Made by a program: the position numbers and the translations under genes. A stretch of DNA of 64,000 bases from Saccharibacillus sacchari DSM 19268 (GTDB lineage Bacteria; Bacillota; Bacilli; Paenibacillales; Paenibacillaceae), in the NCBI RefSeq assembly GCF_000585395.1, contig NZ_KK073875.1, positions 1,983,995-2,047,994 of the forward strand. Reading direction: 5' to 3'. The notes under the pieces were generated by a model that was given only the letters and a program-made list of their open reading frames with translations, searched no databases and had not been told where the DNA came from. This document shows positions 1-64,000 of this stretch, piece after piece; the first letter of the stretch is position 1; the number at the start of each line of letters is the position of its first letter.

Positions 1-1047
1 CCCGTTATGATCCACGTACCCGTACTCCCCCGTTTCCGGCCGCTTCACCAGCATCGCCCCGTTTTCGCTGCCGAAAGCCGCTTCGAAACGAGGTTCGATT
101 CGGTATGCGCCGTTGGTATCGATATATCCCCACAGCCCGTTCGCGTCCTGCACGACCGCCAAGCCTTCGGAAAATCCTTTGGTATGCGGAAACGTCGCCT
201 GCACGCGTACCCGGCCGGAAGCTTCGATGAATCCCCACAGCCCATTCGATTCGAACTTCGCCAGCCCTTCCGTAAACGGCCCGACCTCGTCGTACTGCGG
301 CGGGATGATCTCGTTTCCGTCTTTGTCGATGAATCCCCATCGGTCCCCGCGCATCACGGCCGCTTTGCCTTCGACGAAATCGCGGGCCGCATCATACGCG
401 AACCCGGTCAGCGGATTGCCTTGTTTATCAATAAAGCCCCACTTCTGCCGCAGCATGACGACCGCATAACCTTCCTGAAAATTGCCCGCGTACCCGTACA
501 CTGTATCCAGCGCCGTTTTTCCGCTCGGATCCATAAACACCATGCCGCCGGACTCGTCCGGCATCACGGAAGCGAGTCCTTCGGAAAAGGCGTTGGCTCG
601 GTAGAATTGTTTGTTTAACACGTTCTCGCCGTTTTTGTTGATATAGATCCAGCTTTCGCCCGCATAGGCAGCCTGCTCGTCACTTTGTTTCATCACGACG
701 GCCATGCCGTTTTGAAAATCGCCGCCTTCCGCCTGAATGACCCTTTTCCCCGTGGCGTCGATGTATCCCGTATCCCGGCCGATCCGCACGAAGGCCAGCC
801 CTTCCGAAAAATGCCGGGCTTCGTTGTACAACGGCGGCAGTACCAGCTCGTTCGCCGGATTCGCGTACCCGTATTTGCTGTCGACCAGCACCGGACGCCA
901 GTCTTTGGAACGCAGCGTATCGGCGGCAGCCACGGGAGCGGGCGCATGGCGGAACCCGTCGTCTTCTTTCCCGTCTTTGCAGCCAAGCATCAACAGCAGC
1001 ACAATCGCAAAAGCGGTCAAGACCGCTCGAAACCCAACTTTTTTCAC
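1..1047 (-). CDS. WG-repeat lipoprotein (partial, C-terminus beyond window)
   Basis: The reading frame opens with a GTG codon preceded by a GGGAGGGGAT ribosome binding site and runs off the left edge, giving 349 visible residues. The N-terminus is a lipoprotein signal peptide: KK, a hydrophobic stretch and a lipobox MLGC. The rest is a string of WG repeats of the type GFIDKDGNEIIPPQYDEV and GLWGYIDTNG, spaced about 45 residues apart. WG repeats form beta-rich surface domains of unknown function and are common near immunity genes. A second lipoprotein of the same kind lies at 9161-10267, so the two bracket the small-gene island. Role unknown; the family assignment is firm. Confidence 0.85.
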   Translation of the reverse strand, partial: MKKVGFRAVLTAFAIVLLLMLGCKDGKEDDGFRHAPAPVAAADTLRSKDWRPVLVDSKYGYANPANELVLPPLYNEARHFSEGLAFVRIGRDTGYIDATGKRVIQAEGGDFQNGMAVVMKQSDEQAAYAGESWIYINKNGENVLNKQFYRANAFSEGLASVMPDESGGMVFMDPSGKTALDTVYGYAGNFQEGYAVVMLRQKWGFIDKQGNPLTGFAYDAARDFVEGKAAVMRGDRWGFIDKDGNEIIPPQYDEVGPFTEGLAKFESNGLWGFIEASGRVRVQATFPHTKGFSEGLAVVQDANGLWGYIDTNGAYRIEPRFEAAFGSENGAMLVKRPETGEYGYVDHNG

Positions 1048-1107
1048 CCGATCCCCTCCCGCGGCAAGTACGGAGAAGCAAATGTTCCCGACTCTCTTAT
1101 GTATCGC

Positions 1108-1398
1108 TTAACCGTTCCGCGGGTGGGGCCAAACAGAATTCGAAGACTTGATCTCGTCGCATAACCGAAGAACTTCCGGCCAATTCGGCGAGCTGCGGAA
1201 TGCCTGCATGTTCCATTCCCCGTTTTCTTGAAGCGAGACGACTTTGCCGCGAAGCTCGGAGCTTTTGCGCATCGTTTCCCGATCAATGAATCCGGATGCG
1301 TGCAGACGCTCCAAATTGGAAGGATGCAGAAAAAACAGGCCGCATTGGTTGAGGGTATGGATGTAACATTCCGTAAGATCTTCGTCACTCAGCGTCAT
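1108..1398 (-). CDS. hypothetical protein, 96 aa
   Basis: A 96-residue soluble protein with a good ribosome binding site (GGGGGAGAG) just upstream of ATG. It is rich in Leu, Glu and Arg in the first two thirds and ends in a Ser/Pro/Trp-rich tail. No family was recognised. It sits first among the small genes after the truncated WG lipoprotein and is transcribed in the same direction. Another ORF overlaps it in a different frame (1044-1388) but has a Cys/Arg/Ser-rich composition typical of a shadow. In this context it could be an immunity protein, which is inference from position only. Confidence 0.6.
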   Translation of the reverse strand: MTLSDEDLTECYIHTLNQCGLFFLHPSNLERLHASGFIDRETMRKSSELRGKVVSLQENGEWNMQAFRSSPNWPEVLRLCDEIKSSNSVWPHPRNG

Positions 1399-1530
1399 CG
1401 AATTTCTCTCCCCCTATCAAGTTCGAATTTTAAAGTCGTCTGCGTTTCCCGTGTTGTTCACGACTCCGGCCAAGCTTTCCGCACGCTATTCGTTTAATGG
1501 ATAAAGGATGCCTTCCGCCTCGATGCTGCT

Positions 1531-2022
1531 TCATACCTTCACCAGACGAGTCATCTCTTCGGATTCCGCTTCTTCATGCCCGGCTTGTCGCAGCGCTTCA
1601 ATCACATTTTCCAATACCTTTTTCCATTCGGCCGTAAAAGCTTCGATGTCCAGCGTAACCGGACCGCTCCGGCGCAGCAGTTCATCCAGGCCGTTTCCGA
1701 TCTCTCCCCATTTCGATTCGATCGTCAACCGATTATCGCTCCACTCAAACCGCCACTCGTGAGCAAACGTATTCGACACCCAATGATTGGTCAGCTTGCC
1801 CGAATGCCGACTTTGCAGTTCTTCGATGATAAGCAAAAGATCTTCGATCATGCAAGAGAGGTCGTACTTGTAACTCAGCAGGATCGGAATATGGTTCCAT
1901 ACCAGTACCGCATGCTCGCCGTGTAGGGGAAACACCGATTCCACCGCATCCCATGGCGTCTCGTCCTCCTCCGATCGAACAGGAAGGCTCTCAGGCGCTC
2001 CGGCTTGTATAAAAAATGACAT
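1531..2022 (-). CDS. hypothetical protein, 163 aa
   Basis: The chosen start is the ATG of MSFFIQAGAPESLP, which follows a GGGAGC site; an upstream in-frame ATG adds 13 residues that are only the frame-shifted remains of the tail of another gene. The protein is acidic with Trp-rich strands (WNHIPILLSYKYD, HEWRFEWSDNRLTIESKWG) and a helical C-terminus, the look of a small single-domain immunity protein. Its first 14 residues and ribosome binding site closely resemble those of the 41-residue remnant at 4554-4679 (MPFFIQAEVPKSLP). That remnant follows a paralogous copy of the preceding gene block. Function unknown. Confidence 0.65.
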   Translation of the reverse strand: MSFFIQAGAPESLPVRSEEDETPWDAVESVFPLHGEHAVLVWNHIPILLSYKYDLSCMIEDLLLIIEELQSRHSGKLTNHWVSNTFAHEWRFEWSDNRLTIESKWGEIGNGLDELLRRSGPVTLDIEAFTAEWKKVLENVIEALRQAGHEEAESEEMTRLVKV

Positions 2023-2093
2023 ATTATTCAGCTCCCGACTTCTTACCATTTTCCTGATCATCCAATTTGACCGTTACTCATCGATCGGCTTGA

Positions 2094-2432
2094 TCAAGAT
2101 TGCATAAATCTGATTTTGCAGCAAAACCCGACTTCGAAATTAGCAGCAGAAACCACCTTATACTCGATTGAATTTTCGAAGACATGCTGTGTGTAAAAAG
2201 TCATTCCTTTGTATTCCAAATACTTTAAAAAGTCATGAAAAACGATATTAACGTCGATGATGCTGTACTTTCTTACATTGATATGAATCACGTACATCGA
2301 CTCGTGCGCAGACACGAAAAAATTCTCGATTTGATCGAGATCTGCAAGAAAATCGTTGATCTCGATATCCAAACCGGGGTCCAAGCCATAACGTATGTTT
2401 TTCAAAACCAGTTCAAACAACTCGTTTTTCAT
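2094..2432 (-). CDS. hypothetical protein, 112 aa (copy 1 of duplicated gene)
   Basis: A 112-residue protein identical in sequence to the product of 5453-5791. It lies in the 755-bp duplicated block. A GAAGGA ribosome binding site precedes ATG. The protein alternates helical and strand-like segments (FELVLKNIRYGLD, SMYVIHINVRKYSIIDVNIVF) and has two cysteines close together near the C-terminus. No family was recognised. It follows the EF-Tu-barrel-like gene after 65 bp in both copies, so the two genes move as a unit. Confidence 0.7.
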   Translation of the reverse strand: MKNELFELVLKNIRYGLDPGLDIEINDFLADLDQIENFFVSAHESMYVIHINVRKYSIIDVNIVFHDFLKYLEYKGMTFYTQHVFENSIEYKVVSAANFEVGFCCKIRFMQS

Positions 2433-2497
2433 CGCTTATGTCCTTCTTTTGTTGGAGTAGGGTTCGGGTTGTCGATCGCTTCTTGTTTATCTTCAAT

Positions 2498-2824
2498 TCA
2501 TTCGTATACAACATCCAAAATTGTCCCTTTTCCGACTACCCGAGAACCTGCCTGGATAGAAAAAGAATGGCCTACCTTGACCAAATGACCGATCGCTTCG
2601 AATGCTTCTTCCTCGATCGTAAACATATGGATCAAGACGTCGTATGTTCTGCCTCTGTAAAGAATGTCGACTTCGTCTCGTGCAAGAATCTCGCCCGAAA
2701 ATAACAGATCGTTCCCGAAATTGATCGCCGGCCTCAAAACATGTTTGGCTGCCAAATCTTTTGTTAAAGCATTCGTATTTTGCGAAGGGGTGTCTAAATA
2801 GATCGTCGCCTCCAACAGCAGCAT
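2498..2824 (-). CDS. stand-alone EF-Tu C-terminal-barrel-like protein (copy 1)
   Basis: The start is the ATG of MLLLEATIYL, preceded by GAAAGAGGTG; the longer in-frame ORF to 2932 lies outside the duplicated block and is not used. The 108-residue protein resembles the third domain of translation factor EF-Tu: an opening LEATIYL strand, a central RPAINFG segment in the place of the EF-Tu RPQFYF strand, and a closing GHSFSIQAGSRVVGKGTIL segment that parallels the REGGRTVGAGVV ending of EF-Tu. It has no GTPase domain. The copy at 5857-6183 differs at two residues. The role is unknown; mimicry of EF-Tu in an immunity setting is speculation. Confidence 0.7.
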   Translation of the reverse strand: MLLLEATIYLDTPSQNTNALTKDLAAKHVLRPAINFGNDLLFSGEILARDEVDILYRGRTYDVLIHMFTIEEEAFEAIGHLVKVGHSFSIQAGSRVVGKGTILDVVYE

Positions 2825-2882
2825 GCTACACCTCTTTCGATCTTCGGCGTGGAACAAAACGTATCCCGTATTTCTAAAAATC

Positions 2883-3215
2883 TTATTTCCCCACGATCCC
2901 GTTCCAGACCTGAACGACGATATGCGGCGCATTTTCCTGCGGATAAAGCCAGATCGTAACGACCAAAGTCAGCGCAACCGTAACAAGGAACGTCGCGGAA
3001 GCATGTTTATTCGTAAATGCTCTGCTGATCAAAAACGCGAATCCGATCAGTCCGAGATTGATGATGTACGTCAAAGGAGTCGTGAGAATTCTGCCTAATC
3101 CGGTGTTCGGGAAGATCATGAATAGTAGAAAAAGCAGAATCGTACTCGGCAGTACGGCTGCGATAAATTTCGTGAAAACAGGTGCTTTGTTCTCCGCATC
3201 GGCTTCTTTCGGCAT
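2883..3215 (-). CDS. small membrane protein of an unnamed family, 110 aa
   Basis: Started at the ATG of MPKEADAENK, which has a GGGGGAAG site; the 22 residues upstream lack one. Three hydrophobic segments (about residues 15-37, 48-66 and 74-94) indicate an integral membrane protein. It shares NTGLGRILTTPLTYIINLG and a WLYPQE-x2-PHIV signature with the products of 4180-4494 and 7815-8408, so the three are paralogs. The first loop (TGLGRI) and the last loop (YPQE) are the most conserved parts and probably carry the function, which is not known. Confidence 0.7.
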   Translation of the reverse strand: MPKEADAENKAPVFTKFIAAVLPSTILLFLLFMIFPNTGLGRILTTPLTYIINLGLIGFAFLISRAFTNKHASATFLVTVALTLVVTIWLYPQENAPHIVVQVWNGIVGK

Positions 3216-3231
3216 CGTTTCTTCCCCCTTT

Positions 3232-3888
3232 TCATGATTCGTCCGAACGATATTTTTGCAGCAATTTTTGCGCTTCTTCAAGCAACGATGCTTTTAATTT
3301 CCTGTTTTTCTCGCCGGCTTCGGGACGTTCAAAAATCTCCAGCGCGGCGGGATCGACCTTCTCGTCTTGCAGCATAAATTGTAAAGTTCGATAAGCTTCG
3401 CGTGCGTAAAGTTTTTCGACTTCCGTCCGGTTTAGCTTTTGTCCGTTCTTCGATTTCAGTCTTGCTTGGAGAGAAAGAGATTCTTTTGAAAAAACTTTTT
3501 CGCTTAATAAGCCATGATTATTGAAAAACTCGCGAATCGTGCCCAACTGAGTGATCGAAACTTTATCTTCTTTTATTGCCGTGATGATAACGCTCTCAAT
3601 AGCGAGCAGCCTTTTTTCTTTATACTTGTTCAAGATCTCGGATAGCAGGTGTCCATCGAGGCTTTCTTTTTCGTCCAACTTGTTTTTAAAATAAGCCCAT
3701 ATCAAATGCTCTTGAACCTCTTCCGAAAAGTTCAACTCGTTCATCACCGGATAAATCCGATTGATCATGTTTTGCGAGAAGGCTTCTGGAATCCTGCTCT
3801 GCTCTTCGTCTGAGATTGATTCAAGGAAATTTTTGATTTGAAGTAAAAATTCCTGCTCGTCTTTTTCGTCTTCGATTTTTTGGATCAT
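3232..3888 (-). CDS. hypothetical charged helical protein, 218 aa
   Basis: The start is the ATG of MIQKIEDEKDEQ, which overlaps the stop of the GlsB/YeaQ-like gene by four bases (ATGA), so the two are translationally coupled. The 86 upstream in-frame residues are a shadow of that gene. The protein is soluble, very rich in Lys, Glu and Leu, and predicted to be almost wholly alpha-helical. It has no signal peptide. No family was recognised. Its gene is followed after 16 bp by the small membrane gene at 2883-3215, so these form one operon with 4180-4494. Confidence 0.65.
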   Translation of the reverse strand: MIQKIEDEKDEQEFLLQIKNFLESISDEEQSRIPEAFSQNMINRIYPVMNELNFSEEVQEHLIWAYFKNKLDEKESLDGHLLSEILNKYKEKRLLAIESVIITAIKEDKVSITQLGTIREFFNNHGLLSEKVFSKESLSLQARLKSKNGQKLNRTEVEKLYAREAYRTLQFMLQDEKVDPAALEIFERPEAGEKNRKLKASLLEEAQKLLQKYRSDES

Positions 3889-4139
3889 CTTTTCTGTCCG
3901 CTGTTTGCCTGACGGATGACGAGATTTACGACCGCGACCAGCAGCACGGACACCATAACCCCGCAAAGAAGGATGTACCACAGATGTCCCATACCGGTTC
4001 CGCCGAGAAACACGCTGCCCAAGAATCCTCCGACCATACCGGCCAGCAGGCTTCCTACCAAGCTTCCCGGAATGTGTTTGACCATCATTCTCCAACCGAT
4101 CCACCCGATCACGATGCCGAGCAGCACTCCTATGATCAT
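3885..4139 (-). CDS. GlsB/YeaQ/YmgE-like small membrane protein, 84 aa
   Basis: An 84-residue protein with three membrane helices and Gly-rich packing: GVLLGIVIGWIGWRM, a GSLVGSLLAGMVGGFLGS segment, and a final helix. The GxxxGxxxGGxxG pattern is typical of the GlsB/YeaQ/YmgE (transglycosylase-associated) family, which are small stress-linked membrane proteins of uncertain function. The same domain is fused to the neighbouring membrane family in the product of 7815-8408. It overlaps the next gene by four bases. Confidence 0.7.
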   Translation of the reverse strand: MIIGVLLGIVIGWIGWRMMVKHIPGSLVGSLLAGMVGGFLGSVFLGGTGMGHLWYILLCGVMVSVLLVAVVNLVIRQANSGQKR

Positions 4140-4179
4140 GCCGCATTCACTCCTTTCAGCTGTACGTCATTCGTGTCCC

Positions 4180-4494
4180 TTAACGTCCTTTGATCCAATC
4201 CCATGTTTGATACACGATATGAGGGGAACCTTCCTGCGGATAAATCCAAACGGTCATTACCAGCGTAATTAAGACCACGGCTGTCCATATCCAGACCGAT
4301 CGCTTTTTGCCCCACCGACGAACAGCCAAAAACCCCAAACCGATTATTCCGATATTCACGCAGATCGTAAACGGAATAGTAACGATTCTGCCTAACCCCG
4401 TGTAAGGAAAAATCTCGATCAGGACAAACGTCAGAACGATGCTCGGAATCAAAGCGACGATAATCGCTGTTAAAGTTCTCAAGTTGGCCGACAT
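4180..4494 (-). CDS. small membrane protein, paralog of 2883-3215
   Basis: A 104-residue integral membrane protein with three hydrophobic segments. It carries the family signature FPYTGLGRIVTIPFT and the C-terminal VWIYPQEGSPHIVYQTW. It is adjacent to the GlsB/YeaQ-like gene, 40 bp apart; in the product of 7815-8408 the two domains are one polypeptide in the same order. That suggests the two small proteins act together in the membrane. Function unknown. Confidence 0.7.
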   Translation of the reverse strand: MSANLRTLTAIIVALIPSIVLTFVLIEIFPYTGLGRIVTIPFTICVNIGIIGLGFLAVRRWGKKRSVWIWTAVVLITLVMTVWIYPQEGSPHIVYQTWDWIKGR

Positions 4495-4553
4495 TTTGCA
4501 CCCCTTTCTTAATTAATGATATATACCCAAAATATCCCTTAGGACCAATTCAA

Positions 4554-4679
4554 TTAAAACTTCATGTCAAAAAGAACCGTCTCTCCGACAAACCGGAATG
4601 ACCGTTCTTCTTTATCCGTTGAATGCTTTTTTGTAACAGGAAGGCTTTTCGGCACTTCGGCTTGTATGAAAAACGGCAT
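4554..4679 (-). pseudogene. truncated remnant of a 1531-2022-like gene
   Basis: A 41-codon frame starting MPFFIQAEVPKSLP five bases after the stop of 4685-5443, with the same upstream GTCGGGAACTGAATGAT context that precedes 1531-2022. The first 14 codons match the N-terminus of that gene, then the sequence departs into an unrelated short tail and stops. It looks like the 5' end of a lost paralog joined to other DNA. It might still be translated as a short peptide, but no function is suggested. Confidence 0.5.
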
Positions 4680-4684
4680 ATCAT

Positions 4685-5443
4685 TCAGTTCCCGACTTCT
4701 TGCACGATTTGGCCTTTCCGGTTGAGCAGCTGCACGGTATGCGACTTGATCCACCTCAGCGAACCCAAATGTCGGGCATAAGCGAACTCGTCGGGCTGTT
4801 CCGACAAGATTTTCGTCTGCTTTTTCACTATGCCGTTTTTGTCTTTGATGACGAGAAACAGATCCATATATTGAACGGAATGTTGGCATAACACTTCCGC
4901 CGACTCTCCCGTTTCAGGATGCTTCGCCTTTTTCCACACCCATTCGTTCCGATACTCCGCTGCCCGGATTTCATCTGCGACTTTTTCGAATACGGACAAC
5001 TCCCACTCCTGCACTCGGGCCGCTTTTTCAATCCCTTGCATCAACAGGTCGAGCGTTATTTTCTTTTTATCCGTATCGCCGCTTTTCAAAAACCCCTCTA
5101 AATCGAAGGACATCGGAATGCTCAATACGCCTCCTATGCCGGACATCCGCTCATTGCCGACAACCGGTACGCATTCCACGATAATCTTCCAAATCCCTTC
5201 GGTTTGCATGCCCGGAAAAAGCCGTTCGAAAAACGCGGTCATACATCGGGTCTGCAAACCGTATTCGCGCCTTTTCCATTTCCAGTTTTCCTGATAGTCC
5301 AGCCTGACTGCTTCTTCCCGCGTGAGTCTGTATTTGAGCATCAAGTGTTCGACAGCTTCGCTTTGCGGTTGATAAGGAAAGTCGATCGCGAATTCTTTGA
5401 GAATCAGAAAGCTCACTCCTTGTGATTGACTATGATTCATCAA
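4685..5443 (-). CDS. hypothetical protein, up to 252 aa
   Basis: A soluble protein without signal peptide or membrane helix, with many Trp, Glu and Lys residues (YQENWKWKRREYG, RNEWVWKKAKHPETGE). No family was recognised. The annotated ATG pair at 5438-5443 has only a weak ribosome site. A perfect AAGGAG lies inside the frame, eight bases before a CTG codon at 5405-5407 that opens LILKEFAIDFPYQ, so translation may start there at a non-ATG codon, giving 240 residues. It lies between the duplicated block and the remnant at 4554-4679. An immunity role is possible from context only. Confidence 0.6.
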   Translation of the reverse strand: MMNHSQSQGVSFLILKEFAIDFPYQPQSEAVEHLMLKYRLTREEAVRLDYQENWKWKRREYGLQTRCMTAFFERLFPGMQTEGIWKIIVECVPVVGNERMSGIGGVLSIPMSFDLEGFLKSGDTDKKKITLDLLMQGIEKAARVQEWELSVFEKVADEIRAAEYRNEWVWKKAKHPETGESAEVLCQHSVQYMDLFLVIKDKNGIVKKQTKILSEQPDEFAYARHLGSLRWIKSHTVQLLNRKGQIVQEVGN

Positions 5444-5452
5444 GCCGCTTGA

Positions 5453-5791
5453 TCAAGATTGCATAAATCTGATTTTGCAGCAAAACCCGACTTCGAAATT
5501 AGCAGCAGAAACCACCTTATACTCGATTGAATTTTCGAAGACATGCTGTGTGTAAAAAGTCATTCCTTTGTATTCCAAATACTTTAAAAAGTCATGAAAA
5601 ACGATATTAACGTCGATGATGCTGTACTTTCTTACATTGATATGAATCACGTACATCGACTCGTGCGCAGACACGAAAAAATTCTCGATTTGATCGAGAT
5701 CTGCAAGAAAATCGTTGATCTCGATATCCAAACCGGGGTCCAAGCCATAACGTATGTTTTTCAAAACCAGTTCAAACAACTCGTTTTTCAT
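5453..5791 (-). CDS. hypothetical protein, 112 aa (copy 2 of duplicated gene)
   Basis: Its protein is identical to that of 2094-2432. It sits in the second copy of the 755-bp block and has the same ribosome binding site and the same spacing to the EF-Tu-barrel-like gene. The identity at DNA level means the duplication is recent or kept uniform by gene conversion. No family recognised. Confidence 0.7.
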   Translation of the reverse strand: MKNELFELVLKNIRYGLDPGLDIEINDFLADLDQIENFFVSAHESMYVIHINVRKYSIIDVNIVFHDFLKYLEYKGMTFYTQHVFENSIEYKVVSAANFEVGFCCKIRFMQS

Positions 5792-5856
5792 CGCTTATGT
5801 CCTTCTTTTGTTGGAGTAGGGTTCGGGTTGTCGATCGCTTCTTGTTTATCTTCAAT

Positions 5857-6183
5857 TCATTCGTATACAACATCCAAAATTGTCCCTTTTCCGACTACCC
5901 GAGAACCTGCCTGGATAGAAAAAGAATGGCCTACCTTGACCAAATGACCGATCGTTTCGAATGCTTCTTCCTCGATCGTAAACATATGGATCAAGACGTC
6001 GTATGTTCTGCCTCTGTAAAGAATGTCGACTTCGTCTCGTGCAAGAATCTCGCCCGAAAATAACAGATCGTTCCCGAAATTGATCGCCGGCCTCAGAACA
6101 TGTTTGGCTGCCAAATCTTTTGTTAAAGCATTCGCATTTTGCGAAGGGGTGTCTAAATAGATCGTCGCTTCCAACAGCAGCAT
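5857..6183 (-). CDS. stand-alone EF-Tu C-terminal-barrel-like protein (copy 2)
   Basis: A 108-residue protein that differs from the copy at 2498-2824 at two positions (Thr to Ala in PSQNxNAL and Ala to Thr in EEAFxTIG). The features are the same: an RPAINFG strand and a terminal AGSRVVGKGTIL, reminiscent of EF-Tu domain 3. It begins one base after the stop of the barstar-domain gene, so it belongs to the same transcript as two clear immunity genes. That placement is the best hint that it too protects against a toxin, but this is inference. Confidence 0.7.
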   Translation of the reverse strand: MLLLEATIYLDTPSQNANALTKDLAAKHVLRPAINFGNDLLFSGEILARDEVDILYRGRTYDVLIHMFTIEEEAFETIGHLVKVGHSFSIQAGSRVVGKGTILDVVYE

Positions 6184-6184
6184 G

Positions 6185-7051
6185 CTACACCTCTTTCGAT
6201 CGCCGAAGCGGCACGAAACGGATCCCGTACTTCGAAAACAAATCGTTTAACTGCCGGGCCGATTCTTGTTCTTCGCTCGGAAAAATGTTGCGCCAATCGA
6301 TCATGTCCTCATGCTGCCCGTTCATCGTATACAGCGTAAATGGCGTCGGGAGTCCCGGCTCGCAGCACAGAAGGTCATCCAAACTAAGCAAATCCCATCC
6401 GTAATAACCGGCAGGTCCGATCACAGCCTCGCCCAGGGCCAGAAAGAAAGTATTTTCGTCTTGTACGCCTTGCAGATCCAATTCGAACAACTTCGCAGAA
6501 TGGCCGATTCCTGTTGTATGTCGGTTGGCTAGATATCGCACCGCGTCCAACCATCCTTTTTGCAAGTCCGCGGACAGCGACATCCATGCGTTTTTACGGA
6601 TCGGCAGCGAATCTTCCCACAACGACCAGACTTGCCTTACGGAATCCGAGACGACATACGCGAAAGCCATCTTAAGCTCCAGATTCCGCACGCCTTGCTC
6701 AAACTCTTGCTGCTTCCAACCGATTTTGCCGACAGGCGCAACGTACAATTCGCTTAAGACTTGGCCTGCCCGGTTTCGCACTTCGATCGTCAACGCTTCC
6801 AATTGAACTCGCGTTCGGTTGCGGTATTTGGCAAACGACGGATTGAGCACAAAATCGATCAACGTGATCGTAGAGACTTGCATGCCTTCATCTTCCGGCT
6901 CGTATTCGCGTACCTCTGCCCATCCGGAAATTTCACTGCATGTTCCCAATGTTTCGCCCGATTCCGTAATGAACGTAAACTTTTCAAACGATTCCTTCAA
7001 CACATCCATCGCCTTTCGGAAACAAAAAGTGCTTTTCGAAAAATCAGTCAT
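6185..7051 (-). CDS. immunity-type protein with C-terminal barstar domain, 288 aa
   Basis: The C-terminal hundred residues match barstar, the inhibitor of barnase-type ribonucleases: a first strand (KLFELDLQGV), then the hallmark helix and loop ALGEAVIGPAGYYGWDLLSLDD, equivalent to the barstar LPEYYGENLDALWDCL toxin-binding region, and a final helix-strand (LNDLFSKYGIRFVPL). The N-terminal 190 residues form an extra beta-rich domain that I do not recognise. The frame overlaps the Imm8-like gene by eight bases. An alternative start at Met15 has the better ribosome site (GAAAGG). Barstar-domain proteins usually neutralise RNase toxins of polymorphic secretion systems; no such toxin is visible here. 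Confidence 0.75.
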   Translation of the reverse strand: MTDFSKSTFCFRKAMDVLKESFEKFTFITESGETLGTCSEISGWAEVREYEPEDEGMQVSTITLIDFVLNPSFAKYRNRTRVQLEALTIEVRNRAGQVLSELYVAPVGKIGWKQQEFEQGVRNLELKMAFAYVVSDSVRQVWSLWEDSLPIRKNAWMSLSADLQKGWLDAVRYLANRHTTGIGHSAKLFELDLQGVQDENTFFLALGEAVIGPAGYYGWDLLSLDDLLCCEPGLPTPFTLYTMNGQHEDMIDWRNIFPSEEQESARQLNDLFSKYGIRFVPLRRSKEV

Positions 7052-7376
7052 ACTCCCAACGAAAATATTTCGATAAGTTCGAGGCTATTTCCGCCCATGT
7101 TTCTCCGGAACAAGTTTGAAGCCTTTTTTGGATCGAAGACCTGACGCGGGAGACATCGTAATTTCTCGTAATGAGCATACCGCGTCCGAATTCGGTTTCG
7201 TTCAACTCCAACGTCTTCTCCAGCCTCGTCGGACTGATGACATCGATCACGAACGTCTCGCTCCCCTGCATAGACTCGGCTCCGATATCCAGTTCGATCT
7301 GGATCAAAAAGTCGTCCGCCTCCTCGCCGCAACTTTCCTGCGCAACCGTGAACGACTGCAATTCGGGTTTTAACAT
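7044..7376 (-). CDS. Imm8-like immunity protein, 110 aa
   Basis: The protein follows the layout of the Imm8 family: opening MLKPELQSFTV, the DFLIQIELDIGAES segment, ETFVIDVISPTRL, the MLITRNYD strand and a closing helix that ends in FRWEYD. Imm8 proteins protect against toxins delivered by polymorphic or contact-dependent systems. AAGGAGG lies six bases before the ATG. The stop codon overlaps the start of the barstar-domain gene, so the two are coupled. The partner toxin is not in this window. Confidence 0.75.
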   Translation of the reverse strand: MLKPELQSFTVAQESCGEEADDFLIQIELDIGAESMQGSETFVIDVISPTRLEKTLELNETEFGRGMLITRNYDVSRVRSSIQKRLQTCSGETWAEIASNLSKYFRWEYD

Positions 7377-7423
7377 CGGAACCTCCTTGCTGCGTTTTTC
7401 CTTAATCTTTCAAGCTGTTACTT

Positions 7424-7789
7424 TCAACTGTTCCCTTCACTATCCAAAAAGCGAAGCAATTCCCGTGCCGGTCCGTATGTCGGGTTTTTGAATATCACGC
7501 TTTGCAAAACTTCCTTTGCTTGCTCACGCTGATTTTCTCTCAATAGCATTTTCGAAAATTTCGTAGCTACCTTGCTGTTACCGGAACTTAAAGCAAATGC
7601 TTGGGCGATGCATTTTTTAGCCTCGTACTCGTCGCCTACTGCGGAATAGGATTCATACAATAATTCAAACGTTTTAAAATGTTTTTGAAGCTCGGCAGAT
7701 TTTAACAAGCAGCGTAAAGCTTCTTCGAAATTTCCCGATTCGTAACTTTCCAAGCCCAAACCGTAATAATATCGTCCGTCTCGGATCAT
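7424..7789 (-). CDS. TPR-repeat protein, 121 aa
   Basis: A small soluble protein made of about three tetratricopeptide repeats: YYGLGLESYESGNFEEALR, then AVGDEYEAKKCIAQAFAL, then RENQREQAKEVLQSVIFKNP, each with the A/G/Y/A spacing of a TPR helix pair. It probably mediates protein contacts. GGGAGG is 14 bases before the ATG, which is long, so the true start is uncertain. It lies between the membrane gene at 7815-8408 and the Imm8-like gene. Confidence 0.7.
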   Translation of the reverse strand: MIRDGRYYYGLGLESYESGNFEEALRCLLKSAELQKHFKTFELLYESYSAVGDEYEAKKCIAQAFALSSGNSKVATKFSKMLLRENQREQAKEVLQSVIFKNPTYGPARELLRFLDSEGNS

Positions 7790-7814
7790 GATGAAAAATC
7801 AAGCCTCCCAAGTT

Positions 7815-8408
7815 TTATGATTCAGAGTTTGTCGAACGAACAATCGAATCTACCACGAAAACCAATGCGCATGACGCGAAAAATGCAAATACAAGACTGA
7901 ACCATCCACGCATTCCCCAGTACTCAAAAAAATGATTCCCGACCAGAGCACCGATTACGCCTGCAAACAAACTTGCGATCAACCCTCCGGTAGTATTTTT
8001 CGCCAAAAAAAACCGTCCGATCAAACCAACCGTTATTCCGATCATCAAAATCCAAAATAAACGCGGGCCTCTTTGTTGTAATTCTTGAGTCAGGGACAGA
8101 AACTCTTGACGGTTCCCGACTGCATTTGAAATCTGATAAATAATGTGCTCTTGATTTTCTTGAGGATACAACCAAACGGCAATACCCAGAGTAACGACCC
8201 CGACGATGATCCAGACCGCAATCGAAAAGCGATGTTTAAGAAGATGCACGATCAAAAATCCAAGTCCGATCACCCCGATGTTCAGCATATACGTCAAAGG
8301 AGTAGTCACAATTCTTCCCAGTCCTGTATAGGGGAAAATCTGAAATAAAATCAGCAATAAAAGAGTGCTCGGCGCCAACGCAGCCATGAACTTCAATAAA
8401 TTATTCAT
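7815..8408 (-). CDS. fusion of the unnamed membrane family with a GlsB/YeaQ-like domain, 197 aa
   Basis: The start is the ATG of MNNLLKFMAAL. An AAGGAG site is 14 bases upstream, so an ATC or other upstream codon could be used instead. Residues 1-100 belong to the same family as 2883-3215 and 4180-4494, with FPYTGLGRIVTTPLTY and VWLYPQENQEHIIYQ. Residues 110-190 are a GlsB/YeaQ-like triple helix with GLIGRFFLAKNTTGGLIAS and GVIGALVGNHFF. The separate genes at 4180-4494 and 3885-4139 encode these two halves side by side. The fusion argues that they work as one membrane unit. Confidence 0.7.
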   Translation of the reverse strand: MNNLLKFMAALAPSTLLLLILFQIFPYTGLGRIVTTPLTYMLNIGVIGLGFLIVHLLKHRFSIAVWIIVGVVTLGIAVWLYPQENQEHIIYQISNAVGNRQEFLSLTQELQQRGPRLFWILMIGITVGLIGRFFLAKNTTGGLIASLFAGVIGALVGNHFFEYWGMRGWFSLVFAFFASCALVFVVDSIVRSTNSES

Positions 8409-8537
8409 ATACGCGATACAGTCTCCTTTTCCGATTAGGGGCAAGAGTTTGTTTCGTTCGATTCCTTTAAAGCCATATCGCTTATTACGAGTTCTCTTTT
8501 TAAAGGAGTTAGTGTTCCACTTCATTTTATGACTCGC

Positions 8538-9164
8538 TTACTCTTCTACTTTCTTGACTTGGTCGGTCTCCAGGTTGATCTCAAAGTGTTCAATGGGAAA
8601 AGGAAGCTCGTCCGTAGTCGATAAATGATAAATATTTACAGTGTCCGTTGGTTCTAAATATGCCCAGTTCACATCGTCTAAAACTAATGCGCCTATACGA
8701 TCTACGGGCAAATCAATTTCAATTCTTTTTTCTTCTCCGCTCTCTATATTTTTGATAAAGAGTCGACTATAGCTGTTTCTCTGAAAAATATTAATAATTT
8801 CGATGCCATATTGGTAGTTATCGTCGGATGTCGTTTTCATAGTATCTGCAGCAACCGCTTCTTCCAGCCATCCTTCTGCGGAAATTCTGTTTACCGTATG
8901 CCAAGCCATACTGATCATAACGATTGAAAGAACGATTATTACAATTTGCATGACAGAACCAGGTAATGCTTTTTTACTCAAACAAAAATACAAAGAGACG
9001 CTCGATAGCACAGTCAAAGGAATACCGATCAAAAACAACATCACGGTTCCCACTAAATCGATCGTACTTTGGAAATTCGCTGTAAAACCTAAAAGCATCC
9101 ATGCCGCAAAGAAAAACCCGATCACTCCTATAATCCCGAAAGTAATTTTTATATACTTATTCAT
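8538..9164 (-). CDS. hypothetical membrane protein, 208 aa
   Basis: Three hydrophobic segments in the first 90 residues (about 6-28, 37-60 and 69-88) are followed by a 115-residue extracytoplasmic domain rich in Asp, Glu and beta-strand-like stretches. The coding sequence is clearly AT-rich compared with the rest of the window. It starts within the end of the WG-repeat lipoprotein gene (ATGA overlap), so the two are translated together. No family recognised. Confidence 0.65.
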   Translation of the reverse strand: MNKYIKITFGIIGVIGFFFAAWMLLGFTANFQSTIDLVGTVMLFLIGIPLTVLSSVSLYFCLSKKALPGSVMQIVIIVLSIVMISMAWHTVNRISAEGWLEEAVAADTMKTTSDDNYQYGIEIINIFQRNSYSRLFIKNIESGEEKRIEIDLPVDRIGALVLDDVNWAYLEPTDTVNIYHLSTTDELPFPIEHFEINLETDQVKKVEE

Positions 9165-10267
9165 CCCTGCCTCACTTTCGATCTTTGCTCAGACAACGGC
9201 TTAAATTCCACGTGGTTCCCCTGCCGATCAATATACGAATATTCTCCGATCTGTTCTCGGCTTACCTTCATCAGACCATGCTCGGTAGGAAAAGCTTCTA
9301 AATATTCAGGCTCGATCACGATTTCGCCTTTCTTGTCGATGTATCCCCACTTTTTGATATCATCCACGAATACCGCTGCCAGTCCTTCCGAGAAATCTTG
9401 GGCGTCGTCGAACTTCGGCGGAATGACCCACTCTCCCGAAGAGTTGATGAACCCAAAATTTCCTTTATATTCAACAACGGCCAAGCCTTCCGAAAAAAGA
9501 CTTGCAGAATCGTAAAGCGGGGCCACGATTTCTTTACCCTGCGCGTCGATATACCCCCACTTGTTTCCGGTCTTCACGGCTGCGCTCTTTTCGTTAAAAG
9601 CAAAAACTTCGTCATAAATGAGCGGCACGATCACTTTTCCCGTCCGATCGATGTATCCCCATTTGTCCTGTTGCGATACGGCGGCCAATCCTTCACTGAA
9701 GATATGGACTTGATCATAACCTTCGATAACCGCTGCACCCGTCTGATCCATAAACCCTTGATCTTCGATATAACTGAACCACACAGGCGCCAAGCCTTCC
9801 AAAAAGGCAAACACTCTGAAGTAGTCCGTTTTCACTTTGGTTTTGCCCGAAGTATCGATCACGCTACAATACTCGATCCCGTCCATAACGCCCGGATCTT
9901 TCCTTTTCATCGTCACGGCTAAGCCGTCTTCAAAATCATTGGCGTAATCGTAACGGGGGTTAATCGCCCATTGCCCGGAACGATCGATATATCCCCATTT
10001 TTCGTCTTTATGTACGGCTGCCAGCCCTTCGTTGAATTCTCTGGCACTTTCGAACTGAGCTTCGATTACGATTTGGCGGGCGTCGTTTACGTACCCCATC
10101 AGGTTTTCGTTACCGATGACGACAGGATAAATGTTGCCTTCGACGGAAGCGGCAGGCTTGAGCTTCGGAGGTTGGGGCTCTGCCAAGCAGCCTTGCAATA
10201 AAGCGCCTGACAGAATCAGAGCAACCCACATGAAATTTTGAGGCTTAACGAAACGTTTCACAGTCAT
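9161..10267 (-). CDS. WG-repeat lipoprotein, 368 aa
   Basis: A lipoprotein signal peptide with lipobox LLQGC at residue 27 is followed by at least six WG repeats of about 45 residues (EKWGYIDRSGQWAINPRYDYA, DKWGYIDRTGKVIVPLIYDEV, NKWGYIDAQGKEIVAPLYDSA). The repeats fill nearly the whole mature protein. It should sit on the outer face of the membrane as a beta-rich repeat domain. Its gene is coupled to the membrane gene at 8538-9164. The substrate or partner is unknown. The same type of protein closes the island at the left window edge. Confidence 0.85.
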   Translation of the reverse strand: MTVKRFVKPQNFMWVALILSGALLQGCLAEPQPPKLKPAASVEGNIYPVVIGNENLMGYVNDARQIVIEAQFESAREFNEGLAAVHKDEKWGYIDRSGQWAINPRYDYANDFEDGLAVTMKRKDPGVMDGIEYCSVIDTSGKTKVKTDYFRVFAFLEGLAPVWFSYIEDQGFMDQTGAAVIEGYDQVHIFSEGLAAVSQQDKWGYIDRTGKVIVPLIYDEVFAFNEKSAAVKTGNKWGYIDAQGKEIVAPLYDSASLFSEGLAVVEYKGNFGFINSSGEWVIPPKFDDAQDFSEGLAAVFVDDIKKWGYIDKKGEIVIEPEYLEAFPTEHGLMKVSREQIGEYSYIDRQGNHVEFKPLSEQRSKVRQG

Positions 10268-10303
10268 TCCCCTCCTTCGGGGCGTGATACATCCTTTTCT
10301 TTG

Positions 10304-10498
10304 TTATTCAAAAAGCAGAACATACAAACCGCCCAACGCAACAAGGGTACCCAAACTCCCAAAAATTTTACCGAATACTTTTTGTGACGCAGGATTCAAC
10401 TGTTTTCCGTAAACATTGGATTTCGGAGGCGAGAAGAACGCTTTTAGCGAAAGAAATAAAATGACCAGAGCCGCTACGACTAATAAGATGTTTTCCAT
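10304..10498 (-). CDS. small membrane protein, 64 aa
   Basis: A 64-residue protein with a hydrophobic N-terminal helix (ILLVVAALVILFLSLKAFF), a short polar loop (SPPKSNVYGKQLNPASQK) and a second helix ending at the C-terminus. AGGAGG is placed ideally before ATG. It is the first gene of the minus-strand island. The 270 bp upstream hold no gene and end in the terminator of the next operon. Function unknown. Confidence 0.6.
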   Translation of the reverse strand: MENILLVVAALVILFLSLKAFFSPPKSNVYGKQLNPASQKVFGKIFGSLGTLVALGGLYVLLFE

Positions 10499-10709
10499 GA
10501 AAACTCACCTCCTAGTAGCTTAACCAACCTTACATTCAACTTGACCAAGCCCGTAGCTTGGATATATCATTCTTTTTACTGAATATTAATAATTAACAGT
10601 ATCTCCTATTTACCCAATAGCTATGTTCTATTCGTGCTTCGGATCGATGATTTATAAATAAATCTGTAGCGGACCCATATATCGCTAACTCCCGTAGGGT
10701 ACAGCTTAA

Positions 10710-10760
10710 AACAAAAAAAGATCAATCGAACGAGAGTTTCTCTCGCGTTCGACTGATCTT
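10710..10760 (-). terminator. rho-independent terminator of the GAP1-like gene
   Basis: A long hairpin (arms AAGATCAATCGAACG and CGTTCGACTGATCTT around a GAGAG/CTCTC top) followed on the minus strand by a run of seven T. It lies directly after the stop of 10774-14001. Confidence 0.85.
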
Positions 10761-10773
10761 CTAATGTATTCAA

Positions 10774-13700
10774 CTATTGAGCTGCCGGTTCCTCGCGAAT
10801 CTCATAACTCTGATCGTCCAGCGTTACCTGTTCGATCGAAGAATCAAGAGACGGAACGATGCGGTAAACCGCTTTGTACACGTACTCGGCGGGATCAGCC
10901 GACTGATAGTCAGTCTCGGCTTGATCCGTCTCCGCTGTCGGAGCGTTAGTGTCCGTGCCTGCGTCTTCCGTCCCTTCGGTCGTCGTCGAATCCGAAGAAG
11001 CCGGGTCGTCGACCGCACTGCCGCTTTCGGTTCCGTTATCCGTTCCGGTCGCTGCCGGGTCGGTCGCTTCGTTCTGCGCGCTCGGATCGGTCACGCCGCT
11101 TCCGGCGGTCCCCGTGTCCGAAGCGCCGCTTGGATCGGCTTCGGTATCCGAGCCGGCGGCGCCCGATGCGTCGCTAGTTCCGGCTGCGCTATCTTCCGGA
11201 GCGGACGCGCCGTTGCCGTCGGCATCGCTGCCGGTTGGCGTATCGCCGCTTCCGTTATCCGAGGACGGGTCCGCAGAATCGTCGGTACCGGCTGCGCCTT
11301 CAATCGGTTCGGGATCGGCGCCCAGCTCCCAAGTCGGACTGTCGTAACTATTCCGCGTGCCGTCGGCCAATTCAAGCGTCAGCGTATGTACCGTATTGAT
11401 AAAAGCATCCCGCTCTTCCGCCGTGCGAAAACCGAATTCCACGGTCTTGCGATCCGAAGGAGCAAATACCAGGAACTCCGGTCCTTCGCTCTCGCCCGGC
11501 ACGGTCTCCCCGGTCGTTCCCGGCGTTTCCGCATCGGTCTCGCCGGACGGATCGCTTGTCGGATCGGTCGTCTGGGCGGTCTGTTCTTGTCCGCCCAGCA
11601 CGCCGGTTCCGTACAGAATGCCGACGGTCGCGCCGCCGACGATCAGGAGAGCAAGCACGCCCATCAACAGCAGCGCCAAGCCGCGGTTTTTGCGCATCCA
11701 GCGCACCAGCGGCGAAGCCTGCTGGGACTGTACTTTGCGATATACCGCCGCAAGCGGCGCAGGCGCGCCGTCGAAATAATCGCGGCGGTTGTTTTTGTCC
11801 CGGAACGCTTCCCGGTCATGCGCCGTGAAGTAATGCAAAATCGCTGCTGAATAGGCCGGATCAAGCTTTCCTCCCTGCACGTAAGGCTCCTGCGAAGCCG
11901 ACCAGGCGAAGAAACGGTAGACGGATTCGCGTCCGCTGGCGTTCGAGGAGTTCATCCGAACCGCATCCACGAGGCGACGGTAATCGACGTCCTCGCCGCC
12001 CCCGCTCAAGCTGCGGGAGAAAGCAGGCATCAGGCGGCTGTAGCGTCCGGCGGCAATCTCGGCAGGGAGCAGACGGCGCCCGAGCTTCTGGACCTCGTCC
12101 ATCTCCCGAACTGCCAACCCTTCTAGCAAGCCGGCATCCGGGCGTTCCAGCGTGAACCACAAGTAGGCTGCACGCAGCGCGGCGTAACGTTCGGTTCCGC
12201 GCGGGCCGCGCACTTTCTTTTTGCGATCGGCTTCGCTCTCTCCTTCGAACAAGAACCCAAGTCCCGTAACCTGCTGCAACGTGACTTTTTCCCATTCCCA
12301 CTCGTCCAGCAGGTATTGAATGGCTTCGTCGGCCAGCGCAACGCACAGCGGGTGTTTCATCAACTCTTCGCCCGTGCCGTCCATCAGGCCCGCCGTCGGA
12401 TTACCGTCGCCGCGCAGCGTCTCGACCACGCCGCGAACAGCGGATACCGGTTCGCTTGAACGACGCAGCTTGCTGCCGAGCACTCGGAGCGAGGCGTCGC
12501 AGAAATGCTCGTTATTGAGCAGCCCCGGATGATCGTCGGACCATTTTTGCACGATCCGAATCACGTCCGCCGCATCCCCCGCCGACTCCATTTTCCGGTC
12601 CAAATAAGGCTCGAACAGCATCTTGGACAGTTGGCGATTGCCGATCAGCGTCGAGAAGAACGTATCCGCAAGCTCCGGATCGCTCTCGATCACCGCATAG
12701 TACGCTAGCTCTCCGTCTTTGCGTTTCTGACGGCTCACCATCGGCATCAAAGTCAGCAAATAACGCAATACGAGCGCGCCCGCGCCTTTGCCGCCGACCC
12801 GGAAATACGCCACGATGTCGCGCAGCAGCTCGGGTTCGGGAATCCGTCCGGCCATCAAGTCTTGAAGCTCGCTATCAAAGCGTCCGCCGAGCAGGTCGAG
12901 CATCCGCGCCTTCAGACGCGAATCGCCCGGACGTCCCGTCCATCCGAGCAGCAGTCCCAGAATGCCCCGGCGATTTTCCTCGTATACGCTCTCGTCGCCT
13001 TCCTCGATCCGGAACAGACGCGACAATTCCAGATAACGCTCGGGGTTCAGCTCGTCCGGCGTGCTGCCCAGCGCCTCGTCCGCAAACGAGTAGAATCGCT
13101 CCAAACGCTGCGGGTCGCGCAACCCGTCCAGCAGAAAGTCAGCCAGTTCCTGAAGGCTTCCGCCTTCCGCCGCGTTGACGATCCGCCCCCGCGAGAAGTC
13201 GAACAGAAAGTCTTTTTCGATGTTCCGGTCGCCCGGACGCATCGAACCTTGTTCCACAAAAGTCAGGTGAACGCCTTTGCGGCTTTGCGGTTCGCGCGAG
13301 TACGTCACGAATCCGAGGCGACGGCGGAATTGCGGCGGCAGCGCCATGTACAGCACCTCAAGCAGCCGCAGCGCACGATTCGTCATCTCCGCGACAGGCG
13401 CATCCAGCGTGACATATACTTTGCGCCGTCCGTTGATGGATTCCATTAAAGCAAGCAGCATCCGTTTAAACGAAGCGCCGTCCAAACCCAGTTCTTCGAG
13501 CTTGTCCGGGCCGGTCTTAGGCTGCGGCAAATCGCTGCGCATCGGCAGTTCGTCCAACTCGGGCAGTACGGCACTGCGCGGCAGTTCCTCGACCGGTTCG
13601 GCTTCTTCCGACACGTAATCGGCATACAAGAAATTCATGTATTCCGACGTCAGCGCATCCGCTTTTTCTGCCGGAATCACATAGTTATGGGTAAAAAAGG

Positions 13701-14001
13701 TGCTGCGCAATCCTGCAAAGTCCACCGACTTGTACAGACTGCGTCCCAGTACGACATCGCCGTTTTCAAGCTGCACCAGATGCACGGCATCCGGATACGC
13801 AGACTCTTCCTTCACGCCCGATGCGGTCAGTTCGGCCGGCGCATCGTAGGTGCAGAGCGGATGCAGCGTCTTTTTCACGAACGAATCGTCCAGTCCTTGC
13901 GAGCGCGAGATCGTATCGTAACCTTCCGTGTCCCGGAAAATGCCGCTCCGCGCTCTCGTATACATTTGCTGTCCGATTTTTTTGGAGGAGAAAGGACTCA
14001 C
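10774..14001 (-). CDS. GAP1-like (GTPase-associated) membrane protein, 1075 aa
   Basis: Starts at GTG three bases after the GTPase gene, with GGGAGAG upstream. The N-terminus (QQMYTRARSGIFRDTEGYDT, LHPLCTYDAP, then FFTHNYVIP near residue 105) matches what I recall of the GAP1-N2 domain of GTPase-associated proteins. A large helical middle region reaches residue 770. One membrane helix follows (about 773-798, LALLLMGVLALLIVGG), then an extracytoplasmic part of 277 residues. That part has two short beta-domains separated by about 140 residues of Ser, Thr, Gly, Asp, Ala and Pro. Family: GAP1 proteins are coded next to double-GTPases. Inference: it is an effector or adaptor of the GTPase at 14005-15261, linking cytoplasm and surface. 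Confidence 0.7.
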   Translation of the reverse strand: MSPFSSKKIGQQMYTRARSGIFRDTEGYDTISRSQGLDDSFVKKTLHPLCTYDAPAELTASGVKEESAYPDAVHLVQLENGDVVLGRSLYKSVDFAGLRSTFFTHNYVIPAEKADALTSEYMNFLYADYVSEEAEPVEELPRSAVLPELDELPMRSDLPQPKTGPDKLEELGLDGASFKRMLLALMESINGRRKVYVTLDAPVAEMTNRALRLLEVLYMALPPQFRRRLGFVTYSREPQSRKGVHLTFVEQGSMRPGDRNIEKDFLFDFSRGRIVNAAEGGSLQELADFLLDGLRDPQRLERFYSFADEALGSTPDELNPERYLELSRLFRIEEGDESVYEENRRGILGLLLGWTGRPGDSRLKARMLDLLGGRFDSELQDLMAGRIPEPELLRDIVAYFRVGGKGAGALVLRYLLTLMPMVSRQKRKDGELAYYAVIESDPELADTFFSTLIGNRQLSKMLFEPYLDRKMESAGDAADVIRIVQKWSDDHPGLLNNEHFCDASLRVLGSKLRRSSEPVSAVRGVVETLRGDGNPTAGLMDGTGEELMKHPLCVALADEAIQYLLDEWEWEKVTLQQVTGLGFLFEGESEADRKKKVRGPRGTERYAALRAAYLWFTLERPDAGLLEGLAVREMDEVQKLGRRLLPAEIAAGRYSRLMPAFSRSLSGGGEDVDYRRLVDAVRMNSSNASGRESVYRFFAWSASQEPYVQGGKLDPAYSAAILHYFTAHDREAFRDKNNRRDYFDGAPAPLAAVYRKVQSQQASPLVRWMRKNRGLALLLMGVLALLIVGGATVGILYGTGVLGGQEQTAQTTDPTSDPSGETDAETPGTTGETVPGESEGPEFLVFAPSDRKTVEFGFRTAEERDAFINTVHTLTLELADGTRNSYDSPTWELGADPEPIEGAAGTDDSADPSSDNGSGDTPTGSDADGNGASAPEDSAAGTSDASGAAGSDTEADPSGASDTGTAGSGVTDPSAQNEATDPAATGTDNGTESGSAVDDPASSDSTTTEGTEDAGTDTNAPTAETDQAETDYQSADPAEYVYKAVYRIVPSLDSSIEQVTLDDQSYEIREEPAAQ

Positions 14002-14004
14002 GTG

Positions 14005-15261
14005 TTATTCTCTCCCCTCGATATATTTGAGTTTATGCAGCAGCCAGATAAACGGTTCGTCGACCCGGATCGGACTGACGACGCCCTGGATTTTCTGGTC
14101 GACCGGATTACTGCCGAGCGCCGACACCGCGAAATAGCCGGTCTCGTTGAAGTAAACGTCCATCGTGCCTTTAAACGGACGGTCGACTTTTTCGATAAAG
14201 CGCCGAACTTCCCCGTCGATATTGGAGAACTCGGTCAGGTCGAAATAATCGTGGTGCTCCATATTGTTGAAAACGTTGCTGTTCGGGCGAATATAATCTC
14301 CGTCCTCGTCGGCCAAAGCGCGCAGCATATCGCTTTTGGTCAGCACGACGGCCGTCGGGATATCCGTTTTGCCTTTTTCCTGATGCGAAATGAAGTCGCT
14401 GAACATGGTCAACACCACGTCGCGCGGTTCGTCGTAACGGTTGGTCCATTCGCCCGGCTTGTCGCCCAGCATAATGCGGATCCGCTCGCGGATCGAACGG
14501 ATTTGCAGCGGGTCAACCATGAACAGGATGCCCGCGGAGTTGCGGATATGCCGGCCGTGCAGATTCAGATACTCTTCGTCCACCATACCCTCGCCCGCCA
14601 CGTCGAAAAATACGAGCGTGAGTGGCGGCTTCTTCTCGTCTTTGAACACGAATTGGAAAATGAACGGTTCCTGCATCCGTTCCTTCTGCGTGGAAGCCAG
14701 CAGGTCGCCGCGCTCGAACAACGGTTCTTCGTAGTTCATGCGGAATTTGCGGCTGATCTCCGCGTTCAGCGGCATGCACGCCGCGTCGAACCGGTCCGCC
14801 GTCGTCTGCTGAAGCGTGTGGATCAGCGACGTCATGTAGACGGACTTGCCGACCTGCGACGCGCCCACGATCGAGATGATGTTGCTCGGCACCTTGCCCG
14901 CCGTCACCGGCAGCTCGTTATGGCAGTGCGGACACAGGCGTCTGCGCGTCGTCTCGCCGTAGCGGTCCGTCAGCGCGGTCAGCACGTTATCCGTGTATGT
15001 ACGATGTTCGGGCAAAATATCCTGCGGATTCAGGATCGCTTCCATATCGTAAACCGTATCCAGTCCGAAACGCTCCCGATACCGGTTCAGCGGCGCGTCT
15101 TCGCGAAGCGCGAAATCCTCGTCGTCCTCGCGGTGATGCGAAGCGCGGAACACGACCTCCTCCGGCGAAAACTTGCTGAAGCAATACGGGCAGACGATAT
15201 CGTAAAACAACGGCCTAGGCTCTTCTTGAGACTTTCTTTTGAATAGGTTGAAAAAGCTCAT
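14005..15261 (-). CDS. zinc-ribbon double-GTPase-type NTPase, 418 aa
   Basis: Start at the ATG of MSFFNLFKRK, preceded by AGAAGGAGG; the longer ORF to 15342 runs through the upstream hairpin leader. A split zinc ribbon (CPYC at 24-27 and CPHC at 110-113) precedes a P-loop GTPase core: G1 GASQVGKS at 133-140, G3 DVAGEG at 220-225, G4 TKSD at 308-311. The G3 DxAGE form and the linked GAP1-like gene match the DO-GTPase families described by comparative genomics in bacterial conflict systems. No membrane helix is present, so it acts in the cytoplasm or at its membrane face. It probably switches the GAP1-like partner. Confidence 0.8.
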   Translation of the reverse strand: MSFFNLFKRKSQEEPRPLFYDIVCPYCFSKFSPEEVVFRASHHREDDEDFALREDAPLNRYRERFGLDTVYDMEAILNPQDILPEHRTYTDNVLTALTDRYGETTRRRLCPHCHNELPVTAGKVPSNIISIVGASQVGKSVYMTSLIHTLQQTTADRFDAACMPLNAEISRKFRMNYEEPLFERGDLLASTQKERMQEPFIFQFVFKDEKKPPLTLVFFDVAGEGMVDEEYLNLHGRHIRNSAGILFMVDPLQIRSIRERIRIMLGDKPGEWTNRYDEPRDVVLTMFSDFISHQEKGKTDIPTAVVLTKSDMLRALADEDGDYIRPNSNVFNNMEHHDYFDLTEFSNIDGEVRRFIEKVDRPFKGTMDVYFNETGYFAVSALGSNPVDQKIQGVVSPIRVDEPFIWLLHKLKYIEGRE

Positions 15262-15284
15262 TCCCTTTTTCCTCCTTCTAGATC

Positions 15285-15340
15285 GCAAGCAAGCTCTAAC
15301 CCCCATGGGCAAAAAGCTTGCTTCCGAGTGGCGCAGCCAC
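15285..15340 (-). promoter_or_regulatory. two-part hairpin leader upstream of the GTPase gene
   Basis: Read on the transcribed strand, a small hairpin GTGGCTGCGCCAC (15328-15340) is followed by a 9-bp stem (AAGCAAGCT, 15287-15295, with AGCTTGCTT, 15315-15323) whose loop ends in GGTTAG. The ribosome site and ATG follow 24 bases later. The same order and spacing are found in front of the vWA gene (19153-19207). It may be an RNA control element or a REP-like repeat. Confidence 0.5.
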
Positions 15341-15364
15341 ATTCTTTTATCTGTTCGTCACTCA

Positions 15365-16039
15365 TTATTCCGGCAGCAGCTCGTACAGCTGCCCGTACTT
15401 CTTCCCGTCCGTAAAAAACACCCGCACGTAATCGTTCTTTCCGACCTCGATCTCCGGCAAGCCGGTGCGTCCTGCCGGGAACGGCGCGGCAAACGGATAC
15501 ATCGTCCCGTCCTGCGGCCCGGTCGGGTGAGAGCCGCTTTTTTTCACGTAACAAAGCACATCTTCCGCCAGCGGTACTTCGCAGGAAATCTCGATCTTGA
15601 CCGTCTTGAATGCGCGGAACAAAGGCTTCTTTTCCCGGATCGCATACCGGATTTTGGCCCGCCCGGCAGGCGTCTCCACGATATTCGAACCGTCCGGCTG
15701 CCGGATCAGCACTGGATCCCCGGAGCCCGGCATGGCCGCGTACACCATATAAACGTAACGCCCGATCCCGTTCAAACGGTCTCGATAACCGCCCGCCGTC
15801 TTGTACTCTTCCCGCGTATAGAGCTTCAGGCCGGACGCATCGAACCCTCCGTCCGGTCCGAATGTCACGGATTCCGCGTCCGATGTCAGATCGTGCTCGG
15901 CATCCAGCGCGCGGCGCCCGACGTACACCGAGTCGGTGCCGGCAGGCCATTGCCACTGAAGCGTGCAGACGTCGCCGCTTACCCGGCGAGTCAGCTCGCG
16001 GATGACCGGCGAATCCGGTCCCGCTTCGATAAACCGCAT
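15365..16039 (-). CDS. beta-rich protein of the GTPase cluster, 224 aa
   Basis: A soluble protein without signal peptide. The sequence reads as a series of beta-strands (TLQWQWPAGTDSVYVGRR, GRYVYMVYAAMPG, KIRYAIREKKPLFRAF, TVKIEISCEVPL), resembling two fibronectin- or Ig-like sandwich domains. It opens the GTPase/GAP1 transcript: AAAGGGG precedes the ATG and a TATAAT promoter element lies about 50 bp upstream. Not recognised as a named family. Its position suggests that it is a binding partner of the GTPase. Confidence 0.65.
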   Translation of the reverse strand: MRFIEAGPDSPVIRELTRRVSGDVCTLQWQWPAGTDSVYVGRRALDAEHDLTSDAESVTFGPDGGFDASGLKLYTREEYKTAGGYRDRLNGIGRYVYMVYAAMPGSGDPVLIRQPDGSNIVETPAGRAKIRYAIREKKPLFRAFKTVKIEISCEVPLAEDVLCYVKKSGSHPTGPQDGTMYPFAAPFPAGRTGLPEIEVGKNDYVRVFFTDGKKYGQLYELLPE

Positions 16040-16090
16040 CGCGGATGTCCCCTTTCGTCCAATCGTTCGTCAAGCTTCATAACTTCCTTC

Positions 16091-16100
16091 ATTATAACAC
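16091..16100 (-). promoter_or_regulatory. extended -10 promoter element
   Basis: A TGT-TATAAT on the minus strand, 52 bases before the start of 15365-16039, directly after the terminator of the neighbouring gene. No good -35 hexamer is visible, which fits an extended -10 promoter for the GTPase operon. Confidence 0.45.
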
Positions 16101-16173
16101 AGCCGTCCCGTTCATTCCCCCGCCCGAAGCCCAGTCATATGGATAAAAAAAGGAGACGAAAACAAAAGATACG

Positions 16174-16213
16174 ACAAAAAGGCAGCCGACGTTCCTTGCG
16201 TGCATCGGCTGCC
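16174..16213 (-). terminator. terminator of the FAD oxidoreductase gene
   Basis: A 9-bp stem, GGCAGCCGA with TCGGCTGCC, followed by five T on the minus strand. The remaining bases of the gap to 16325 hold nothing I recognise. Confidence 0.8.
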
Positions 16214-16324
16214 TCCCGAACTTTTTCAAGCTGATTGTCTTCAACATCGCGGCGCGGTTTTTTCCCGGATCCTAAACATGCGATTTTGCAGGAAAGCTGG
16301 GCTTGTTCGGCCGATTGTTTACTG

Positions 16325-17686
16325 TTACTCCGTCTGCCCCTGACGCAGCAGCCCCGCGATCGTCGATTCGAACGAAGGGAACGCGTACACCAGGCGATCC
16401 GCCTGCTCGGCGGTCAGCTTCAGCGTGATGACCGGCGTCAGCGCGTTGATCACGTCCAACGCTTCGCGGCTGTAAGCCGAAGCGCCGACCAGCAGACCTT
16501 TGCCGTCGAATACCAGCGTCATATGCGCATCGGTGTCTCCCCGGCCGGCGAAATCCCACTGTTTGCCGAGTTCGACCGGTTTCACCTTATAACCTTCCGA
16601 CTGCTTCGCTTCTTCCGGCGATACGCCGATCTGCGCGATGCGCGGCAGCGTGAACGCGATCGTGGCAATCGGCGGATAATTGATCGGAGCATCGCTCATC
16701 CCGGACAGGAGAGCGCCCAAATATTTCGCTTCGAACACGGAGGTCGGCGTTAGACGCGGCTGCTTTTTATCCAACACGTCGCCGCTCGCGTAAATATGCG
16801 GCTGGGACGTGCGCAGATACTCGTCGACGACGATGCCTTTTTCCGTATACTCGACGCCCGCCGCTTCCAGGCCGATGCCGTCCGTATTGGGAATGCGGCC
16901 GGTAGCGTTGATGACCAGATCGGTCTTCAGCGACAAACCTTTTTCCGTGAACAGCACGAACTCTTCGCCCTGCTGCTCCAAACGAACGGCTTTATCCTCG
17001 AAATGGAACACCACGCCGTCGCCTTTCATTTTTTCGATCAACGCTTCGGCATAAGGCTGATGGAATCCCGACAGGACATGATCCGAATTTTGCACGACTT
17101 CGACCTCAGAACCGGCTTTGGACGCGATCGACGCGATCTCCATCGCCACGTAGCCCGCCCCGATTAGCACGATCCGCTTCGGCAGCTTCGGCAGGTACAG
17201 GAAGTCGTCGCTTGTTTTCAGCAGCTCGCTGCCCGGGATCTCCGGCAGCATCGGGCGCTGTCCGGCCGCAATAACGAACTTTTCCGCCGTATAGCGTTCG
17301 CCGTTCACGATGACCGTCCGCGCGTCTTCGAATTTCGCTTCGCCGTGCACGATCTCGACGCCCGCGTCGCTCAGCATTTTGCCCAGGAAATCCGGCAGCG
17401 GATCGAGAATGGAGTTTTTGTGCTCCATCAATTTCGACCAATCCAGCGAGAACGAGCTTTCCAATCCTTTTCCGCCGTACAGCTGCGCGTCTTCGATCGT
17501 TTTGATCGGGCTGTCCAAAATGATCTTCGGATTGCAGCCGTAGCTGGTGCAGACTCCCGCAATCTTGTGGCGCTCGACGATCGCGACTTTTTTTCCGGCT
17601 TGGGTCAAAGGCAGGGCAGCGTTCCAGGCCGCTTGGCCGCTTCCGATAAACAGGACGTCAAAAGCATGTTCGGTAGATGGTGTCAT
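16325..17686 (-). CDS. FAD-dependent pyridine nucleotide-disulfide oxidoreductase, 453 aa
   Basis: A class I flavoprotein of the glutathione reductase / dihydrolipoyl dehydrogenase fold. The N-terminal FAD site is FDVLFIGSGQAAWNAA, the redox pair is C-TSYG-C (residues about 46-51), the second Rossmann motif for NAD(P)H is VLIGAGYVAMEIASIA, and the IYASGDV motif closes the FAD domain. The dimerisation domain follows but lacks the usual HxxPT-type catalytic His-Glu pair at the extreme C-terminus, so it is not a normal lipoamide dehydrogenase. Substrate unknown. It has its own promoter and terminator between two parts of the vWA/GTPase cluster and is probably an unrelated insertion there. Confidence 0.85.
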   Translation of the reverse strand: MTPSTEHAFDVLFIGSGQAAWNAALPLTQAGKKVAIVERHKIAGVCTSYGCNPKIILDSPIKTIEDAQLYGGKGLESSFSLDWSKLMEHKNSILDPLPDFLGKMLSDAGVEIVHGEAKFEDARTVIVNGERYTAEKFVIAAGQRPMLPEIPGSELLKTSDDFLYLPKLPKRIVLIGAGYVAMEIASIASKAGSEVEVVQNSDHVLSGFHQPYAEALIEKMKGDGVVFHFEDKAVRLEQQGEEFVLFTEKGLSLKTDLVINATGRIPNTDGIGLEAAGVEYTEKGIVVDEYLRTSQPHIYASGDVLDKKQPRLTPTSVFEAKYLGALLSGMSDAPINYPPIATIAFTLPRIAQIGVSPEEAKQSEGYKVKPVELGKQWDFAGRGDTDAHMTLVFDGKGLLVGASAYSREALDVINALTPVITLKLTAEQADRLVYAFPSFESTIAGLLRQGQTE

Positions 17687-17711
17687 GGGATTCTTCCTCT
17701 CGGATTGGATT

Positions 17712-17740
17712 TAGATAGCATGCTATTTAATCACTCGCAA
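17712..17740 (-). promoter_or_regulatory. promoter with palindromic spacer for the FAD oxidoreductase
   Basis: TTGCGA (17735-17740), a 17-base spacer and TATCTA (17712-17717) on the minus strand. An AAATAGCATGCTATCT palindrome covers the -10 region and part of the spacer, a likely binding site for a dimeric repressor. Confidence 0.45.
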
Positions 17741-17840
17741 TATCTTTACCCGTCCCATGAAGCGGTTAACCGGAGCACGGCGGAAGTTCATGAGTCGTCC
17801 GCATCATGATGCGACGCCGGAATTGCCCGACCCTATCCGT

Positions 17841-19133
17841 TTAAAAACCGCTGCTGCGATCTCCCGGACGATTGCCCAGACCCGCGGAAGGATTGGTCGC
17901 AGCGACGCCTTTGCCTCTGCGTCCGCGTTCTTTACGTTGCTGTTCGCGAATCGGAACGATCAACGTAAACAACGCGATGATCGTCGCCAGCGCCAGATCC
18001 GCGAGCAACCGGACCGTCGAATCGCCGAGCGCGTCGCCCTGCAAACCGAACTCCAGAATCAAGCCGGCCGCAAGCCCCGCTACCGCACCGCCGATCCCGA
18101 AGCTTTTGGCCAGGAAACGGTTGTCGAACATGACGCCGAGCGCGATGCCGAGACCCGCTCCGATCAGGAGAATGAGCACGATATGCAAAATTTGCAGATA
18201 CGTGCTGCCTGCCGGCGCTCCCGTGCGTTCGGTGAGCAGCGTGTGGTCGTCCAGGTTGCGGTAAATGTCCTGAAAAGCCAGAGAGATTTGGTCGGCGTTC
18301 GCTACGTCGGTGTAAGTGCCGCCCGTACGTTCCGCCACGTTTTGCAGCAGTTGGAATCCGTCTTCCGCTTCGATGACGAGACCTTTTCCGAGACCGATCG
18401 CATTGATCGGCACTCGTTCGCTTTGATACGAAGACAACACGTTATCCAAATTCACGTCGGTAATCCCGTCGGATAATAAAATGACCATGGCCCCGCTGTC
18501 GGAGTCGCCTTGATCGCGAATATGTTCCATGGTTCCCGTCAGCGCCTGATCGATGTTTGTCGAAAACTCCGTTGTTTGGATCGCATCGATCTTGGCGTAA
18601 ATCTGCTGCTTTTCGTTGTCGCTCGTTATCCGGGTGAGCGGCTGAACCATCTGGGGTACATCGTCAAATGTAAATACGGCAACCCGCTTATCCGTATCCA
18701 TGCGGCCGATCAGTTCTTTGGCCGCGGTAAAACGTTCATTCTGCGGATCGGTATCCGTCATGCTGCCCGAATTGTCGATGACCAACACGATATCGTTGAT
18801 CTTCTTCACGCCGCCCAAATCCAGTTCGTACACGAATTCGAACAAGGCTCCCAACGCCAGAAAAGCAGCCAGCGTAACCGGAACGAGCATTTTCCACGAG
18901 AAGCCCGAATACCGCTCTTTCCAAGACCGTCCGTTAAGCTTCGGCGAAATCGTCTCCGCTATCAGGCAGCCTAGCCCGATGCACAAAGCCAGCACGCCGA
19001 AATAAATGCCGACCAGCAAAATGCTGGACGTCTTTCCTTCAAAATGATTCAGCAACCATTCCCCGATCCCGAAGCCGATCGCCCCGCCGACCAAAGCCAG
19101 CAGCAGAAGCAGCAGATTGATTTTTCGCTGCAT
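17841..19133 (-). CDS. multi-pass membrane von Willebrand A protein, 430 aa
   Basis: Three N-terminal membrane helices (about 7-27, 38-58 and 83-103) are followed by a vWA domain with an intact metal-ion adhesion site: DNSGSM at 120-125, the TNIDQAL threonine loop, and LLSDGITD for the third loop. Three more helices follow near 320-390, and the basic tail (QQRKERGRRGKG) is cytoplasmic. vWA domains bind partners through a chelated Mg/Mn ion. With the second vWA protein at 27650-29458 it frames the tubulin-like operon. The two-part leader at 19153-19207 stands 20 bases before its ATG. Confidence 0.8.
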   Translation of the reverse strand: MQRKINLLLLLLALVGGAIGFGIGEWLLNHFEGKTSSILLVGIYFGVLALCIGLGCLIAETISPKLNGRSWKERYSGFSWKMLVPVTLAAFLALGALFEFVYELDLGGVKKINDIVLVIDNSGSMTDTDPQNERFTAAKELIGRMDTDKRVAVFTFDDVPQMVQPLTRITSDNEKQQIYAKIDAIQTTEFSTNIDQALTGTMEHIRDQGDSDSGAMVILLSDGITDVNLDNVLSSYQSERVPINAIGLGKGLVIEAEDGFQLLQNVAERTGGTYTDVANADQISLAFQDIYRNLDDHTLLTERTGAPAGSTYLQILHIVLILLIGAGLGIALGVMFDNRFLAKSFGIGGAVAGLAAGLILEFGLQGDALGDSTVRLLADLALATIIALFTLIVPIREQQRKERGRRGKGVAATNPSAGLGNRPGDRSSGF

Positions 19134-19152
19134 CCTTACTCACTCCCTTAGT

Positions 19153-19207
19153 TCTGATCAAGCTTCTAACCGAAAGCAAGAAGCTTGATCAGAAGTGGCG
19201 TAGCCAC
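19153..19207 (-). promoter_or_regulatory. two-part hairpin leader upstream of the vWA gene
   Basis: A perfect 15-bp stem (TCTGATCAAGCTTCT, 19153-19167, with its complement at 19179-19193) is preceded on the transcribed strand by the small hairpin GTGGCTACGCCAC (19195-19207). The gene starts 20 bases downstream. It shares the GGTTAGA-x-GCTTG core and the layout of the element at 15285-15340. Confidence 0.5.
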
Positions 19208-19424
19208 AAATTTTTATACCGCATTTCATCCGTTGACGCAGACCCCTTATTCGATTCATGCCGCTTGAGCTTTACCAAAAATAACTGCATATCTCCCGTT
19301 ATTTCCGCGCTAAATCGTTTTTCGCCCCAAATACCTGCATATCTCCATTTATTCAGTGAATCCACGGCTTCATACCTCTGTATCGCCTTAAATAAATGGA
19401 TATTTGCAGGTAAATCGCGCCCTA

Positions 19425-20641
19425 GTACTCTGTATCGCTTAAACTTCAGGGTAAAGCCGTTTAAGTCGAATTCGTGCATCTTGAGTGGTAAACTGCCAAT
19501 TCACCGTCGAGTGAGCCTCATTTCGGTCAGATTCCCAAGCTTTGACGCGCGAAACCATTTCGCTTCGAGTGGAGACATAATCGGATAACGCCTGCCGACT
19601 TAGAACACCAATCTCAATTTCAGCCATGTTTAACCAACTTCCATGTTTCGGCGTGTAATGAATTTCTAACTTGTTCGCGATTCGCTTGGCTTCCGCGGGT
19701 TCAAAAGCTTCATAAAGCGATCCAATACTGTGCGTATTCAGATTGTCCATCACCAGCACGATTCGCTCGGCTTCTGCATAGTGGACGTCCACAAGCTCTT
19801 GAATACACGCCGCAAAGTCGACTCGCTTGCGTTGGTCACTCACTCGAACATGACGTTTGGACTCAAGCGGGGCAAACATCATGAACAGATTTACAACCCC
19901 ATTTCGCTTGTATTCATAGTCTATTCGTTTAGGCGAACGAGGTTTAACTGGAATCGAAGACCGGATTTCTAGCGTGAGCTGTCGATTCGTTTCATCGAGA
20001 CAGACTAAAGGACGTTTCGGATCGTACGGACGTTGGTATACATCCAGAATATCTTCCATATGAGCCACAAACTCTCCAGAAGCTTCGGGGATGCACCACT
20101 GCTTTTTCAGCCAAGGCTTAAGTTCGTTTTTTTCATCAGGCGCTGGACACTCATCGGAGAAATCTCATCCACCATGTCGAGTTGAACCATCCGATTCGCA
20201 AGCAGCCGAACGGACCACTTGCTGTAGCCCTCTGGCGGTTCACTGCAAGCCAGAGCCACCAGCTTGGCTTCGGTTTCTCCGTCGAATTTGATCTTGCGAT
20301 TGATTTGTTTTTCGCGCTCTAACGCCGATTCAAAGCCTTTTTCGACTAATCGCTTTCGTAGATTTCGAACGGTGCTTTCGCACGTGCGATACGCTTCAGC
20401 AATTTGGACATCCGACCATGAGGGACCGAATTCACCTTCATCCGCTTGCAGCAACATGTGAGCCTGTCTGATTTTGTAGCCCGCAACTTTTCCTTTTTGA
20501 ATGAGTTGTTCCAACTCGGTGCGTTCCTCTTGGCTCAACTCGACAATCCATTTTTTAGGCATGGTTAGCTCCTCAAATCAGTTTTAGATGATATATCGGT
20601 GCGTAAAACCGTTACCGTTAATTTCTACAGATACAGAGTAC
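19425..20641 (-). mobile_element. IS630-family insertion sequence, 1217 bp
   Basis: Both ends carry the 12-bp inverted repeat GTACTCTGTATC, and each end is flanked by TA, the target site duplicated by IS630 elements. The single transposase is encoded on the minus strand in two frames. It lies in the intergenic space between the vWA gene and the 865-residue gene and so separates parts of one gene cluster without breaking a coding sequence. Confidence 0.85.
19439..20562 (-). CDS. IS630 transposase, two frames joined by -1 slippage
   Basis: The first frame (20107-20562) encodes the helix-turn-helix part: SWSDVQIAEAYRTCESTVRN and the winged KWSVRLLANRM segment. The second (open through 20068 to 19439) encodes the DDE catalytic core: PLVCLDETNRQ, VLVMDNLNTHS and WLNMAEIEIG. 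They overlap at ATG-AAAAAAA-C (A7 at 20127-20133 on the complementary strand), where a -1 slip fuses them into about 373 residues, the normal size for IS630 transposases. The second frame has no good start of its own. The three acidic catalytic residues are present, so the element may be active. Confidence 0.85.
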
Positions 20642-20825
20642 TAGGCCTCGCCTTGCTCCTCATTAAGTGGATATGTACAGCTAATTTTTCGAACCAAACA
20701 CGGTCGCACCGACAGTTCTTCGACGAAGGAATCGCTGTCGGTGTTCCATTCCCGATCTGCTTCCGACGGAGTTTGCATACGCGTTTCAGCAAAAACCGCC
20801 GAAACTCTTTCAAATCCAAAACCCG

Positions 20826-23423
20826 TCAGATCTCCGGCAAACAGCCCGCGTCGATTGCGTGGAACAAATAGCCCGCTTTCACATAAGCGTCGTAATACAC
20901 GCGCCCGTTACGGTAGTACATCAGGTCTTCGATATGGAAGCCGCCCATCAGGTTCAGCTTCTCCACGCCGTCGCTGCGGCGCTCGTGGACGTAGCCGACG
21001 CGGTAGATCCGCGACGTCTCTTCCTCGTTCAGCGCGTAGCGCATGAATTCGCCGTTGCCGTCGCCGAAGAAATACTTTTCTTCGTGGCGGTGCTCCTGCG
21101 TGTAGTCGAACAACCGCAGCGTGATCGACGCGCGCTCTTCCAGCTTGCGGTACAGAATGCGGAACAGGTCTTCCTTCGTCATGGTCTCGCGGTTCTCGTA
21201 TTCGACGGCGACGTTCGCGCGGCGCAGCAGTTCCTGCTCGTACGTCTGCACGAGCGGCTCCGCGCCCAGAATTTCGCGCGCGCATAGCTCTTGCAGCCGC
21301 TGAAGCAGGCGCCGCTCCCCGGCGTGCATCGCCGGAAGTCCGGCTTGATTGATTCCAGCCAGAATGCCGTTGCCGTAACCCGGACCTCCGAAGCCTGAAG
21401 CGCCTCCGGCGTAACTTCCGCCGCCAGCACCACCGACCGTCTCGGCATCCCTTTCGCCGCCAGCCCCGTAAGCGTCCTCCGGACGCTCCGACACCAGCGC
21501 TGCCAGATCGCCGAGCCTGCGCTCTTCAAAGTAATAATCCCGTCCGCGGCGATCTTCGGCGTCACGCATGACCGCGTCGACGACGCGGTCATAATACGGC
21601 ATCAGGTTCTGCCCGATATAATCGTCCGCGCTGCGCGCGCTGTATTCCGCGGCGCGGCGCAGTCGCTCTTCCAACTGTTCGACGCGGCGAATCGTCGCTT
21701 TGTACTGAGCATGCAGCTCCACCAGCGCGTCTTCATACCGCCGATACAACTCGATCTCCATATCCAGCCGCAGAATGCGCAACTTCAAGCCGTATACCTG
21801 CTCGAAAAAATACCGTACGAAGTTACGCACATTCTGACTGTCGCGCAGCAAAGCCTTTTTGAACGGCTGGTCTTCGACGATCCCGCCGTACAATGCGTCC
21901 AGTTCTTCCCGCGCCCCTTCGCGCTCCAACATCGCTTCGCGCATCCGCTCAAGCAGCGCCGACGGCGCCGCGTTCGCGGATTCCGACGAATCGCTCCAGG
22001 CCGCGATCCGGTACAGCCCGTGCCGCGCGTCTTCCGCCGCGGCCCGCGAAGCGTACTCGCGCAGCCCGCGCCCGATATCGGCTTCGCCCAGATACCGCTG
22101 CGCTTCCGCTTCGAAATTGCCGCGGAAAAAACTTTCCGCGGCTTTCCCGAACAGCGTCTCCTCGGCTTCCGCCAACGACATCCGCCGAATCGACGAATAC
22201 GAAACGGACGAACTCATGATGCCGTTCATGTCCTCCAACTTGCCTTCGTCCGGCGCCAGCCGCTCGGCCCGCCCCCGCATATGCGGACGGTCCAGTTCCA
22301 GCCGAGCCAGCTGCTCGGCGGCAGGCGTCTCCGGAATCTCTCGCATGCGGCGGTTCAACCCGCGCGCGAACTGGTACAGCACCGCGAGCGCGATCGAACG
22401 GTCCGGCCGCGTGACCCGCGCGAATCCGCCGGAAGCCAGTCCCCGACGGCCGGATTCGCTGGACAATCCGCTTTTGAACGCCGAATTGTTGTACTGTCCG
22501 GCCCCCGTTTTGAGTCCTTCCAGCGGCTGCTCGTCCGCGGTTCCGGCAGTCCCGGCGATCGAGGCGGCCGTGCCCGCGTCGCGGCGGCGGTTTTTGAGCA
22601 GATGCGCGTGGCAGATAATTTCGTACGCCCCGCGCAGACCGCCCGGCGCGGCGATGCCCCGTTCGTTTTTGTCGGACAGGATATACACCAGGTCGAACAA
22701 CGGCGAAGGGGCGTGGTTCACGTCGATCTTCAACCGATTTTCCGTCACCTGCAAAGGCGCGGAAAAACCGTATTCCGGCCGCTGCATCAGATCCAGCTCC
22801 CGCAGGAACGATACGCCGACCGAACTGGAATAGCCGAACGAATCCGACTGCTCCTGATCGCTCACCAGCACGTACAGATCGGTCTGCACCGATTTGAACG
22901 ATTGGCCGAATACGGCTCCCGCCAGCAGCGAAATCTCCGGCGTCAGCACGTTCATGACATCGTCCGCGTGCACGACGACCGACAGATGAAGACGGTCGAA
23001 CGAAGCGAACAACCGCCCGCTTTCCGACAGCATCCGGCTGGATCTGCGCAGGTCGCGGTTCAGCTCGTACAAATGATCGGCTTGCGAGTTGACGAACGCC
23101 CGGTGCATATCGCGCCGCAGCGTATTTTCTTCCGTACTGCGCGACCCGAAAGCATCCCAGCGAAAACGCACGGCTTGCCGGTGGCGATCCAAAGCATCTT
23201 CGGGCAACCCGTTCGTCGCAACATGGAAATACGCGATCCCCGCCGCATTGTCGTACTTATGCCCGTTCAGCTCCGTCAACGATACTGCCGCCTCGGCCGC
23301 ACGGTCGCCGATGAACAGGAAAGCGGCCGGATAATGCAGGCCGCTCCTTCCTTCCGCGAAGCCGGGCAGCTCTTCTTCCCTGGCCGCATACGCGGCGGCG
23401 AATTGCTCCAGCAGCTCGTTCAT
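20826..23423 (-). CDS. large partner protein of the tubulin-like NTPase, 865 aa
   Basis: Begins one base after the stop of the tubulin-like gene, with its ribosome site inside that gene, so the two are co-translated. No signal peptide or membrane helix. Residues 1-270 look like an alpha/beta domain (FLFIGDRAAEAAVSLTEL, DLYVLVSDQEQSDSFGYSS, PLFDLVYILSDKNERG). The pattern recalls the core of the tubulin-like partner, but I see no GGGTGSG loop. The middle is long and helical with likely coiled coil around 540-600, followed by a Gly-rich linker (GGAGGGSYAGGASGFGGPG) and a C-terminal helical/strand domain. Not a family I can name. A hydrolysis-dead tubulin-like pairing partner is one possibility. 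Confidence 0.65.
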   Translation of the reverse strand: MNELLEQFAAAYAAREEELPGFAEGRSGLHYPAAFLFIGDRAAEAAVSLTELNGHKYDNAAGIAYFHVATNGLPEDALDRHRQAVRFRWDAFGSRSTEENTLRRDMHRAFVNSQADHLYELNRDLRRSSRMLSESGRLFASFDRLHLSVVVHADDVMNVLTPEISLLAGAVFGQSFKSVQTDLYVLVSDQEQSDSFGYSSSVGVSFLRELDLMQRPEYGFSAPLQVTENRLKIDVNHAPSPLFDLVYILSDKNERGIAAPGGLRGAYEIICHAHLLKNRRRDAGTAASIAGTAGTADEQPLEGLKTGAGQYNNSAFKSGLSSESGRRGLASGGFARVTRPDRSIALAVLYQFARGLNRRMREIPETPAAEQLARLELDRPHMRGRAERLAPDEGKLEDMNGIMSSSVSYSSIRRMSLAEAEETLFGKAAESFFRGNFEAEAQRYLGEADIGRGLREYASRAAAEDARHGLYRIAAWSDSSESANAAPSALLERMREAMLEREGAREELDALYGGIVEDQPFKKALLRDSQNVRNFVRYFFEQVYGLKLRILRLDMEIELYRRYEDALVELHAQYKATIRRVEQLEERLRRAAEYSARSADDYIGQNLMPYYDRVVDAVMRDAEDRRGRDYYFEERRLGDLAALVSERPEDAYGAGGERDAETVGGAGGGSYAGGASGFGGPGYGNGILAGINQAGLPAMHAGERRLLQRLQELCAREILGAEPLVQTYEQELLRRANVAVEYENRETMTKEDLFRILYRKLEERASITLRLFDYTQEHRHEEKYFFGDGNGEFMRYALNEEETSRIYRVGYVHERRSDGVEKLNLMGGFHIEDLMYYRNGRVYYDAYVKAGYLFHAIDAGCLPEI

Positions 23424-23424
23424 A

Positions 23425-26400
23425 TTATTTCAACCTTTTGCGCAGCTCGTTCAACTTGGCTGCCGTCTCTTGATAGAACCGGTACGCTTCTTCGCCGTTG
23501 ACCAGCTCCATGCGCTCGTACTCCAACTGTTGACGCGCTTCGAGGAACGTCGTGTACAGCTCGTCCAGCTTGCCGACCAGCAGCGACACGTCTTCCGACG
23601 CCGTCAGCTCGTTCGAGCGGCGGGAAGCTTTGCGCAGCAGCGTTTGACGTTCACGGTCTCCCAAAGTGCGGAACACGTTATAAATCTCGAAGTGCGGATA
23701 GCTGCGGCTCTTCATCAGATTGACGAACGGCTCCCAGCTTTCCTCGTCCTCTTCGCGATCGTACACGTACAGCGCGCCTTTTTTGACGATCGTTTCGGTA
23801 TACAGCGCTTCGATGTACTGATCCAGCAGTTGTTCTTCGCCGGCATGCTGGGACAGCAGCGACTCCAACTCCGCAATTTTCGCTTGGATCTGCTCGTACT
23901 TCGCCAGTTCTTCGCGTACGCGGCGGATTTGCTCAGGCGAACGGATCAGGTTTTCTTTGGCCAATTCTTCATTGATACTGCCGAAAATGTCCTTCGTCGA
24001 TTGTCGCTCGATGCCTTCGGCCAGCAGACGCTTCAGCTCGGCATAGGCACGTTTCACTTCGCCCAGGTTCGGCTTGGCGCTTTGCAATTGCATGTCGAAG
24101 CCGGACAGCGCCGCGAACAGATCGAAGGTTTTCGTCGTCACGACGGAATAGCGGCTGCTGGTCGTTTGATCCGCGTCTTTTTCGATGATGACGCTAAATC
24201 CGCGCGCACGGTCGAACTCGCTTCTGACGCGCGCATTGTAGTCTTTTACACGGCCGTTATCGTACACGTCGCCCCACGACTGCTGCGGAATCGGCGACGG
24301 CAGATAGGTCCAGTTGTCGCGTTCCGACTGCACCAAGTGACGCCCGACGCCTTCTTTGCCCAAAATGGTGCGTTCGTAGTTTTCTTCATACACTTTGAGC
24401 GGCGTATAAACGAACAGCGGCACCCCGTTGCGCGTGTTCAGCCAGAAGATCCGGTTTTTGACCTGGCTTTCTTTGACCGTGAAGTTGGATTTGCCGATCG
24501 CGTTCTCCTGATAATTGCGGATCCCTTTGAGGATGCCCGGCGCTTGAACAGGAACTGAGACAAAGCCCCATGAAGGGAAATGCAGATTGCCGGAGCTGTT
24601 GCTCAGATGGAACACCGGAATCGCTTCTTCGTCCAGTTTGCCCGCGATATTGCGTTCGACGAACTTCTCGATCGACTCGTCTTCGCCGAACTTCATGCGC
24701 AGGAAATCTTCCATCGATTGCGTGATCAGATCGCCGAATTTGCTGGTCAGGAAGTCCGAGATCGAACCGACGATATCCACTTCCTGTTCTTTGATCCAGC
24801 GGTCGGAGTGGTCGATCAGTTCTTGCGCAAAATCGCGGATCAGATCGTCGACGTCGCGTTTTTCCATGAGGCTGCCCACGACTTTGGAGATATCCGGCAC
24901 GCTAACCACGTTCCAGTAGTACGTTTTGTTGCCTTTGTGGTCCATTTGCTCGTCGCCGCGCGTCAAGATCTCCCCGTTGCGTTCGAAAATGGAGCTGAGC
25001 GCGTTCAGAATCTCGGTAAACACGCCGTAAATTCGGTTGTTTTCCCGGTTCAGCAGCTCGTAGAAATCTTCGTAGAACTCGATCATCTGCTCCGTGCGCT
25101 CGATATCGGCACGCAGCCAGTATTCGTTCATTTTGGCTTCGATATACGCATTTTTCTTTTTGTCGCGGGAGATCAGAGCGCTTTTGGCATCGCCCAGACG
25201 CTCATGCGCCTGCTCTTCCGCCGCTTCGATATCGCGAGGAATCCGCAGCAGCGACTCGCGCAGATTCTCGATGTACGCTTGCAGCATTTTGAGCAGGGAG
25301 AAGCCTTTTTCCGTATAAATGAGGCGCGATACATAGAACGGACCTTGCTCCGGACTCAGGAAAGCGCGGCGGATCTGTTCCGAAAAACGCTCCAGCATTT
25401 CGCCCGGAAGCTGCTTTTTCATCTTGATGTACTCTTCGCGCGCACGCGTCAGGAACGTCTGCTCAAGCTCCGCGTCCATGCTTACGTTCTGCATTTTGAT
25501 CACGTTGGCGTAGCTGAGGCGCTCGCTGTTCTGGTAGCCCGGAATCGGTTCCGGCACCCGCGACTCGAACGCTTTGAGCATCGAATCCGGGTCGAGCGCG
25601 ATCTTTTGCGCGAAGCGTTCGATCTCTTCCTGATTCGGCGCGTGCTGGAACATCTTCTCCATCTTCTGGAACAGGCGGTACGCGAGGTACGTGGTCATCT
25701 CCTCGATCGGCAGCACAGCGGACGAAGCGCCGATGATGTTGTAATCGTAGTTCGCCGGATACGCCTTCGTCATCTGCGCGATGTTCGTGCGGATATTGCT
25801 GATGTAGTCGTGGATCGCGAACTCTTCGCCGGACGCTTTTTCTTCGCTCGCCATGAAGTTCGTGATATTTTCGGCCGTGACGTTCATGCAGTAATCGTAC
25901 GCGTTTTCGAGCAGCTTGCCTTCGGTGTTGGTCGCGGAGATCAGATGGCACAGGTTAAAAGGCGGCAGCGGCGAGTTGACGGTCAGGATGCTGCCGTACT
26001 GCTGCTTGAACCGCTCGCTGCGCGCGTCGACGTTCATCCAGTAATCGAGTTCTTTGAGCGCGGCGTAGCCGTTTTTGCGGACGTATTCGCGCGTATGTTC
26101 GCTGAGGCTTTTGTTCGACAGGTTGACGTCCGGCGTGAACAGATAGCCCAGCATATTGAGACGGTCGACGCCGGCCGATCCGTGGTCGCGCTCGACCAGC
26201 CCGCGGATGATGTACGAAATATCGAGGAACGAGCCGCTGCCCGTACCGCCCGACAGGCCCGTCAGCAGGAACACGGTCAGTTTTTTGTTCGTGCCGACCG
26301 ACAGCGTTTTGATCTTTTTGTCGATCGCCTGCACCACTTGATTGATTTTGGTAAAAAGAAGCAAACGTCCCGCCTGGCGTACGCCGGCCGCGCCGTTCAT

Positions 26401-26814
26401 GCCGTCGGTGATGCTCAGTTCCGGCGACAGCCATTCGGTGATGTACGGCTCCAGGATGCTGCGGTTTTGCAGCAGTCCGCCGATCTCGGCGTTGGCGAGC
26501 AGCACGAATTCGTTAATCGGGTCCAGCCCGATGCCTTTGTACCGTTTGCCTCGATCCTGCTCGTTCGTCTCGAACGCGAGGAATTCGACGTTGGACGGTT
26601 TTTCCATTTTCTTTTTGGAGACCGGATCTTCCGGCAGTTTGAAGCGGCGGTTGATCTGGTATTTGAGGCGCAGCAGCGCGTCGATGCCCGTTCCGCCCAA
26701 GCCGATGATGAGCATCGGATTGTCGATGGTATCGACGCGGATTTTCTCGCTAACGATCCCGCCTCCGAGCGAGACGTCAAGTTGTTGGATATGTTCTCTT
26801 ACGATCGGTTTCAT
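23425..26814 (-). CDS. tubulin/FtsZ-like NTPase (Tubulin_2-like), 1129 aa
   Basis: The N-terminal domain has the tubulin/FtsZ signatures: a first loop LIIGLGGTGIDALLRL (35-50), a T3-type VEFLAFETNEQD, and the nucleotide-binding glycine loop LSGGTGSGSF (187-196), equivalent to GGGTGTG of FtsZ. Residues 400-1129 are an enormous helical extension with probable coiled coils around 500-560 and 960-1010, far longer than FtsZ (about 390) or tubulin (about 450). This architecture matches the bacterial Tubulin-like family found with vWA proteins. It presumably forms GTP-dependent polymers or rings that recruit the neighbouring proteins to the membrane. AAAGGAG precedes the ATG. Confidence 0.8.
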   Translation of the reverse strand: MKPIVREHIQQLDVSLGGGIVSEKIRVDTIDNPMLIIGLGGTGIDALLRLKYQINRRFKLPEDPVSKKKMEKPSNVEFLAFETNEQDRGKRYKGIGLDPINEFVLLANAEIGGLLQNRSILEPYITEWLSPELSITDGMNGAAGVRQAGRLLLFTKINQVVQAIDKKIKTLSVGTNKKLTVFLLTGLSGGTGSGSFLDISYIIRGLVERDHGSAGVDRLNMLGYLFTPDVNLSNKSLSEHTREYVRKNGYAALKELDYWMNVDARSERFKQQYGSILTVNSPLPPFNLCHLISATNTEGKLLENAYDYCMNVTAENITNFMASEEKASGEEFAIHDYISNIRTNIAQMTKAYPANYDYNIIGASSAVLPIEEMTTYLAYRLFQKMEKMFQHAPNQEEIERFAQKIALDPDSMLKAFESRVPEPIPGYQNSERLSYANVIKMQNVSMDAELEQTFLTRAREEYIKMKKQLPGEMLERFSEQIRRAFLSPEQGPFYVSRLIYTEKGFSLLKMLQAYIENLRESLLRIPRDIEAAEEQAHERLGDAKSALISRDKKKNAYIEAKMNEYWLRADIERTEQMIEFYEDFYELLNRENNRIYGVFTEILNALSSIFERNGEILTRGDEQMDHKGNKTYYWNVVSVPDISKVVGSLMEKRDVDDLIRDFAQELIDHSDRWIKEQEVDIVGSISDFLTSKFGDLITQSMEDFLRMKFGEDESIEKFVERNIAGKLDEEAIPVFHLSNSSGNLHFPSWGFVSVPVQAPGILKGIRNYQENAIGKSNFTVKESQVKNRIFWLNTRNGVPLFVYTPLKVYEENYERTILGKEGVGRHLVQSERDNWTYLPSPIPQQSWGDVYDNGRVKDYNARVRSEFDRARGFSVIIEKDADQTTSSRYSVVTTKTFDLFAALSGFDMQLQSAKPNLGEVKRAYAELKRLLAEGIERQSTKDIFGSINEELAKENLIRSPEQIRRVREELAKYEQIQAKIAELESLLSQHAGEEQLLDQYIEALYTETIVKKGALYVYDREEDEESWEPFVNLMKSRSYPHFEIYNVFRTLGDRERQTLLRKASRRSNELTASEDVSLLVGKLDELYTTFLEARQQLEYERMELVNGEEAYRFYQETAAKLNELRKRLK

Positions 26815-26982
26815 GAAAAGCTCCTTTCGGGATGCGGCTTTCGCGCTTGCTTGCAGCGAAGGAAAGCCGGGTCGGTGTGTAGAGGTATGGATACGTGCGA
26901 TTGACTGAAGCTTATCTCAAACGCACGGGTTTCAAATTTCAGTCGAACGTCGCTCAATGGTTGAAGTCTGATCAGGTGCTAA

Positions 26983-27165
26983 GTTGCCTATTTGACAACG
27001 TAGCGCGCGGTTTGAAGTCGGCTGATGAGCTACGTTGCTTATTTGGCAGCGTAGCTTGTATGTTTGGGTCTTCTTAAAGCCGATTGTCGGTTCTACGTTG
27101 CCGAATAGGCAAGGTGACTCCGACTATTAGCGTTTTGAGTCGTCTACGTTGCATTTTAGGCAATC
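26983..27165. repeat. four palindromic repeats, core CTACGTTGC-n5-8-GCAAC
   Basis: Units at 26983-27004, 27029-27055, 27093-27114 and 27144-27165 each read GTTGC, an AT-rich loop and a GCAAC-like arm; the second is nearly a perfect 27-bp palindrome. Spacing is 46 to 64 bases. They lie upstream of the tubulin-like gene. From 27190 to 27410 a second loose repeat (GTTGA-C/T-G, five to ten bases, AGTCAG, then AAAA) occurs at least twice. No gene is seen in 26815-27649. Confidence 0.6.
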
Positions 27166-27431
27166 ACGGCGAAGAGCAACACCGTCTCAAGACGGGGACG
27201 TTGATGAAAAAGCAACTTTTTAGGCAGAAAATCAGATTTTCACAGCAAAAGTGTACGAAAGGTCAACATTTTCCGCCTTTTGACCGCTGAAAGACGATTT
27301 TCCCAGTGAATTGTTGACGTGAAGTCAGCATTTGCGGGAAAAGGGGCGGGTTAGGGCGGAAATGTTGATGAGAAGTCAGGATTTTTGTGAAAAAGTCAAA
27401 ACAGTTAAAACCTTTTTGCGTTCCGGAGAAG

Positions 27432-27647
27432 GCTTCCTTAATTCGATTGGAATCGCTCGTTGGATAGAAGATGAAGCCAGTTGAACCGTCTGGCTTCATC
27501 TTCTTTCATCAAACTCGCTGATGGATTTAAGGAAGCTTGGGGCTTCATCAATTCGATCGGAATCGCTTTCTGGATAGAACTCGAAGCCAGTTGAACCGTC
27601 TGGCTTCGAGTTCTTTCGTTAAAATCGCTGGTGGATTTGATGAAGCC
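27432..27647 (-). ncRNA. tandem pair of structured elements with compensatory changes
   Basis: Two 105-bp copies, offset 110 bp (27432-27536 and 27541-27647). Each has an outer stem (10-11 bp) and an inner 14-bp stem closing an identical 9-base loop. All five differences within the stems are matched on the opposite arm. On the minus strand they directly follow the stop codon of the vWA gene (27650), so they would form the 3' end of its mRNA. No T-run follows, so they are not plain terminators. Expression as RNA is inferred. Confidence 0.55.
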
Positions 27648-27649
27648 TT

Positions 27650-29458
27650 TTATACCAAATATTCCACCAAAATCGTCTTTCCGGCCTGCACCATCGGAAC
27701 GGTAATTCGATCCCCGCTTTTCAGTTCCAGCCCTTTCGACGTATCCACGACGCGGCCGGATTTTTCGATCGGGACGCCTTCGGCGCTGCTGCGCAGCACG
27801 ATGCGGTCTTCGGAGCCCGGGGTGAAGACGATGTTTTCGGTGTCCTTCAACTCGGGAGCGAGCTGGAGAAGCTGATGCAAATTAAGACGGCCTTTGTACG
27901 TATTTAGTTTCTTATATTGCGGATAAGAGCGTTCGCCGGTATTTTCGTCGCGGATCTCGATCACCATTTGACCGACGAAGCCTTTGTTGACTTTTTGCAG
28001 GTACTTCATGACGAAAAACGCGATGACCGCCAGCAGGATCAGGCCGAGTACGCCGAGAATGACCGGGATCAACGGGAACTTTTTCTCGCTTTCGGTGCCC
28101 GCTCCGCCAGATACGGCACCGGATGCCGCATCGATGCTGATCGGCGCGGATTCGCGATAGAAGCTGTCCGCTTCCGCGCGAACAATCAAGGTATACTTGT
28201 GCGCTTCAGGCAGCTCGTAGCTTCCGTCGAACTGCGTACCGTTCAGCGTCATCGGAACGCTCGTCTCCGTACCCGTATCCTCGTCCTTCACGACGAGCGA
28301 ACCTTGCATCGTCGCGTACAGTTCGGGCGAATCCAGCTTCGTCCCGCCGCTCGTCAGATAAGCGGAGACGTCAATTTTATCGCCTTTGCCATATGAAGAA
28401 CCGCTCAGCGGAGCGGTCGCCAGCTCCAGATCGTAGTTGAAGACCAAGTTGATATCGATCTGGTCTTTGTCCGCGCCTTTGACGCTCAGCGTCCAATCGC
28501 CTTCCTGCGGCTTGATCATTTTGAGCAGGGAATACGTCTTGGACGTGGACAACGTAACCGCGTCCGAAGGGATCGCCGCTTCGGCACCGCTCGGGTCTTT
28601 CAGTTTCAGCTCTACCTTTTGAGTTGAGGTAATCGACACGTTAGCTTCCAGCACGTTGGCATTCGGCACGCTGATTTTCACGTCTTGGAAATCACCGTTG
28701 CCTGTCAGTGAACCCAACGGCACAACGTTAAGCTGCTGGTGACTGGCGAAGATTTCGCTCAGGATACCCGGCAGATCGTCGGCGGAGTCGGTCACGAACG
28801 ATTTGCCGCTCGTATCGGCCGCAATCTTTTCCAACTCGGCCTGATTCAGTTTGCCGTCGGCATTGAGCCCGATCGTATAGACGGGAATGCCGGCATCTTT
28901 CGCTTTTTGCACCGAATCGGCCAGTTCCTGCTGCGATTGCTCCAACGTTTTCGACTTGGTCGTGTTGAGCTGGGTATTGCCGTCGGCAAGCAGAACGATC
29001 ATCGGCTCGCGCCCCGTCTGCGCACTTCGTTGCAGCATGTTGACCGCTTCGGTGACGCCGACCGCCGTGTCCGTATAAGCGCCTCGGCCCAACTGTCCGA
29101 TGAACGTCTTCAGTTCTTCTTTGTCGGACTGGCCTTGAATCTCCAGCAGCGCTTTCTCGCGCTGCACGACATCGGTGTACGAAACGATACCGACGCGATC
29201 TCCCTGAACCGGCAGCATGTCGATGAACAACCGCATCGCTTCGTTGCCTATTTTTTGCGGGTCGCTGGTTGCCATCGAATTGCTCGCATCGAGCACCAAT
29301 ACCGCATCGATCGGCGCGGAACCCGCCGAGCTTGCCGCCGACCCTGAAGAGGTCGTTCCCGAGGCCGCTGCAAGCCGCGATCCTGCCGGAAGTAATCCCG
29401 TCACCAGCAGCAGAGCCGCAAGCAGCGGGTAGATCAGCCTTTTTATTTTCGGAACCAT
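27650..29458 (-). CDS. membrane-anchored von Willebrand A protein, 602 aa
   Basis: A cleavable signal peptide (residues 1-32) leads to an extracytoplasmic vWA domain with a complete metal site: DASNSM at 57-62, the YTDTAVG loop, and LLADGNTQ. Two or three beta-sandwich domains follow (about 240-440), then a membrane helix (about 461-488) and a cytoplasmic domain of about 113 residues with FTPGSEDRIVLRSS and SGDRITVPMVQAGKT, which looks like a small beta-domain of the FHA or similar type. The topology is suited to signalling between a surface ligand and the cytoplasmic tubulin/GTPase proteins. AAAGGGG precedes the ATG. Confidence 0.8.
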   Translation of the reverse strand: MVPKIKRLIYPLLAALLLVTGLLPAGSRLAAASGTTSSGSAASSAGSAPIDAVLVLDASNSMATSDPQKIGNEAMRLFIDMLPVQGDRVGIVSYTDVVQREKALLEIQGQSDKEELKTFIGQLGRGAYTDTAVGVTEAVNMLQRSAQTGREPMIVLLADGNTQLNTTKSKTLEQSQQELADSVQKAKDAGIPVYTIGLNADGKLNQAELEKIAADTSGKSFVTDSADDLPGILSEIFASHQQLNVVPLGSLTGNGDFQDVKISVPNANVLEANVSITSTQKVELKLKDPSGAEAAIPSDAVTLSTSKTYSLLKMIKPQEGDWTLSVKGADKDQIDINLVFNYDLELATAPLSGSSYGKGDKIDVSAYLTSGGTKLDSPELYATMQGSLVVKDEDTGTETSVPMTLNGTQFDGSYELPEAHKYTLIVRAEADSFYRESAPISIDAASGAVSGGAGTESEKKFPLIPVILGVLGLILLAVIAFFVMKYLQKVNKGFVGQMVIEIRDENTGERSYPQYKKLNTYKGRLNLHQLLQLAPELKDTENIVFTPGSEDRIVLRSSAEGVPIEKSGRVVDTSKGLELKSGDRITVPMVQAGKTILVEYLV

Positions 29459-29489
29459 GTGGACAAAACCCCTTTGATTTATCTAGTGC

Positions 29490-29534
29490 CTTGTCAACTC
29501 TTAATCAGAGGATTACGTTTAGTGTTGACAAGGT
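29490..29534. repeat. inverted element CCTTGTCAAC ... GTTGACAAGG
   Basis: Perfect 10-bp arms with a 25-base spacer. The left half TTGTCAACTCTTAATCAGAG is repeated with one change at 61954-61973. The plus strand of the right arm gives TTGACA, 17 bases, TATTCC, a possible promoter towards the plus-strand operon at 29923. The rest of 29459-29922 shows no gene. Confidence 0.5.
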
Positions 29535-29922
29535 ATGAGTGATTCAGTATTCCAACATCCATATGGCGACGAATCGCCCAACTCAACCCGGAATCGTTTC
29601 GACGGTCCGTGGCCTGAACCGCAAGACGGACGCCGACGAAACTATCATAGGCTTGTTTTCTGTGAAATTCCTTAATATTTCGTTAATAACTTCTGAAAAG
29701 GTTGTAACCTTCCTGCCCGAAGCCTGTTTTTGCATGGTAAAAGTCGCGCTTCGCCATGTTGCACAAGGCCGCTTTTCCAGCTATCGTTAAGCAAGGAGGC
29801 GCTGCCCAAATTATAACGTAAAACGTGCAGCGATTCACGAAGGGATTCCATTTTGCACCAGCCATTCGATATTTTTCTTCGAGATTTCCGAAATACGCCC
29901 GTCGCCGGGCCATGAAAGGGAC

Positions 29923-30099
29923 GTGCAACGATTGTCCGCTTATCTCATTTATGTCACATACGGCCTACTCGGGATTTTGTTTCTTTTTGCCGGAATCAAA
30001 TCCGTTCTTTATATGCGTAGTCCGAAAAAAGCCCACTCCCGGGCAGATTTGGACCAACGTCTGTTGAACACTCTAAATGAACGGCGTGAGCATCCATGA
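29923..30099 (+). CDS. small single-pass membrane protein, 58 aa (GTG start)
   Basis: The frame opens with GTG (TTG three codons later is an alternative) after AAAGGGA and ends in a TGA that overlaps the ATG of the next gene by four bases (ATGA), the same coupling used by the next pair. The product has a membrane helix (YLIYVTYGLLGILFLFAGIK) and a charged cytoplasmic tail (SPKKAHSRADLDQRLLNTLN). ATG-only gene finding misses it. The coupled arrangement and the sensible composition support it as the first gene of the operon. Confidence 0.65.
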   Translation: MQRLSAYLIYVTYGLLGILFLFAGIKSVLYMRSPKKAHSRADLDQRLLNTLNERREHP

Positions 30100-31043
30100 T
30101 CAAGAAAAAAGCAGTCACGTTTAAGCCTTACGAACGTACCGAGTATGCCTACGACAAACTGCGGGTATGCCGAAAATGCGGCGGTTACACGGTATTGTCG
30201 GAAGAAATCTGCCCGTTTTGCGGAAAACGAACCCTGACTACCGTTCAAGGTTTCGCCAAACGCGAACTCAAGCGCTCAATGCAATCGGAGCTGCTTTTCT
30301 CCGCGCTGCTGACCTTGCTGGCCATGTTTTTCGCGGATACGATGCCTTGGATCGGCATTGCGGCGGCAGTCGGGATCGTGTTGACCGCGCTGCTGGCTTT
30401 TGCCCAATACCGGGTCTTCGAACCGCAGCTGCGCATTCGCACGGACCGACTTTTCGCGCGCGACAAAGATCGTATCCGGCACGGTCTGATCCAGGACATT
30501 CGCGCCGCGGAAGGAATACTGGAAGCCAATCCGGCCCGTGCCTACGAGATGCTGCGCGAGGTCAACACCCTGCTGCGCAACGATCCGATCCGCAGGCTTC
30601 AAGCCGAATTGCTTCAGACCTTCGTCCTGCGCCGGGACATGGACCTGCTGCTGGAACCCCTAATCATGGACGGATTCTCGCCGCATCTGGCAGGTTATAT
30701 CGGCGAGGTGGCGAAGCTGAACCGCGAACTGATCAAAGAAAGCGCCATTCGCTACTGCCTGCAATACGAACCCCAAATCCGCAACATGAGCAAAGGTGAC
30801 GAGATCCTCGCCGCCGTGGCCGGAGCCGCCGTGCGCATGAAAAGGTATATCCGGCTGTACCCGGAATTCATTCGCCGCTACACGCACAAGCTGCCGGAGG
30901 ATCGATTGGAACGCCTGCGCGAAGTGCTGTCCCAGCATCCCGGCGAATTCGGCCCGCTGAAGCTGGAAGCCGACGAAGTCTATTGGGTTCGATTCGGCAA
31001 ACGCAACGCGCGCGATACGTCCCGGCAGGGAAGCTCTCCATGA
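30096..31043 (+). CDS. zinc-ribbon, two-helix membrane protein, 315 aa
   Basis: A treble-clef or zinc-ribbon motif lies near the N-terminus (C25-x2-C28 and C39-x2-C42: CRKC ... CPFC). A hairpin of two membrane helices follows (about 64-104), then a long cytoplasmic helical domain with RDPIRRLQ-like, Arg/Glu/Leu-rich helices. The gene overlaps both neighbours by four bases. Zinc-ribbon plus membrane-helix proteins are frequent near vWA and tubulin-like genes, and a similar layout occurs at 45459-46424. Probably an adaptor; no enzyme motif seen. Confidence 0.7.
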   Translation: MIKKKAVTFKPYERTEYAYDKLRVCRKCGGYTVLSEEICPFCGKRTLTTVQGFAKRELKRSMQSELLFSALLTLLAMFFADTMPWIGIAAAVGIVLTALLAFAQYRVFEPQLRIRTDRLFARDKDRIRHGLIQDIRAAEGILEANPARAYEMLREVNTLLRNDPIRRLQAELLQTFVLRRDMDLLLEPLIMDGFSPHLAGYIGEVAKLNRELIKESAIRYCLQYEPQIRNMSKGDEILAAVAGAAVRMKRYIRLYPEFIRRYTHKLPEDRLERLREVLSQHPGEFGPLKLEADEVYWVRFGKRNARDTSRQGSSP

Positions 31044-33064
31044 TCAAAAAGCTCAAGAATACTTTTATAACGATTCGAAATGCTCTAACCCTGCGCAATC
31101 TGCTCGCCGTTCTGTGCGCGATTGCGCTGATTGCCGTGATCGTGAAGGGTTTTCGCATCGAAGCCAAGATTGAGCAGGTTCGCCAAGCCGATGCCTATTA
31201 CGAACAAAATCTGCGCATTCAAGCCGAGGTCGCATACGCGGCCGCACGATCCAACACCGTCATCCGTTATCGCGAGGAACATATTGAAGAACGACTGACG
31301 GAACTGGCTCCGATCACGACGCTGCGCGAAGAACTGCTAAAATCCAAAAGCGAGTTATTGGCAGCAGCGGAGAATCGGGATTTCGATACCTTCCTTACCG
31401 CGCATGAGTCGTACGACAGCTTCCTCCAACAGTCCTTAACCGATGACTTTGCCGCTGAGTACAAGGAATTGAGCGAGCGTTATGAGCTGGCGAAGACGGT
31501 AAACGAAGGCTTTTCCGCTTTCCGCTCGAACTTCGAGCAGGCGCTGGCCTCCAATTTTGATACTGAGCGCTATGACGACGAATCGGCCAAGTGGAGTTTG
31601 CTGCGCATTCCGGCCATGTTCTTTTCCCCTGCGGACGCACAAAAGGACGCGAATGCGGAGTTGCTGAAAACAGAGACGCTGAATGCCCTTTTCCAAAACT
31701 ACGATCAACGCAAGCTCAAAAAAATGGCGGCAGCGGGTCGATATCCGGATATGTTAAGTGAAGCTTCTTCAACCCTCAAGGCCTACGAAAGCCATGACTT
31801 CGGCGCACCTTGGGTGCTGCATCAAGCGGAAGAAACCACGGATACCGTGCTCCGCAAAGACCTGGATGCGCAATCGTATGCCGCCTTTTCCGGCCATGCC
31901 CGCGCATTCGGCGACTTCGTCTCCCAAGCCAATTTGAAGTCGGAAACGACGACATGGATCGACGCTCGAATCGAGGAATTGATGAGCCGTGCGCGTTCGC
32001 TGGTCACGGACCATCGTTTCGAAGAAGCGATTGCCTTGTATCGGTCGCTGGATGCTTACCGCAGCACGGATGAGGAAGTCACGCAGACAGAGAGCGCCTG
32101 GACGGAAGCGGAGCCGCTGCGCATTTTGCAAGCAGAAGATTCTTCTCTGACCTATTCGTTGGCGATCAGCGGAAAACATCGTTTCGGAGCTGATTTGTAC
32201 GTCGCGGCTCTCGGGGATAACGGTTTGCTGTATTTCGGCACGAAGACGGGAGATTCGACAAGTGTCAGCACCAGCGCATCTCTGCTAAGCGGCCTGGATG
32301 TGCAAAGCTTACGGATTGAGGATACGCTGTCCACCACCGCTGCACCCGTCATTGTCGTCCAATCCGGTTCTTCGTCGCGCAAAGCGGTCTACACGGCGCT
32401 GATGCTGCAACCGGGATCGTTCAGGCAGATCTTCCAGATCGAAGCCGACGGCTATACGATTGCAGACGGCGGCAACACGCTGCGAGCGGACAACCCGGCC
32501 GATGCGGAAGAAGACGGTCAGACGGCGATCTACGAGCGCTCCGGCGCGGGCGGCGAATTCTACTTCTCCTCGCTTGAAGGCGGGACGCTCGATATCGGCG
32601 CAGGCAATCCCGAGCAGTATCCGCAGAAAAAAGTACGCGCGCAGCTTGTCGTGCTGTCGTCCGACGCGGATCAAACGCTCGCCCAAACCGGCGACGGATC
32701 ATCCGTTTTGCTGCGCGGCGTGTCGAACGTTACGCCCGGAGCCTATACGGTTACCGGAACATTCGAAGGCGACTATGCGGAGATTGAACAGGAATCCGCA
32801 TATCCGAGCGATACTGAAGTTGAAAATGCGACCCCGGAATCGATACCCGATCCCGTTGTGGCCGATGAATCCGGTACGGATTTCCCGGCTGCCGAACCGT
32901 CGGAAGAAGATCCGGGCGCATCCGGCGACGTCAATTCGGCAACCCCGGAAAACACGCCTTCGGACGTGCCGGCGGCGCCGGATGCGGAATCGGGTACCGA
33001 ACCGCAAAAATCCTTCATTCGCGTTCCCGTATTCGTGGTCGATCAGCTGAACGAAGGTCAATAA
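31040..33064 (+). CDS. large extracytoplasmic protein with N-terminal anchor, 674 aa
   Basis: Start at the ATG that overlaps the upstream stop. One membrane helix (about 19-36, LLAVLCAIALIAVIV) anchors a long helical extracytoplasmic stretch (40-370, likely coiled coil, TPR-like ending DHRFEEAIALYRSLDAYRS). A beta-rich module follows (380-560), then an acidic Pro/Ser/Thr/Glu tail of about 80 residues and the final strand FIRVPVFVVDQL. No catalytic motif was recognised. The acidic low-complexity tail recalls that of the GAP1-like protein. It completes the three-gene divergent operon and probably provides its surface portion. Confidence 0.65.
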   Translation: MIKKLKNTFITIRNALTLRNLLAVLCAIALIAVIVKGFRIEAKIEQVRQADAYYEQNLRIQAEVAYAAARSNTVIRYREEHIEERLTELAPITTLREELLKSKSELLAAAENRDFDTFLTAHESYDSFLQQSLTDDFAAEYKELSERYELAKTVNEGFSAFRSNFEQALASNFDTERYDDESAKWSLLRIPAMFFSPADAQKDANAELLKTETLNALFQNYDQRKLKKMAAAGRYPDMLSEASSTLKAYESHDFGAPWVLHQAEETTDTVLRKDLDAQSYAAFSGHARAFGDFVSQANLKSETTTWIDARIEELMSRARSLVTDHRFEEAIALYRSLDAYRSTDEEVTQTESAWTEAEPLRILQAEDSSLTYSLAISGKHRFGADLYVAALGDNGLLYFGTKTGDSTSVSTSASLLSGLDVQSLRIEDTLSTTAAPVIVVQSGSSSRKAVYTALMLQPGSFRQIFQIEADGYTIADGGNTLRADNPADAEEDGQTAIYERSGAGGEFYFSSLEGGTLDIGAGNPEQYPQKKVRAQLVVLSSDADQTLAQTGDGSSVLLRGVSNVTPGAYTVTGTFEGDYAEIEQESAYPSDTEVENATPESIPDPVVADESGTDFPAAEPSEEDPGASGDVNSATPENTPSDVPAAPDAESGTEPQKSFIRVPVFVVDQLNEGQ

Positions 33065-33101
33065 GCAAGCCGATCCGACCATTCAAAAACATAGGAACCG
33101 A

Positions 33102-33137
33102 ACGACGCTTCCACGTTGAGGCGTCGTTTTTCTTTTT
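33102..33137 (+). terminator. terminator of the 29923-33064 operon
   Basis: Stem ACGACGC with GCGTCGT followed by a T-rich run (TTTTTCTTTTT). Confidence 0.8.
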
Positions 33138-33283
33138 CCGTTACGACTCTTGCCTCGAATACACGACAAACGTGCCGAAAACGCTTATACTATTTGAGTA
33201 CAATTTGTCCTTTTCGATTTTGATATACATAAGCTTTTTCAAGTCCGTTTGACCGATTCATAACCAGTCTGGAGGAGACTCAC

Positions 33284-36022
33284 TTGAGCTATAAGACAAG
33301 GCAGCTTTTGGGGTTCGGTTCCCTGTTCGCCATCATGCTGTTGATCTTGGCCGTGTCCGCTTCGTTTCTCTACTCGATCGATCGTTCCGTCAATATCGCG
33401 ATCGCCGAACGCTATGACAAGTTAAAAGCAGGCTCCGATCTGCGCAGCGCCTTCTACGCGCTCGACAGCGAGCTTGGTCGCTTGAGCGACGAGGATGATC
33501 CGGTAGAAATTCAGCAACGGCTCGACAAAATTGCCGAATATCGCCAACTATCGCTGGAGCGTCTGCTGATCGTGGAACGCTTTGACGTGAGCGAGCGAGG
33601 CATCGTTCGTTTGGCGGCGATCCGTACCGCTTACGACGGTTATTTGGATGCCGCTCAGCAAATGACCGCCGAAATTCTCGAAGACGCGCCTCAAGGAACC
33701 ATTGCCGAACCCAGCAGCAAAACCGAAGAGTTTCGGGCGCAGTTGGTCGAAAACCTGGACGCTTTTCAGACCGCACAGCAAAACGCGCTGAGCGAAGCCC
33801 GGGCCGACAGCGGCAACGCGGCGCGCACTATGCTGTGGAGCATGGCGATTTCGGCTCCTTTGCTCTTGGCCGCAGCAGCTATGCTGAGCCTTTGGACGAT
33901 TCGCAGCACGGCTCGCAGACTGCAGCATGTCAGCAATGTGATGCGCAGCGCGGACTTCAAGGAAAATGCGTCTTTGCCGCGCTTGGATGCCCGAATTCAA
34001 GACGAGATCGGCGATATCGAGGCTTCGTTTAATGCGATGGCCGCTTCGTTGGAACATCATAACCGTCAAGAGCGAGAAATGACGGCGAATCTTGAAGAAC
34101 ATACCTGGATTCAGACCACTTTGGCCGAATCCTTCGTACTGTATCAAAATATCAATTCCGTTGAACAATTGGCGTCGACGTTTCTGCAAAAGACGGTTCC
34201 GCTCAGCGGAGCGGCTTACGGCGTCTTCTATTTACGGGTCGGCGAAAAGGACTTGGTTCGAATCGCTTCCTTTTCCGATTATGCCGCAGAGGCCTCGATC
34301 GCCGCGTTCAAGATGGGCGAAGGGCTGGTCGGACGCGCTGCGACCAGCGGAGAATCTCTATTGATCGAGGATTTGCCGGAGCATTACTTGCGCGTCGCTT
34401 CGGGGTTGGGAGAAATGCCTCCTCGAAGCCTCCTTGTTGCCCCCGTTCATTTCGAACGTCGCGTCGAGGCCGTGGTAGAACTGGCTTCACAGCACGTCTT
34501 CACCTCCGCGCAGCGGAGATTAATCGAGCAGTTGGTCGGAACGCTCGGCATCGCGATCAGCGGAGTATCGGGCCGGATGGAAGTGGATCGATTGCTGCGG
34601 CAAACCCAGCAATCGGAAGAAGAACTCCAAAGTCAGACCGAAGAGCTTCAAGTTCAATCGGAAGAACTTCGTACCCAACAGGAAACGCTGCGCACGGTCA
34701 ACGACGGGCTGGAGCGTACAAACTTGCAGGTCGAAGAAAAAAACCGGCTGCTTGAGATCGCGCAGCGCGATCTGCTGCTCAGCGCCGAGTTCCAGTCGGA
34801 GTTCCTTGCCAATATGTCGCATGAACTGCGTACCCCGCTCAATAGCATCCTGATCCTGTCCCAACTTCTTTCGGAGAAGGAAGACGGCGTACTGACAGAT
34901 CAGGAACGGGAGTACGCGACGACGATCTACAGCTCGGGACACGATCTGCTCGGTCTGATCGATGACATCCTGGATCTGGCCAAAGCCGAATCCGGCAAGA
35001 TGGAGGTCACGATCGAAGCCTATAATCTGACGGAATTGCCGCAAGCGATGCAAAGTCTGTTCAACGAGGTTGCGAAGAAAAAAGATCTGGCGTTTGAAAT
35101 TACCACGGAACCCGGCTTGCCGAAGCTGATCTGGACCGACGGACGACGACTTCAGCAAATCGTGCAAAATCTGCTGTCTAACGCGATCAAGTTTACTTCC
35201 GAAGGCCAGGTGACTTTGCGTATTGCGTCAACTACCTTGCCAAGTTCGGAAGGTGGACGCAGCGGGATTCAGATCGAAGTGACGGATACCGGGATCGGGA
35301 TCGAGCCGGAGAAGCAAGAGTTGATCTTCGAAGCGTTCCGACAAGCGGACGGTTCGACAGAGCGGCGATTTGGCGGAACCGGTCTGGGTCTCTCCATCTG
35401 CCGCGAATTCTCTCGCTTATTGGGCGGGACGATCTTGCTGAATAGTACGCCTGGACAGGGAAGCTCCTTTACCGTTCTTTTGCCGACCGACCTCAGAAAC
35501 GCAACCCGGTCCGCAGCGGAATCGATTGAAGTTTCCGCCGAGCCGGTATCCTCGTCTCCGACGGAGGATCAGTCCGATTCGGAGAGCTTGGAGGAAATGT
35601 CCGCGATTCAATTGCCGCGGGAGCAGGAAGGAGATCATAAGATTTTCAAGGGCAGGCGTCTGTTGATCGTCGACGATGATGCGCGTAACATTTACGCCAT
35701 CACGGTCGCTCTGGAAAGCCGCGGAGCCGAGGTCGGCATTGCGGAAAACGGACGCGAAGCTTTGGAAATCCTGGCGCGCGATCCGGCTTACGATCTGGTA
35801 TTGATGGATATTATGATGCCGGTCATGGATGGGTATGAGGCCATGCGGTCGCTTAGGTCCCAGCCGATGTTCGCGGAGCTTCCGATCATCGTATTGACGG
35901 CAAAGGCGATGAAGGACGAGCGCGAACTGTGTCTGGAGGCCGGGGCATCGGACTATATCAGCAAGCCGTTGGATGTGGAAAAGTTGTTCTCGCTGCTGCG
36001 AGTGTGGTTGTCGCGGGAATAA
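33284..36022 (+). CDS. hybrid sensor histidine kinase with HAMP, GAF and receiver domains, 912 aa
   Basis: Begins at TTG after GGAGGAG. Domains in order: a helix (8-30), an extracytoplasmic helical sensor (about 35-180, of the CHASE3 or four-helix type), a second helix (184-206), HAMP (to about 265), GAF (290-425), a Glu/Gln-rich coiled coil (435-500), HisKA with the phosphoacceptor His in SHELRTPLN, HATPase ([25 protein letters not shown]), and a C-terminal receiver with DD, the phosphorylated Asp in LMDIMMP and the KP lysine. It can autophosphorylate and pass phosphate to its own receiver. The output partner is not encoded nearby. Confidence 0.9.
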
Positions 36023-36300
36023 CGAAGTTCCTGTTCGTGGGGAAGCTTGGGCGGCGAAGAGATAAATTCGTTCAAGGCGCTGTTTCACGCAGAAAGCTTA
36101 CAGCTTTCCGCGTTCAAAGGCCAACATAAAGCTTGATGTTACCGCAGGTTTTCTTCGAAATCCTGTATTTCACTGAATTTCTCCCTTCGCCTATCGCTTC
36201 TGGAAATAACAGACTTCGTGTTTTTTTATAGGTTTAGGGAAGAAGAATACATATGTTCCAGACGTATGAAATACGCATCGTTTCATTTGCAAAAAGAAAA

Positions 36301-36348
36301 AAAGGCTTCGCCTTTCACTGGATTAGAGTGAGAGGCGAAGCCTTTTTT
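36301..36348. terminator. bidirectional terminator
   Basis: A long stem, AAAGGCTTCGCCTTTCAC against GTGAGAGGCGAAGCCTTT, with A-run before and T-run after. It separates the kinase gene from the convergent 36418-37017. The remainder of 36023-36417 shows no gene. Confidence 0.85.
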
Positions 36349-36417
36349 CGCGTGTACTTATTTGGTGCTCGTTCGCTTCGTCGCCGGATATGTAAGGTTT
36401 GGGATAGGAATATATCA

Positions 36418-37017
36418 TTAGACCCTGATATCGAGTCGGCGGTCGGGGTTGATGCTTTGCAAGTCGCGGCCGGCGCGGATCAGGCCGTAAAGGATGAGGA
36501 GCATGGCGATTAGGCTGACGCCGCCTGCGATAAGCAGGATGACGGGGAGGGCTCCGATGTCGAAATTAAGCAAAAATGGAGAGATCAGCATTAACGGGAC
36601 AACGGAGAATAGGTAGACGTACCAACTGCCGCGCATATGTTCGAACAGGCCGTTCTCGCCTCGGGATTTGGCTAGGCGGCTCGGGCCTTCGCATAAGGTG
36701 TAGACGAGAAGGAGCAAGGCGAACTCGCCCAAGACGCCCGAAATCCAGATTTCCCACCACGTTCCTTCCAGTAAGAGCGGCTGCTCGAACAAAGAGACAG
36801 ATTTTTCGGAAAAGGTAGCGGGGATCGAGATGATCGCTAACAGCGCGGCGAGCCAACGTCCGAAGCGAAATAAAGGAATAGGCTTGCTGATCCGGTGCAT
36901 GCCGTAAGCAATCAATAGATAGCCTACCGTATCGTTGAATACATCGAATGCGGAGAGGCGAATATCGACCAAGACGAGCAGCAATCCCCAGAATAAGTTT
37001 GCAAAAGCCGGCTTCAC
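36418..37017 (-). CDS. hypothetical membrane protein, 199 aa
   Basis: Five to six hydrophobic helices, starting at ANLFWGLLLVLVDIRLSAFD and ending in VILLIAGGVSLIAMLLILYG, with a short cytoplasmic tail. The early DIRLSAFDVFNDTVGYLLIAYG motif, in which a polar pair sits inside membrane segments, is seen in many uncharacterised Paenibacillaceae membrane proteins. It overlaps the preceding gene by four bases. Function unknown. Confidence 0.65.
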   Translation of the reverse strand: MKPAFANLFWGLLLVLVDIRLSAFDVFNDTVGYLLIAYGMHRISKPIPLFRFGRWLAALLAIISIPATFSEKSVSLFEQPLLLEGTWWEIWISGVLGEFALLLLVYTLCEGPSRLAKSRGENGLFEHMRGSWYVYLFSVVPLMLISPFLLNFDIGALPVILLIAGGVSLIAMLLILYGLIRAGRDLQSINPDRRLDIRV

Positions 37018-37919
37018 GGATGATCCCTCCTCTCTTCGACAAACTGCCGCACCTCGTCTTCGCTCGGATAAGGATCATACTGCACGACCATGGGGCGGGC
37101 TTCGACGGTTTCCTGCTTCGTCTCAACCTGAAAGCGCGGGAGCAAGCGGTACACCTTCGTCCAGTCGTGTGCGGTCGCATCTTGAAAACGATAGCGAACG
37201 GTCGCGTCCTCGCCGAGTTTCAACCCGATCGGAAATTCGACTTCGTTGATCGGCTTGCCGATAATCCTTTCGTCCTCCGGCCGTTCGAAATCCCATTCCC
37301 CGACTTCGCTCCCCTGACCCCAGTACAACTCCAGGCGATTGCCGAGCCTTGACGCATCATCGTAATCGACGCCTGCTATTTTCAAGTCTTCCTGAGCCAT
37401 AACCGTAGACTGGCCGCTTTGCGATTGCATAGCCGCATACTGAGCGGACAGCGGCTTATCGGTGCTATAAAGTCTCGGATAAAGCCGAATTTCCCCGATA
37501 TTTTCATTCAAGACGCTGCCATCCGTGTACATGGCCTCTACCTGCTCGATCACAATCGGTTCCTCGGCGTTCTCCCAATTTTCAAAATAAATTTCCGAAG
37601 CCGCTTCCTGATCCAAAAAGACTTCAAAGCGCGCCAACTCTTGATAACGGTAGGTATCGCGCCATGAAAGGCTTACCCTCGCTTCTTCAAGTCCGGGAAT
37701 TCGGATGCGTTCCACGCGATTGCCTGCCCCGCGATTTTCCAACACGTAGAGATAGAAGATTGCGCCGCTGCCGCTTTCCGCCTCAATGTAATGATCGAGA
37801 AAGATCGGCTTTTCCAATTGAGATTCCCGATAATAGGCAACGTTGAATAACCAACAAGCCGCTACGGCAACCGCCAAGCCGATAAATCCCCAATACGCCG
37901 TCCGATAATGTCGAAACAA
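37014..37919 (-). CDS. hypothetical membrane-anchored protein, 301 aa (TTG start)
   Basis: The TTG start is set by an AAGGAG six bases upstream. One N-terminal helix (AYWGFIGLAVAVAACWLFNV) anchors an extracytoplasmic beta-rich domain with no cysteines and many Glu/Asp/Tyr. No family recognised. The stop codon overlaps the ATG of 36418-37017, so the anchored domain and the multi-helix protein are probably partners. Confidence 0.65.
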   Translation of the reverse strand: MFRHYRTAYWGFIGLAVAVAACWLFNVAYYRESQLEKPIFLDHYIEAESGSGAIFYLYVLENRGAGNRVERIRIPGLEEARVSLSWRDTYRYQELARFEVFLDQEAASEIYFENWENAEEPIVIEQVEAMYTDGSVLNENIGEIRLYPRLYSTDKPLSAQYAAMQSQSGQSTVMAQEDLKIAGVDYDDASRLGNRLELYWGQGSEVGEWDFERPEDERIIGKPINEVEFPIGLKLGEDATVRYRFQDATAHDWTKVYRLLPRFQVETKQETVEARPMVVQYDPYPSEDEVRQFVEERRDHP

Positions 37920-38143
37920 AATCCGCTCCTTCCCGGAAGCCCGAACTCCCGCCTGCTTTCCCCATAAACGCCTTGATGCTTCGATTCGTTACGGCTCAAA
38001 TTCGAAGCCAGAACCGCTCTCCAACAGAATCAATCTTCAAATTTTCGTCAAATTCAAGGCATTTCTTCTAATCGTTCAACATTTGTGCTCACTAACTCGT
38101 TGCATTTTGCTTAAAAATATGGATAATAGGACTTAGATAAACG

Positions 38144-38158
38144 TGATAATGATTATCA
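38144..38158. promoter_or_regulatory. Fur box, TGATAATGATTATCA
   Basis: A perfect 7-1-7 inverted repeat identical to the Bacillus Fur operator consensus. It lies 41 bases before the ATG at 38200 and just downstream of a TTGCAT / TAATAG promoter, where bound Fur would block transcription when iron is plentiful. PerR and Zur boxes differ at the outer bases. Confidence 0.8.
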
Positions 38159-38199
38159 TTCCCCGTACGGTCATTTTATATTTAAAGGAGCACAATCGC

Positions 38200-38349
38200 A
38201 TGCAACCATCGACTTCCAGAGTAAACCTTACCCTTGACGACTATTTGGTTCTGCTAAATGTGGCCGTTCAGGCAGGCGACAAGAAATGGCAAAAAGAAAT
38301 TACGCGCAAGCTCGAACGAATCGCGCGTTTTGAAGCGGCGAAAGCCTAA
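38200..38349 (+). CDS. small Fur-regulated protein, 49 aa
   Basis: The start is the ATG of MQPSTSRVNLTL, with AAAGGAG nine bases before it. An in-frame GTG at 38143 lies inside the Fur box and is not the start. The peptide is helical and basic (LTLDDYLVLLNVAVQAGDKK, ITRKLERIARFEAAKA) with no membrane segment. A Fur box and a downstream terminator make it a single-gene iron-stress transcript. In Bacillus, small basic Fur-regulated proteins (FbpA, FbpB, FbpC) help the sRNA FsrA to spare iron. This sequence is not recognisably one of those, so an equivalent role is only a suggestion. Confidence 0.7.
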   Translation: MQPSTSRVNLTLDDYLVLLNVAVQAGDKKWQKEITRKLERIARFEAAKA

Positions 38350-38385
38350 TAGAGATTTTTTGAGCAACTTTCCGCTATACAACAT

Positions 38386-38424
38386 AAAAACCGGAACTCC
38401 TTTTCGGGAGCTTCCGGTTTTTTA
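38386..38424. terminator. bidirectional terminator
   Basis: Stem AAAACCGGAA-CTCC against GGAG-CTTCCGGTTTT with a T-run on either strand, serving the small Fur gene and the convergent lipoprotein gene. Confidence 0.85.
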
Positions 38425-38444
38425 TTTCCCGAATATGATGTGAT

Positions 38445-38969
38445 CTATTCAATCGCCCTATCCTCGCTCGAAGCCGCATGCACCTGAGCCGTTCCTTTAT
38501 CGCTAAATTCCACTTTCAGATTGCCGTAAGCCTTTTTCCCGATTAACTTGATCGTATTCTCGCCTTCTGGCAATTCAACCGTAATGACTCCCGCGCCGCT
38601 CTTCGCATCCGCCAATTTCACGACATCGCCGCCGGGCATCACATGCACCAGCTTGCATTTCCCGTTGTCGATCCCCAAATCCAAGTGAAAGGTTAATTGC
38701 GAATTCTCGGGTGCATCCACGGTCCACAACGTATGCTTGCCCGTAAACTGCTTGAAGCCGAGTTCCGTGCCTTCCGAATGCGCTTCTCCCTCGCGGAAAT
38801 TATAGCTGTAGCGATCTCCGCTTTGCGCAATCAACTCGTTGTTTCCGTAAATCTGCAATTGTCCCATCGTTTCGCGTACCGTCGTGCATCCCGTCAGCAT
38901 CACCATCCCGACGAGTCCGAGCATCAGCGCATTCCGTTTCGCCCGCTTGCGCCATTTACGTCTGAACAT
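38445..38969 (-). CDS. hypothetical lipoprotein, 174 aa
   Basis: Signal peptide of the lipoprotein type: a basic start (RRKWRKRAKR), a hydrophobic core and lipobox MLTGC. The mature part is about 145 residues, beta-rich (GDRYSYNFREGEAH, SQLTFHLDLGIDNGK, AGVITVELPEGENTIKLIG), compatible with a small Ig-like or jelly-roll domain. GGGGGCG precedes ATG. Function unknown. Confidence 0.7.
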   Translation of the reverse strand: MFRRKWRKRAKRNALMLGLVGMVMLTGCTTVRETMGQLQIYGNNELIAQSGDRYSYNFREGEAHSEGTELGFKQFTGKHTLWTVDAPENSQLTFHLDLGIDNGKCKLVHVMPGGDVVKLADAKSGAGVITVELPEGENTIKLIGKKAYGNLKVEFSDKGTAQVHAASSEDRAIE

Positions 38970-39066
38970 GACAAAGCGCCCCCTTATTGATGTGTGCCTA
39001 GTAGCTTAAGTCTACACCAACAAGAAAGCGCTTTAATGTGATTTTTCTCCGTTTTCAAAGACATTT

Positions 39067-40152
39067 TTAGCCGGTTGCCGAAGTCTGCGACGGTGCAGCG
39101 AGCACGGTCGGGTTCAATCCAAGCGACGCAAACTCATTCAAAAACTCGGCTCGCAGACGCGCTTTCTCTTCCGGGCGAAGAAAAGCGGCATCTATGCCAT
39201 TCAGGATCAGCGTTCCGATCTCCGATATCGTGAACCCGAACTTTTCGATCAATACGCCATACTCCTTCGCCAGCGACGTGTCGGATACAGTCAAATTATC
39301 GGTATTGATCGTCAGCTTAAGTCCTGCGTCGAAATATTCGCGAATCGGATAGACCTCCCAGCTGTCCATCGCCTTTGTCTGATAATTGCTGATCGGGCAC
39401 ATCTCCAGTACGATTCCTCGGGCATGCACCAGCTCCAGCACCTTCATGTCCTCGCGCAAGCGTACGCCATGGCCGATTCGCGTCGCGCCCAGACGCGTGA
39501 CCGCTTCGTATACATTTTCCGCGCCGCCCGCTTCGCCCGCATGAATCGTCACCGGCATGTCCAATAGTTGTGCATATTCGAACACGGCCCGATGCAAATG
39601 CGCAGGGAACGCCGCTTCCGGCCCTGCCAGATCAACGGCAACCAGCCCTTGATTTTTAAAAGCTGCGGCAGCCGAAATCACTTCCATGTTCCGGTGCGGA
39701 GAGTGATGACGTAAGCAAGCCGCGATCCCGCGTGCCGTAACGCCGAACTCCGCCTCCCCGCGACGCAATCCGCGCAGCACCGCATCAATAACCTCTTCGC
39801 AGCTCAACCCTTCCGAACGATGCAGTTGGGGACCGAAACGAACCTCGATATATCGGCAATTCTGCTCGGCCGCCTGCTCAACAAGCTCGTACGCGATACG
39901 CTCCAGCACATGCTCTTGATGCAAGAAACCTTCCACGAAATCGAACTTTTCCAAATATTCCAGCAAACTCCGGCATTCTTCCGTTACTTTCATGAAAGGT
40001 ACAAGCTCTTCAGCGCTCGGCGCAGGCAGCTTTATACCTTGTTCGGCAGCAATCTCCCACAACGTCGATTCCCGAATACTTCCATCCAAATGCAGGTGCA
40101 GATCGACTTTCGGCAGCTTGTGCAACAGCTCCGGCAAACGTTGTTCCAGCAT
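39067..40152 (-). CDS. add: adenosine deaminase, 361 aa
   Basis: Converts adenosine (and deoxyadenosine) to inosine in purine salvage. The start is the ATG of MLEQRLPELL after GGGGAGG; the longer ORF adds 17 unsupported residues. Zinc and catalytic residues of the amidohydrolase barrel are present: the HLHLDGS metal pair near the N-terminus, TIHAGEAGG with zinc His and catalytic Glu region, RIGHGVRL, and the NTDN motif with the last zinc Asp (many family members read NTDDP). Length is normal. The neighbours are unrelated. Confidence 0.9.
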   Translation of the reverse strand: MLEQRLPELLHKLPKVDLHLHLDGSIRESTLWEIAAEQGIKLPAPSAEELVPFMKVTEECRSLLEYLEKFDFVEGFLHQEHVLERIAYELVEQAAEQNCRYIEVRFGPQLHRSEGLSCEEVIDAVLRGLRRGEAEFGVTARGIAACLRHHSPHRNMEVISAAAAFKNQGLVAVDLAGPEAAFPAHLHRAVFEYAQLLDMPVTIHAGEAGGAENVYEAVTRLGATRIGHGVRLREDMKVLELVHARGIVLEMCPISNYQTKAMDSWEVYPIREYFDAGLKLTINTDNLTVSDTSLAKEYGVLIEKFGFTISEIGTLILNGIDAAFLRPEEKARLRAEFLNEFASLGLNPTVLAAPSQTSATG

Positions 40153-40293
40153 AAAACTTCCTCCCCTTCGCGCCAATGGCGTTTTTTGATTTCGCAAATC
40201 CATGTATGGATATTGTCAAGTTTTATACCATAACCAACCTAACATCGGCAAATTAAAATTTTTTATACCCAAACATCATCCCTCCCCCAAAGT

Positions 40294-40505
40294 AAATTAG
40301 AGGATCAATAAAGTCCAACGTAGCTGGAAGCGAGAAGACGGAGAGAGAAATTCAGTGTAGGAGCGATAGCGTTCGCCTTTGAAATCGAGAAAAAACCAAC
40401 CAAAGTTTAAATCCATTTTCTCGATTTCAACACGCGACCGAAACGAATTTCTCTCGCAGTCTTCTCGCTTCCCCGCGCCAACGCGACTTTATCGCCCTCT
40501 AATTT
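40294..40505. repeat. 212-bp imperfect hairpin element (MITE-like)
   Basis: The two arms, each about 90 bases, start and end in AAATTAGAGG and CCCTCTAATTT and pair along most of their length (GGAAGCGAGAAGAC, GAGAGAAATTC, TTGAAATCGAGAAAA and complements), with a 17-base centre. No ORF. Such long hairpins are typical of non-autonomous transposable elements. The remaining 40204-40293 holds nothing recognised. Confidence 0.6.
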
Positions 40506-40516
40506 TTGCCCAATTA

Positions 40517-40585
40517 ACAAAAAAACGTATCCGCCAGCCCGTTGATCTGTTCAACTTCCCAGATCAACGCACCTCGCGGATACGC
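40517..40585 (-). terminator. terminator of the DUF420 gene
   Basis: A two-segment stem (CGTATCCGC with GCGGATACG, then GTTGATCTG with CAGATCAAC) followed by seven T on the minus strand. Confidence 0.85.
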
Positions 40586-40618
40586 TTATGTTGCCTCCAT
40601 CGATCAGATGGGTAAAAC

Positions 40619-41182
40619 TCAGTAATACGGAGCCATGAACAGATACACGATAACGCCCGTAGAACTTACGTACAGCCAGATCGGCATCGTCCAACGAGCA
40701 ATTTTGCGGTGCTTCGCCACTTGCATCGTCCAGCCGAATACCAGCGTGAACAGAGCCAACGGCACGATTAGCGCTGCCAGAATGCTGTGCGAGATCAGAA
40801 TGAAGAAGTAAATCGGACGCAGAATGCCTTCTCCGCCGAACTTCGTCGTCTCCGGCGAGATGTAGTGGAACGTCAGATACGAGACAAGGAACAGCAGCGT
40901 CGAAACAAAAGCCGCTACGATAAAGGCCTTGTGTACGGGAACGTTCTTGCGGATGATCGCAATCAAGGCGCAGACCAAGAAAATAAACGTAAAGCTGTTA
41001 AAGATGGCGTTCAACCGCGGGAAGATCGTGAGATCGAAATGCACGCTGCCCTGATAGCCGATCGGAGAGAAGAACAACAACAGGATGATGATGTTCGCAA
41101 CGATAGAAACGGTAATAATCAGCCCGGCAAAGTTGCGATTCGTGGTCGGACGGTAATTCTCGTTTTCGTTGGGTGAGCTCAT
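40619..41182 (-). CDS. DUF420 membrane protein (YozB-like), 187 aa
   Basis: Five membrane helices with the conserved polar residues of the DUF420 family, including LNAIFNSFTFIFL, VPVHKAFIVAAF, HYISPET and the ILISHSILAALIVPL helix with its His. Family members such as Bacillus YozB are often near cytochrome oxidase assembly genes and are thought to have a role in respiratory complexes. AAGGAG is nine bases before ATG. It stands alone between two terminators here. Confidence 0.85.
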   Translation of the reverse strand: MSSPNENENYRPTTNRNFAGLIITVSIVANIIILLLFFSPIGYQGSVHFDLTIFPRLNAIFNSFTFIFLVCALIAIIRKNVPVHKAFIVAAFVSTLLFLVSYLTFHYISPETTKFGGEGILRPIYFFILISHSILAALIVPLALFTLVFGWTMQVAKHRKIARWTMPIWLYVSSTGVIVYLFMAPYY

Positions 41183-41354
41183 AAAGGGCGTATTCTCCTT
41201 AAATTTTGTCGTTAACTATTATATCGCGCCAAAGCTTTGATGTTAAGTGACAACAATTTGAAATATTTACGCCGAAAGAAAGACGTCAACTTTTTACTTC
41301 GCAAGTTGAAAATGGTAAGGTTATAAGTATCGCACAAGTCGAAAGGGGATCATC

Positions 41355-42314
41355 ATGTACTCGGCAAAAAGAAACCGCAATCGGCATTACCTCGCTAACA
41401 CGCTCAAAATCAGCGCCTTATCGCTGTTGCTGTTCTCGGCAGCCTGCACGGCGGACAGCGCAACGACCGACACCGAAAAAGAAGCCAAACCGTCCGGCGA
41501 AACGACGCAAACGGCCGCTTCGGTCTACGATCTCGCTGTAAAAGAAGCTCAAGCGCTAGAGAGTTATGCCATCGAATCGAAAACAAGCTACACGGTTGAA
41601 CAACCTGCCGCGGAAGGCGCGGAAGCACCCGACCCGACAGAGACCGCTATCGATATCACGGGCGACGTGATCGCCAAGCCGGAAGTCCAATACGGACTGA
41701 AGATCGATACGCTATCCCAAGGCCAACAAGGCTCGACCGAATTGTATGCAGCCGGTAACGAACTACATACCAAAAGCAACGACGGCGCATGGAAGACGCA
41801 AAATCTTGAAGAAGCAGGCGAAGACGTGTCGATCACGACCGAAATCCTCGATCCGGCTCCGTTGCTCGAAGAGCTCGAGTCTTACAAGGATAGCCTCAAG
41901 CTGACCGAAGACGATAATGCCTACATGCTGAGCCTTGAAGCAAGCGGCGAAGAAGCCGGCAAGCTGATCCAAGCTTCCCTGGCACGCCAAATGGGCGATT
42001 CCGCCCAAGCCGACCAGCTGTCCGCTTTACTGCAAAGCGGCTCCGAAGGCAGCGTCAGCTACAGCCTGATGATCGACAAGTCCACCAACCAACTGACCTC
42101 GTCCAGCGTCAAGCTTGATACGACGCTTCAAGTGTCCGAACAGTCCCTGCACATCGTAGCCAATACGGACGGCACCTACTCCAAGCAAAACGAAGTAGGC
42201 GAAATCGCCGTCCCGGCCGAAGCCACCTCGGGCGGCGCAGCCACGGAAACCGATGCAGGCACCGACGCTTCCGAAGAACCGACAGATACGGAAACGGATA
42301 CTTCCGGCGAATAA
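41355..42314 (+). CDS. DUF6612-type lipoprotein, 319 aa
   Basis: A lipoprotein signal with lipobox FSAAC at about residue 31. The mature protein resembles the LolA/LppX-like fold of small Gram-positive lipoproteins: AVKEAQALESYAIESKTSYT opening, IDITGDVIAKPEVQYG, TELYAAGNELHTKSNDGAWKTQ, and a late TNQLTSSSVKLDTTLQ strand. The last 30 residues are acidic Thr/Asp/Glu low complexity. It may bind a lipid or cell-wall ligand. AAAGGGG precedes ATG and a strong terminator follows. Confidence 0.7.
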   Translation: MYSAKRNRNRHYLANTLKISALSLLLFSAACTADSATTDTEKEAKPSGETTQTAASVYDLAVKEAQALESYAIESKTSYTVEQPAAEGAEAPDPTETAIDITGDVIAKPEVQYGLKIDTLSQGQQGSTELYAAGNELHTKSNDGAWKTQNLEEAGEDVSITTEILDPAPLLEELESYKDSLKLTEDDNAYMLSLEASGEEAGKLIQASLARQMGDSAQADQLSALLQSGSEGSVSYSLMIDKSTNQLTSSSVKLDTTLQVSEQSLHIVANTDGTYSKQNEVGEIAVPAEATSGGAATETDAGTDASEEPTDTETDTSGE

Positions 42315-42326
42315 TAAATACAGGCA

Positions 42327-42372
42327 AAGAAGCCCTTTCCCATTCGGAAAAGGGCTTCTTCTCTTTTTCTTT
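42327..42372 (+). terminator. terminator after the lipoprotein gene
   Basis: Stem AAGAAGCCCTTTTCC type with loop CATTC, followed by CTTCTTCTCTTTTTCT. Confidence 0.85.
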
Positions 42373-42469
42373 TTCTTTCTCTCCTAAAAAAACCTGAAGC
42401 TGCGCGCGGAGGAGAAAATTCAGCTTCATTCGCCTTTGAACCCGGAAAGCTTCTCCCCCGAAATCCCGT

Positions 42470-43123
42470 CTAGCGGCTTTCCGGGTGAGACAGCGGATGC
42501 AGCGAATTTTCCCCGCAGCCCTCCAACTTCACCTGAACACCCACCATCGTCAACACGCCCTTATGCGGTTCGTACGCAATCTGCCGCTCGCGGCTTCGTA
42601 CAAACGTACCGTCTTTGCCGCGACCGCCCGCATCATGCACGAGCAAGAATGCTGTTCCGTCGTCCTCGATCCGGTAACCGCAGCCTACCGTCCAATGATA
42701 ATCAAACGCAGGCCGTTGGCCCCACCAACGAAAAGAAAACCATTTGTCGAACTTTACGGCCACCAGGCGCCCTGCATCAATCTCCGCGCAATAGGCTTCG
42801 AATCCGCTAAGCCGCCGGGTTGCTGCGCGCCCCGGCAATCCGCTGTCTCGCAACCGCTTGTTCAGCAACCTCCGCAACGCGAACGCAAGCACCGGAGCCG
42901 GCATGCCAAGCGGCGTTCCGCCGCTAAATGCGTAGATATCGTTTACCGCTTGCACCGGATCGGCAGGCAGCCGGCCGAACGGCTTCCCGCTTTTTCGGGC
43001 TAACCGTTCTTCCCAAAAGCCGACGATCCCCGCGATAGCGGCCGGACCGCATGCAGAAGAGGGAGACCGAATGCCGGTCTCCCATTGAGTGTACGGATAG
43101 AAAGACAATCTGTTCTGCCGCAT
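42470..43123 (-). CDS. papain-like (C39-type) peptidase-like protein, 217 aa
   Basis: The N-terminal SACGPAAIAGIVGFW has the Cys and following small residues of C39-like cysteine peptidases. A His lies in FDYHWTVGCGYR, followed by the LLVHDAGGRG loop that usually holds the catalytic Asp. No signal peptide is present, so it would act in the cytoplasm or by an unusual route. AGGAGG precedes ATG. A 10-bp hairpin (43147-43169) lies between it and the ohr gene upstream. The assignment rests on these two motifs only. Confidence 0.55.
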   Translation of the reverse strand: MRQNRLSFYPYTQWETGIRSPSSACGPAAIAGIVGFWEERLARKSGKPFGRLPADPVQAVNDIYAFSGGTPLGMPAPVLAFALRRLLNKRLRDSGLPGRAATRRLSGFEAYCAEIDAGRLVAVKFDKWFSFRWWGQRPAFDYHWTVGCGYRIEDDGTAFLLVHDAGGRGKDGTFVRSRERQIAYEPHKGVLTMVGVQVKLEGCGENSLHPLSHPESR

Positions 43124-43188
43124 GTCTCGTCCTCCTGCTGCTATTGCGTCCTTCGCTTCGCAAGCGAAGGATTTCCGATCCTTTTATA

Positions 43189-43611
43189 TTAAACGATGTT
43201 CAGCGTCACATCAATATTGCCGCGGGTTGCTTTGGAGTACGGGCATACTTGGTGAGCCGCTTCAACCAGCTTGTGAGCCGTCTCCGCGTCTACGCCTTCG
43301 ATTTTTACATTCAGCGTAACTTCGAGCTTGAAGCCGTTATCCGCAGCGTCTTTCAGGATCGAAACATCGCCGGTGACGCTCGTGCCCGTCACTTCCTTCA
43401 TGCGCTGCATGCGGATGACCATGTTCAGGGCGCTATCGAAACAAGCAGAGTAACCAGCTGCGAAGAGTTGTTCAGGGTTCGTACCGTCTCCGCCCGGGCC
43501 GCCAAGACCTTTTGGCGTTTTCAGGCTGATATCGATAATACCGTCCGAAGAAGTAACCTTACCGTCACGTCCACCTACTGCTGTTGCTGTTGCCGTATAC
43601 AATGCGCTCAT
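43189..43611 (-). CDS. ohr: organic hydroperoxide resistance protein (Ohr/OsmC family), 140 aa
   Basis: Thiol peroxidase that reduces organic hydroperoxides with lipoyl-type reductants. The family hallmarks are all present: MSALYTATATAVGGRDG, GTNPEQLFAAGYSACFDSAL with the peroxidatic Cys, and HQVCPYSKATRGN with the resolving Cys. Length is normal. AAGGAGAG precedes ATG. An OhrR operator lies 65 bases upstream, so expression should rise with organic peroxides. Confidence 0.95.
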   Translation of the reverse strand: MSALYTATATAVGGRDGKVTSSDGIIDISLKTPKGLGGPGGDGTNPEQLFAAGYSACFDSALNMVIRMQRMKEVTGTSVTGDVSILKDAADNGFKLEVTLNVKIEGVDAETAHKLVEAAHQVCPYSKATRGNIDVTLNIV

Positions 43612-43675
43612 CTAAATTCTCTCCTTTTCGCTTCCGTTATTTTGGGTCATGCACCGTTCTTTAATATAAATTGTT

Positions 43676-43690
43676 TACAATCAAATTGTA
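43676..43690. promoter_or_regulatory. OhrR operator, TACAATCAAATTGTA
   Basis: A 15-base inverted repeat that matches the Bacillus OhrR consensus TACAATTNAATTGTA with one change. It sits in the promoter region of ohr. No ohrR gene is seen in the window. Confidence 0.75.
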
Positions 43691-43750
43691 TTCTATTTAG
43701 ATTTCAAAGTCAACATTGCTCGTAATTTAATTTGTGAACATTTAGACATA

Positions 43751-43790
43751 AAAATACCCTGCGTCCATTTTCCGCGGACAACAGGGTGTT
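43751..43790 (-). terminator. terminator of the acetyltransferase gene
   Basis: Stem ACCCTG-GTCC with GGAC-CAGGGT followed by ATTTTTAT on the minus strand. Confidence 0.75.
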
Positions 43791-43807
43791 GAATCAACTT
43801 GTAACGC

Positions 43808-44086
43808 TTAGTCTTTTTGCCAAACATCCTCGTATTCCTTTTTCCGTTTGAACAAAGCTTCCGCAAACGGGCAAACCGGCTCGATCTTCACTCCGCTTTC
43901 GCGCGCCAGATCCACAACGCGCTCTACCAATTGCTCGCCTGCATGTTGACCCCGCATGGATTCGGCCACAAACGTATGATCGACCATCAGTACCCCGTCG
44001 TCGCGTACCGTCCAATTCACCTTACCGACTTCCTGTCCGTCTTTAATCATGACGAAGGCATGTTCCTTGCGCTCAATGCTTGCCAT
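43808..44086 (-). CDS. small GNAT-type acetyltransferase, 92 aa
   Basis: A short GCN5-related N-acetyltransferase of the YidJ/Acetyltransf_CG type. Start at MASIERKEHAF after GAGGAGG. The strands VMIKDGQEVGKVNWTV and VLMVDHTFVAESMRGQHAGEQLVERVVDLARE contain the acetyl-CoA pyrophosphate loop (R-G-Q-H-A-G), and the end IEPVCPFAEALFKRKKEY is typical of the group. Substrate unknown. It lies 38 bp after the protease gene and may be co-transcribed with it. Confidence 0.85.
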   Translation of the reverse strand: MASIERKEHAFVMIKDGQEVGKVNWTVRDDGVLMVDHTFVAESMRGQHAGEQLVERVVDLARESGVKIEPVCPFAEALFKRKKEYEDVWQKD

Positions 44087-44124
44087 CTTGCATCCTCCTC
44101 TATCCGATTCCAAAATCAATGCTT

Positions 44125-45462
44125 TTATTCCGACTTGCCGCTGATCATCTTCAGCACGTCCGAAGCGTCTCCGGCCTCATAGCCCACTTGGTAGACGAGA
44201 TCGTAGAATTCGGTCGTCGTGCCTCCGCTTTCTGCGCGCTCGTCAGCCGAGATCGTGACATAGACGCTGACTGTTCCGTCCCCGTTTTCCACGCCGATGC
44301 AGTAATCGAGATAGACGCCGAGCGTATCCTTGTAGCCGTCAGCGAAGTTCTTATACGATTGCTTCGCCTGCCACTCGGCGCCCAGCAGATTATAGGCCGT
44401 CTTGTAATCTTGCAGCGCAACCGCGTCGTAAAAGGCATACAGGACGTCCTCGGACGCATATTCCAGTTCGGTTGCATCTACCGGAACATCGTCGTAGCCG
44501 TAATCGTCGCCATAATAATCATCGCCGTACTCGTCTGTCGGAAGGCCGTATTCGTCATATCCGTAATCCGGCGCCGGCAACACGTCCATCGGGCTGTCGG
44601 ACCAGCCTTTGGCCGAATCGACAATGCTGATCACCGGGATACTGAAACCTATGCCGCCTTCGTCGGTAACCGCCGAGTTGATCCCCAGCACCTGCCCGGT
44701 TCGACGGTCAACCAACGGCCCGCCGCTATTGCCGGGCGCGATCGGCGCGGAGATTTGATACAAGCCTTCATAGTAATAAGGCGCAATATCGAAAGTTCGA
44801 TCGACGCCGCTGACGATGCCTGTCGTGACTGTGTTCTGCAAGCCCAACGGGCTGCCGAGCGCCAACACTTCGTCTCCGACTTCCGCTTCGGCATTAAGCT
44901 TCAGCTCCAGCGGTTCCACGCCTTCAAGATCCGGTACTCGCACCACCGCGACATCCGTTTCTTCGCCGATCCCGATAACCGTGCCCGGCATTTGATCGGA
45001 GTCGGACATGGTGATCGTAACATCCGCATATCCCGCAACCACGTGAGCGTTCGTCAGGATGTCGCCCCGATCATTGTACAGGAAGCCCGATCCGATCGAT
45101 CCGTCTGCCGTTTCGATCATGACGACCTTTTCGCCGACCGTAGAGATGATTTGCTTAAGCGTCAAGCCGTCATCCTCGCCGCCTTGCCCGGCTGAATCAT
45201 TCGACGTCTCGTCATCGGTCGCGTTTCCCGAGTCCGCACCTCCGCCCGAAGAATCGGCGGGGTCATCGGAACCTCCATTATCCGCCGCTGAACCGGAGGT
45301 TACCCGCGTCGAGGCAAGTTCGGTTCCGCCCGCTGCGTCAGCCAGCAGAGACCCTTCACCCGCATTCACCGAATAGCTTCGATGAATGGCATATGAGCCG
45401 GCGGAACCGGCCAGCAAGACGACTGCACTGACTACAATGCTAATGATCGCCTGTTTTTTCAT
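44125..45462 (-). CDS. HtrA-like trypsin-type serine protease, membrane-anchored, 445 aa
   Basis: An N-terminal signal anchor (AIISIVVSAVVLLAGSAGSYA) is followed by a Ser/Gly/Asp linker and a chymotrypsin-fold domain. The catalytic triad is visible: His in ILTNAHVV, Asp in EETDVAVVRV, Ser in APGNSGGPLV. There is no PDZ domain; in its place is a Tyr/Asp-rich stretch (DEYGDDYYGDDYGYDD) and a C-terminal NTF2-like domain (VLYAFYDAVALQDYKTAYNLL). It probably degrades or senses damaged proteins outside the membrane. ATGA overlap with the zinc-ribbon gene shows that they work together. Confidence 0.85.
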   Translation of the reverse strand: MKKQAIISIVVSAVVLLAGSAGSYAIHRSYSVNAGEGSLLADAAGGTELASTRVTSGSAADNGGSDDPADSSGGGADSGNATDDETSNDSAGQGGEDDGLTLKQIISTVGEKVVMIETADGSIGSGFLYNDRGDILTNAHVVAGYADVTITMSDSDQMPGTVIGIGEETDVAVVRVPDLEGVEPLELKLNAEAEVGDEVLALGSPLGLQNTVTTGIVSGVDRTFDIAPYYYEGLYQISAPIAPGNSGGPLVDRRTGQVLGINSAVTDEGGIGFSIPVISIVDSAKGWSDSPMDVLPAPDYGYDEYGLPTDEYGDDYYGDDYGYDDVPVDATELEYASEDVLYAFYDAVALQDYKTAYNLLGAEWQAKQSYKNFADGYKDTLGVYLDYCIGVENGDGTVSVYVTISADERAESGGTTTEFYDLVYQVGYEAGDASDVLKMISGKSE

Positions 45463-46424
45463 GCCGATTCCTCCTCTACCTGGCTGCGCAACTTGTCAAA
45501 ACGAGCGCGAAGACGGTTGTAAGCGCCGCCTTTCAGCTCAGAAAGTTCCTGCTCGACTTCATTTAGCTTTGCAGCTGCTCCGGACGCGTCCGCGCTTCCG
45601 AGCATCCGCTGAGCTTCCGTAAGCTGCGTATCCAGACGGCGGATCGTTTGCACGGCTTGCAAGTCGGACCGGATCCCCGGATCATCCGGACGTTTGTCCA
45701 ACGCTTCACCAAGCTTGGACTCCGCAATCTCGTAGTTGCCGCCCAATGCCGCATCCGCAGCAGAACGCTGAATTCCCGCAGCTTCGGCACTGACCCCGCG
45801 CTCATGGCCCACCTGCCATATCAATACACCCGCAACGCAAACGGCGAGTAGCGGCGGCACGATCCAGGGAACCAGATTCTTTTTCCCCGCAGCAGGACGT
45901 TCAGAAGCACTCGGATCGCGGACGCCCGGACGCTGCCCCGCAATCGGCGCATGCGGCGGCGCGAAGCGAGTATCCCCTCCAGAAAGCGGTACGGGCCGCA
46001 TTTGCGGCGGAGCAGACTCGCCGGTACCAAACAACCCTCCGGACTCTACGGACCGCCTCCCGGATGCTCCCTGTTCGCCATCCGGCTTCGTTAACCTTAC
46101 AGCAATCGGCTCCCTTACGGGAGGAGGCACAGTTTCAGTTTTTACAGACTCCTCCGGTTCTGAGCTTCGTCGCAGTCTCGGCGTCTCGCCGACCCCCGTA
46201 ACGGAAGGATGCGGCATACTGCGCGCTTCCGGCCATGCCGCGTTAGACGACGGGTCCCGCTGCCCCGCGCTCGCTTCGTCACCTCCCCAACCCGGGGCAG
46301 TGCCTGTTCGGGCGTCCAACTCCCGTACCTTCGATTCGGACGACGCTTCCGGTTGCTTCGCGCCGCAGCTGCTGCAAAAACGGCTGCCTTCCGGCAGTTC
46401 AGTTCCGCATTGTACACATCGCAT
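45459..46424 (-). CDS. zinc-ribbon single-pass membrane protein, 321 aa
   Basis: A zinc ribbon at the extreme N-terminus (C3, C6, C17, C20: MRCVQCGTEL, RFCSSCGAK) is followed by a long Pro/Arg/Ser/Glu disordered region, a membrane helix (about 183-205, WIVPPLLAVCVAGVLIW) and a C-terminal helical part with TPR-like repeats (NYEIAESKLGEALDKRPDDP). The cytoplasmic ribbon and disordered segment are compatible with regulation of the coupled protease. GGGGGAG precedes ATG. A similar design is seen in 30096-31043. Confidence 0.75.
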   Translation of the reverse strand: MRCVQCGTELPEGSRFCSSCGAKQPEASSESKVRELDARTGTAPGWGGDEASAGQRDPSSNAAWPEARSMPHPSVTGVGETPRLRRSSEPEESVKTETVPPPVREPIAVRLTKPDGEQGASGRRSVESGGLFGTGESAPPQMRPVPLSGGDTRFAPPHAPIAGQRPGVRDPSASERPAAGKKNLVPWIVPPLLAVCVAGVLIWQVGHERGVSAEAAGIQRSAADAALGGNYEIAESKLGEALDKRPDDPGIRSDLQAVQTIRRLDTQLTEAQRMLGSADASGAAAKLNEVEQELSELKGGAYNRLRARFDKLRSQVEEESA

Positions 46425-46569
46425 TTTGCACTCCCCCTCGCTTTGCCTGTATCCATTTTAACGAATTCGGCAGTGTTTTGTCTGTATTCGATCCACGGAC
46501 CTCTCCCAGCCACGGTCGTTTCGAATTAAGATTTATTACCCACATACAAGGAAGATAGCGACGCGCATA

Positions 46570-46625
46570 AAAAAATAAAAACGAGTCGTCCGTACCCGAA
46601 AGCTTCGGGCAGTCGGTACGACTCG
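46570..46625 (-). terminator. terminator of the PAS kinase gene
   Basis: Long stem GAGTCGTACCG...CCCGAA with TTCGGG...CGGACGACTC followed by TTTTTATTTTTTT on the minus strand. Confidence 0.85.
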
Positions 46626-46634
46626 CCATATTCA

Positions 46635-49600
46635 CTAGACTCCCGTGCGGGCAATCCGGCGTTTCCATTTTTCAATCAAGGATTCGACTTCTTCCACGAA
46701 TAGCGGCTTGCTGATAAAGTCTTGCATCCCGGCCTTGCGGCACCGCTCCTGATTCTCCTTATCGGAAAAGGCCGTAACCGCTACAATGACCGGATCTTCC
46801 CCCGCAAACAACTCTCGAATCCGGGCCGCGGACTCCAATCCGTCCATCTCGGGCATCTGCACATCCATGAAGATCAGATCGTATCGGCGCGCCATTGCAG
46901 CTTCGATCGCCTCGCGGCCGTTATGAGCCACATCGCAGGCGCAACCGAACCTGGTCAACATCTCGTTCAACAAACGGCAATTAACCGGATGATCCTCCAC
47001 GATAAGCGCTCGCAGGTCGCCTTCAGGAGCGATCGATTCCGCCACCGGCTCTTCTCGGCGCTCACGAGCGGAAGCCTGCGTAAGCCGCTCCCCCAACCCT
47101 TCCAAGCCCGTCGGTTCTTCTTCAAACACCGGCTCTTCGCCCGGAATATGCAGCGGCAGCGTAAAGTGGAAGTTCGATCCTTCGCCTTCCCGGCTTTGCA
47201 CCCCGATAAAGCCGTCCATCAGATCAATCAGCTTCTGACAGATCGCAAGACCGAGTCCTGTTCCCCCATACTTCCGATTGATCGACGGATCGATCTGGGA
47301 GAACGATTGGAACAACAAGCCCTGCTTATCCGGCGGGATGCCGATGCCCGTATCGCGCACCGCCACCTCCAAAGTCAGCACATTGTTGGGATGAAAAAAC
47401 CCCGGTTCGATCGTGACCGCGACGCCGCCCTCATCCGTAAACTTAATCGCGTTGCTGATCAGGTTAACCAGCACTTGCCTCACGCGGTCCGGATCTCCGA
47501 CCAACACCTCGGGCACGGACGGCGCCACGCTGGCCGTGAGCATTAAGCCTTTTTCCGCCGCCCGCGACGAGAAGAGGTCGATCGCCTGGTCCAGCACGTG
47601 CCGAATCTGCATGGGCTCGTGGCTCAAGGTCATTTTGCCTGCCTCGATCTTGCTGAAGTCCAGCACTTCGTTCAGGATATGCATCAGGTTCTCGCTGCTC
47701 TGAAGGATGATATCCACGTAAGAGTGCTGGGATTCGTCAAGTTCCGTCTCGCCAAGCAGCGTAGCCATCCCGATGACCCCGTTCATCGGCGTACGCAACT
47801 CATGGCTCATGATCGCCAGGAACTCGGATTTTGCGCGATCGGCACGTTCCGCCGATTCTTTCGCCCGAATGATTTCCTTCTCGCCCGTGATGTCGGTAAA
47901 AACGACGACGACGCCTTTGCGCTCTCCTTGATCGTATAGCGGCGTGACCCGGTAGGAGACCAGGAAACTTGAACCGTCTTTGCGCCAGAATACCGATTCG
48001 CTGTCCTGATGGGCTTCTCCGGTGCGCAGTGCATTCATGAGCGGAGAACCGTTGGGGTCGTATTGAATGCCGTCCTGACTGGTTTGTTGAATTTGGGACA
48101 GATCCAGCCCGTTGATTGCTTCATTCGGACGGCATCCCAGCATCTCCGCGCCTGTCGGATTGATAAATACGAGTTTTCCTTCAAAATCAGTCCCGAAAAT
48201 CCCTTCGGACACGGAGTTCAGGATCAACGTATGCTCATAACTCAGTTTTTCGATCTGGGCCAGATGCCGCTTCCGCTCGGTGATGTCGCTGGCAATGCCG
48301 TAAACGCCGACTACCCTCTCGTCTACAATAATCGGCGTGTTCGTCACGCTGACATCGATCCGGCTTTCGTCTTTGCGAACCAGACACACTTCATACGTCT
48401 GCGCTTCGCCGCGCTTGACTCTCTCGAAACCGGATTCCACCCGCTCCCGGTGCTCCGGCACCGCCAGTTCCGCAATCGGAAGACCGATCAGTTCGCTCTC
48501 GGAATAACCGGTCAGCCGCTCTTGGCCTGCATTCACCGTCACGAATCGCCCTTCCAGATCGTACGCGTACACGCCGGACGGATTATAGTCGAACAAGGAT
48601 TTGTATCGCTGCTCGCTCTCGCGAATCAGATTTTCGATAGTCGCTTGCTGCGTGATATCCTGCGTCATCCCGATGATGCGCAGCGTCTCGCCGTCCGGTC
48701 CCCGAGATACTTCGTACTGGCTCCGAATCGTTTTGACCGTCCGGTCCGACAAGATGACCCGATAATTGATATAAGGCTCGGCCTCCCCGCGCAGCATTCG
48801 TTCCGTATAATCGAGCAAAGGCGCCTGATCCGCAGGATGCAGAATGCGCAGCAGCGACTTCGGGTAGCTCTCGTCCTGAACCAATTCCCCTTCGAAAATG
48901 CGCAGCGTCTCCTCGGAGTAATGAATCCGTTCTTCCGCCAGATTCCATTCCCAGGAACCGATATGCGCGATCCGTTGCACTTCGTCAAGCATGTCTTCGT
49001 ACATTTTGCGCGTCGTGACGTCCCGTCCGATGCCCATGATCGTGTCCGCTTCTCCGATTCGCCCGCGCAAGATGCGGAACATGGTCTCGAACCATAGATA
49101 ACGACCGTCCTTGTGGCGAATGCGGCGCATCAATACCTGGCCCTGCGCATCCTCAACCGATAAAGCGGAAATCGCTTGAAACTCGTCAGGGTGATAAAAT
49201 TCCGAGCGATAATGCCCGATCATCTCTTCGGGCGTATAGCCGACCAACGTCTTCACGGACGGCGAAACATATAATAAACGCCCGTCCATCGAGCTTTGCG
49301 TAATCATTTCGCGGGTGTTGTCCATCAGCATCTCATAAGCGTCGCTGCTCTCCATCAGCTGCTGACGGTCCTTATACTCCGTAGTCACGTCAAGCGCATG
49401 TACGATCACGCAGCGCCCCGGCTGCCCGTCCGCCGCATCCAATTCGGCTAAATGGAACGACACCCAGACAAAGCTCCCGTCTTTGCGTTGACATCGGCGT
49501 TCAAACTCCAGCGGGTCTTCCGGATCGGCGATCGCTTCGCGAATCTGCGCATTGGCACGTTCCGACTCCGGGGCGGCTTCGGCATGCAGCAATGCCATGA

Positions 49601-49766
49601 ACTCCAAACCGATCAGTTCCTCCTCGCGATACCCGAGGATCAGACCCAATTTGGCATTCGCATATAACAGATGCCCTCTGCCTACCGCCAGCACGGCGAT
49701 GCCGACCGGAGACTGTTTGTAGATTCTCTCGAAGATTGTCGTTCCCTGTTCCGGCTGCTTGCTCAT
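46635..49766 (-). CDS. cytoplasmic multi-PAS hybrid histidine kinase, 1043 aa
   Basis: The start at [12 protein letters not shown] is set by AGGGG six bases upstream. No membrane helix, so it is a soluble sensor. Five PAS domains can be counted, opening with [59 protein letters not shown] and [14 protein letters not shown]. HisKA ([10 protein letters not shown]), HATPase ([26 protein letters not shown]) and a receiver domain ([19 protein letters not shown]) follow. It should monitor internal redox, light or metabolite signals and shuttle phosphate internally. Divergent from the GGDEF-EAL gene, which suggests a link to c-di-GMP control. Confidence 0.9.
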
Positions 49767-49983
49767 CCCATTCCCCTCGCTCTGCCGCATATTCCGCTTC
49801 GGCTGTTCGAACGCTGCTGCCGGTCTTCCGCGCGCGGTCATTTACCAATAGTATACATTTATTTTTTTCGAATCCAAAACCTTTTTCACCGATCCTGAAG
49901 CAACTTATAAAATCGGACTATCCATTTAGTCGAATTTCGTCGATATAAGGAAGTGAGCGATTTTTTTACATGAAAAGAGCTGA

Positions 49984-52380
49984 ATGCAGATGAACTTTTA
50001 CTTTGAAATGAACGAGCTGAATATGTACTACCTCGGAGCGGCCATGCTCTGTGCCCTTGCGGCCTGCTTGACTATTTTATTGCTGACGGCCGGCCCCGCG
50101 TCTTCGCTGCGAATTCTGTTGGGACGCGAACGTCTTCCCCTGTTGCTGCTGGCAGGCTTTTTCCTGGGCGGCAATCAATTTTTCGGCATACGTTCGGTTT
50201 TGACCGACAGTTACCCCGCCACAAATCTTTTCGCCTTGCTGTTCCCGCTGGCAGCCGGCATGTTGATTTGCCTATTGGCCCTTCGCGTGTCAAGCCTTGA
50301 GCGCGTGGGCGCCTTATATTCGCTGGGAGGCGCGCTTGTGCTTACGGTGCTGATCATTGCGATCGATTATTCCAGCATTTACATGAATTTCGGCCGCGTC
50401 GATTGGAGGCCCGAACCCTTCCTCATGGCCGTCATCGGGTTATTTTGCGTACTGTTCCCGCTGCTTCGCTTGTTGTCGCTCATCACTCGACGAAAAGGTC
50501 GAATGCTGGAACGGTTTCCGATTCCGGGCATGCTCTTCTGCGCACTGGCGATTACCTCCATCGCTCCCGTTCTTGCCTTATCCGCTTTGCCTCCCGATCC
50601 GCAGTTGGCTCCGCTCGGGATGTCCGACGGTCAAATCCCTTATATTCTGCTATTCGCAATCGCGGCGGGCTTGCTCATTCTGACCGATCGCTACCGCGAA
50701 AGCGATTCGAGCAAGCAGCTTCAACAAATTCGGGAAAAAGAGACCCATTACATGTCGTTGTTCTCCAACAATCCGGATGCCGTCATCGCACTCAACGAAC
50801 ACGGCAAGTTGTCGGACATGAACGACCGGGCACGCGAACTGCTCAAGTCGCTTCCCGGCGGCGTGCCCGACCGTTTGTCCGGCGAATGGTTGCCCGAAGG
50901 CCAAAAAAAGAAACTTCAGGCGCATTTCGGCAAAGTGTTGAGCGGTTTCTCGGACGAGATCGACGTCGAGTTGATCGACGCCGAAAGCAACTCCATGCAC
51001 CTGCTGCTGACTTCCCAACCCATTCTGATCGAAGGTCGTTTTACAGGCTCCTACAGCATCGCCAAAGACGTTACCGAGAGCAAAAACACGCAAGAAAAAA
51101 TCCGGCACCTGGCCTATCACGACGATCTGACGGGCCTGACCAATCGCAAATACGTGCGCGAATGCGTTGAAAGCCTGACAAACTCCGCGAATGTTCAACC
51201 GTTCCATCTATTCTTTATCGACTTTGACCGTTTTAAAAAGGTCAATGACCTGTTCGGACACGAATTCGGAGATAAAGTGATTCGGCGCTCTGCCCATAAG
51301 CTTCAAAGCGCATTGCCCGAAGGTACCCTCCTGTCGCGTTCCACGGCAGACGAATTTATTGCGATCGTGCCGTCTAAATTCGATGCGATTTACGCTGCGC
51401 AACGCGTCGGCGACGAGTTTTCGCATCCGTTCCGCATCGGACAGCAAATGGTCAGCTTGTCGGCAAGTATCGGGATTGCGCGCTTTCCCGAAGACGGAAC
51501 CGATGGCGAAGCTTTGTTTAAAAATGCCGATTTGGCTCGATTCGATGCGCAAAGCCGGGGCGGAGGAAGGTTTGTTTTCTTCGATCACGACCGCGCGGCA
51601 GAAAATCACGAGCGTTTAATTCTGGAGCGTGATCTTCAGAGCGCAATCGAGCACGGGAACTTGGTGTTGTTCTACCAGCCGAAGGTAGACACGCGTACCG
51701 GCGGAATCGTAGGCCTTGAAGCACTCGTGCGCTGGCAGCACCCGACGCTCGGCATGGTACCGCCGCTGAAGTTCATTTCCATTGCGGAAGAATCCGGACT
51801 GATCGTGCCGCTGGAGCGTTGGGTGCTGCGCACCGCCTGCATCCAAATGCAGGCCTGGATCAGCGAAGGAAGACCTTCTATTCCGGTAGCCGTCAACCTC
51901 TCGCAAATCCATCTGATGCAAAGCAACATTGTCGAAAATGTGATGTCCACGCTGGAGGGTCTGAACTTCGATACGCGCTTGCTGGAGCTGGAAGTGACCG
52001 AAAGCGCGATGATGCACAACGAAGAGCAGGTTATCGCCATTCTGAGACAGTTCAAGCAAGTCGGAATCGCGGTCAGTCTCGACGACTTCGGAACCGGCTA
52101 CAGCTCGTTGAGCTACCTCCACTCCTTGCCGATCGATTGCCTGAAAATCGACCGTTCCTTCATCAAAGGCATCACGACCAACGAAAACAGCCGCGCGATC
52201 GTGGAGATGATTCTCACGATGGCCCGCCAATTGGGTCTTCGCATCATCGCGGAAGGCATCGAGCATGAAGAACAGGCCGAGCTGCTGCGCGAGCTGCAAT
52301 GCTTCACCGCTCAAGGCTTCTATTACAGCAAGCCCGTTCCGGCCGACGAAGTGTATGCCAGCCATCAGCTCAGCTCCTAA
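49984..52380 (+). CDS. membrane PAS-GGDEF-EAL protein; degenerate GGDEF, intact EAL
   Basis: Seven membrane helices fill residues 15-235 (an MHYT-like or 7TM sensor). A PAS domain (SLFSNNPDAVIALNEHG) and a GGDEF fold follow, with LTGLTNRKYV, FFIDFDRFKKVNDLFGHEFGDK. The active-site motif reads STADEF instead of GGDEF, so cyclase activity is unlikely. The EAL domain has EALVRW, the ELEVTESAMM Glu, DDFGTGYSSL, KIDRSFI and AEGIE, all residues required for c-di-GMP hydrolysis. It is therefore probably a c-di-GMP phosphodiesterase, with the GGDEF part as a GTP-binding regulatory module. Confidence 0.85.
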   Translation: MQMNFYFEMNELNMYYLGAAMLCALAACLTILLLTAGPASSLRILLGRERLPLLLLAGFFLGGNQFFGIRSVLTDSYPATNLFALLFPLAAGMLICLLALRVSSLERVGALYSLGGALVLTVLIIAIDYSSIYMNFGRVDWRPEPFLMAVIGLFCVLFPLLRLLSLITRRKGRMLERFPIPGMLFCALAITSIAPVLALSALPPDPQLAPLGMSDGQIPYILLFAIAAGLLILTDRYRESDSSKQLQQIREKETHYMSLFSNNPDAVIALNEHGKLSDMNDRARELLKSLPGGVPDRLSGEWLPEGQKKKLQAHFGKVLSGFSDEIDVELIDAESNSMHLLLTSQPILIEGRFTGSYSIAKDVTESKNTQEKIRHLAYHDDLTGLTNRKYVRECVESLTNSANVQPFHLFFIDFDRFKKVNDLFGHEFGDKVIRRSAHKLQSALPEGTLLSRSTADEFIAIVPSKFDAIYAAQRVGDEFSHPFRIGQQMVSLSASIGIARFPEDGTDGEALFKNADLARFDAQSRGGGRFVFFDHDRAAENHERLILERDLQSAIEHGNLVLFYQPKVDTRTGGIVGLEALVRWQHPTLGMVPPLKFISIAEESGLIVPLERWVLRTACIQMQAWISEGRPSIPVAVNLSQIHLMQSNIVENVMSTLEGLNFDTRLLELEVTESAMMHNEEQVIAILRQFKQVGIAVSLDDFGTGYSSLSYLHSLPIDCLKIDRSFIKGITTNENSRAIVEMILTMARQLGLRIIAEGIEHEEQAELLRELQCFTAQGFYYSKPVPADEVYASHQLSS

Positions 52381-52405
52381 TCCCCCTGAAAAAGCCTGCT
52401 GCATC

Positions 52406-52450
52406 AAAAGACCGTCCGGCGTCTTGCGACGACCCGGGCGGTCTTTTTGC
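52406..52450 (+). terminator. terminator after the GGDEF-EAL gene
   Basis: Stem AAAAGACCGTCC... with ...GGGCGGTCTTTTT. Confidence 0.85.
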
Positions 52451-52518
52451 CGGAAGCGCGCCTAAGTTTCGTTGCCGGTCCGGCGCCGCGCTCCCTTTTC
52501 TTTTTTACAAACCGATCC

Positions 52519-53277
52519 TTAACAAATCACTTCGACGCCAAGCTTCTCCAACCGCTCCATCCATTCGTCCGAAGGCTGACGGTCGGTGACCAGATAATCG
52601 ACGGAGCCGAGATCGAAGAGCTTCACGAACGCGACTTTGTCGAATTTGGTATGATCGGCCAGCAGGACCGTCTTGCGCGCCTGTGCCAGCATGCGCTTCT
52701 TCAGCTCGCTTTCCGGTTCGTTCGAATCGGTGGCTCCGTATTCGGTCGATAGCCCTTTGCAGCTGAACAGCGCCGTGTCGACGACATACTTGGACACGGT
52801 TTCGTTGGCGACGGCGCCGACGAGCGAGTTCGAGTGCGGACGCAGCGTGCCTCCGGTCGAGATGACGGTGTGGCCCAGCTTCGCATATTCGGAAAAAATG
52901 ATGCTGGAGTTGGTAATGACGGTGAGGTTCTTTTTGGCCGTTCCGAGTTCCTTCAGCGCCTCGAACACGGTAGAGCTCGGGTCGGCCATCAACGTATCGC
53001 CGTCGGAAATAAGGCGTGCCAACTTGCGGGCGATATCGTTCTTCTCCGGCAGGTTGGTCGTGTGGCGAGTCTGGTAAGACAGATCCTCGTTGGTGTGCAC
53101 GTTGAGCACCGCTCCCCCGTAGGTGCGCGTCACGATGCCTTCCTTCTCCAACTTCTCCAGGTCGCGGCGGATCGTCTCCTCGGTGACTTCGAACAAGGTG
53201 CTCAAAGCGGCGACAAATACCTTTTGGTCCCGGCGTAAAAATTCGATAATTTTCTCTCTGCGCTCAAATCCCAGCAC
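52519..53277 (-). CDS. DeoR/GlpR-family transcriptional regulator, 252 aa
   Basis: N-terminal helix-turn-helix of the DeoR type (ERREKIIEFLRRDQKVFVAALSTLFEVTEETIRRDLEKLEKEG) followed by the sugar-phosphate-binding domain with DGDTLMADPSSTVFEALKEL, TVITNSSIIFSEYA, STGGTLRP and KTVLLADHTKFDKVAF. The SD sequence GAGGG fits a GTG codon at 53277 better than the ATG two codons upstream. It probably represses a carbohydrate operon when its phosphorylated sugar is absent; the glycosidase cluster begins 1.7 kb away, so it may act there. Confidence 0.85.
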   Translation of the reverse strand: MLGFERREKIIEFLRRDQKVFVAALSTLFEVTEETIRRDLEKLEKEGIVTRTYGGAVLNVHTNEDLSYQTRHTTNLPEKNDIARKLARLISDGDTLMADPSSTVFEALKELGTAKKNLTVITNSSIIFSEYAKLGHTVISTGGTLRPHSNSLVGAVANETVSKYVVDTALFSCKGLSTEYGATDSNEPESELKKRMLAQARKTVLLADHTKFDKVAFVKLFDLGSVDYLVTDRQPSDEWMERLEKLGVEVIC

Positions 53278-53490
53278 AAGCATCCCTCGATTCGTTCGTT
53301 CATCGGCCGCAGCCGTCGGTATGGATCAGGCGAGACGGATAAAACAGATTGCTTATGCATGCTGCTCGTTTCTGCGTTTTGACCGTGTTTTTGTTTGGGT
53401 TTTCTTGTTTTCAGTATAGAGGATGTAGGGGAAAGGCGAAAGGCCCATGCGGGGAAATGTTGGCCCGGGTGCGGCAAGGGGCAAATGAGG

Positions 53491-53540
53491 CTGGGCTGGG
53501 CTGGGCTGGGCTGGGCTGGGCTGGGCTGGGCTGGGCTGGG
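53491..53540. repeat. pentanucleotide tandem repeat (CTGGG)10
   Basis: Ten perfect copies of CTGGG in the gap upstream of the DeoR-type gene. It lies outside any supported gene. It is likely to vary in length and is G-rich on one strand, so it could form a G-quadruplex. Confidence 0.85.
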
Positions 53541-53542
53541 CT

Positions 53543-53740
53543 AACGGATTGTATGTCCTTCAAAAGCCCAAATCAACCCCCGCTGCGATTTTAACGGATC
53601 GCATGTCCGTTAGAAGCTTTTTTTGCCGTTTTTTTCGCCAATATCAAGCTCATTTTCACGCTAAGCGTCACCTCAATCCGTTAAAAATCCTACACTGCTC
53701 CAAAAGCCTGCTAAGCGTCGTCTCGATCCGTTAGAATTCC
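53543..53740. repeat. four copies of a TAACGGATYG repeat, two per strand
   Basis: Plus-strand copies at 53543-53569 and 53593-53619 (AACGGATYGYATGTCC core) and minus-strand copies at 53660-53690 and 53710-53740 (GCTAAGCGTC, then RATCCGTTA). Copies on the same strand are 50 bp apart. No gene seen in 53278-53957 beyond these repeats. Confidence 0.6.
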
Positions 53741-53825
53741 GAAAACAGCAACCTGATCGGCAACAGTCACTTTTGCAGCCGTGGCAACTTCCGCGTCAAG
53801 CACGGCGATCGGCGATTTCCGCACG

Positions 53826-53858
53826 CAAAAAGGCACAGCGAACAAGTCGCCGTGCCTT
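53826..53858 (-). terminator. terminator of ppaC
   Basis: AAGGCACGGCGA with TTCGCTGTGCCTT, followed by TTTGCG on the minus strand. Confidence 0.75.
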
Positions 53859-53957
53859 CAGGTTATCGGCGAGCGGATCGCCGTGCGTTGCGGTTGTCGA
53901 TTGCATGACGTTCAAGCCGAGCTTAAACGAGAATCGAGCCGAATGCGAATCGGTAAT

Positions 53958-54887
53958 TTAAGCTTCGAAAGCTTTCGTCAGAACCGGAACGATTTGCGAT
54001 TTGCGGGAAACGACGCCTTTGAGCAGGGCGGTGTTGTTTTCCAGCGTGACGCCGTAAGCGCGCTCGACCGCGTCCGTTTTGCTGCCGATCGCGAGCGCGA
54101 CGGAGTCGTTGTTGAGGATGTCGGTGATCGCCAGAACGAACAGATCCAGGCCTTTGTCGACGATCTTGCCTCTCAACGCTTCTTCGAGTTCGGCTTGCTG
54201 CTCCAGAACTTCGTTCACGTCAACCGCGTTGATTTGCGCGATTTCGACTTTGCTGCCGCCCATCGTGAATTCTTTCGCGTCGATGGAGATCAGGTCAAGG
54301 GCTGTTTTGCCGCTCAGGTCCGCGCCGGCTTTGAGCATGTCGAGGCCGTACGCGTCGAGGTCAACGCCCGCGATTGCCGCCAGTTCTTTCGCTGCCGCAA
54401 CGTCTTGCTCGGTGCAGGTCGGCGATTTGAACAGCAGGGAGTCGGATACGATCGCCGAAGCCATCAGACCCGCGATTTCCTTGCGAATTTCGATTCCGTT
54501 CTCTTTGTAGAGCTTGTTCAGGATAGTTGCGGTGCAACCTACAGGCTCGGCGCGGTAGTACAGCGGGTGAGCCGTCTCGAAGTTCGCGATCCGGTGGTGG
54601 TCGATGACTTCAAGCACGTGCGCGTCCGCGATATCGACGGCGCTTTGTTGGCTTTCGTTGTGGTCGACCAAAATCACGCCTTCCGACTGATCCGCTACCG
54701 TTTCGACGAGACGGGGAGCTTCTACGCCGAAATGCTTCAGCGCGTACGCCGTTTCGCCGTTCACTTCGCCCAGACGAACCGCTTCCGCGTCCACGCCGAG
54801 CTGCTTTTTCAATTCCGCGTACGCAATCGCCGACGCGATCGTGTCCGTATCCGGATTCTTATGACCGAAAACCAATACCTTTGCCAT
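53958..54887 (-). CDS. ppaC: manganese-dependent inorganic pyrophosphatase (family II), 309 aa
   Basis: Hydrolyses pyrophosphate to drive biosynthesis. The DHH-superfamily motifs are all visible: [22 protein letters not shown], the signature VIDHHRI, and a C-terminal DHHA2 domain with a late [12 protein letters not shown] and [10 protein letters not shown], whose Arg-Lys-Lys residues bind substrate. Length 309 is typical for Bacillus PpaC. TAGGAGG precedes ATG. Confidence 0.95.
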
Positions 54888-54994
54888 GGTTTAACGCCTC
54901 CTATGAACTTATCTCCTGAATTCCGATGCTAATTATATCATTAATTTCGAAACGGTAAAATGTTTATATCCGCGACAATGCGAAATTTCATGCC

Positions 54995-56746
54995 TTATTT
55001 GCCCGGAGCAGGCTTCAAGCCGCCGAAAACGATAGCTTCGTACGGGCGGAGTTTGCGCGGCACGACGTCGGCCTTCGCGTCGGTATCGCCGTTTTCTCCC
55101 GCACGCTCCCCGTCTTCGCCGTCCGGTTCGTAGTTGCCGAGCAAACGGTACGCGGACTCCGTGCACACGCCGACGTCCTCGGGCAGCTCGAACTCCGCTT
55201 CTTTTTCCGAAAAGTTCAGCAGAACAAGACCTTGGCTTTTATGGTTTCGGCGAATGTAGGCAAAGACCTGCTCGTGCTCTTCCAGAATCGGCACATACTC
55301 GCCGTGCACGACCACTTCGGCGTGCTCGCGTCGGATTTTGATCAGCTTGCGGTAGTAATTGAGGATGGAGTCCGGATCGGCCTCCTGCGCCGCCGCGTTG
55401 ATCGACGCATGGTTCGGGTTGACGGGCATCCACGGCTCTCCGGTCGTGAAGCCCGCATTCTCGCCGTCGTCCCACTGCATCGGCGTGCGCGCATGATCCC
55501 TCGTGCCCGCCAGGACGCGTTTTTCCACCTCTTCGGGGTCTTCCCCCAGCTCCTCCGTTCGCGTCCGGTAATAATGCCGCGCCATCTGGTCGTCGAGCTG
55601 ATCGATCGATTCGAACGGATAATCGGTCATACCGATCTCCTCGCCTTGATAAATGAACGGCGTGCCCCACAGCGTATGCACCAGCGTCGCCAGCATTTTA
55701 GCCGATTCCGCATGATATTTGCCGTCGTTGCCGAAATGCGACACCATGCGAGGATGGTCGTGGTTGCTCGCGAACAGACCGAACCAGCCGATGTTCAGCA
55801 GCTCTTTTTCCCAACGCGTCACGATTTCTTTCAGTTCGGTCAGTTTCCAATCGCGGCTTTTGAACGCATCGTTCGGATCGTTTCCGATGCTCGGCGATTC
55901 CATCATGAAGATCATGTCCAGCTCGCGGCGATCGGGGTGCGTGTAACGGGCCACGTCGTCCATCGAGACCATCGAAGCTTCGCCGACCGTGATGATGCCT
56001 TCTTTATGGGAAAACGCTTTTTCGTTCAACTCGCGCAGGTATTCGTGGACGTTCGGGCCGTTTTTGAAATGCTTGTAGCCGCTGCCTTCCATCTTCTGCT
56101 CGGACGTGTCCGGCAGCCCGCTATCTTTGGAAATGACGTTGATCGCGTCGAGCCGGAAGCCGTTCACGCCTTTATCGATCCAATAGCGCACCATCTTCTG
56201 GATTTCTTCGCGTACTTTCGGATTGTCCCAATTGAGGTCGGGTTGCTTTTTATTGTACAAGTGCAAATAGTATTCGCCGGTCGCATCGTCGTACGTCCAT
56301 GCGCTGCCGCCGAGGTAGGAAGTCCAGTTGTTCGGCGGTTCGCCGTCTTTTTCTCCCTTGCGCCAAATATAGTAGTCGCGGTAAGGGTTGTCCTTCGAGC
56401 TGCGGGAACGCTTGAACCAACGATGCTCGTCGGACGTGTGGTTCAGCACCAGATCCATCCAGAGCTCCATGCCGCGCGCATGCGTCTCGCGCAGCAGCTC
56501 TTCCCAATCCTCCATCGTTCCCATCATGGGATCGATCTCGCGCTGATTCGACACGTCATAGCCCTGATCGACGCGGGGAGATTCGTAAACGGGACCGAGC
56601 CATATCGTGTCGACGCCGATCGAGCGAATATAATCCAAACGGGAAACGATACCCGGAATGTCGCCGTTCCCGTCTCCGTTCGAATCCTGAAAGCTGCGAG
56701 GGAAGATTTGATAGACGACTTTTTCTTTCCATGATTCGTGTTTCAT
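54995..56746 (-). CDS. GH13 alpha-glucosidase (oligo-1,6-glucosidase type), 583 aa
   Basis: Releases glucose from isomalto- or malto-oligosaccharides in the cytoplasm (no signal peptide). The GH13 regions are intact: MDLVLNHTSDEH, GFRLDAINVI with the nucleophile Asp, the TVGEAS acid/base Glu, and ASNHDHPR with the third Asp. The opening WKEKVVYQIFPRSF is typical of the GH13_31 group. The C-terminal domain carries a hydrophilic insertion (DGEDGERAGENGDTDAKAD). AAGGGG precedes ATG. It is the last gene before ppaC; the glycosidases upstream share strand and probably supply. Confidence 0.9.
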   Translation of the reverse strand: MKHESWKEKVVYQIFPRSFQDSNGDGNGDIPGIVSRLDYIRSIGVDTIWLGPVYESPRVDQGYDVSNQREIDPMMGTMEDWEELLRETHARGMELWMDLVLNHTSDEHRWFKRSRSSKDNPYRDYYIWRKGEKDGEPPNNWTSYLGGSAWTYDDATGEYYLHLYNKKQPDLNWDNPKVREEIQKMVRYWIDKGVNGFRLDAINVISKDSGLPDTSEQKMEGSGYKHFKNGPNVHEYLRELNEKAFSHKEGIITVGEASMVSMDDVARYTHPDRRELDMIFMMESPSIGNDPNDAFKSRDWKLTELKEIVTRWEKELLNIGWFGLFASNHDHPRMVSHFGNDGKYHAESAKMLATLVHTLWGTPFIYQGEEIGMTDYPFESIDQLDDQMARHYYRTRTEELGEDPEEVEKRVLAGTRDHARTPMQWDDGENAGFTTGEPWMPVNPNHASINAAAQEADPDSILNYYRKLIKIRREHAEVVVHGEYVPILEEHEQVFAYIRRNHKSQGLVLLNFSEKEAEFELPEDVGVCTESAYRLLGNYEPDGEDGERAGENGDTDAKADVVPRKLRPYEAIVFGGLKPAPGK

Positions 56747-56907
56747 TGACGGTTGCCCCTTCCCGTATCCGGTGAGTTGTTGGGTTGCTTGATTTATTTA
56801 CCCGCGAAAAGGGATTTGCGATCCGAAATCGGACGCAAACGCGCTTTTTGTCGAAAAAATCGCATTTGCGCAGCAAGCGGAAGGACTTTCCGGACACGCC
56901 GAAAACC

Positions 56908-57024
56908 CTTCGAAACGAAGTCGAAGGGTTCGCGAAGCACGGCAGGCTCGCAGCGAAGCGAACGCTTTCGGCCGCGCCGCGGCGGCAAACGCCGGAATTT
57001 CGCGAAGCTTTGCAAAGCTTCGCG
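56908..57024. repeat. inverted repeats in the gap 56747-57040
   Basis: A perfect 24-bp palindrome at 57001-57024 (arms CGCGAAGCTTTG) and a CCCTTCG / CGAAGGG hairpin at about 56908-56932 lie after the alpha-galactosidase stop. The latter may end its transcript. The gap is very GC-rich and has no gene. Confidence 0.6.
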
Positions 57025-57040
57025 CCGCGGCCGACGGCGG

Positions 57041-58336
57041 TTAGTTCGTTACCGCGAACAGGCGGCTGCCGTGCGGCGGGAGTTCCGCCCGCAGCAGGCC
57101 TTCCGGCGCGGCTACGTCCTGCCGCGCCCACAGATCGCGAACGCGCGCGTCCGGCGCGGAAGCGATCTCGCCCAGGGCCAGGGAGATCTCGGCAGGCTCG
57201 TCGCCGAGATTGAACAAGCCCACGTTCAAGCCGCCATCCGGGCGGCGCGAAGTCCAGATCCGGATGCCGTCCGGATCCTCCGCGCGCTGCGGCAGCGGGC
57301 GCGGGTCGGAGCCGTCGCGCGAGACGGCCAGCACTTCGTCGTTGGTGAGCAGCGACAAGGTCCACTCGTCGTTGCTGCGCAGTTCGCCGCCGAACATGAG
57401 CGGCGAGCGGAACAGGCTCCACAGGGTCATCATCGTGACCTGCTCGTCGCGGGTAAAACGCGTCATGCGGTCTTCGTCGCCGCCGTCGACGCTGCGAATG
57501 CCGATCCGTCCCAGCGGCAGCATGTCGCAGTCCGGGAAATGCCCCGGTCCCACATGCGGCGCCCAGGCTTCGCAGCGCTCGAACATGCCGCGCAGCAAGA
57601 ACCAATGATCCCAATAATCGTCGGTCATGCGCCATAGATTGGCGTTGGCGATCAAATGCTCGGCTTTGTCCACGTGAGCAGGACCCGGCGACAAGCTTAG
57701 CACCATGTCCCGCCCGCTGTTTTCGATCGCTTGCCGGATCAGTTCGACTTCGCCTTCGTGGTAGCCGTACAGCCGCGAATCTGCAATATCGTCGACCTTC
57801 ACGTAGTCCACGCCCCAGTCGGCATACAGCTCGAACAAGGAATCGTAGTATGCTTGCGCGCCTTCCTTGGACGGATCGACGCCGTACATATCCGTGTTCC
57901 ACGGACAGATCGAATTGGTGTGCGCGATCTGCCGGGCAGTCGCTTCCGTGCCGAGAAGCTTCGTATCCGCGTGCACGGCCTGACGCGGAATGCCGCGCAT
58001 AATATGAATCCCGAATTTCAATCCGAGTCCGTGCACGTAAGCCGCCAGCTCTCGGAAGCCGCCGCCGTCGGCAGCGGACGGAAAGCGGTTAGCCGCCGGA
58101 ATCAGGCGCGAGTATTCATCCATCTCCAGCGGCACGAACGGCCGATAACGGGACGAATACGCGCCCGGTTCATACCATTGGATATCGACGACGACGTATT
58201 CCCAGCCGTGCGGTTTCAAATGCTCCGCCATATAATCCGCGTTGCCGCGAACTTCTTCTTCCGTCACGCTCGCGCCGTAGCAATCCCAGCTGTTCCAGCC
58301 GAGCGGCGGCGTCTGCGCGTATCCGTGATGCTTCAT
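57041..58336 (-). CDS. GH27 alpha-galactosidase, 431 aa
   Basis: Removes terminal alpha-galactose from raffinose-family sugars or galactomannan. Start at MKHHGYAQTPPLGWNSW after GAGAGGAG. GH27 features: PPLGWNSWDCYG opening, VVVDIQWYEPG, the nucleophile Asp in VDYVKVDDIAD, and the second carboxylate in NLWRMTDDYWDHW. A C-terminal antiparallel beta-domain follows. There is no signal peptide, so the substrate must be imported. It shares direction with the other glycosidases, 149 bp from the arabinofuranosidase. Confidence 0.9.
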   Translation of the reverse strand: MKHHGYAQTPPLGWNSWDCYGASVTEEEVRGNADYMAEHLKPHGWEYVVVDIQWYEPGAYSSRYRPFVPLEMDEYSRLIPAANRFPSAADGGGFRELAAYVHGLGLKFGIHIMRGIPRQAVHADTKLLGTEATARQIAHTNSICPWNTDMYGVDPSKEGAQAYYDSLFELYADWGVDYVKVDDIADSRLYGYHEGEVELIRQAIENSGRDMVLSLSPGPAHVDKAEHLIANANLWRMTDDYWDHWFLLRGMFERCEAWAPHVGPGHFPDCDMLPLGRIGIRSVDGGDEDRMTRFTRDEQVTMMTLWSLFRSPLMFGGELRSNDEWTLSLLTNDEVLAVSRDGSDPRPLPQRAEDPDGIRIWTSRRPDGGLNVGLFNLGDEPAEISLALGEIASAPDARVRDLWARQDVAAPEGLLRAELPPHGSRLFAVTN

Positions 58337-58485
58337 GTTTTTGCTCCTCTCTTGGTCTCCTGTTAGATGTCCGCCTGACGGGCACAAAGAATCGTAACCG
58401 CCGCATGCCTGCGCGCGGATACGGCGAAACGGACGACGGGTCGTCCGGCGTCCGTTTTTTCCGCTTTGGTCGCGCGTTGTCGGTA

Positions 58486-59973
58486 CTAGCCTTTGATCGT
58501 CAGCACCGTTACCGACATCGGAGGCAGCGTCGCGTCAAGCGTTCCGTTTTCGCCGCGCGCGAAGCCGTCGAATGCCTGCGGCGCGATCGTTTCCGGCTGC
58601 TCGAACGTGTTATGAGCATCCATTTGCTCCGCCGTCAGCACGCGTCCGCTTACTTGGCCTTCCGCTCCGATGCCGCGCAGGTTCAGCTTGACGCTCGCGC
58701 TGTCCGTCGTGCTGATGTTGCACAGGCTGATATGCACGTCGCCGTCTTTTCTCGACGCGGATACGCTCACCTGCGGCAGCGTCTCCCCGTTCAGCTCGTA
58801 GTCCGCGCTGTCCACGGCCATTTGCAGCACGTCCGCGTCCTGGTGCACTTTGAACATTTCGAATACGTGGTACGTCGGCGTCAGCAGCATCTTGTCGCCT
58901 TCGGTCAGGATCATCGCTTGCAGCACGTTGACCATCTGCGCGATGTTCGTCATTTTCACCCGTTCGTGATGCTTGTGGAAAATATGCAGATGCAAACCCG
59001 CTACCAAGGCGTCGCGCAGCGAGTTTTGTTGATACAAGAAGCCCGGGTTCGTGCCCGGCTCGCTCAGGAACCACGTACCCCATTCGTCGACGATCAGCGC
59101 CACTCTTTTCTCCGGATCGTATTTGTCCATGATCGTCGTATGGCGCGTGATCAGCTCGTCCATATGCAGCGATTTCTTCATCACTTCGAACCAGCCGGCT
59201 TCGTCGAAGCCGAGCGCCGGTTTCTTTTCTTCCCAGCTGCCTTCCATCGTGTAATAGTGCAGGCTGAGTCCGTCCATATGGCGTCCGGCTTCGCGCATCA
59301 GCACTTCGGTCCAATGGTAATCGTCGACGTTCGGTCCGCCCGCGATCTTGAACAGCTTATTGTCGCCGTAGTTGCGGGAATACGTCTGGTAACGGCGGTA
59401 TTCGTCGGCGTAATACTCCGCGCGCATATTGCCGCCGCAGCCCCAGTTCTCGTTGCCGACGCCGAAGTATTTCAGTTTCCAAGGCTTCTCGCGGCCGTTC
59501 TCCTGACGCCACTTGGCCATCGGGGATTCGCCGTCGAACGTCATGTATTCCACCCACTCGGACATCTCCTGCACCGAGCCGCTGCCCACGTTGCCGCAGA
59601 TGTAAGGCTCGGTCTCCAGCAGCTCGCACAGACGGAAAAATTCGTGCGTGCCGAAATGGTTGTTCTCCACCACGCCGCCCCAGTGCGTGTTGACCATGCG
59701 TGCGCGGCCTTCGCGCGGGCCGACGCCGTCTTTCCAGTGATACTCGTCCGCGAAACAACCGCCCGGCCAGCGCAGTACCGGAATGCTCAGGTTTTTCAGC
59801 GCTTGCAGCACGTCTTTGCGGATGCCGTCGACGTTGGGCGTCTCCGAATCTTCGCCGACCCACATGCCTTCGTAAATGCAGCGTCCCAGATGCTCCGCGA
59901 ACTGCCCGTAAATATTTCGGTCGATCTTGCCCAGCGCGACATCGGCGTTTACGACTACGGATGCTTTTGTCAT
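58486..59973 (-). CDS. GH51 alpha-L-arabinofuranosidase, 495 aa
   Basis: Cuts arabinose side chains from arabinan or arabinoxylan fragments. Start at [11 protein letters not shown] after GAGGAGG. The GH51 acid/base Glu is in [13 protein letters not shown] and the nucleophile Glu in [11 protein letters not shown]; the [13 protein letters not shown] motif is also typical. No signal peptide, so intracellular. The second GH51 enzyme upstream differs in sequence; together they suggest complementary linkage specificities. Confidence 0.92.
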
Positions 59974-60073
59974 TTCAGTTCCTCCTCGAGTTCTATGTAA
60001 ATAATCATTTTGGATTGTACGTACAATCGTACCTTTCGGTATTCGGTATTGGCTCCTCGCTCGCTGCAAATGT

Positions 60074-60260
60074 GCTCAAAACGTCAACTTTTTCTATCAA
60101 AAGCACGAGCATTTTTGAAAATGTAAGCGTTTGATCAACAATTTAAGCCTCAAACCTTGAAAATGTGCATTTTTCGCTAAAAATTCGAACAAAACATCAA
60201 CATTTCAAGCTGAAAAGCGATTTTCAGCAATAAATTTGAGCATTTGATCAACTTTCCTCT
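60074..60260. repeat. AT-rich degenerate repeats between the two GH51 genes
   Basis: The gap 59974-60357 contains a loose repeat of TTTGATCAAC or AACATCAAC followed by four to eight bases and TTT (near 60074, 60131, 60197 and 60245), and ATGTAAGCGTTTGAT at about 60121, close to a catabolite-responsive element. No gene seen. Confidence 0.4.
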
Positions 60261-60357
60261 GATGCTCCAAACAAACCAACAGGAACGTCCCGGCAGCGCT
60301 TCGCGGATTCCGAAGCGATTGCCGAATCGTTCCTTGTTTGGTTTTCGGGAAACGAGA

Positions 60358-61890
<1,533 letters not shown>

Positions 61891-61931
61891 TCATCCTTTC
61901 CATCTGCAAAATAATGAAGGCTCGCTTCCGG

Positions 61932-61946
61932 TGAAACGCTTACATT
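61932..61946. promoter_or_regulatory. cre-like site upstream of abfA-type gene
   Basis: TGTAAGCGTTTCA on the minus strand shares the core of the CcpA operator TGNAANCGNTNNCA but is one base short. It lies about 50 bases before the ATG at 61881. Confidence 0.4.
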
Positions 61947-61951
61947 TGATG

Positions 61952-62002
61952 CTTTGTCAACTCTCAATCAGAGAGCTCAACCTTGCTATATTGTTGACAA
62001 AA
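61952..62002. repeat. inverted element CTTTGTCAAC ... GTTGACAAAA
   Basis: Arms of nine paired bases with a 31-base spacer; the first 20 bases match the element at 29490-29534 with one change. It occupies the divergent region between the arabinofuranosidase gene and the small membrane gene. The rest of 61882-62227 shows nothing else. Confidence 0.5.
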
Positions 62003-62227
62003 CACTATCGTCGAACCGTAAATCCGGGCGATCTCATGTCTCCTCGGGCATCGGTTGTACGGACGGAAGAACCTTTACGCACCCACTTTATCACGCATGT
62101 CCGTACAAGTCAATTCTTATATGAATTATTAATATTTATATTAACCATATTAAATCTATTGTTTGCTTTTTTATTAAAAACCCAACTCCTTCCGACTTGC
62201 GCGCGTCTTATCCATAACAGCTCTTGA

Positions 62228-62620
62228 ATGGAGACAATTCCTTTGAAAACGAGATCGCAAAACCTTTATTTCGGCAGCATCGTCTGGGCATACCCGGTTC
62301 TGGCCTTTTTCATTCTGATCGGCGCTCCCTTTTTTCGAACATGGACGATTCCTTTAATCTTCGCATTGTCCTTCTGTTTATTATGGAAAAACGCGAAGCA
62401 TTGCGCTTATTCTAATCTGTTGTTGTGGGTCCTGACCGCACCGGCCTGGTGGCTCTACGAACATGTTCATGCTCCGCCGTCGGCTGTTCATTTATTGGCT
62501 TCATGGCCTTTTATCGCGTTGATGCACGTGTTTCTCGTATTCGTTCCGCAGTTGTTGATCGTACTGGTCCGAAATTATGCGATTGGCGCTCGGTCGGGTC
62601 GGCGAACGTTCAAATCCTGA
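62228..62620 (+). CDS. hypothetical membrane protein, 130 aa
   Basis: Four hydrophobic helices (YFGSIVWAYPVLAFFILIG, IPLIFALSFCLLW, LLWVLTAPAWWLYEHV, HVFLVFVPQLLIVLV) with a basic C-terminus. A GGAG just inside the frame is eight bases before an in-frame TTG at 62243, so the true start may be there (125 residues). No family recognised. It faces the opposite direction to the glycosidases and shares the terminator at 62626-62668. Confidence 0.6.
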   Translation: METIPLKTRSQNLYFGSIVWAYPVLAFFILIGAPFFRTWTIPLIFALSFCLLWKNAKHCAYSNLLLWVLTAPAWWLYEHVHAPPSAVHLLASWPFIALMHVFLVFVPQLLIVLVRNYAIGARSGRRTFKS

Positions 62621-62625
62621 ATAAC

Positions 62626-62668
62626 GAAAAAAGCCGGATCGCTTTGACGCCGCGATCCGGCCCTTCCG
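62626..62668. terminator. bidirectional terminator
   Basis: Stem GCCGGATCGC with GCGATCCGGC; A-run before and T-run after, so it serves both converging genes. Confidence 0.85.
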
Positions 62669-62671
62669 TTT

Positions 62672-64000
62672 TTACCCCAACCGATAAATCGCCGCTTCGT
62701 AAGGACGCAGCTCGAAGTCGCTTCCCTGCGTCACGCCCGGTTCGTAGTTCCCGAACAGGAACTCGCGCGGACGTTCGCACAGCCGATCCGGGCATTTGAA
62801 CGTCGGCGTCTCCGCGAAGAAGTTCAGCACGATCAAAAGCGTCTCGTCTTCGAACGTGCGCGTGTACGCGAAAATATGCGGGTCCAGCGGCAGCAGCAGG
62901 CGATACTCGCCGTACAGCAGCGTCTGGCTCACCTTGCGCAGCTCGATCAGCTTTTTATAGTAATGATAGATCGAATCCGGGTTGTTGATCGCGGCTTCAA
63001 CATTGATCTCCTCGTAGCCCGGCGCCAACCTGATCCACGGATGACCGGTCGTGAAGCCCGCATGGGACGAAGCATCCCACTGCATCGGCGTGCGGCCCGC
63101 GTCGCGGGTGTTGCGTTTGGCCAGACGAAGCGCTTCTTCCTCGTCGATGCCGTTCTCGCTCGCATGATCGAGGAAATTCAGCGTTTCTTCGTCGCGGAAA
63201 TCGTCCGCCGTCTCGAAGCCGCCGCCGATCATGCCCAGTTCCTCGCCTTGATAGATGGCCGGCGTGCCTTCGAGCGTCATCAGCAGCGTCGCCAGCATTT
63301 TGGCCGACAGCTCGCGATATTCGCCGGTGTGGCCGAACCGGGCAACGGAACGCGGTTGGTCGTGGTCGGCCAGATTGTTGGCGTTCCAGCCGTGGCCGTG
63401 CAGCACCGTCTGCCAATGGCTGATCGATTGCTTCACGTCGAGCAAGGTCCACGTTTTATCCGTCCAACGGCCGATTCCTTGCGACGAATGGGAAAGCAGC
63501 ATATGGTCGGAGTTCAGCACCATATTCGCTTTGCCCGGCTCGTCGCTGATCGAATCCAGCGTCTGCGACGGATCGAGCCCGGCCGCTTCGCCGATCGCGA
63601 CAATATCGTATTCTTCGCCGATCTCTTCATATAAACGTTTGACGATGCCGTTCACTTTGTCCAAGCTGGAAAACATCTGATACGCCCGCTCGACCGGCAT
63701 ATGCTGCGCGTTTCCCGTATCTTCGTCGTCGTGGCCTTCCGTTTTCACGATATGGGCAATGGAGTTGAAATGGAATCCGTCGACCCCTTTGTCCGCCCAA
63801 AACTTGACGATCTGATACGCTTCTTCGCGCACCTGCTCGTTGTCCCAATTGAGGTTCGGTTGGCGATGGCTGTACAGGTGCATATAATATTCTTCCGTAT
63901 CGGCATCGAATTCCCAGACGGAACCGCCGAAGTACGACCCCCAGTTGTTCGGGAACCCGGAGCCTCGCCCTTCGCGCCAGATATAGTAGTTTCGTTTGTC
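62672..64000 (-). CDS. GH13-like protein with altered nucleophile (partial, N-terminus beyond window)
   Basis: The frame stays open to the right edge (first visible residues DKRNYYIWREGRG), giving 442 residues. It resembles the GH13_31 enzyme at 54995-56746 in layout: NLNWDNEQVREE, the AIGEAAGLDP Glu, an ADHDQPRS region with the third Asp, RTPMQWDASSHAGFTTGHPW. The fourth region, however, reads GFHFNSIAHI where active enzymes read GFRxDxI: the invariant Arg is His and the nucleophile Asp is Asn. It may be inactive, or a regulatory or transport-linked homolog. The terminator at 62626-62668 lies directly after it. Confidence 0.8.
   Translation of the reverse strand, partial: DKRNYYIWREGRGSGFPNNWGSYFGGSVWEFDADTEEYYMHLYSHRQPNLNWDNEQVREEAYQIVKFWADKGVDGFHFNSIAHIVKTEGHDDEDTGNAQHMPVERAYQMFSSLDKVNGIVKRLYEEIGEEYDIVAIGEAAGLDPSQTLDSISDEPGKANMVLNSDHMLLSHSSQGIGRWTDKTWTLLDVKQSISHWQTVLHGHGWNANNLADHDQPRSVARFGHTGEYRELSAKMLATLLMTLEGTPAIYQGEELGMIGGGFETADDFRDEETLNFLDHASENGIDEEEALRLAKRNTRDAGRTPMQWDASSHAGFTTGHPWIRLAPGYEEINVEAAINNPDSIYHYYKKLIELRKVSQTLLYGEYRLLLPLDPHIFAYTRTFEDETLLIVLNFFAETPTFKCPDRLCERPREFLFGNYEPGVTQGSDFELRPYEAAIYRLG

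Follow-up and report, generated by a model that had tools for sequence, protein, structure and literature searches.

Integron attC sites combine arms that are free in sequence with unpaired bases that are recognised in the folded strand, and they lie just after the stop codon of a gene. The element reported here would resemble attC only in its manner of working, and it differs in having a 4-bp target-site duplication and in carrying its conserved parts inside, rather than at outer core sites. The bcr1-type repeats of the Bacillus cereus group are likewise short, intergenic, multi-copy, foldable and MITE-like; according to the available portions of two reports, they are often located within UTRs and operons, and bcr mobility has been linked to a TTTAT motif (PMC6542083, PMC3446304). 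By comparison of descriptions, as far as those portions go, our element is set apart by arms that are free, by unpaired motifs that are conserved and by a duplication that spans 4 bp and varies in sequence. The BOX and RUP elements of pneumococcus are also proliferated short foldbacks whose terminal repeats pair, and 36 BOX elements provide the stop codon at the 3' end of a gene (PMC3049150, in the accessible part of the text); most pneumococcal-type repeats in this comparison end in TA (PMC2229807, likewise a partial text). Compared by description, BOX and RUP have another host and mostly TA ends, and sequence-free arms are not described for them in the accessible parts of these papers. Among the matches listed from the open literature, judged by title and the start of the abstract, no such repeat was described in Paenibacillus or Saccharibacillus, and the element family is apparently uncatalogued.

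The two copies that led to this family are located in a 64,000-nucleotide stretch of Saccharibacillus sacchari DSM 19268, referred to here as the window. Copy 1 (27432..27536, plus strand, as are all element features below) consists of an outer stem with its 5' arm GCTTCCTTAA at 27432..27441 paired to the 3' arm at 27527..27536, a first unpaired motif GATTGGAATCGCTC (27445..27458) that is conserved across the family, an inner stem with arms at 27467..27480 and 27490..27503 that encloses a conserved apical loop (27481..27489), and a second unpaired motif CATCAAACTCGCT (27507..27519), which is a direct repeat of the first according to the sequence and the family alignment. Copy 2 (27542..27646) has inner arms at 27577..27590 and 27600..27613 around its apical loop (27591..27599), and its outer 3' arm TTGATGAAGC (27637..27646) pairs with 27542–27551. 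The copies scored 118.2 bits (E 1.3e-26 in their own genome) and 117.9 bits, respectively, with covariance model R1, which was built from five copies including copy 1. Taken as 27431–27536 and 27541–27646, each is 106 nt long, and the two are spaced by 110 nt and 83% identical.

The first-pass annotation had described five stem differences between the copies, each matched on the opposite arm, and this description is accurate: ten of the 18 differences form five pairs. The 14-bp inner stems, GAAGATGAAGCCAG in copy 1 and GAACTCGAAGCCAG in copy 2, are both perfect and carry the same 9-nt loop TTGAACCGT, and the outer stems (GCTTCCTTAA and GCTTCATCAA, respectively) are each perfect over 10 bp. Loops and linkers had been reported as shared; this applies to the apical loop, but the linkers are similar rather than identical, since eight differences fall outside the stems. 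The adjacent gene (27650..29458, minus strand) encodes a von Willebrand A domain protein (Pfam VWA), and its stop codon faces the elements. The elements do adjoin this codon, as had been noted, with the codon starting 2 nt past the last paired base, 27647. Because the gene is encoded on the minus strand, the strand that carries the motif is antisense to vWA, and the elements are located immediately 3' of the gene. The pair folds more stably than shuffled sequences (z = −8.86, with none of 200 shuffles as stable), and single copies give z values of −6.6 to −8.2 on either strand (−6.64 for copy 1 and −8.20 for copy 2). The same intergenic region contains three imperfect 21-nt repeats of the TCTACGTTGC...TAGGCAA type (27029–27163). 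Elsewhere in the window, two minus-strand frames (19439–20562) presumably resemble a split IS630-type transposase.

A nucleotide search of the same genome returned distant matches near csoR and mutL with the same loop and linkers and other stems; the csoR locus consists of two tandem copies. Covariance-model searches extended this pattern of different yet paired stems to many other genomes; within Saccharibacillus, further covarying copies are thus present and the stems do not decay freely. Model R1 found seven copies, one antisense self-match and one weak match in the S. sacchari genome, and matched ten of 59 genomes, namely this one, eight of the 15 others of Saccharibacillus and one of 43 more distant genomes. 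Model R2, built from 53 copies, matched at least 78 of 394 genomes of the family and at least 68 of 392 genomes drawn from the order, two of the latter being outside the family; these are undercounts, since only ten candidates per genome were scored. With 150 candidates scored in each, 31 matches were found in genome G193 and 19 in G214 (E ≤ 0.001). Genomes of Saccharibacillus and of other Paenibacillaceae have several loci each, and some contain dozens of copies. A left-end pattern, which counts left ends and not whole elements, gave 110 matches at up to two mismatches (83 at zero or one) in G192, P. terrae NRRL B-30644, compared with five for the reversed control; this genome belongs to the same genus (g7) as G021, P. 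pabuli. A pattern scan of named genomes yielded 69 loci, 13 of them from other taxa; two of these, both labelled Brevibacillus MAGs, contain elements at E ≤ 0.01 and 11 do not. Two genomes from another family of the order (G427 and G443) have best E-values of 3.5e-8 and 2.6e-9.

The elements share one order of parts, in which an outer stem encloses motif GATTRRARTCGCT, an inner stem around loop TTGAACCGT and the motif once more. In the consensus, the outer arm is followed by approximately GATTNNAANCGCTC, a short purine-rich stretch, the inner arm, a loop near TTGAACCGT, the second inner arm, approximately GATTNAAGTCGCT and the closing outer arm. On the two strands of the internal loop, one motif is present as a direct repeat; judging from its letters, the apical loop may be a third, weaker version of this motif. 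The inner hairpin is missing from some copies, as a deletion between direct repeats would give, and such forms could have arisen through recombination between these repeats.

Covariation was assessed in two alignments, both fitted to the structure. Alignment A4 (53 copies, all but one from Saccharibacillus) covers 43 of the 48 loci of alignment A3 and was restricted to matches with E ≤ 1e-8. Its covariation score is 0.862, compared with 0.197 for shuffled and at most 0.221 for slid alignments, and both-sided changes are found at all 24 pairs (434 cells), a measure that 14 of 500 shuffles also reach. Alignment A5 (53 copies from relatives) scores 0.303 vs 0.075. An anchored count, made on the matched sequences without their alignment, found 874 of 932 pairs to be Watson-Crick, 12 G-T and 20 A-C; it excluded stems that had an insufficient number of Watson-Crick pairs (17 skips), identical-stem repeats and six antisense self-matches. 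At the csoR site in seven species, the outer stems differ yet are complementary, although replacement by another copy may account for these differences.

Selection acting on RNA tolerates G-U pairs but not A-C mismatches, so that the two are informative about the level at which pairing is maintained. In the aligned elements, both are rare, with G-T to A-C ratios of 16:20 (A4) and 9:17 (A5), or 25:37 in total, whereas 213 terminator-like hairpins in the same DNA gave 135:51 (Fisher p 7e-6); the rule by which these hairpins were selected is blind to the G-T/A-C difference but is other than that used for the elements. The G-U excess of a transcribed strand is absent from the elements on either strand. 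Therefore, pairing seems to be kept at the DNA level, or on both strands, rather than for a single RNA strand; the same G-T/A-C pattern would result from selection on both RNA strands. The first-pass annotation had read the paired changes as the mark of selection or templated repair on a folded nucleic acid. The covariation is real and recurrent, but the structured RNA that this reading implied is not supported, given stems without a G-U excess and relatives in which the element is mobile DNA, with target-site duplications and empty sites. No match to Rfam 15 was obtained at the gathering threshold for the window and six loci. At relaxed thresholds there were 13 matches, mostly to microRNA precursors but also to a snoRNA, two bacterial sRNAs and a UTR element; all were far below gathering scores (best E 0.019) and were dismissed as hairpin noise.

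Mobility is documented in the relatives, where the element is 118 bp long and usually begins with CAGGA or CAGCA and ends with TCCTC or TGCTC. Exact 4-bp direct repeats flank 21 of 46 non-redundant copies, the set having been cut from 53 by removal of copies with like flanks. This is the best of 144 offset pairs, the next best giving six, and 2000 re-pairings at the same offset gave a mean of 2.5 and a maximum of eight. For one copy in G214, empty sites were identified in G286 and G243, in which the flanks meet with a 4-bp overlap and the repeat is single; the G214 query minus the 118 bp and one repeat aligns to them without gaps at 92%. A third relative (G223) aligns to the emptied query at 83% with four gaps. 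Five other copies in G214, among six candidates scored, are 95–97% identical to the query element, and amplification in this genome was therefore recent. The MITE traits observed are a short length, multiple copies and terminal inverted repeats, the outer arms being able to pair. In Saccharibacillus, no target-site duplication was detected in the 42 of 53 rows included (11 were left out), the best offset giving three of 42 against a re-pairing mean of 2.5. The mobility of these copies thus rests on kinship.

An autonomous partner was sought at seven left ends that stand alone, of which six are in G193 and one is in G192, and was not found: the 1.3–4.5 kb read contained no convincing right end, and the eight neighbouring frames matched no transposase family, encoding ordinary domains or none. 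A loose right-end match in L273 was attributed to chance.

Another candidate reading takes the copies for intrinsic transcription terminators that have come to look alike by convergence, which we regard as very improbable. A TTTTA follows the second copy on the motif strand, and a terminator-like hairpin with a motif-like loop (L077) is found in the same genome. However, the sequence itself, read directly at vWA only, has no U-run in the sense of that gene, the motifs are common to unrelated loci, and the relatives show empty sites and target-site duplications.

Position relative to genes distinguishes the Saccharibacillus copies from those of the relatives. A facing stop codon lies within 12 nt of the right end in 37 of 46 Saccharibacillus arrays, two loci from G021 being excluded from the array count. 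Without a cluster that may depend on a spurious frame (L025, L066, L067 and L069), 33 arrays abut a stop codon, and these represent six independent loci: vWA, csoR, mutL, haemolysin III, AIM24-like and nitroreductase. Another four loci do not clearly abut a stop codon (M29 peptidase, ispE-purR, the doubtful GH4/AraC cluster and L039). The grouping into about ten loci is our own. Given a chance of such closeness of 0.056 per non-coding position of the window, six of ten loci corresponds to p ~5e-6. In the A5 relatives, only nine of 53 copies are within 12 nt of a facing stop codon and 44 are not. A 'sense stop' signal on the left side (seven of 53 copies; nine of 46 arrays) was set aside, as it may reflect overlapping spurious frames.

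At mutL, the comparison covered eight of nine loci (L050 stops at a contig end), and gaps within blocks were scored as differences. When the element is divided into blocks of ten columns, identity across the eight species is 0.73–0.97 in most blocks and falls to 0.55 and 0.64 in two linker blocks, whereas fourfold sites reach 0.538 and the flanks, some of which contain further tandem units, do not exceed 0.54. The element is thus far better conserved than synonymous sites, which indicates that it is under constraint at this locus and suggests a host role. At csoR, the sequence that follows the stop codon has an identity of 0.603, which does not exceed the 0.614 of fourfold sites, and constraint there is therefore visible only in the motifs and the pairing. 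Three close species (G012, G013 and G014) lack the vWA element. One of these, G014, nests beside the species of the window with support of 93/93, below the tree's own mark; the vWA element is therefore dispensable or was inserted more than once.

A structured RNA, whether a 3'-UTR element or a small RNA whose fold is selected on one transcribed strand, would account for the strong covariation, the very stable fold, the constraint at mutL and the location of most Saccharibacillus copies right after stop codons in one orientation. We nevertheless consider it unlikely, because G-T pairs are no commoner than A-C mismatches on either strand, even in the anchored count, the Rfam search was empty at gathering scores, the elements of relatives transpose and a U-run after the stem is absent in the vWA sense.

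Alternatively, template switching between the arms during replication could be the main process that keeps the palindromes perfect. This process predicts change that is blind to wobble and restricted to Watson-Crick pairs, as observed, and compensatory change in a single event by template switching has been described (PMC8794818, in the part available). G193, where one-sided changes are numerous, also has two private both-sided changes that appear genuine. Against this stand the young copies of G214: in the 12 copies without an indel in the inner hairpin, all 12 changed stem cells are one-sided, so that copies there decay freely after insertion. Both-sided changes in this genome (eight Watson-Crick and one other singleton, and one shared, beside 13 one-sided singletons) were not counted because all are in L157, L167 and L172, where in our reading an indel shifts the alignment. 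Both-sided changes are also not clearly clustered, as a footprint of template switching would be (29 observed vs 23.7 expected, sd 3.3), and this candidate signal was not convincing. Finally, the conserved unpaired motifs are beyond what switching maintains and need selection. As the main keeper of the stems, template switching is thus quite improbable. Templated repair, which had been proposed alongside selection, is argued against as the sole cause by the one-sided changes in G214, and is possible in Saccharibacillus and for the two G193 changes. We favour selection for folded DNA, which would act at transposition in the relatives and, in Saccharibacillus, at the copies kept at gene ends; template switching may help in the upkeep of the stems.

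Taken together, the two copies in the window are probably a tandem pair from a non-autonomous, palindromic, MITE-like element family of Paenibacillales. Such an element would be a nested foldback in which the outer stem, serving as the terminal inverted repeat, encloses two copies of the motif in direct orientation, with the inner stem and its apical loop between them. Arm sequences would be able to vary freely provided that they pair, and the unpaired motifs would be conserved. The fold would be needed as DNA, in the form of a hairpin or a cruciform, and a putative transposase or host protein would read the unpaired motifs; the Saccharibacillus copies after stop codons may have been retained for a host role at gene boundaries. 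We offer a more specific version only tentatively, as a possibility that we doubt: a mobile element recognised by shape, whose unpaired motifs are read by an enzyme on a folded strand of DNA while the arms are free to evolve, could in one genus have turned into a conserved structure at stop codons that marks gene boundaries inside strings of co-directional genes.

The family, which has recently been active in one genome or more, represents a large group of repeats in an order of bacteria that live in soil or with plants. Its stems covary like those of a textbook RNA and bear the wobble signature of DNA, which calls for caution in covariation-based discovery of RNAs; the comparison of G-T with A-C provides a means of telling DNA-level from RNA-level pairing. 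The copies also offer natural experiments on the persistence of perfect palindromes, through selection or template switching, and on the retention of elements within a few bases of stop codons.

Several copies depart from the common arrangement. L042 (1392–1926) contains five tandem units in which the arm types ACATCGTC and TTTTGCCAAA alternate, one of them without an inner hairpin. In the P. pabuli copy L044 (1501–1643), an unrelated hairpin has apparently been inserted within an inner arm. Downstream of the mutL element in L029 and L055, second tandem units retain the outer stem and the motifs, and their inner hairpin has apparently been swapped for an unrelated one. Hairpins with a single motif were considered in the S. 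sacchari genome, where GATTGGAATCGCTC has 99 matches at up to two mismatches (five for the reversed control). Among the 30 inspected, two correspond to known copies, a third is located next to one and a fourth is L077; no flanking arm exceeds 9 in the remaining 26, and this candidate class was discarded. L077 (5663629–5663642) is a terminator-like hairpin with a perfect 20-bp stem and a loop, ATTGGAATCGCTCAT, that is similar to the element motif.
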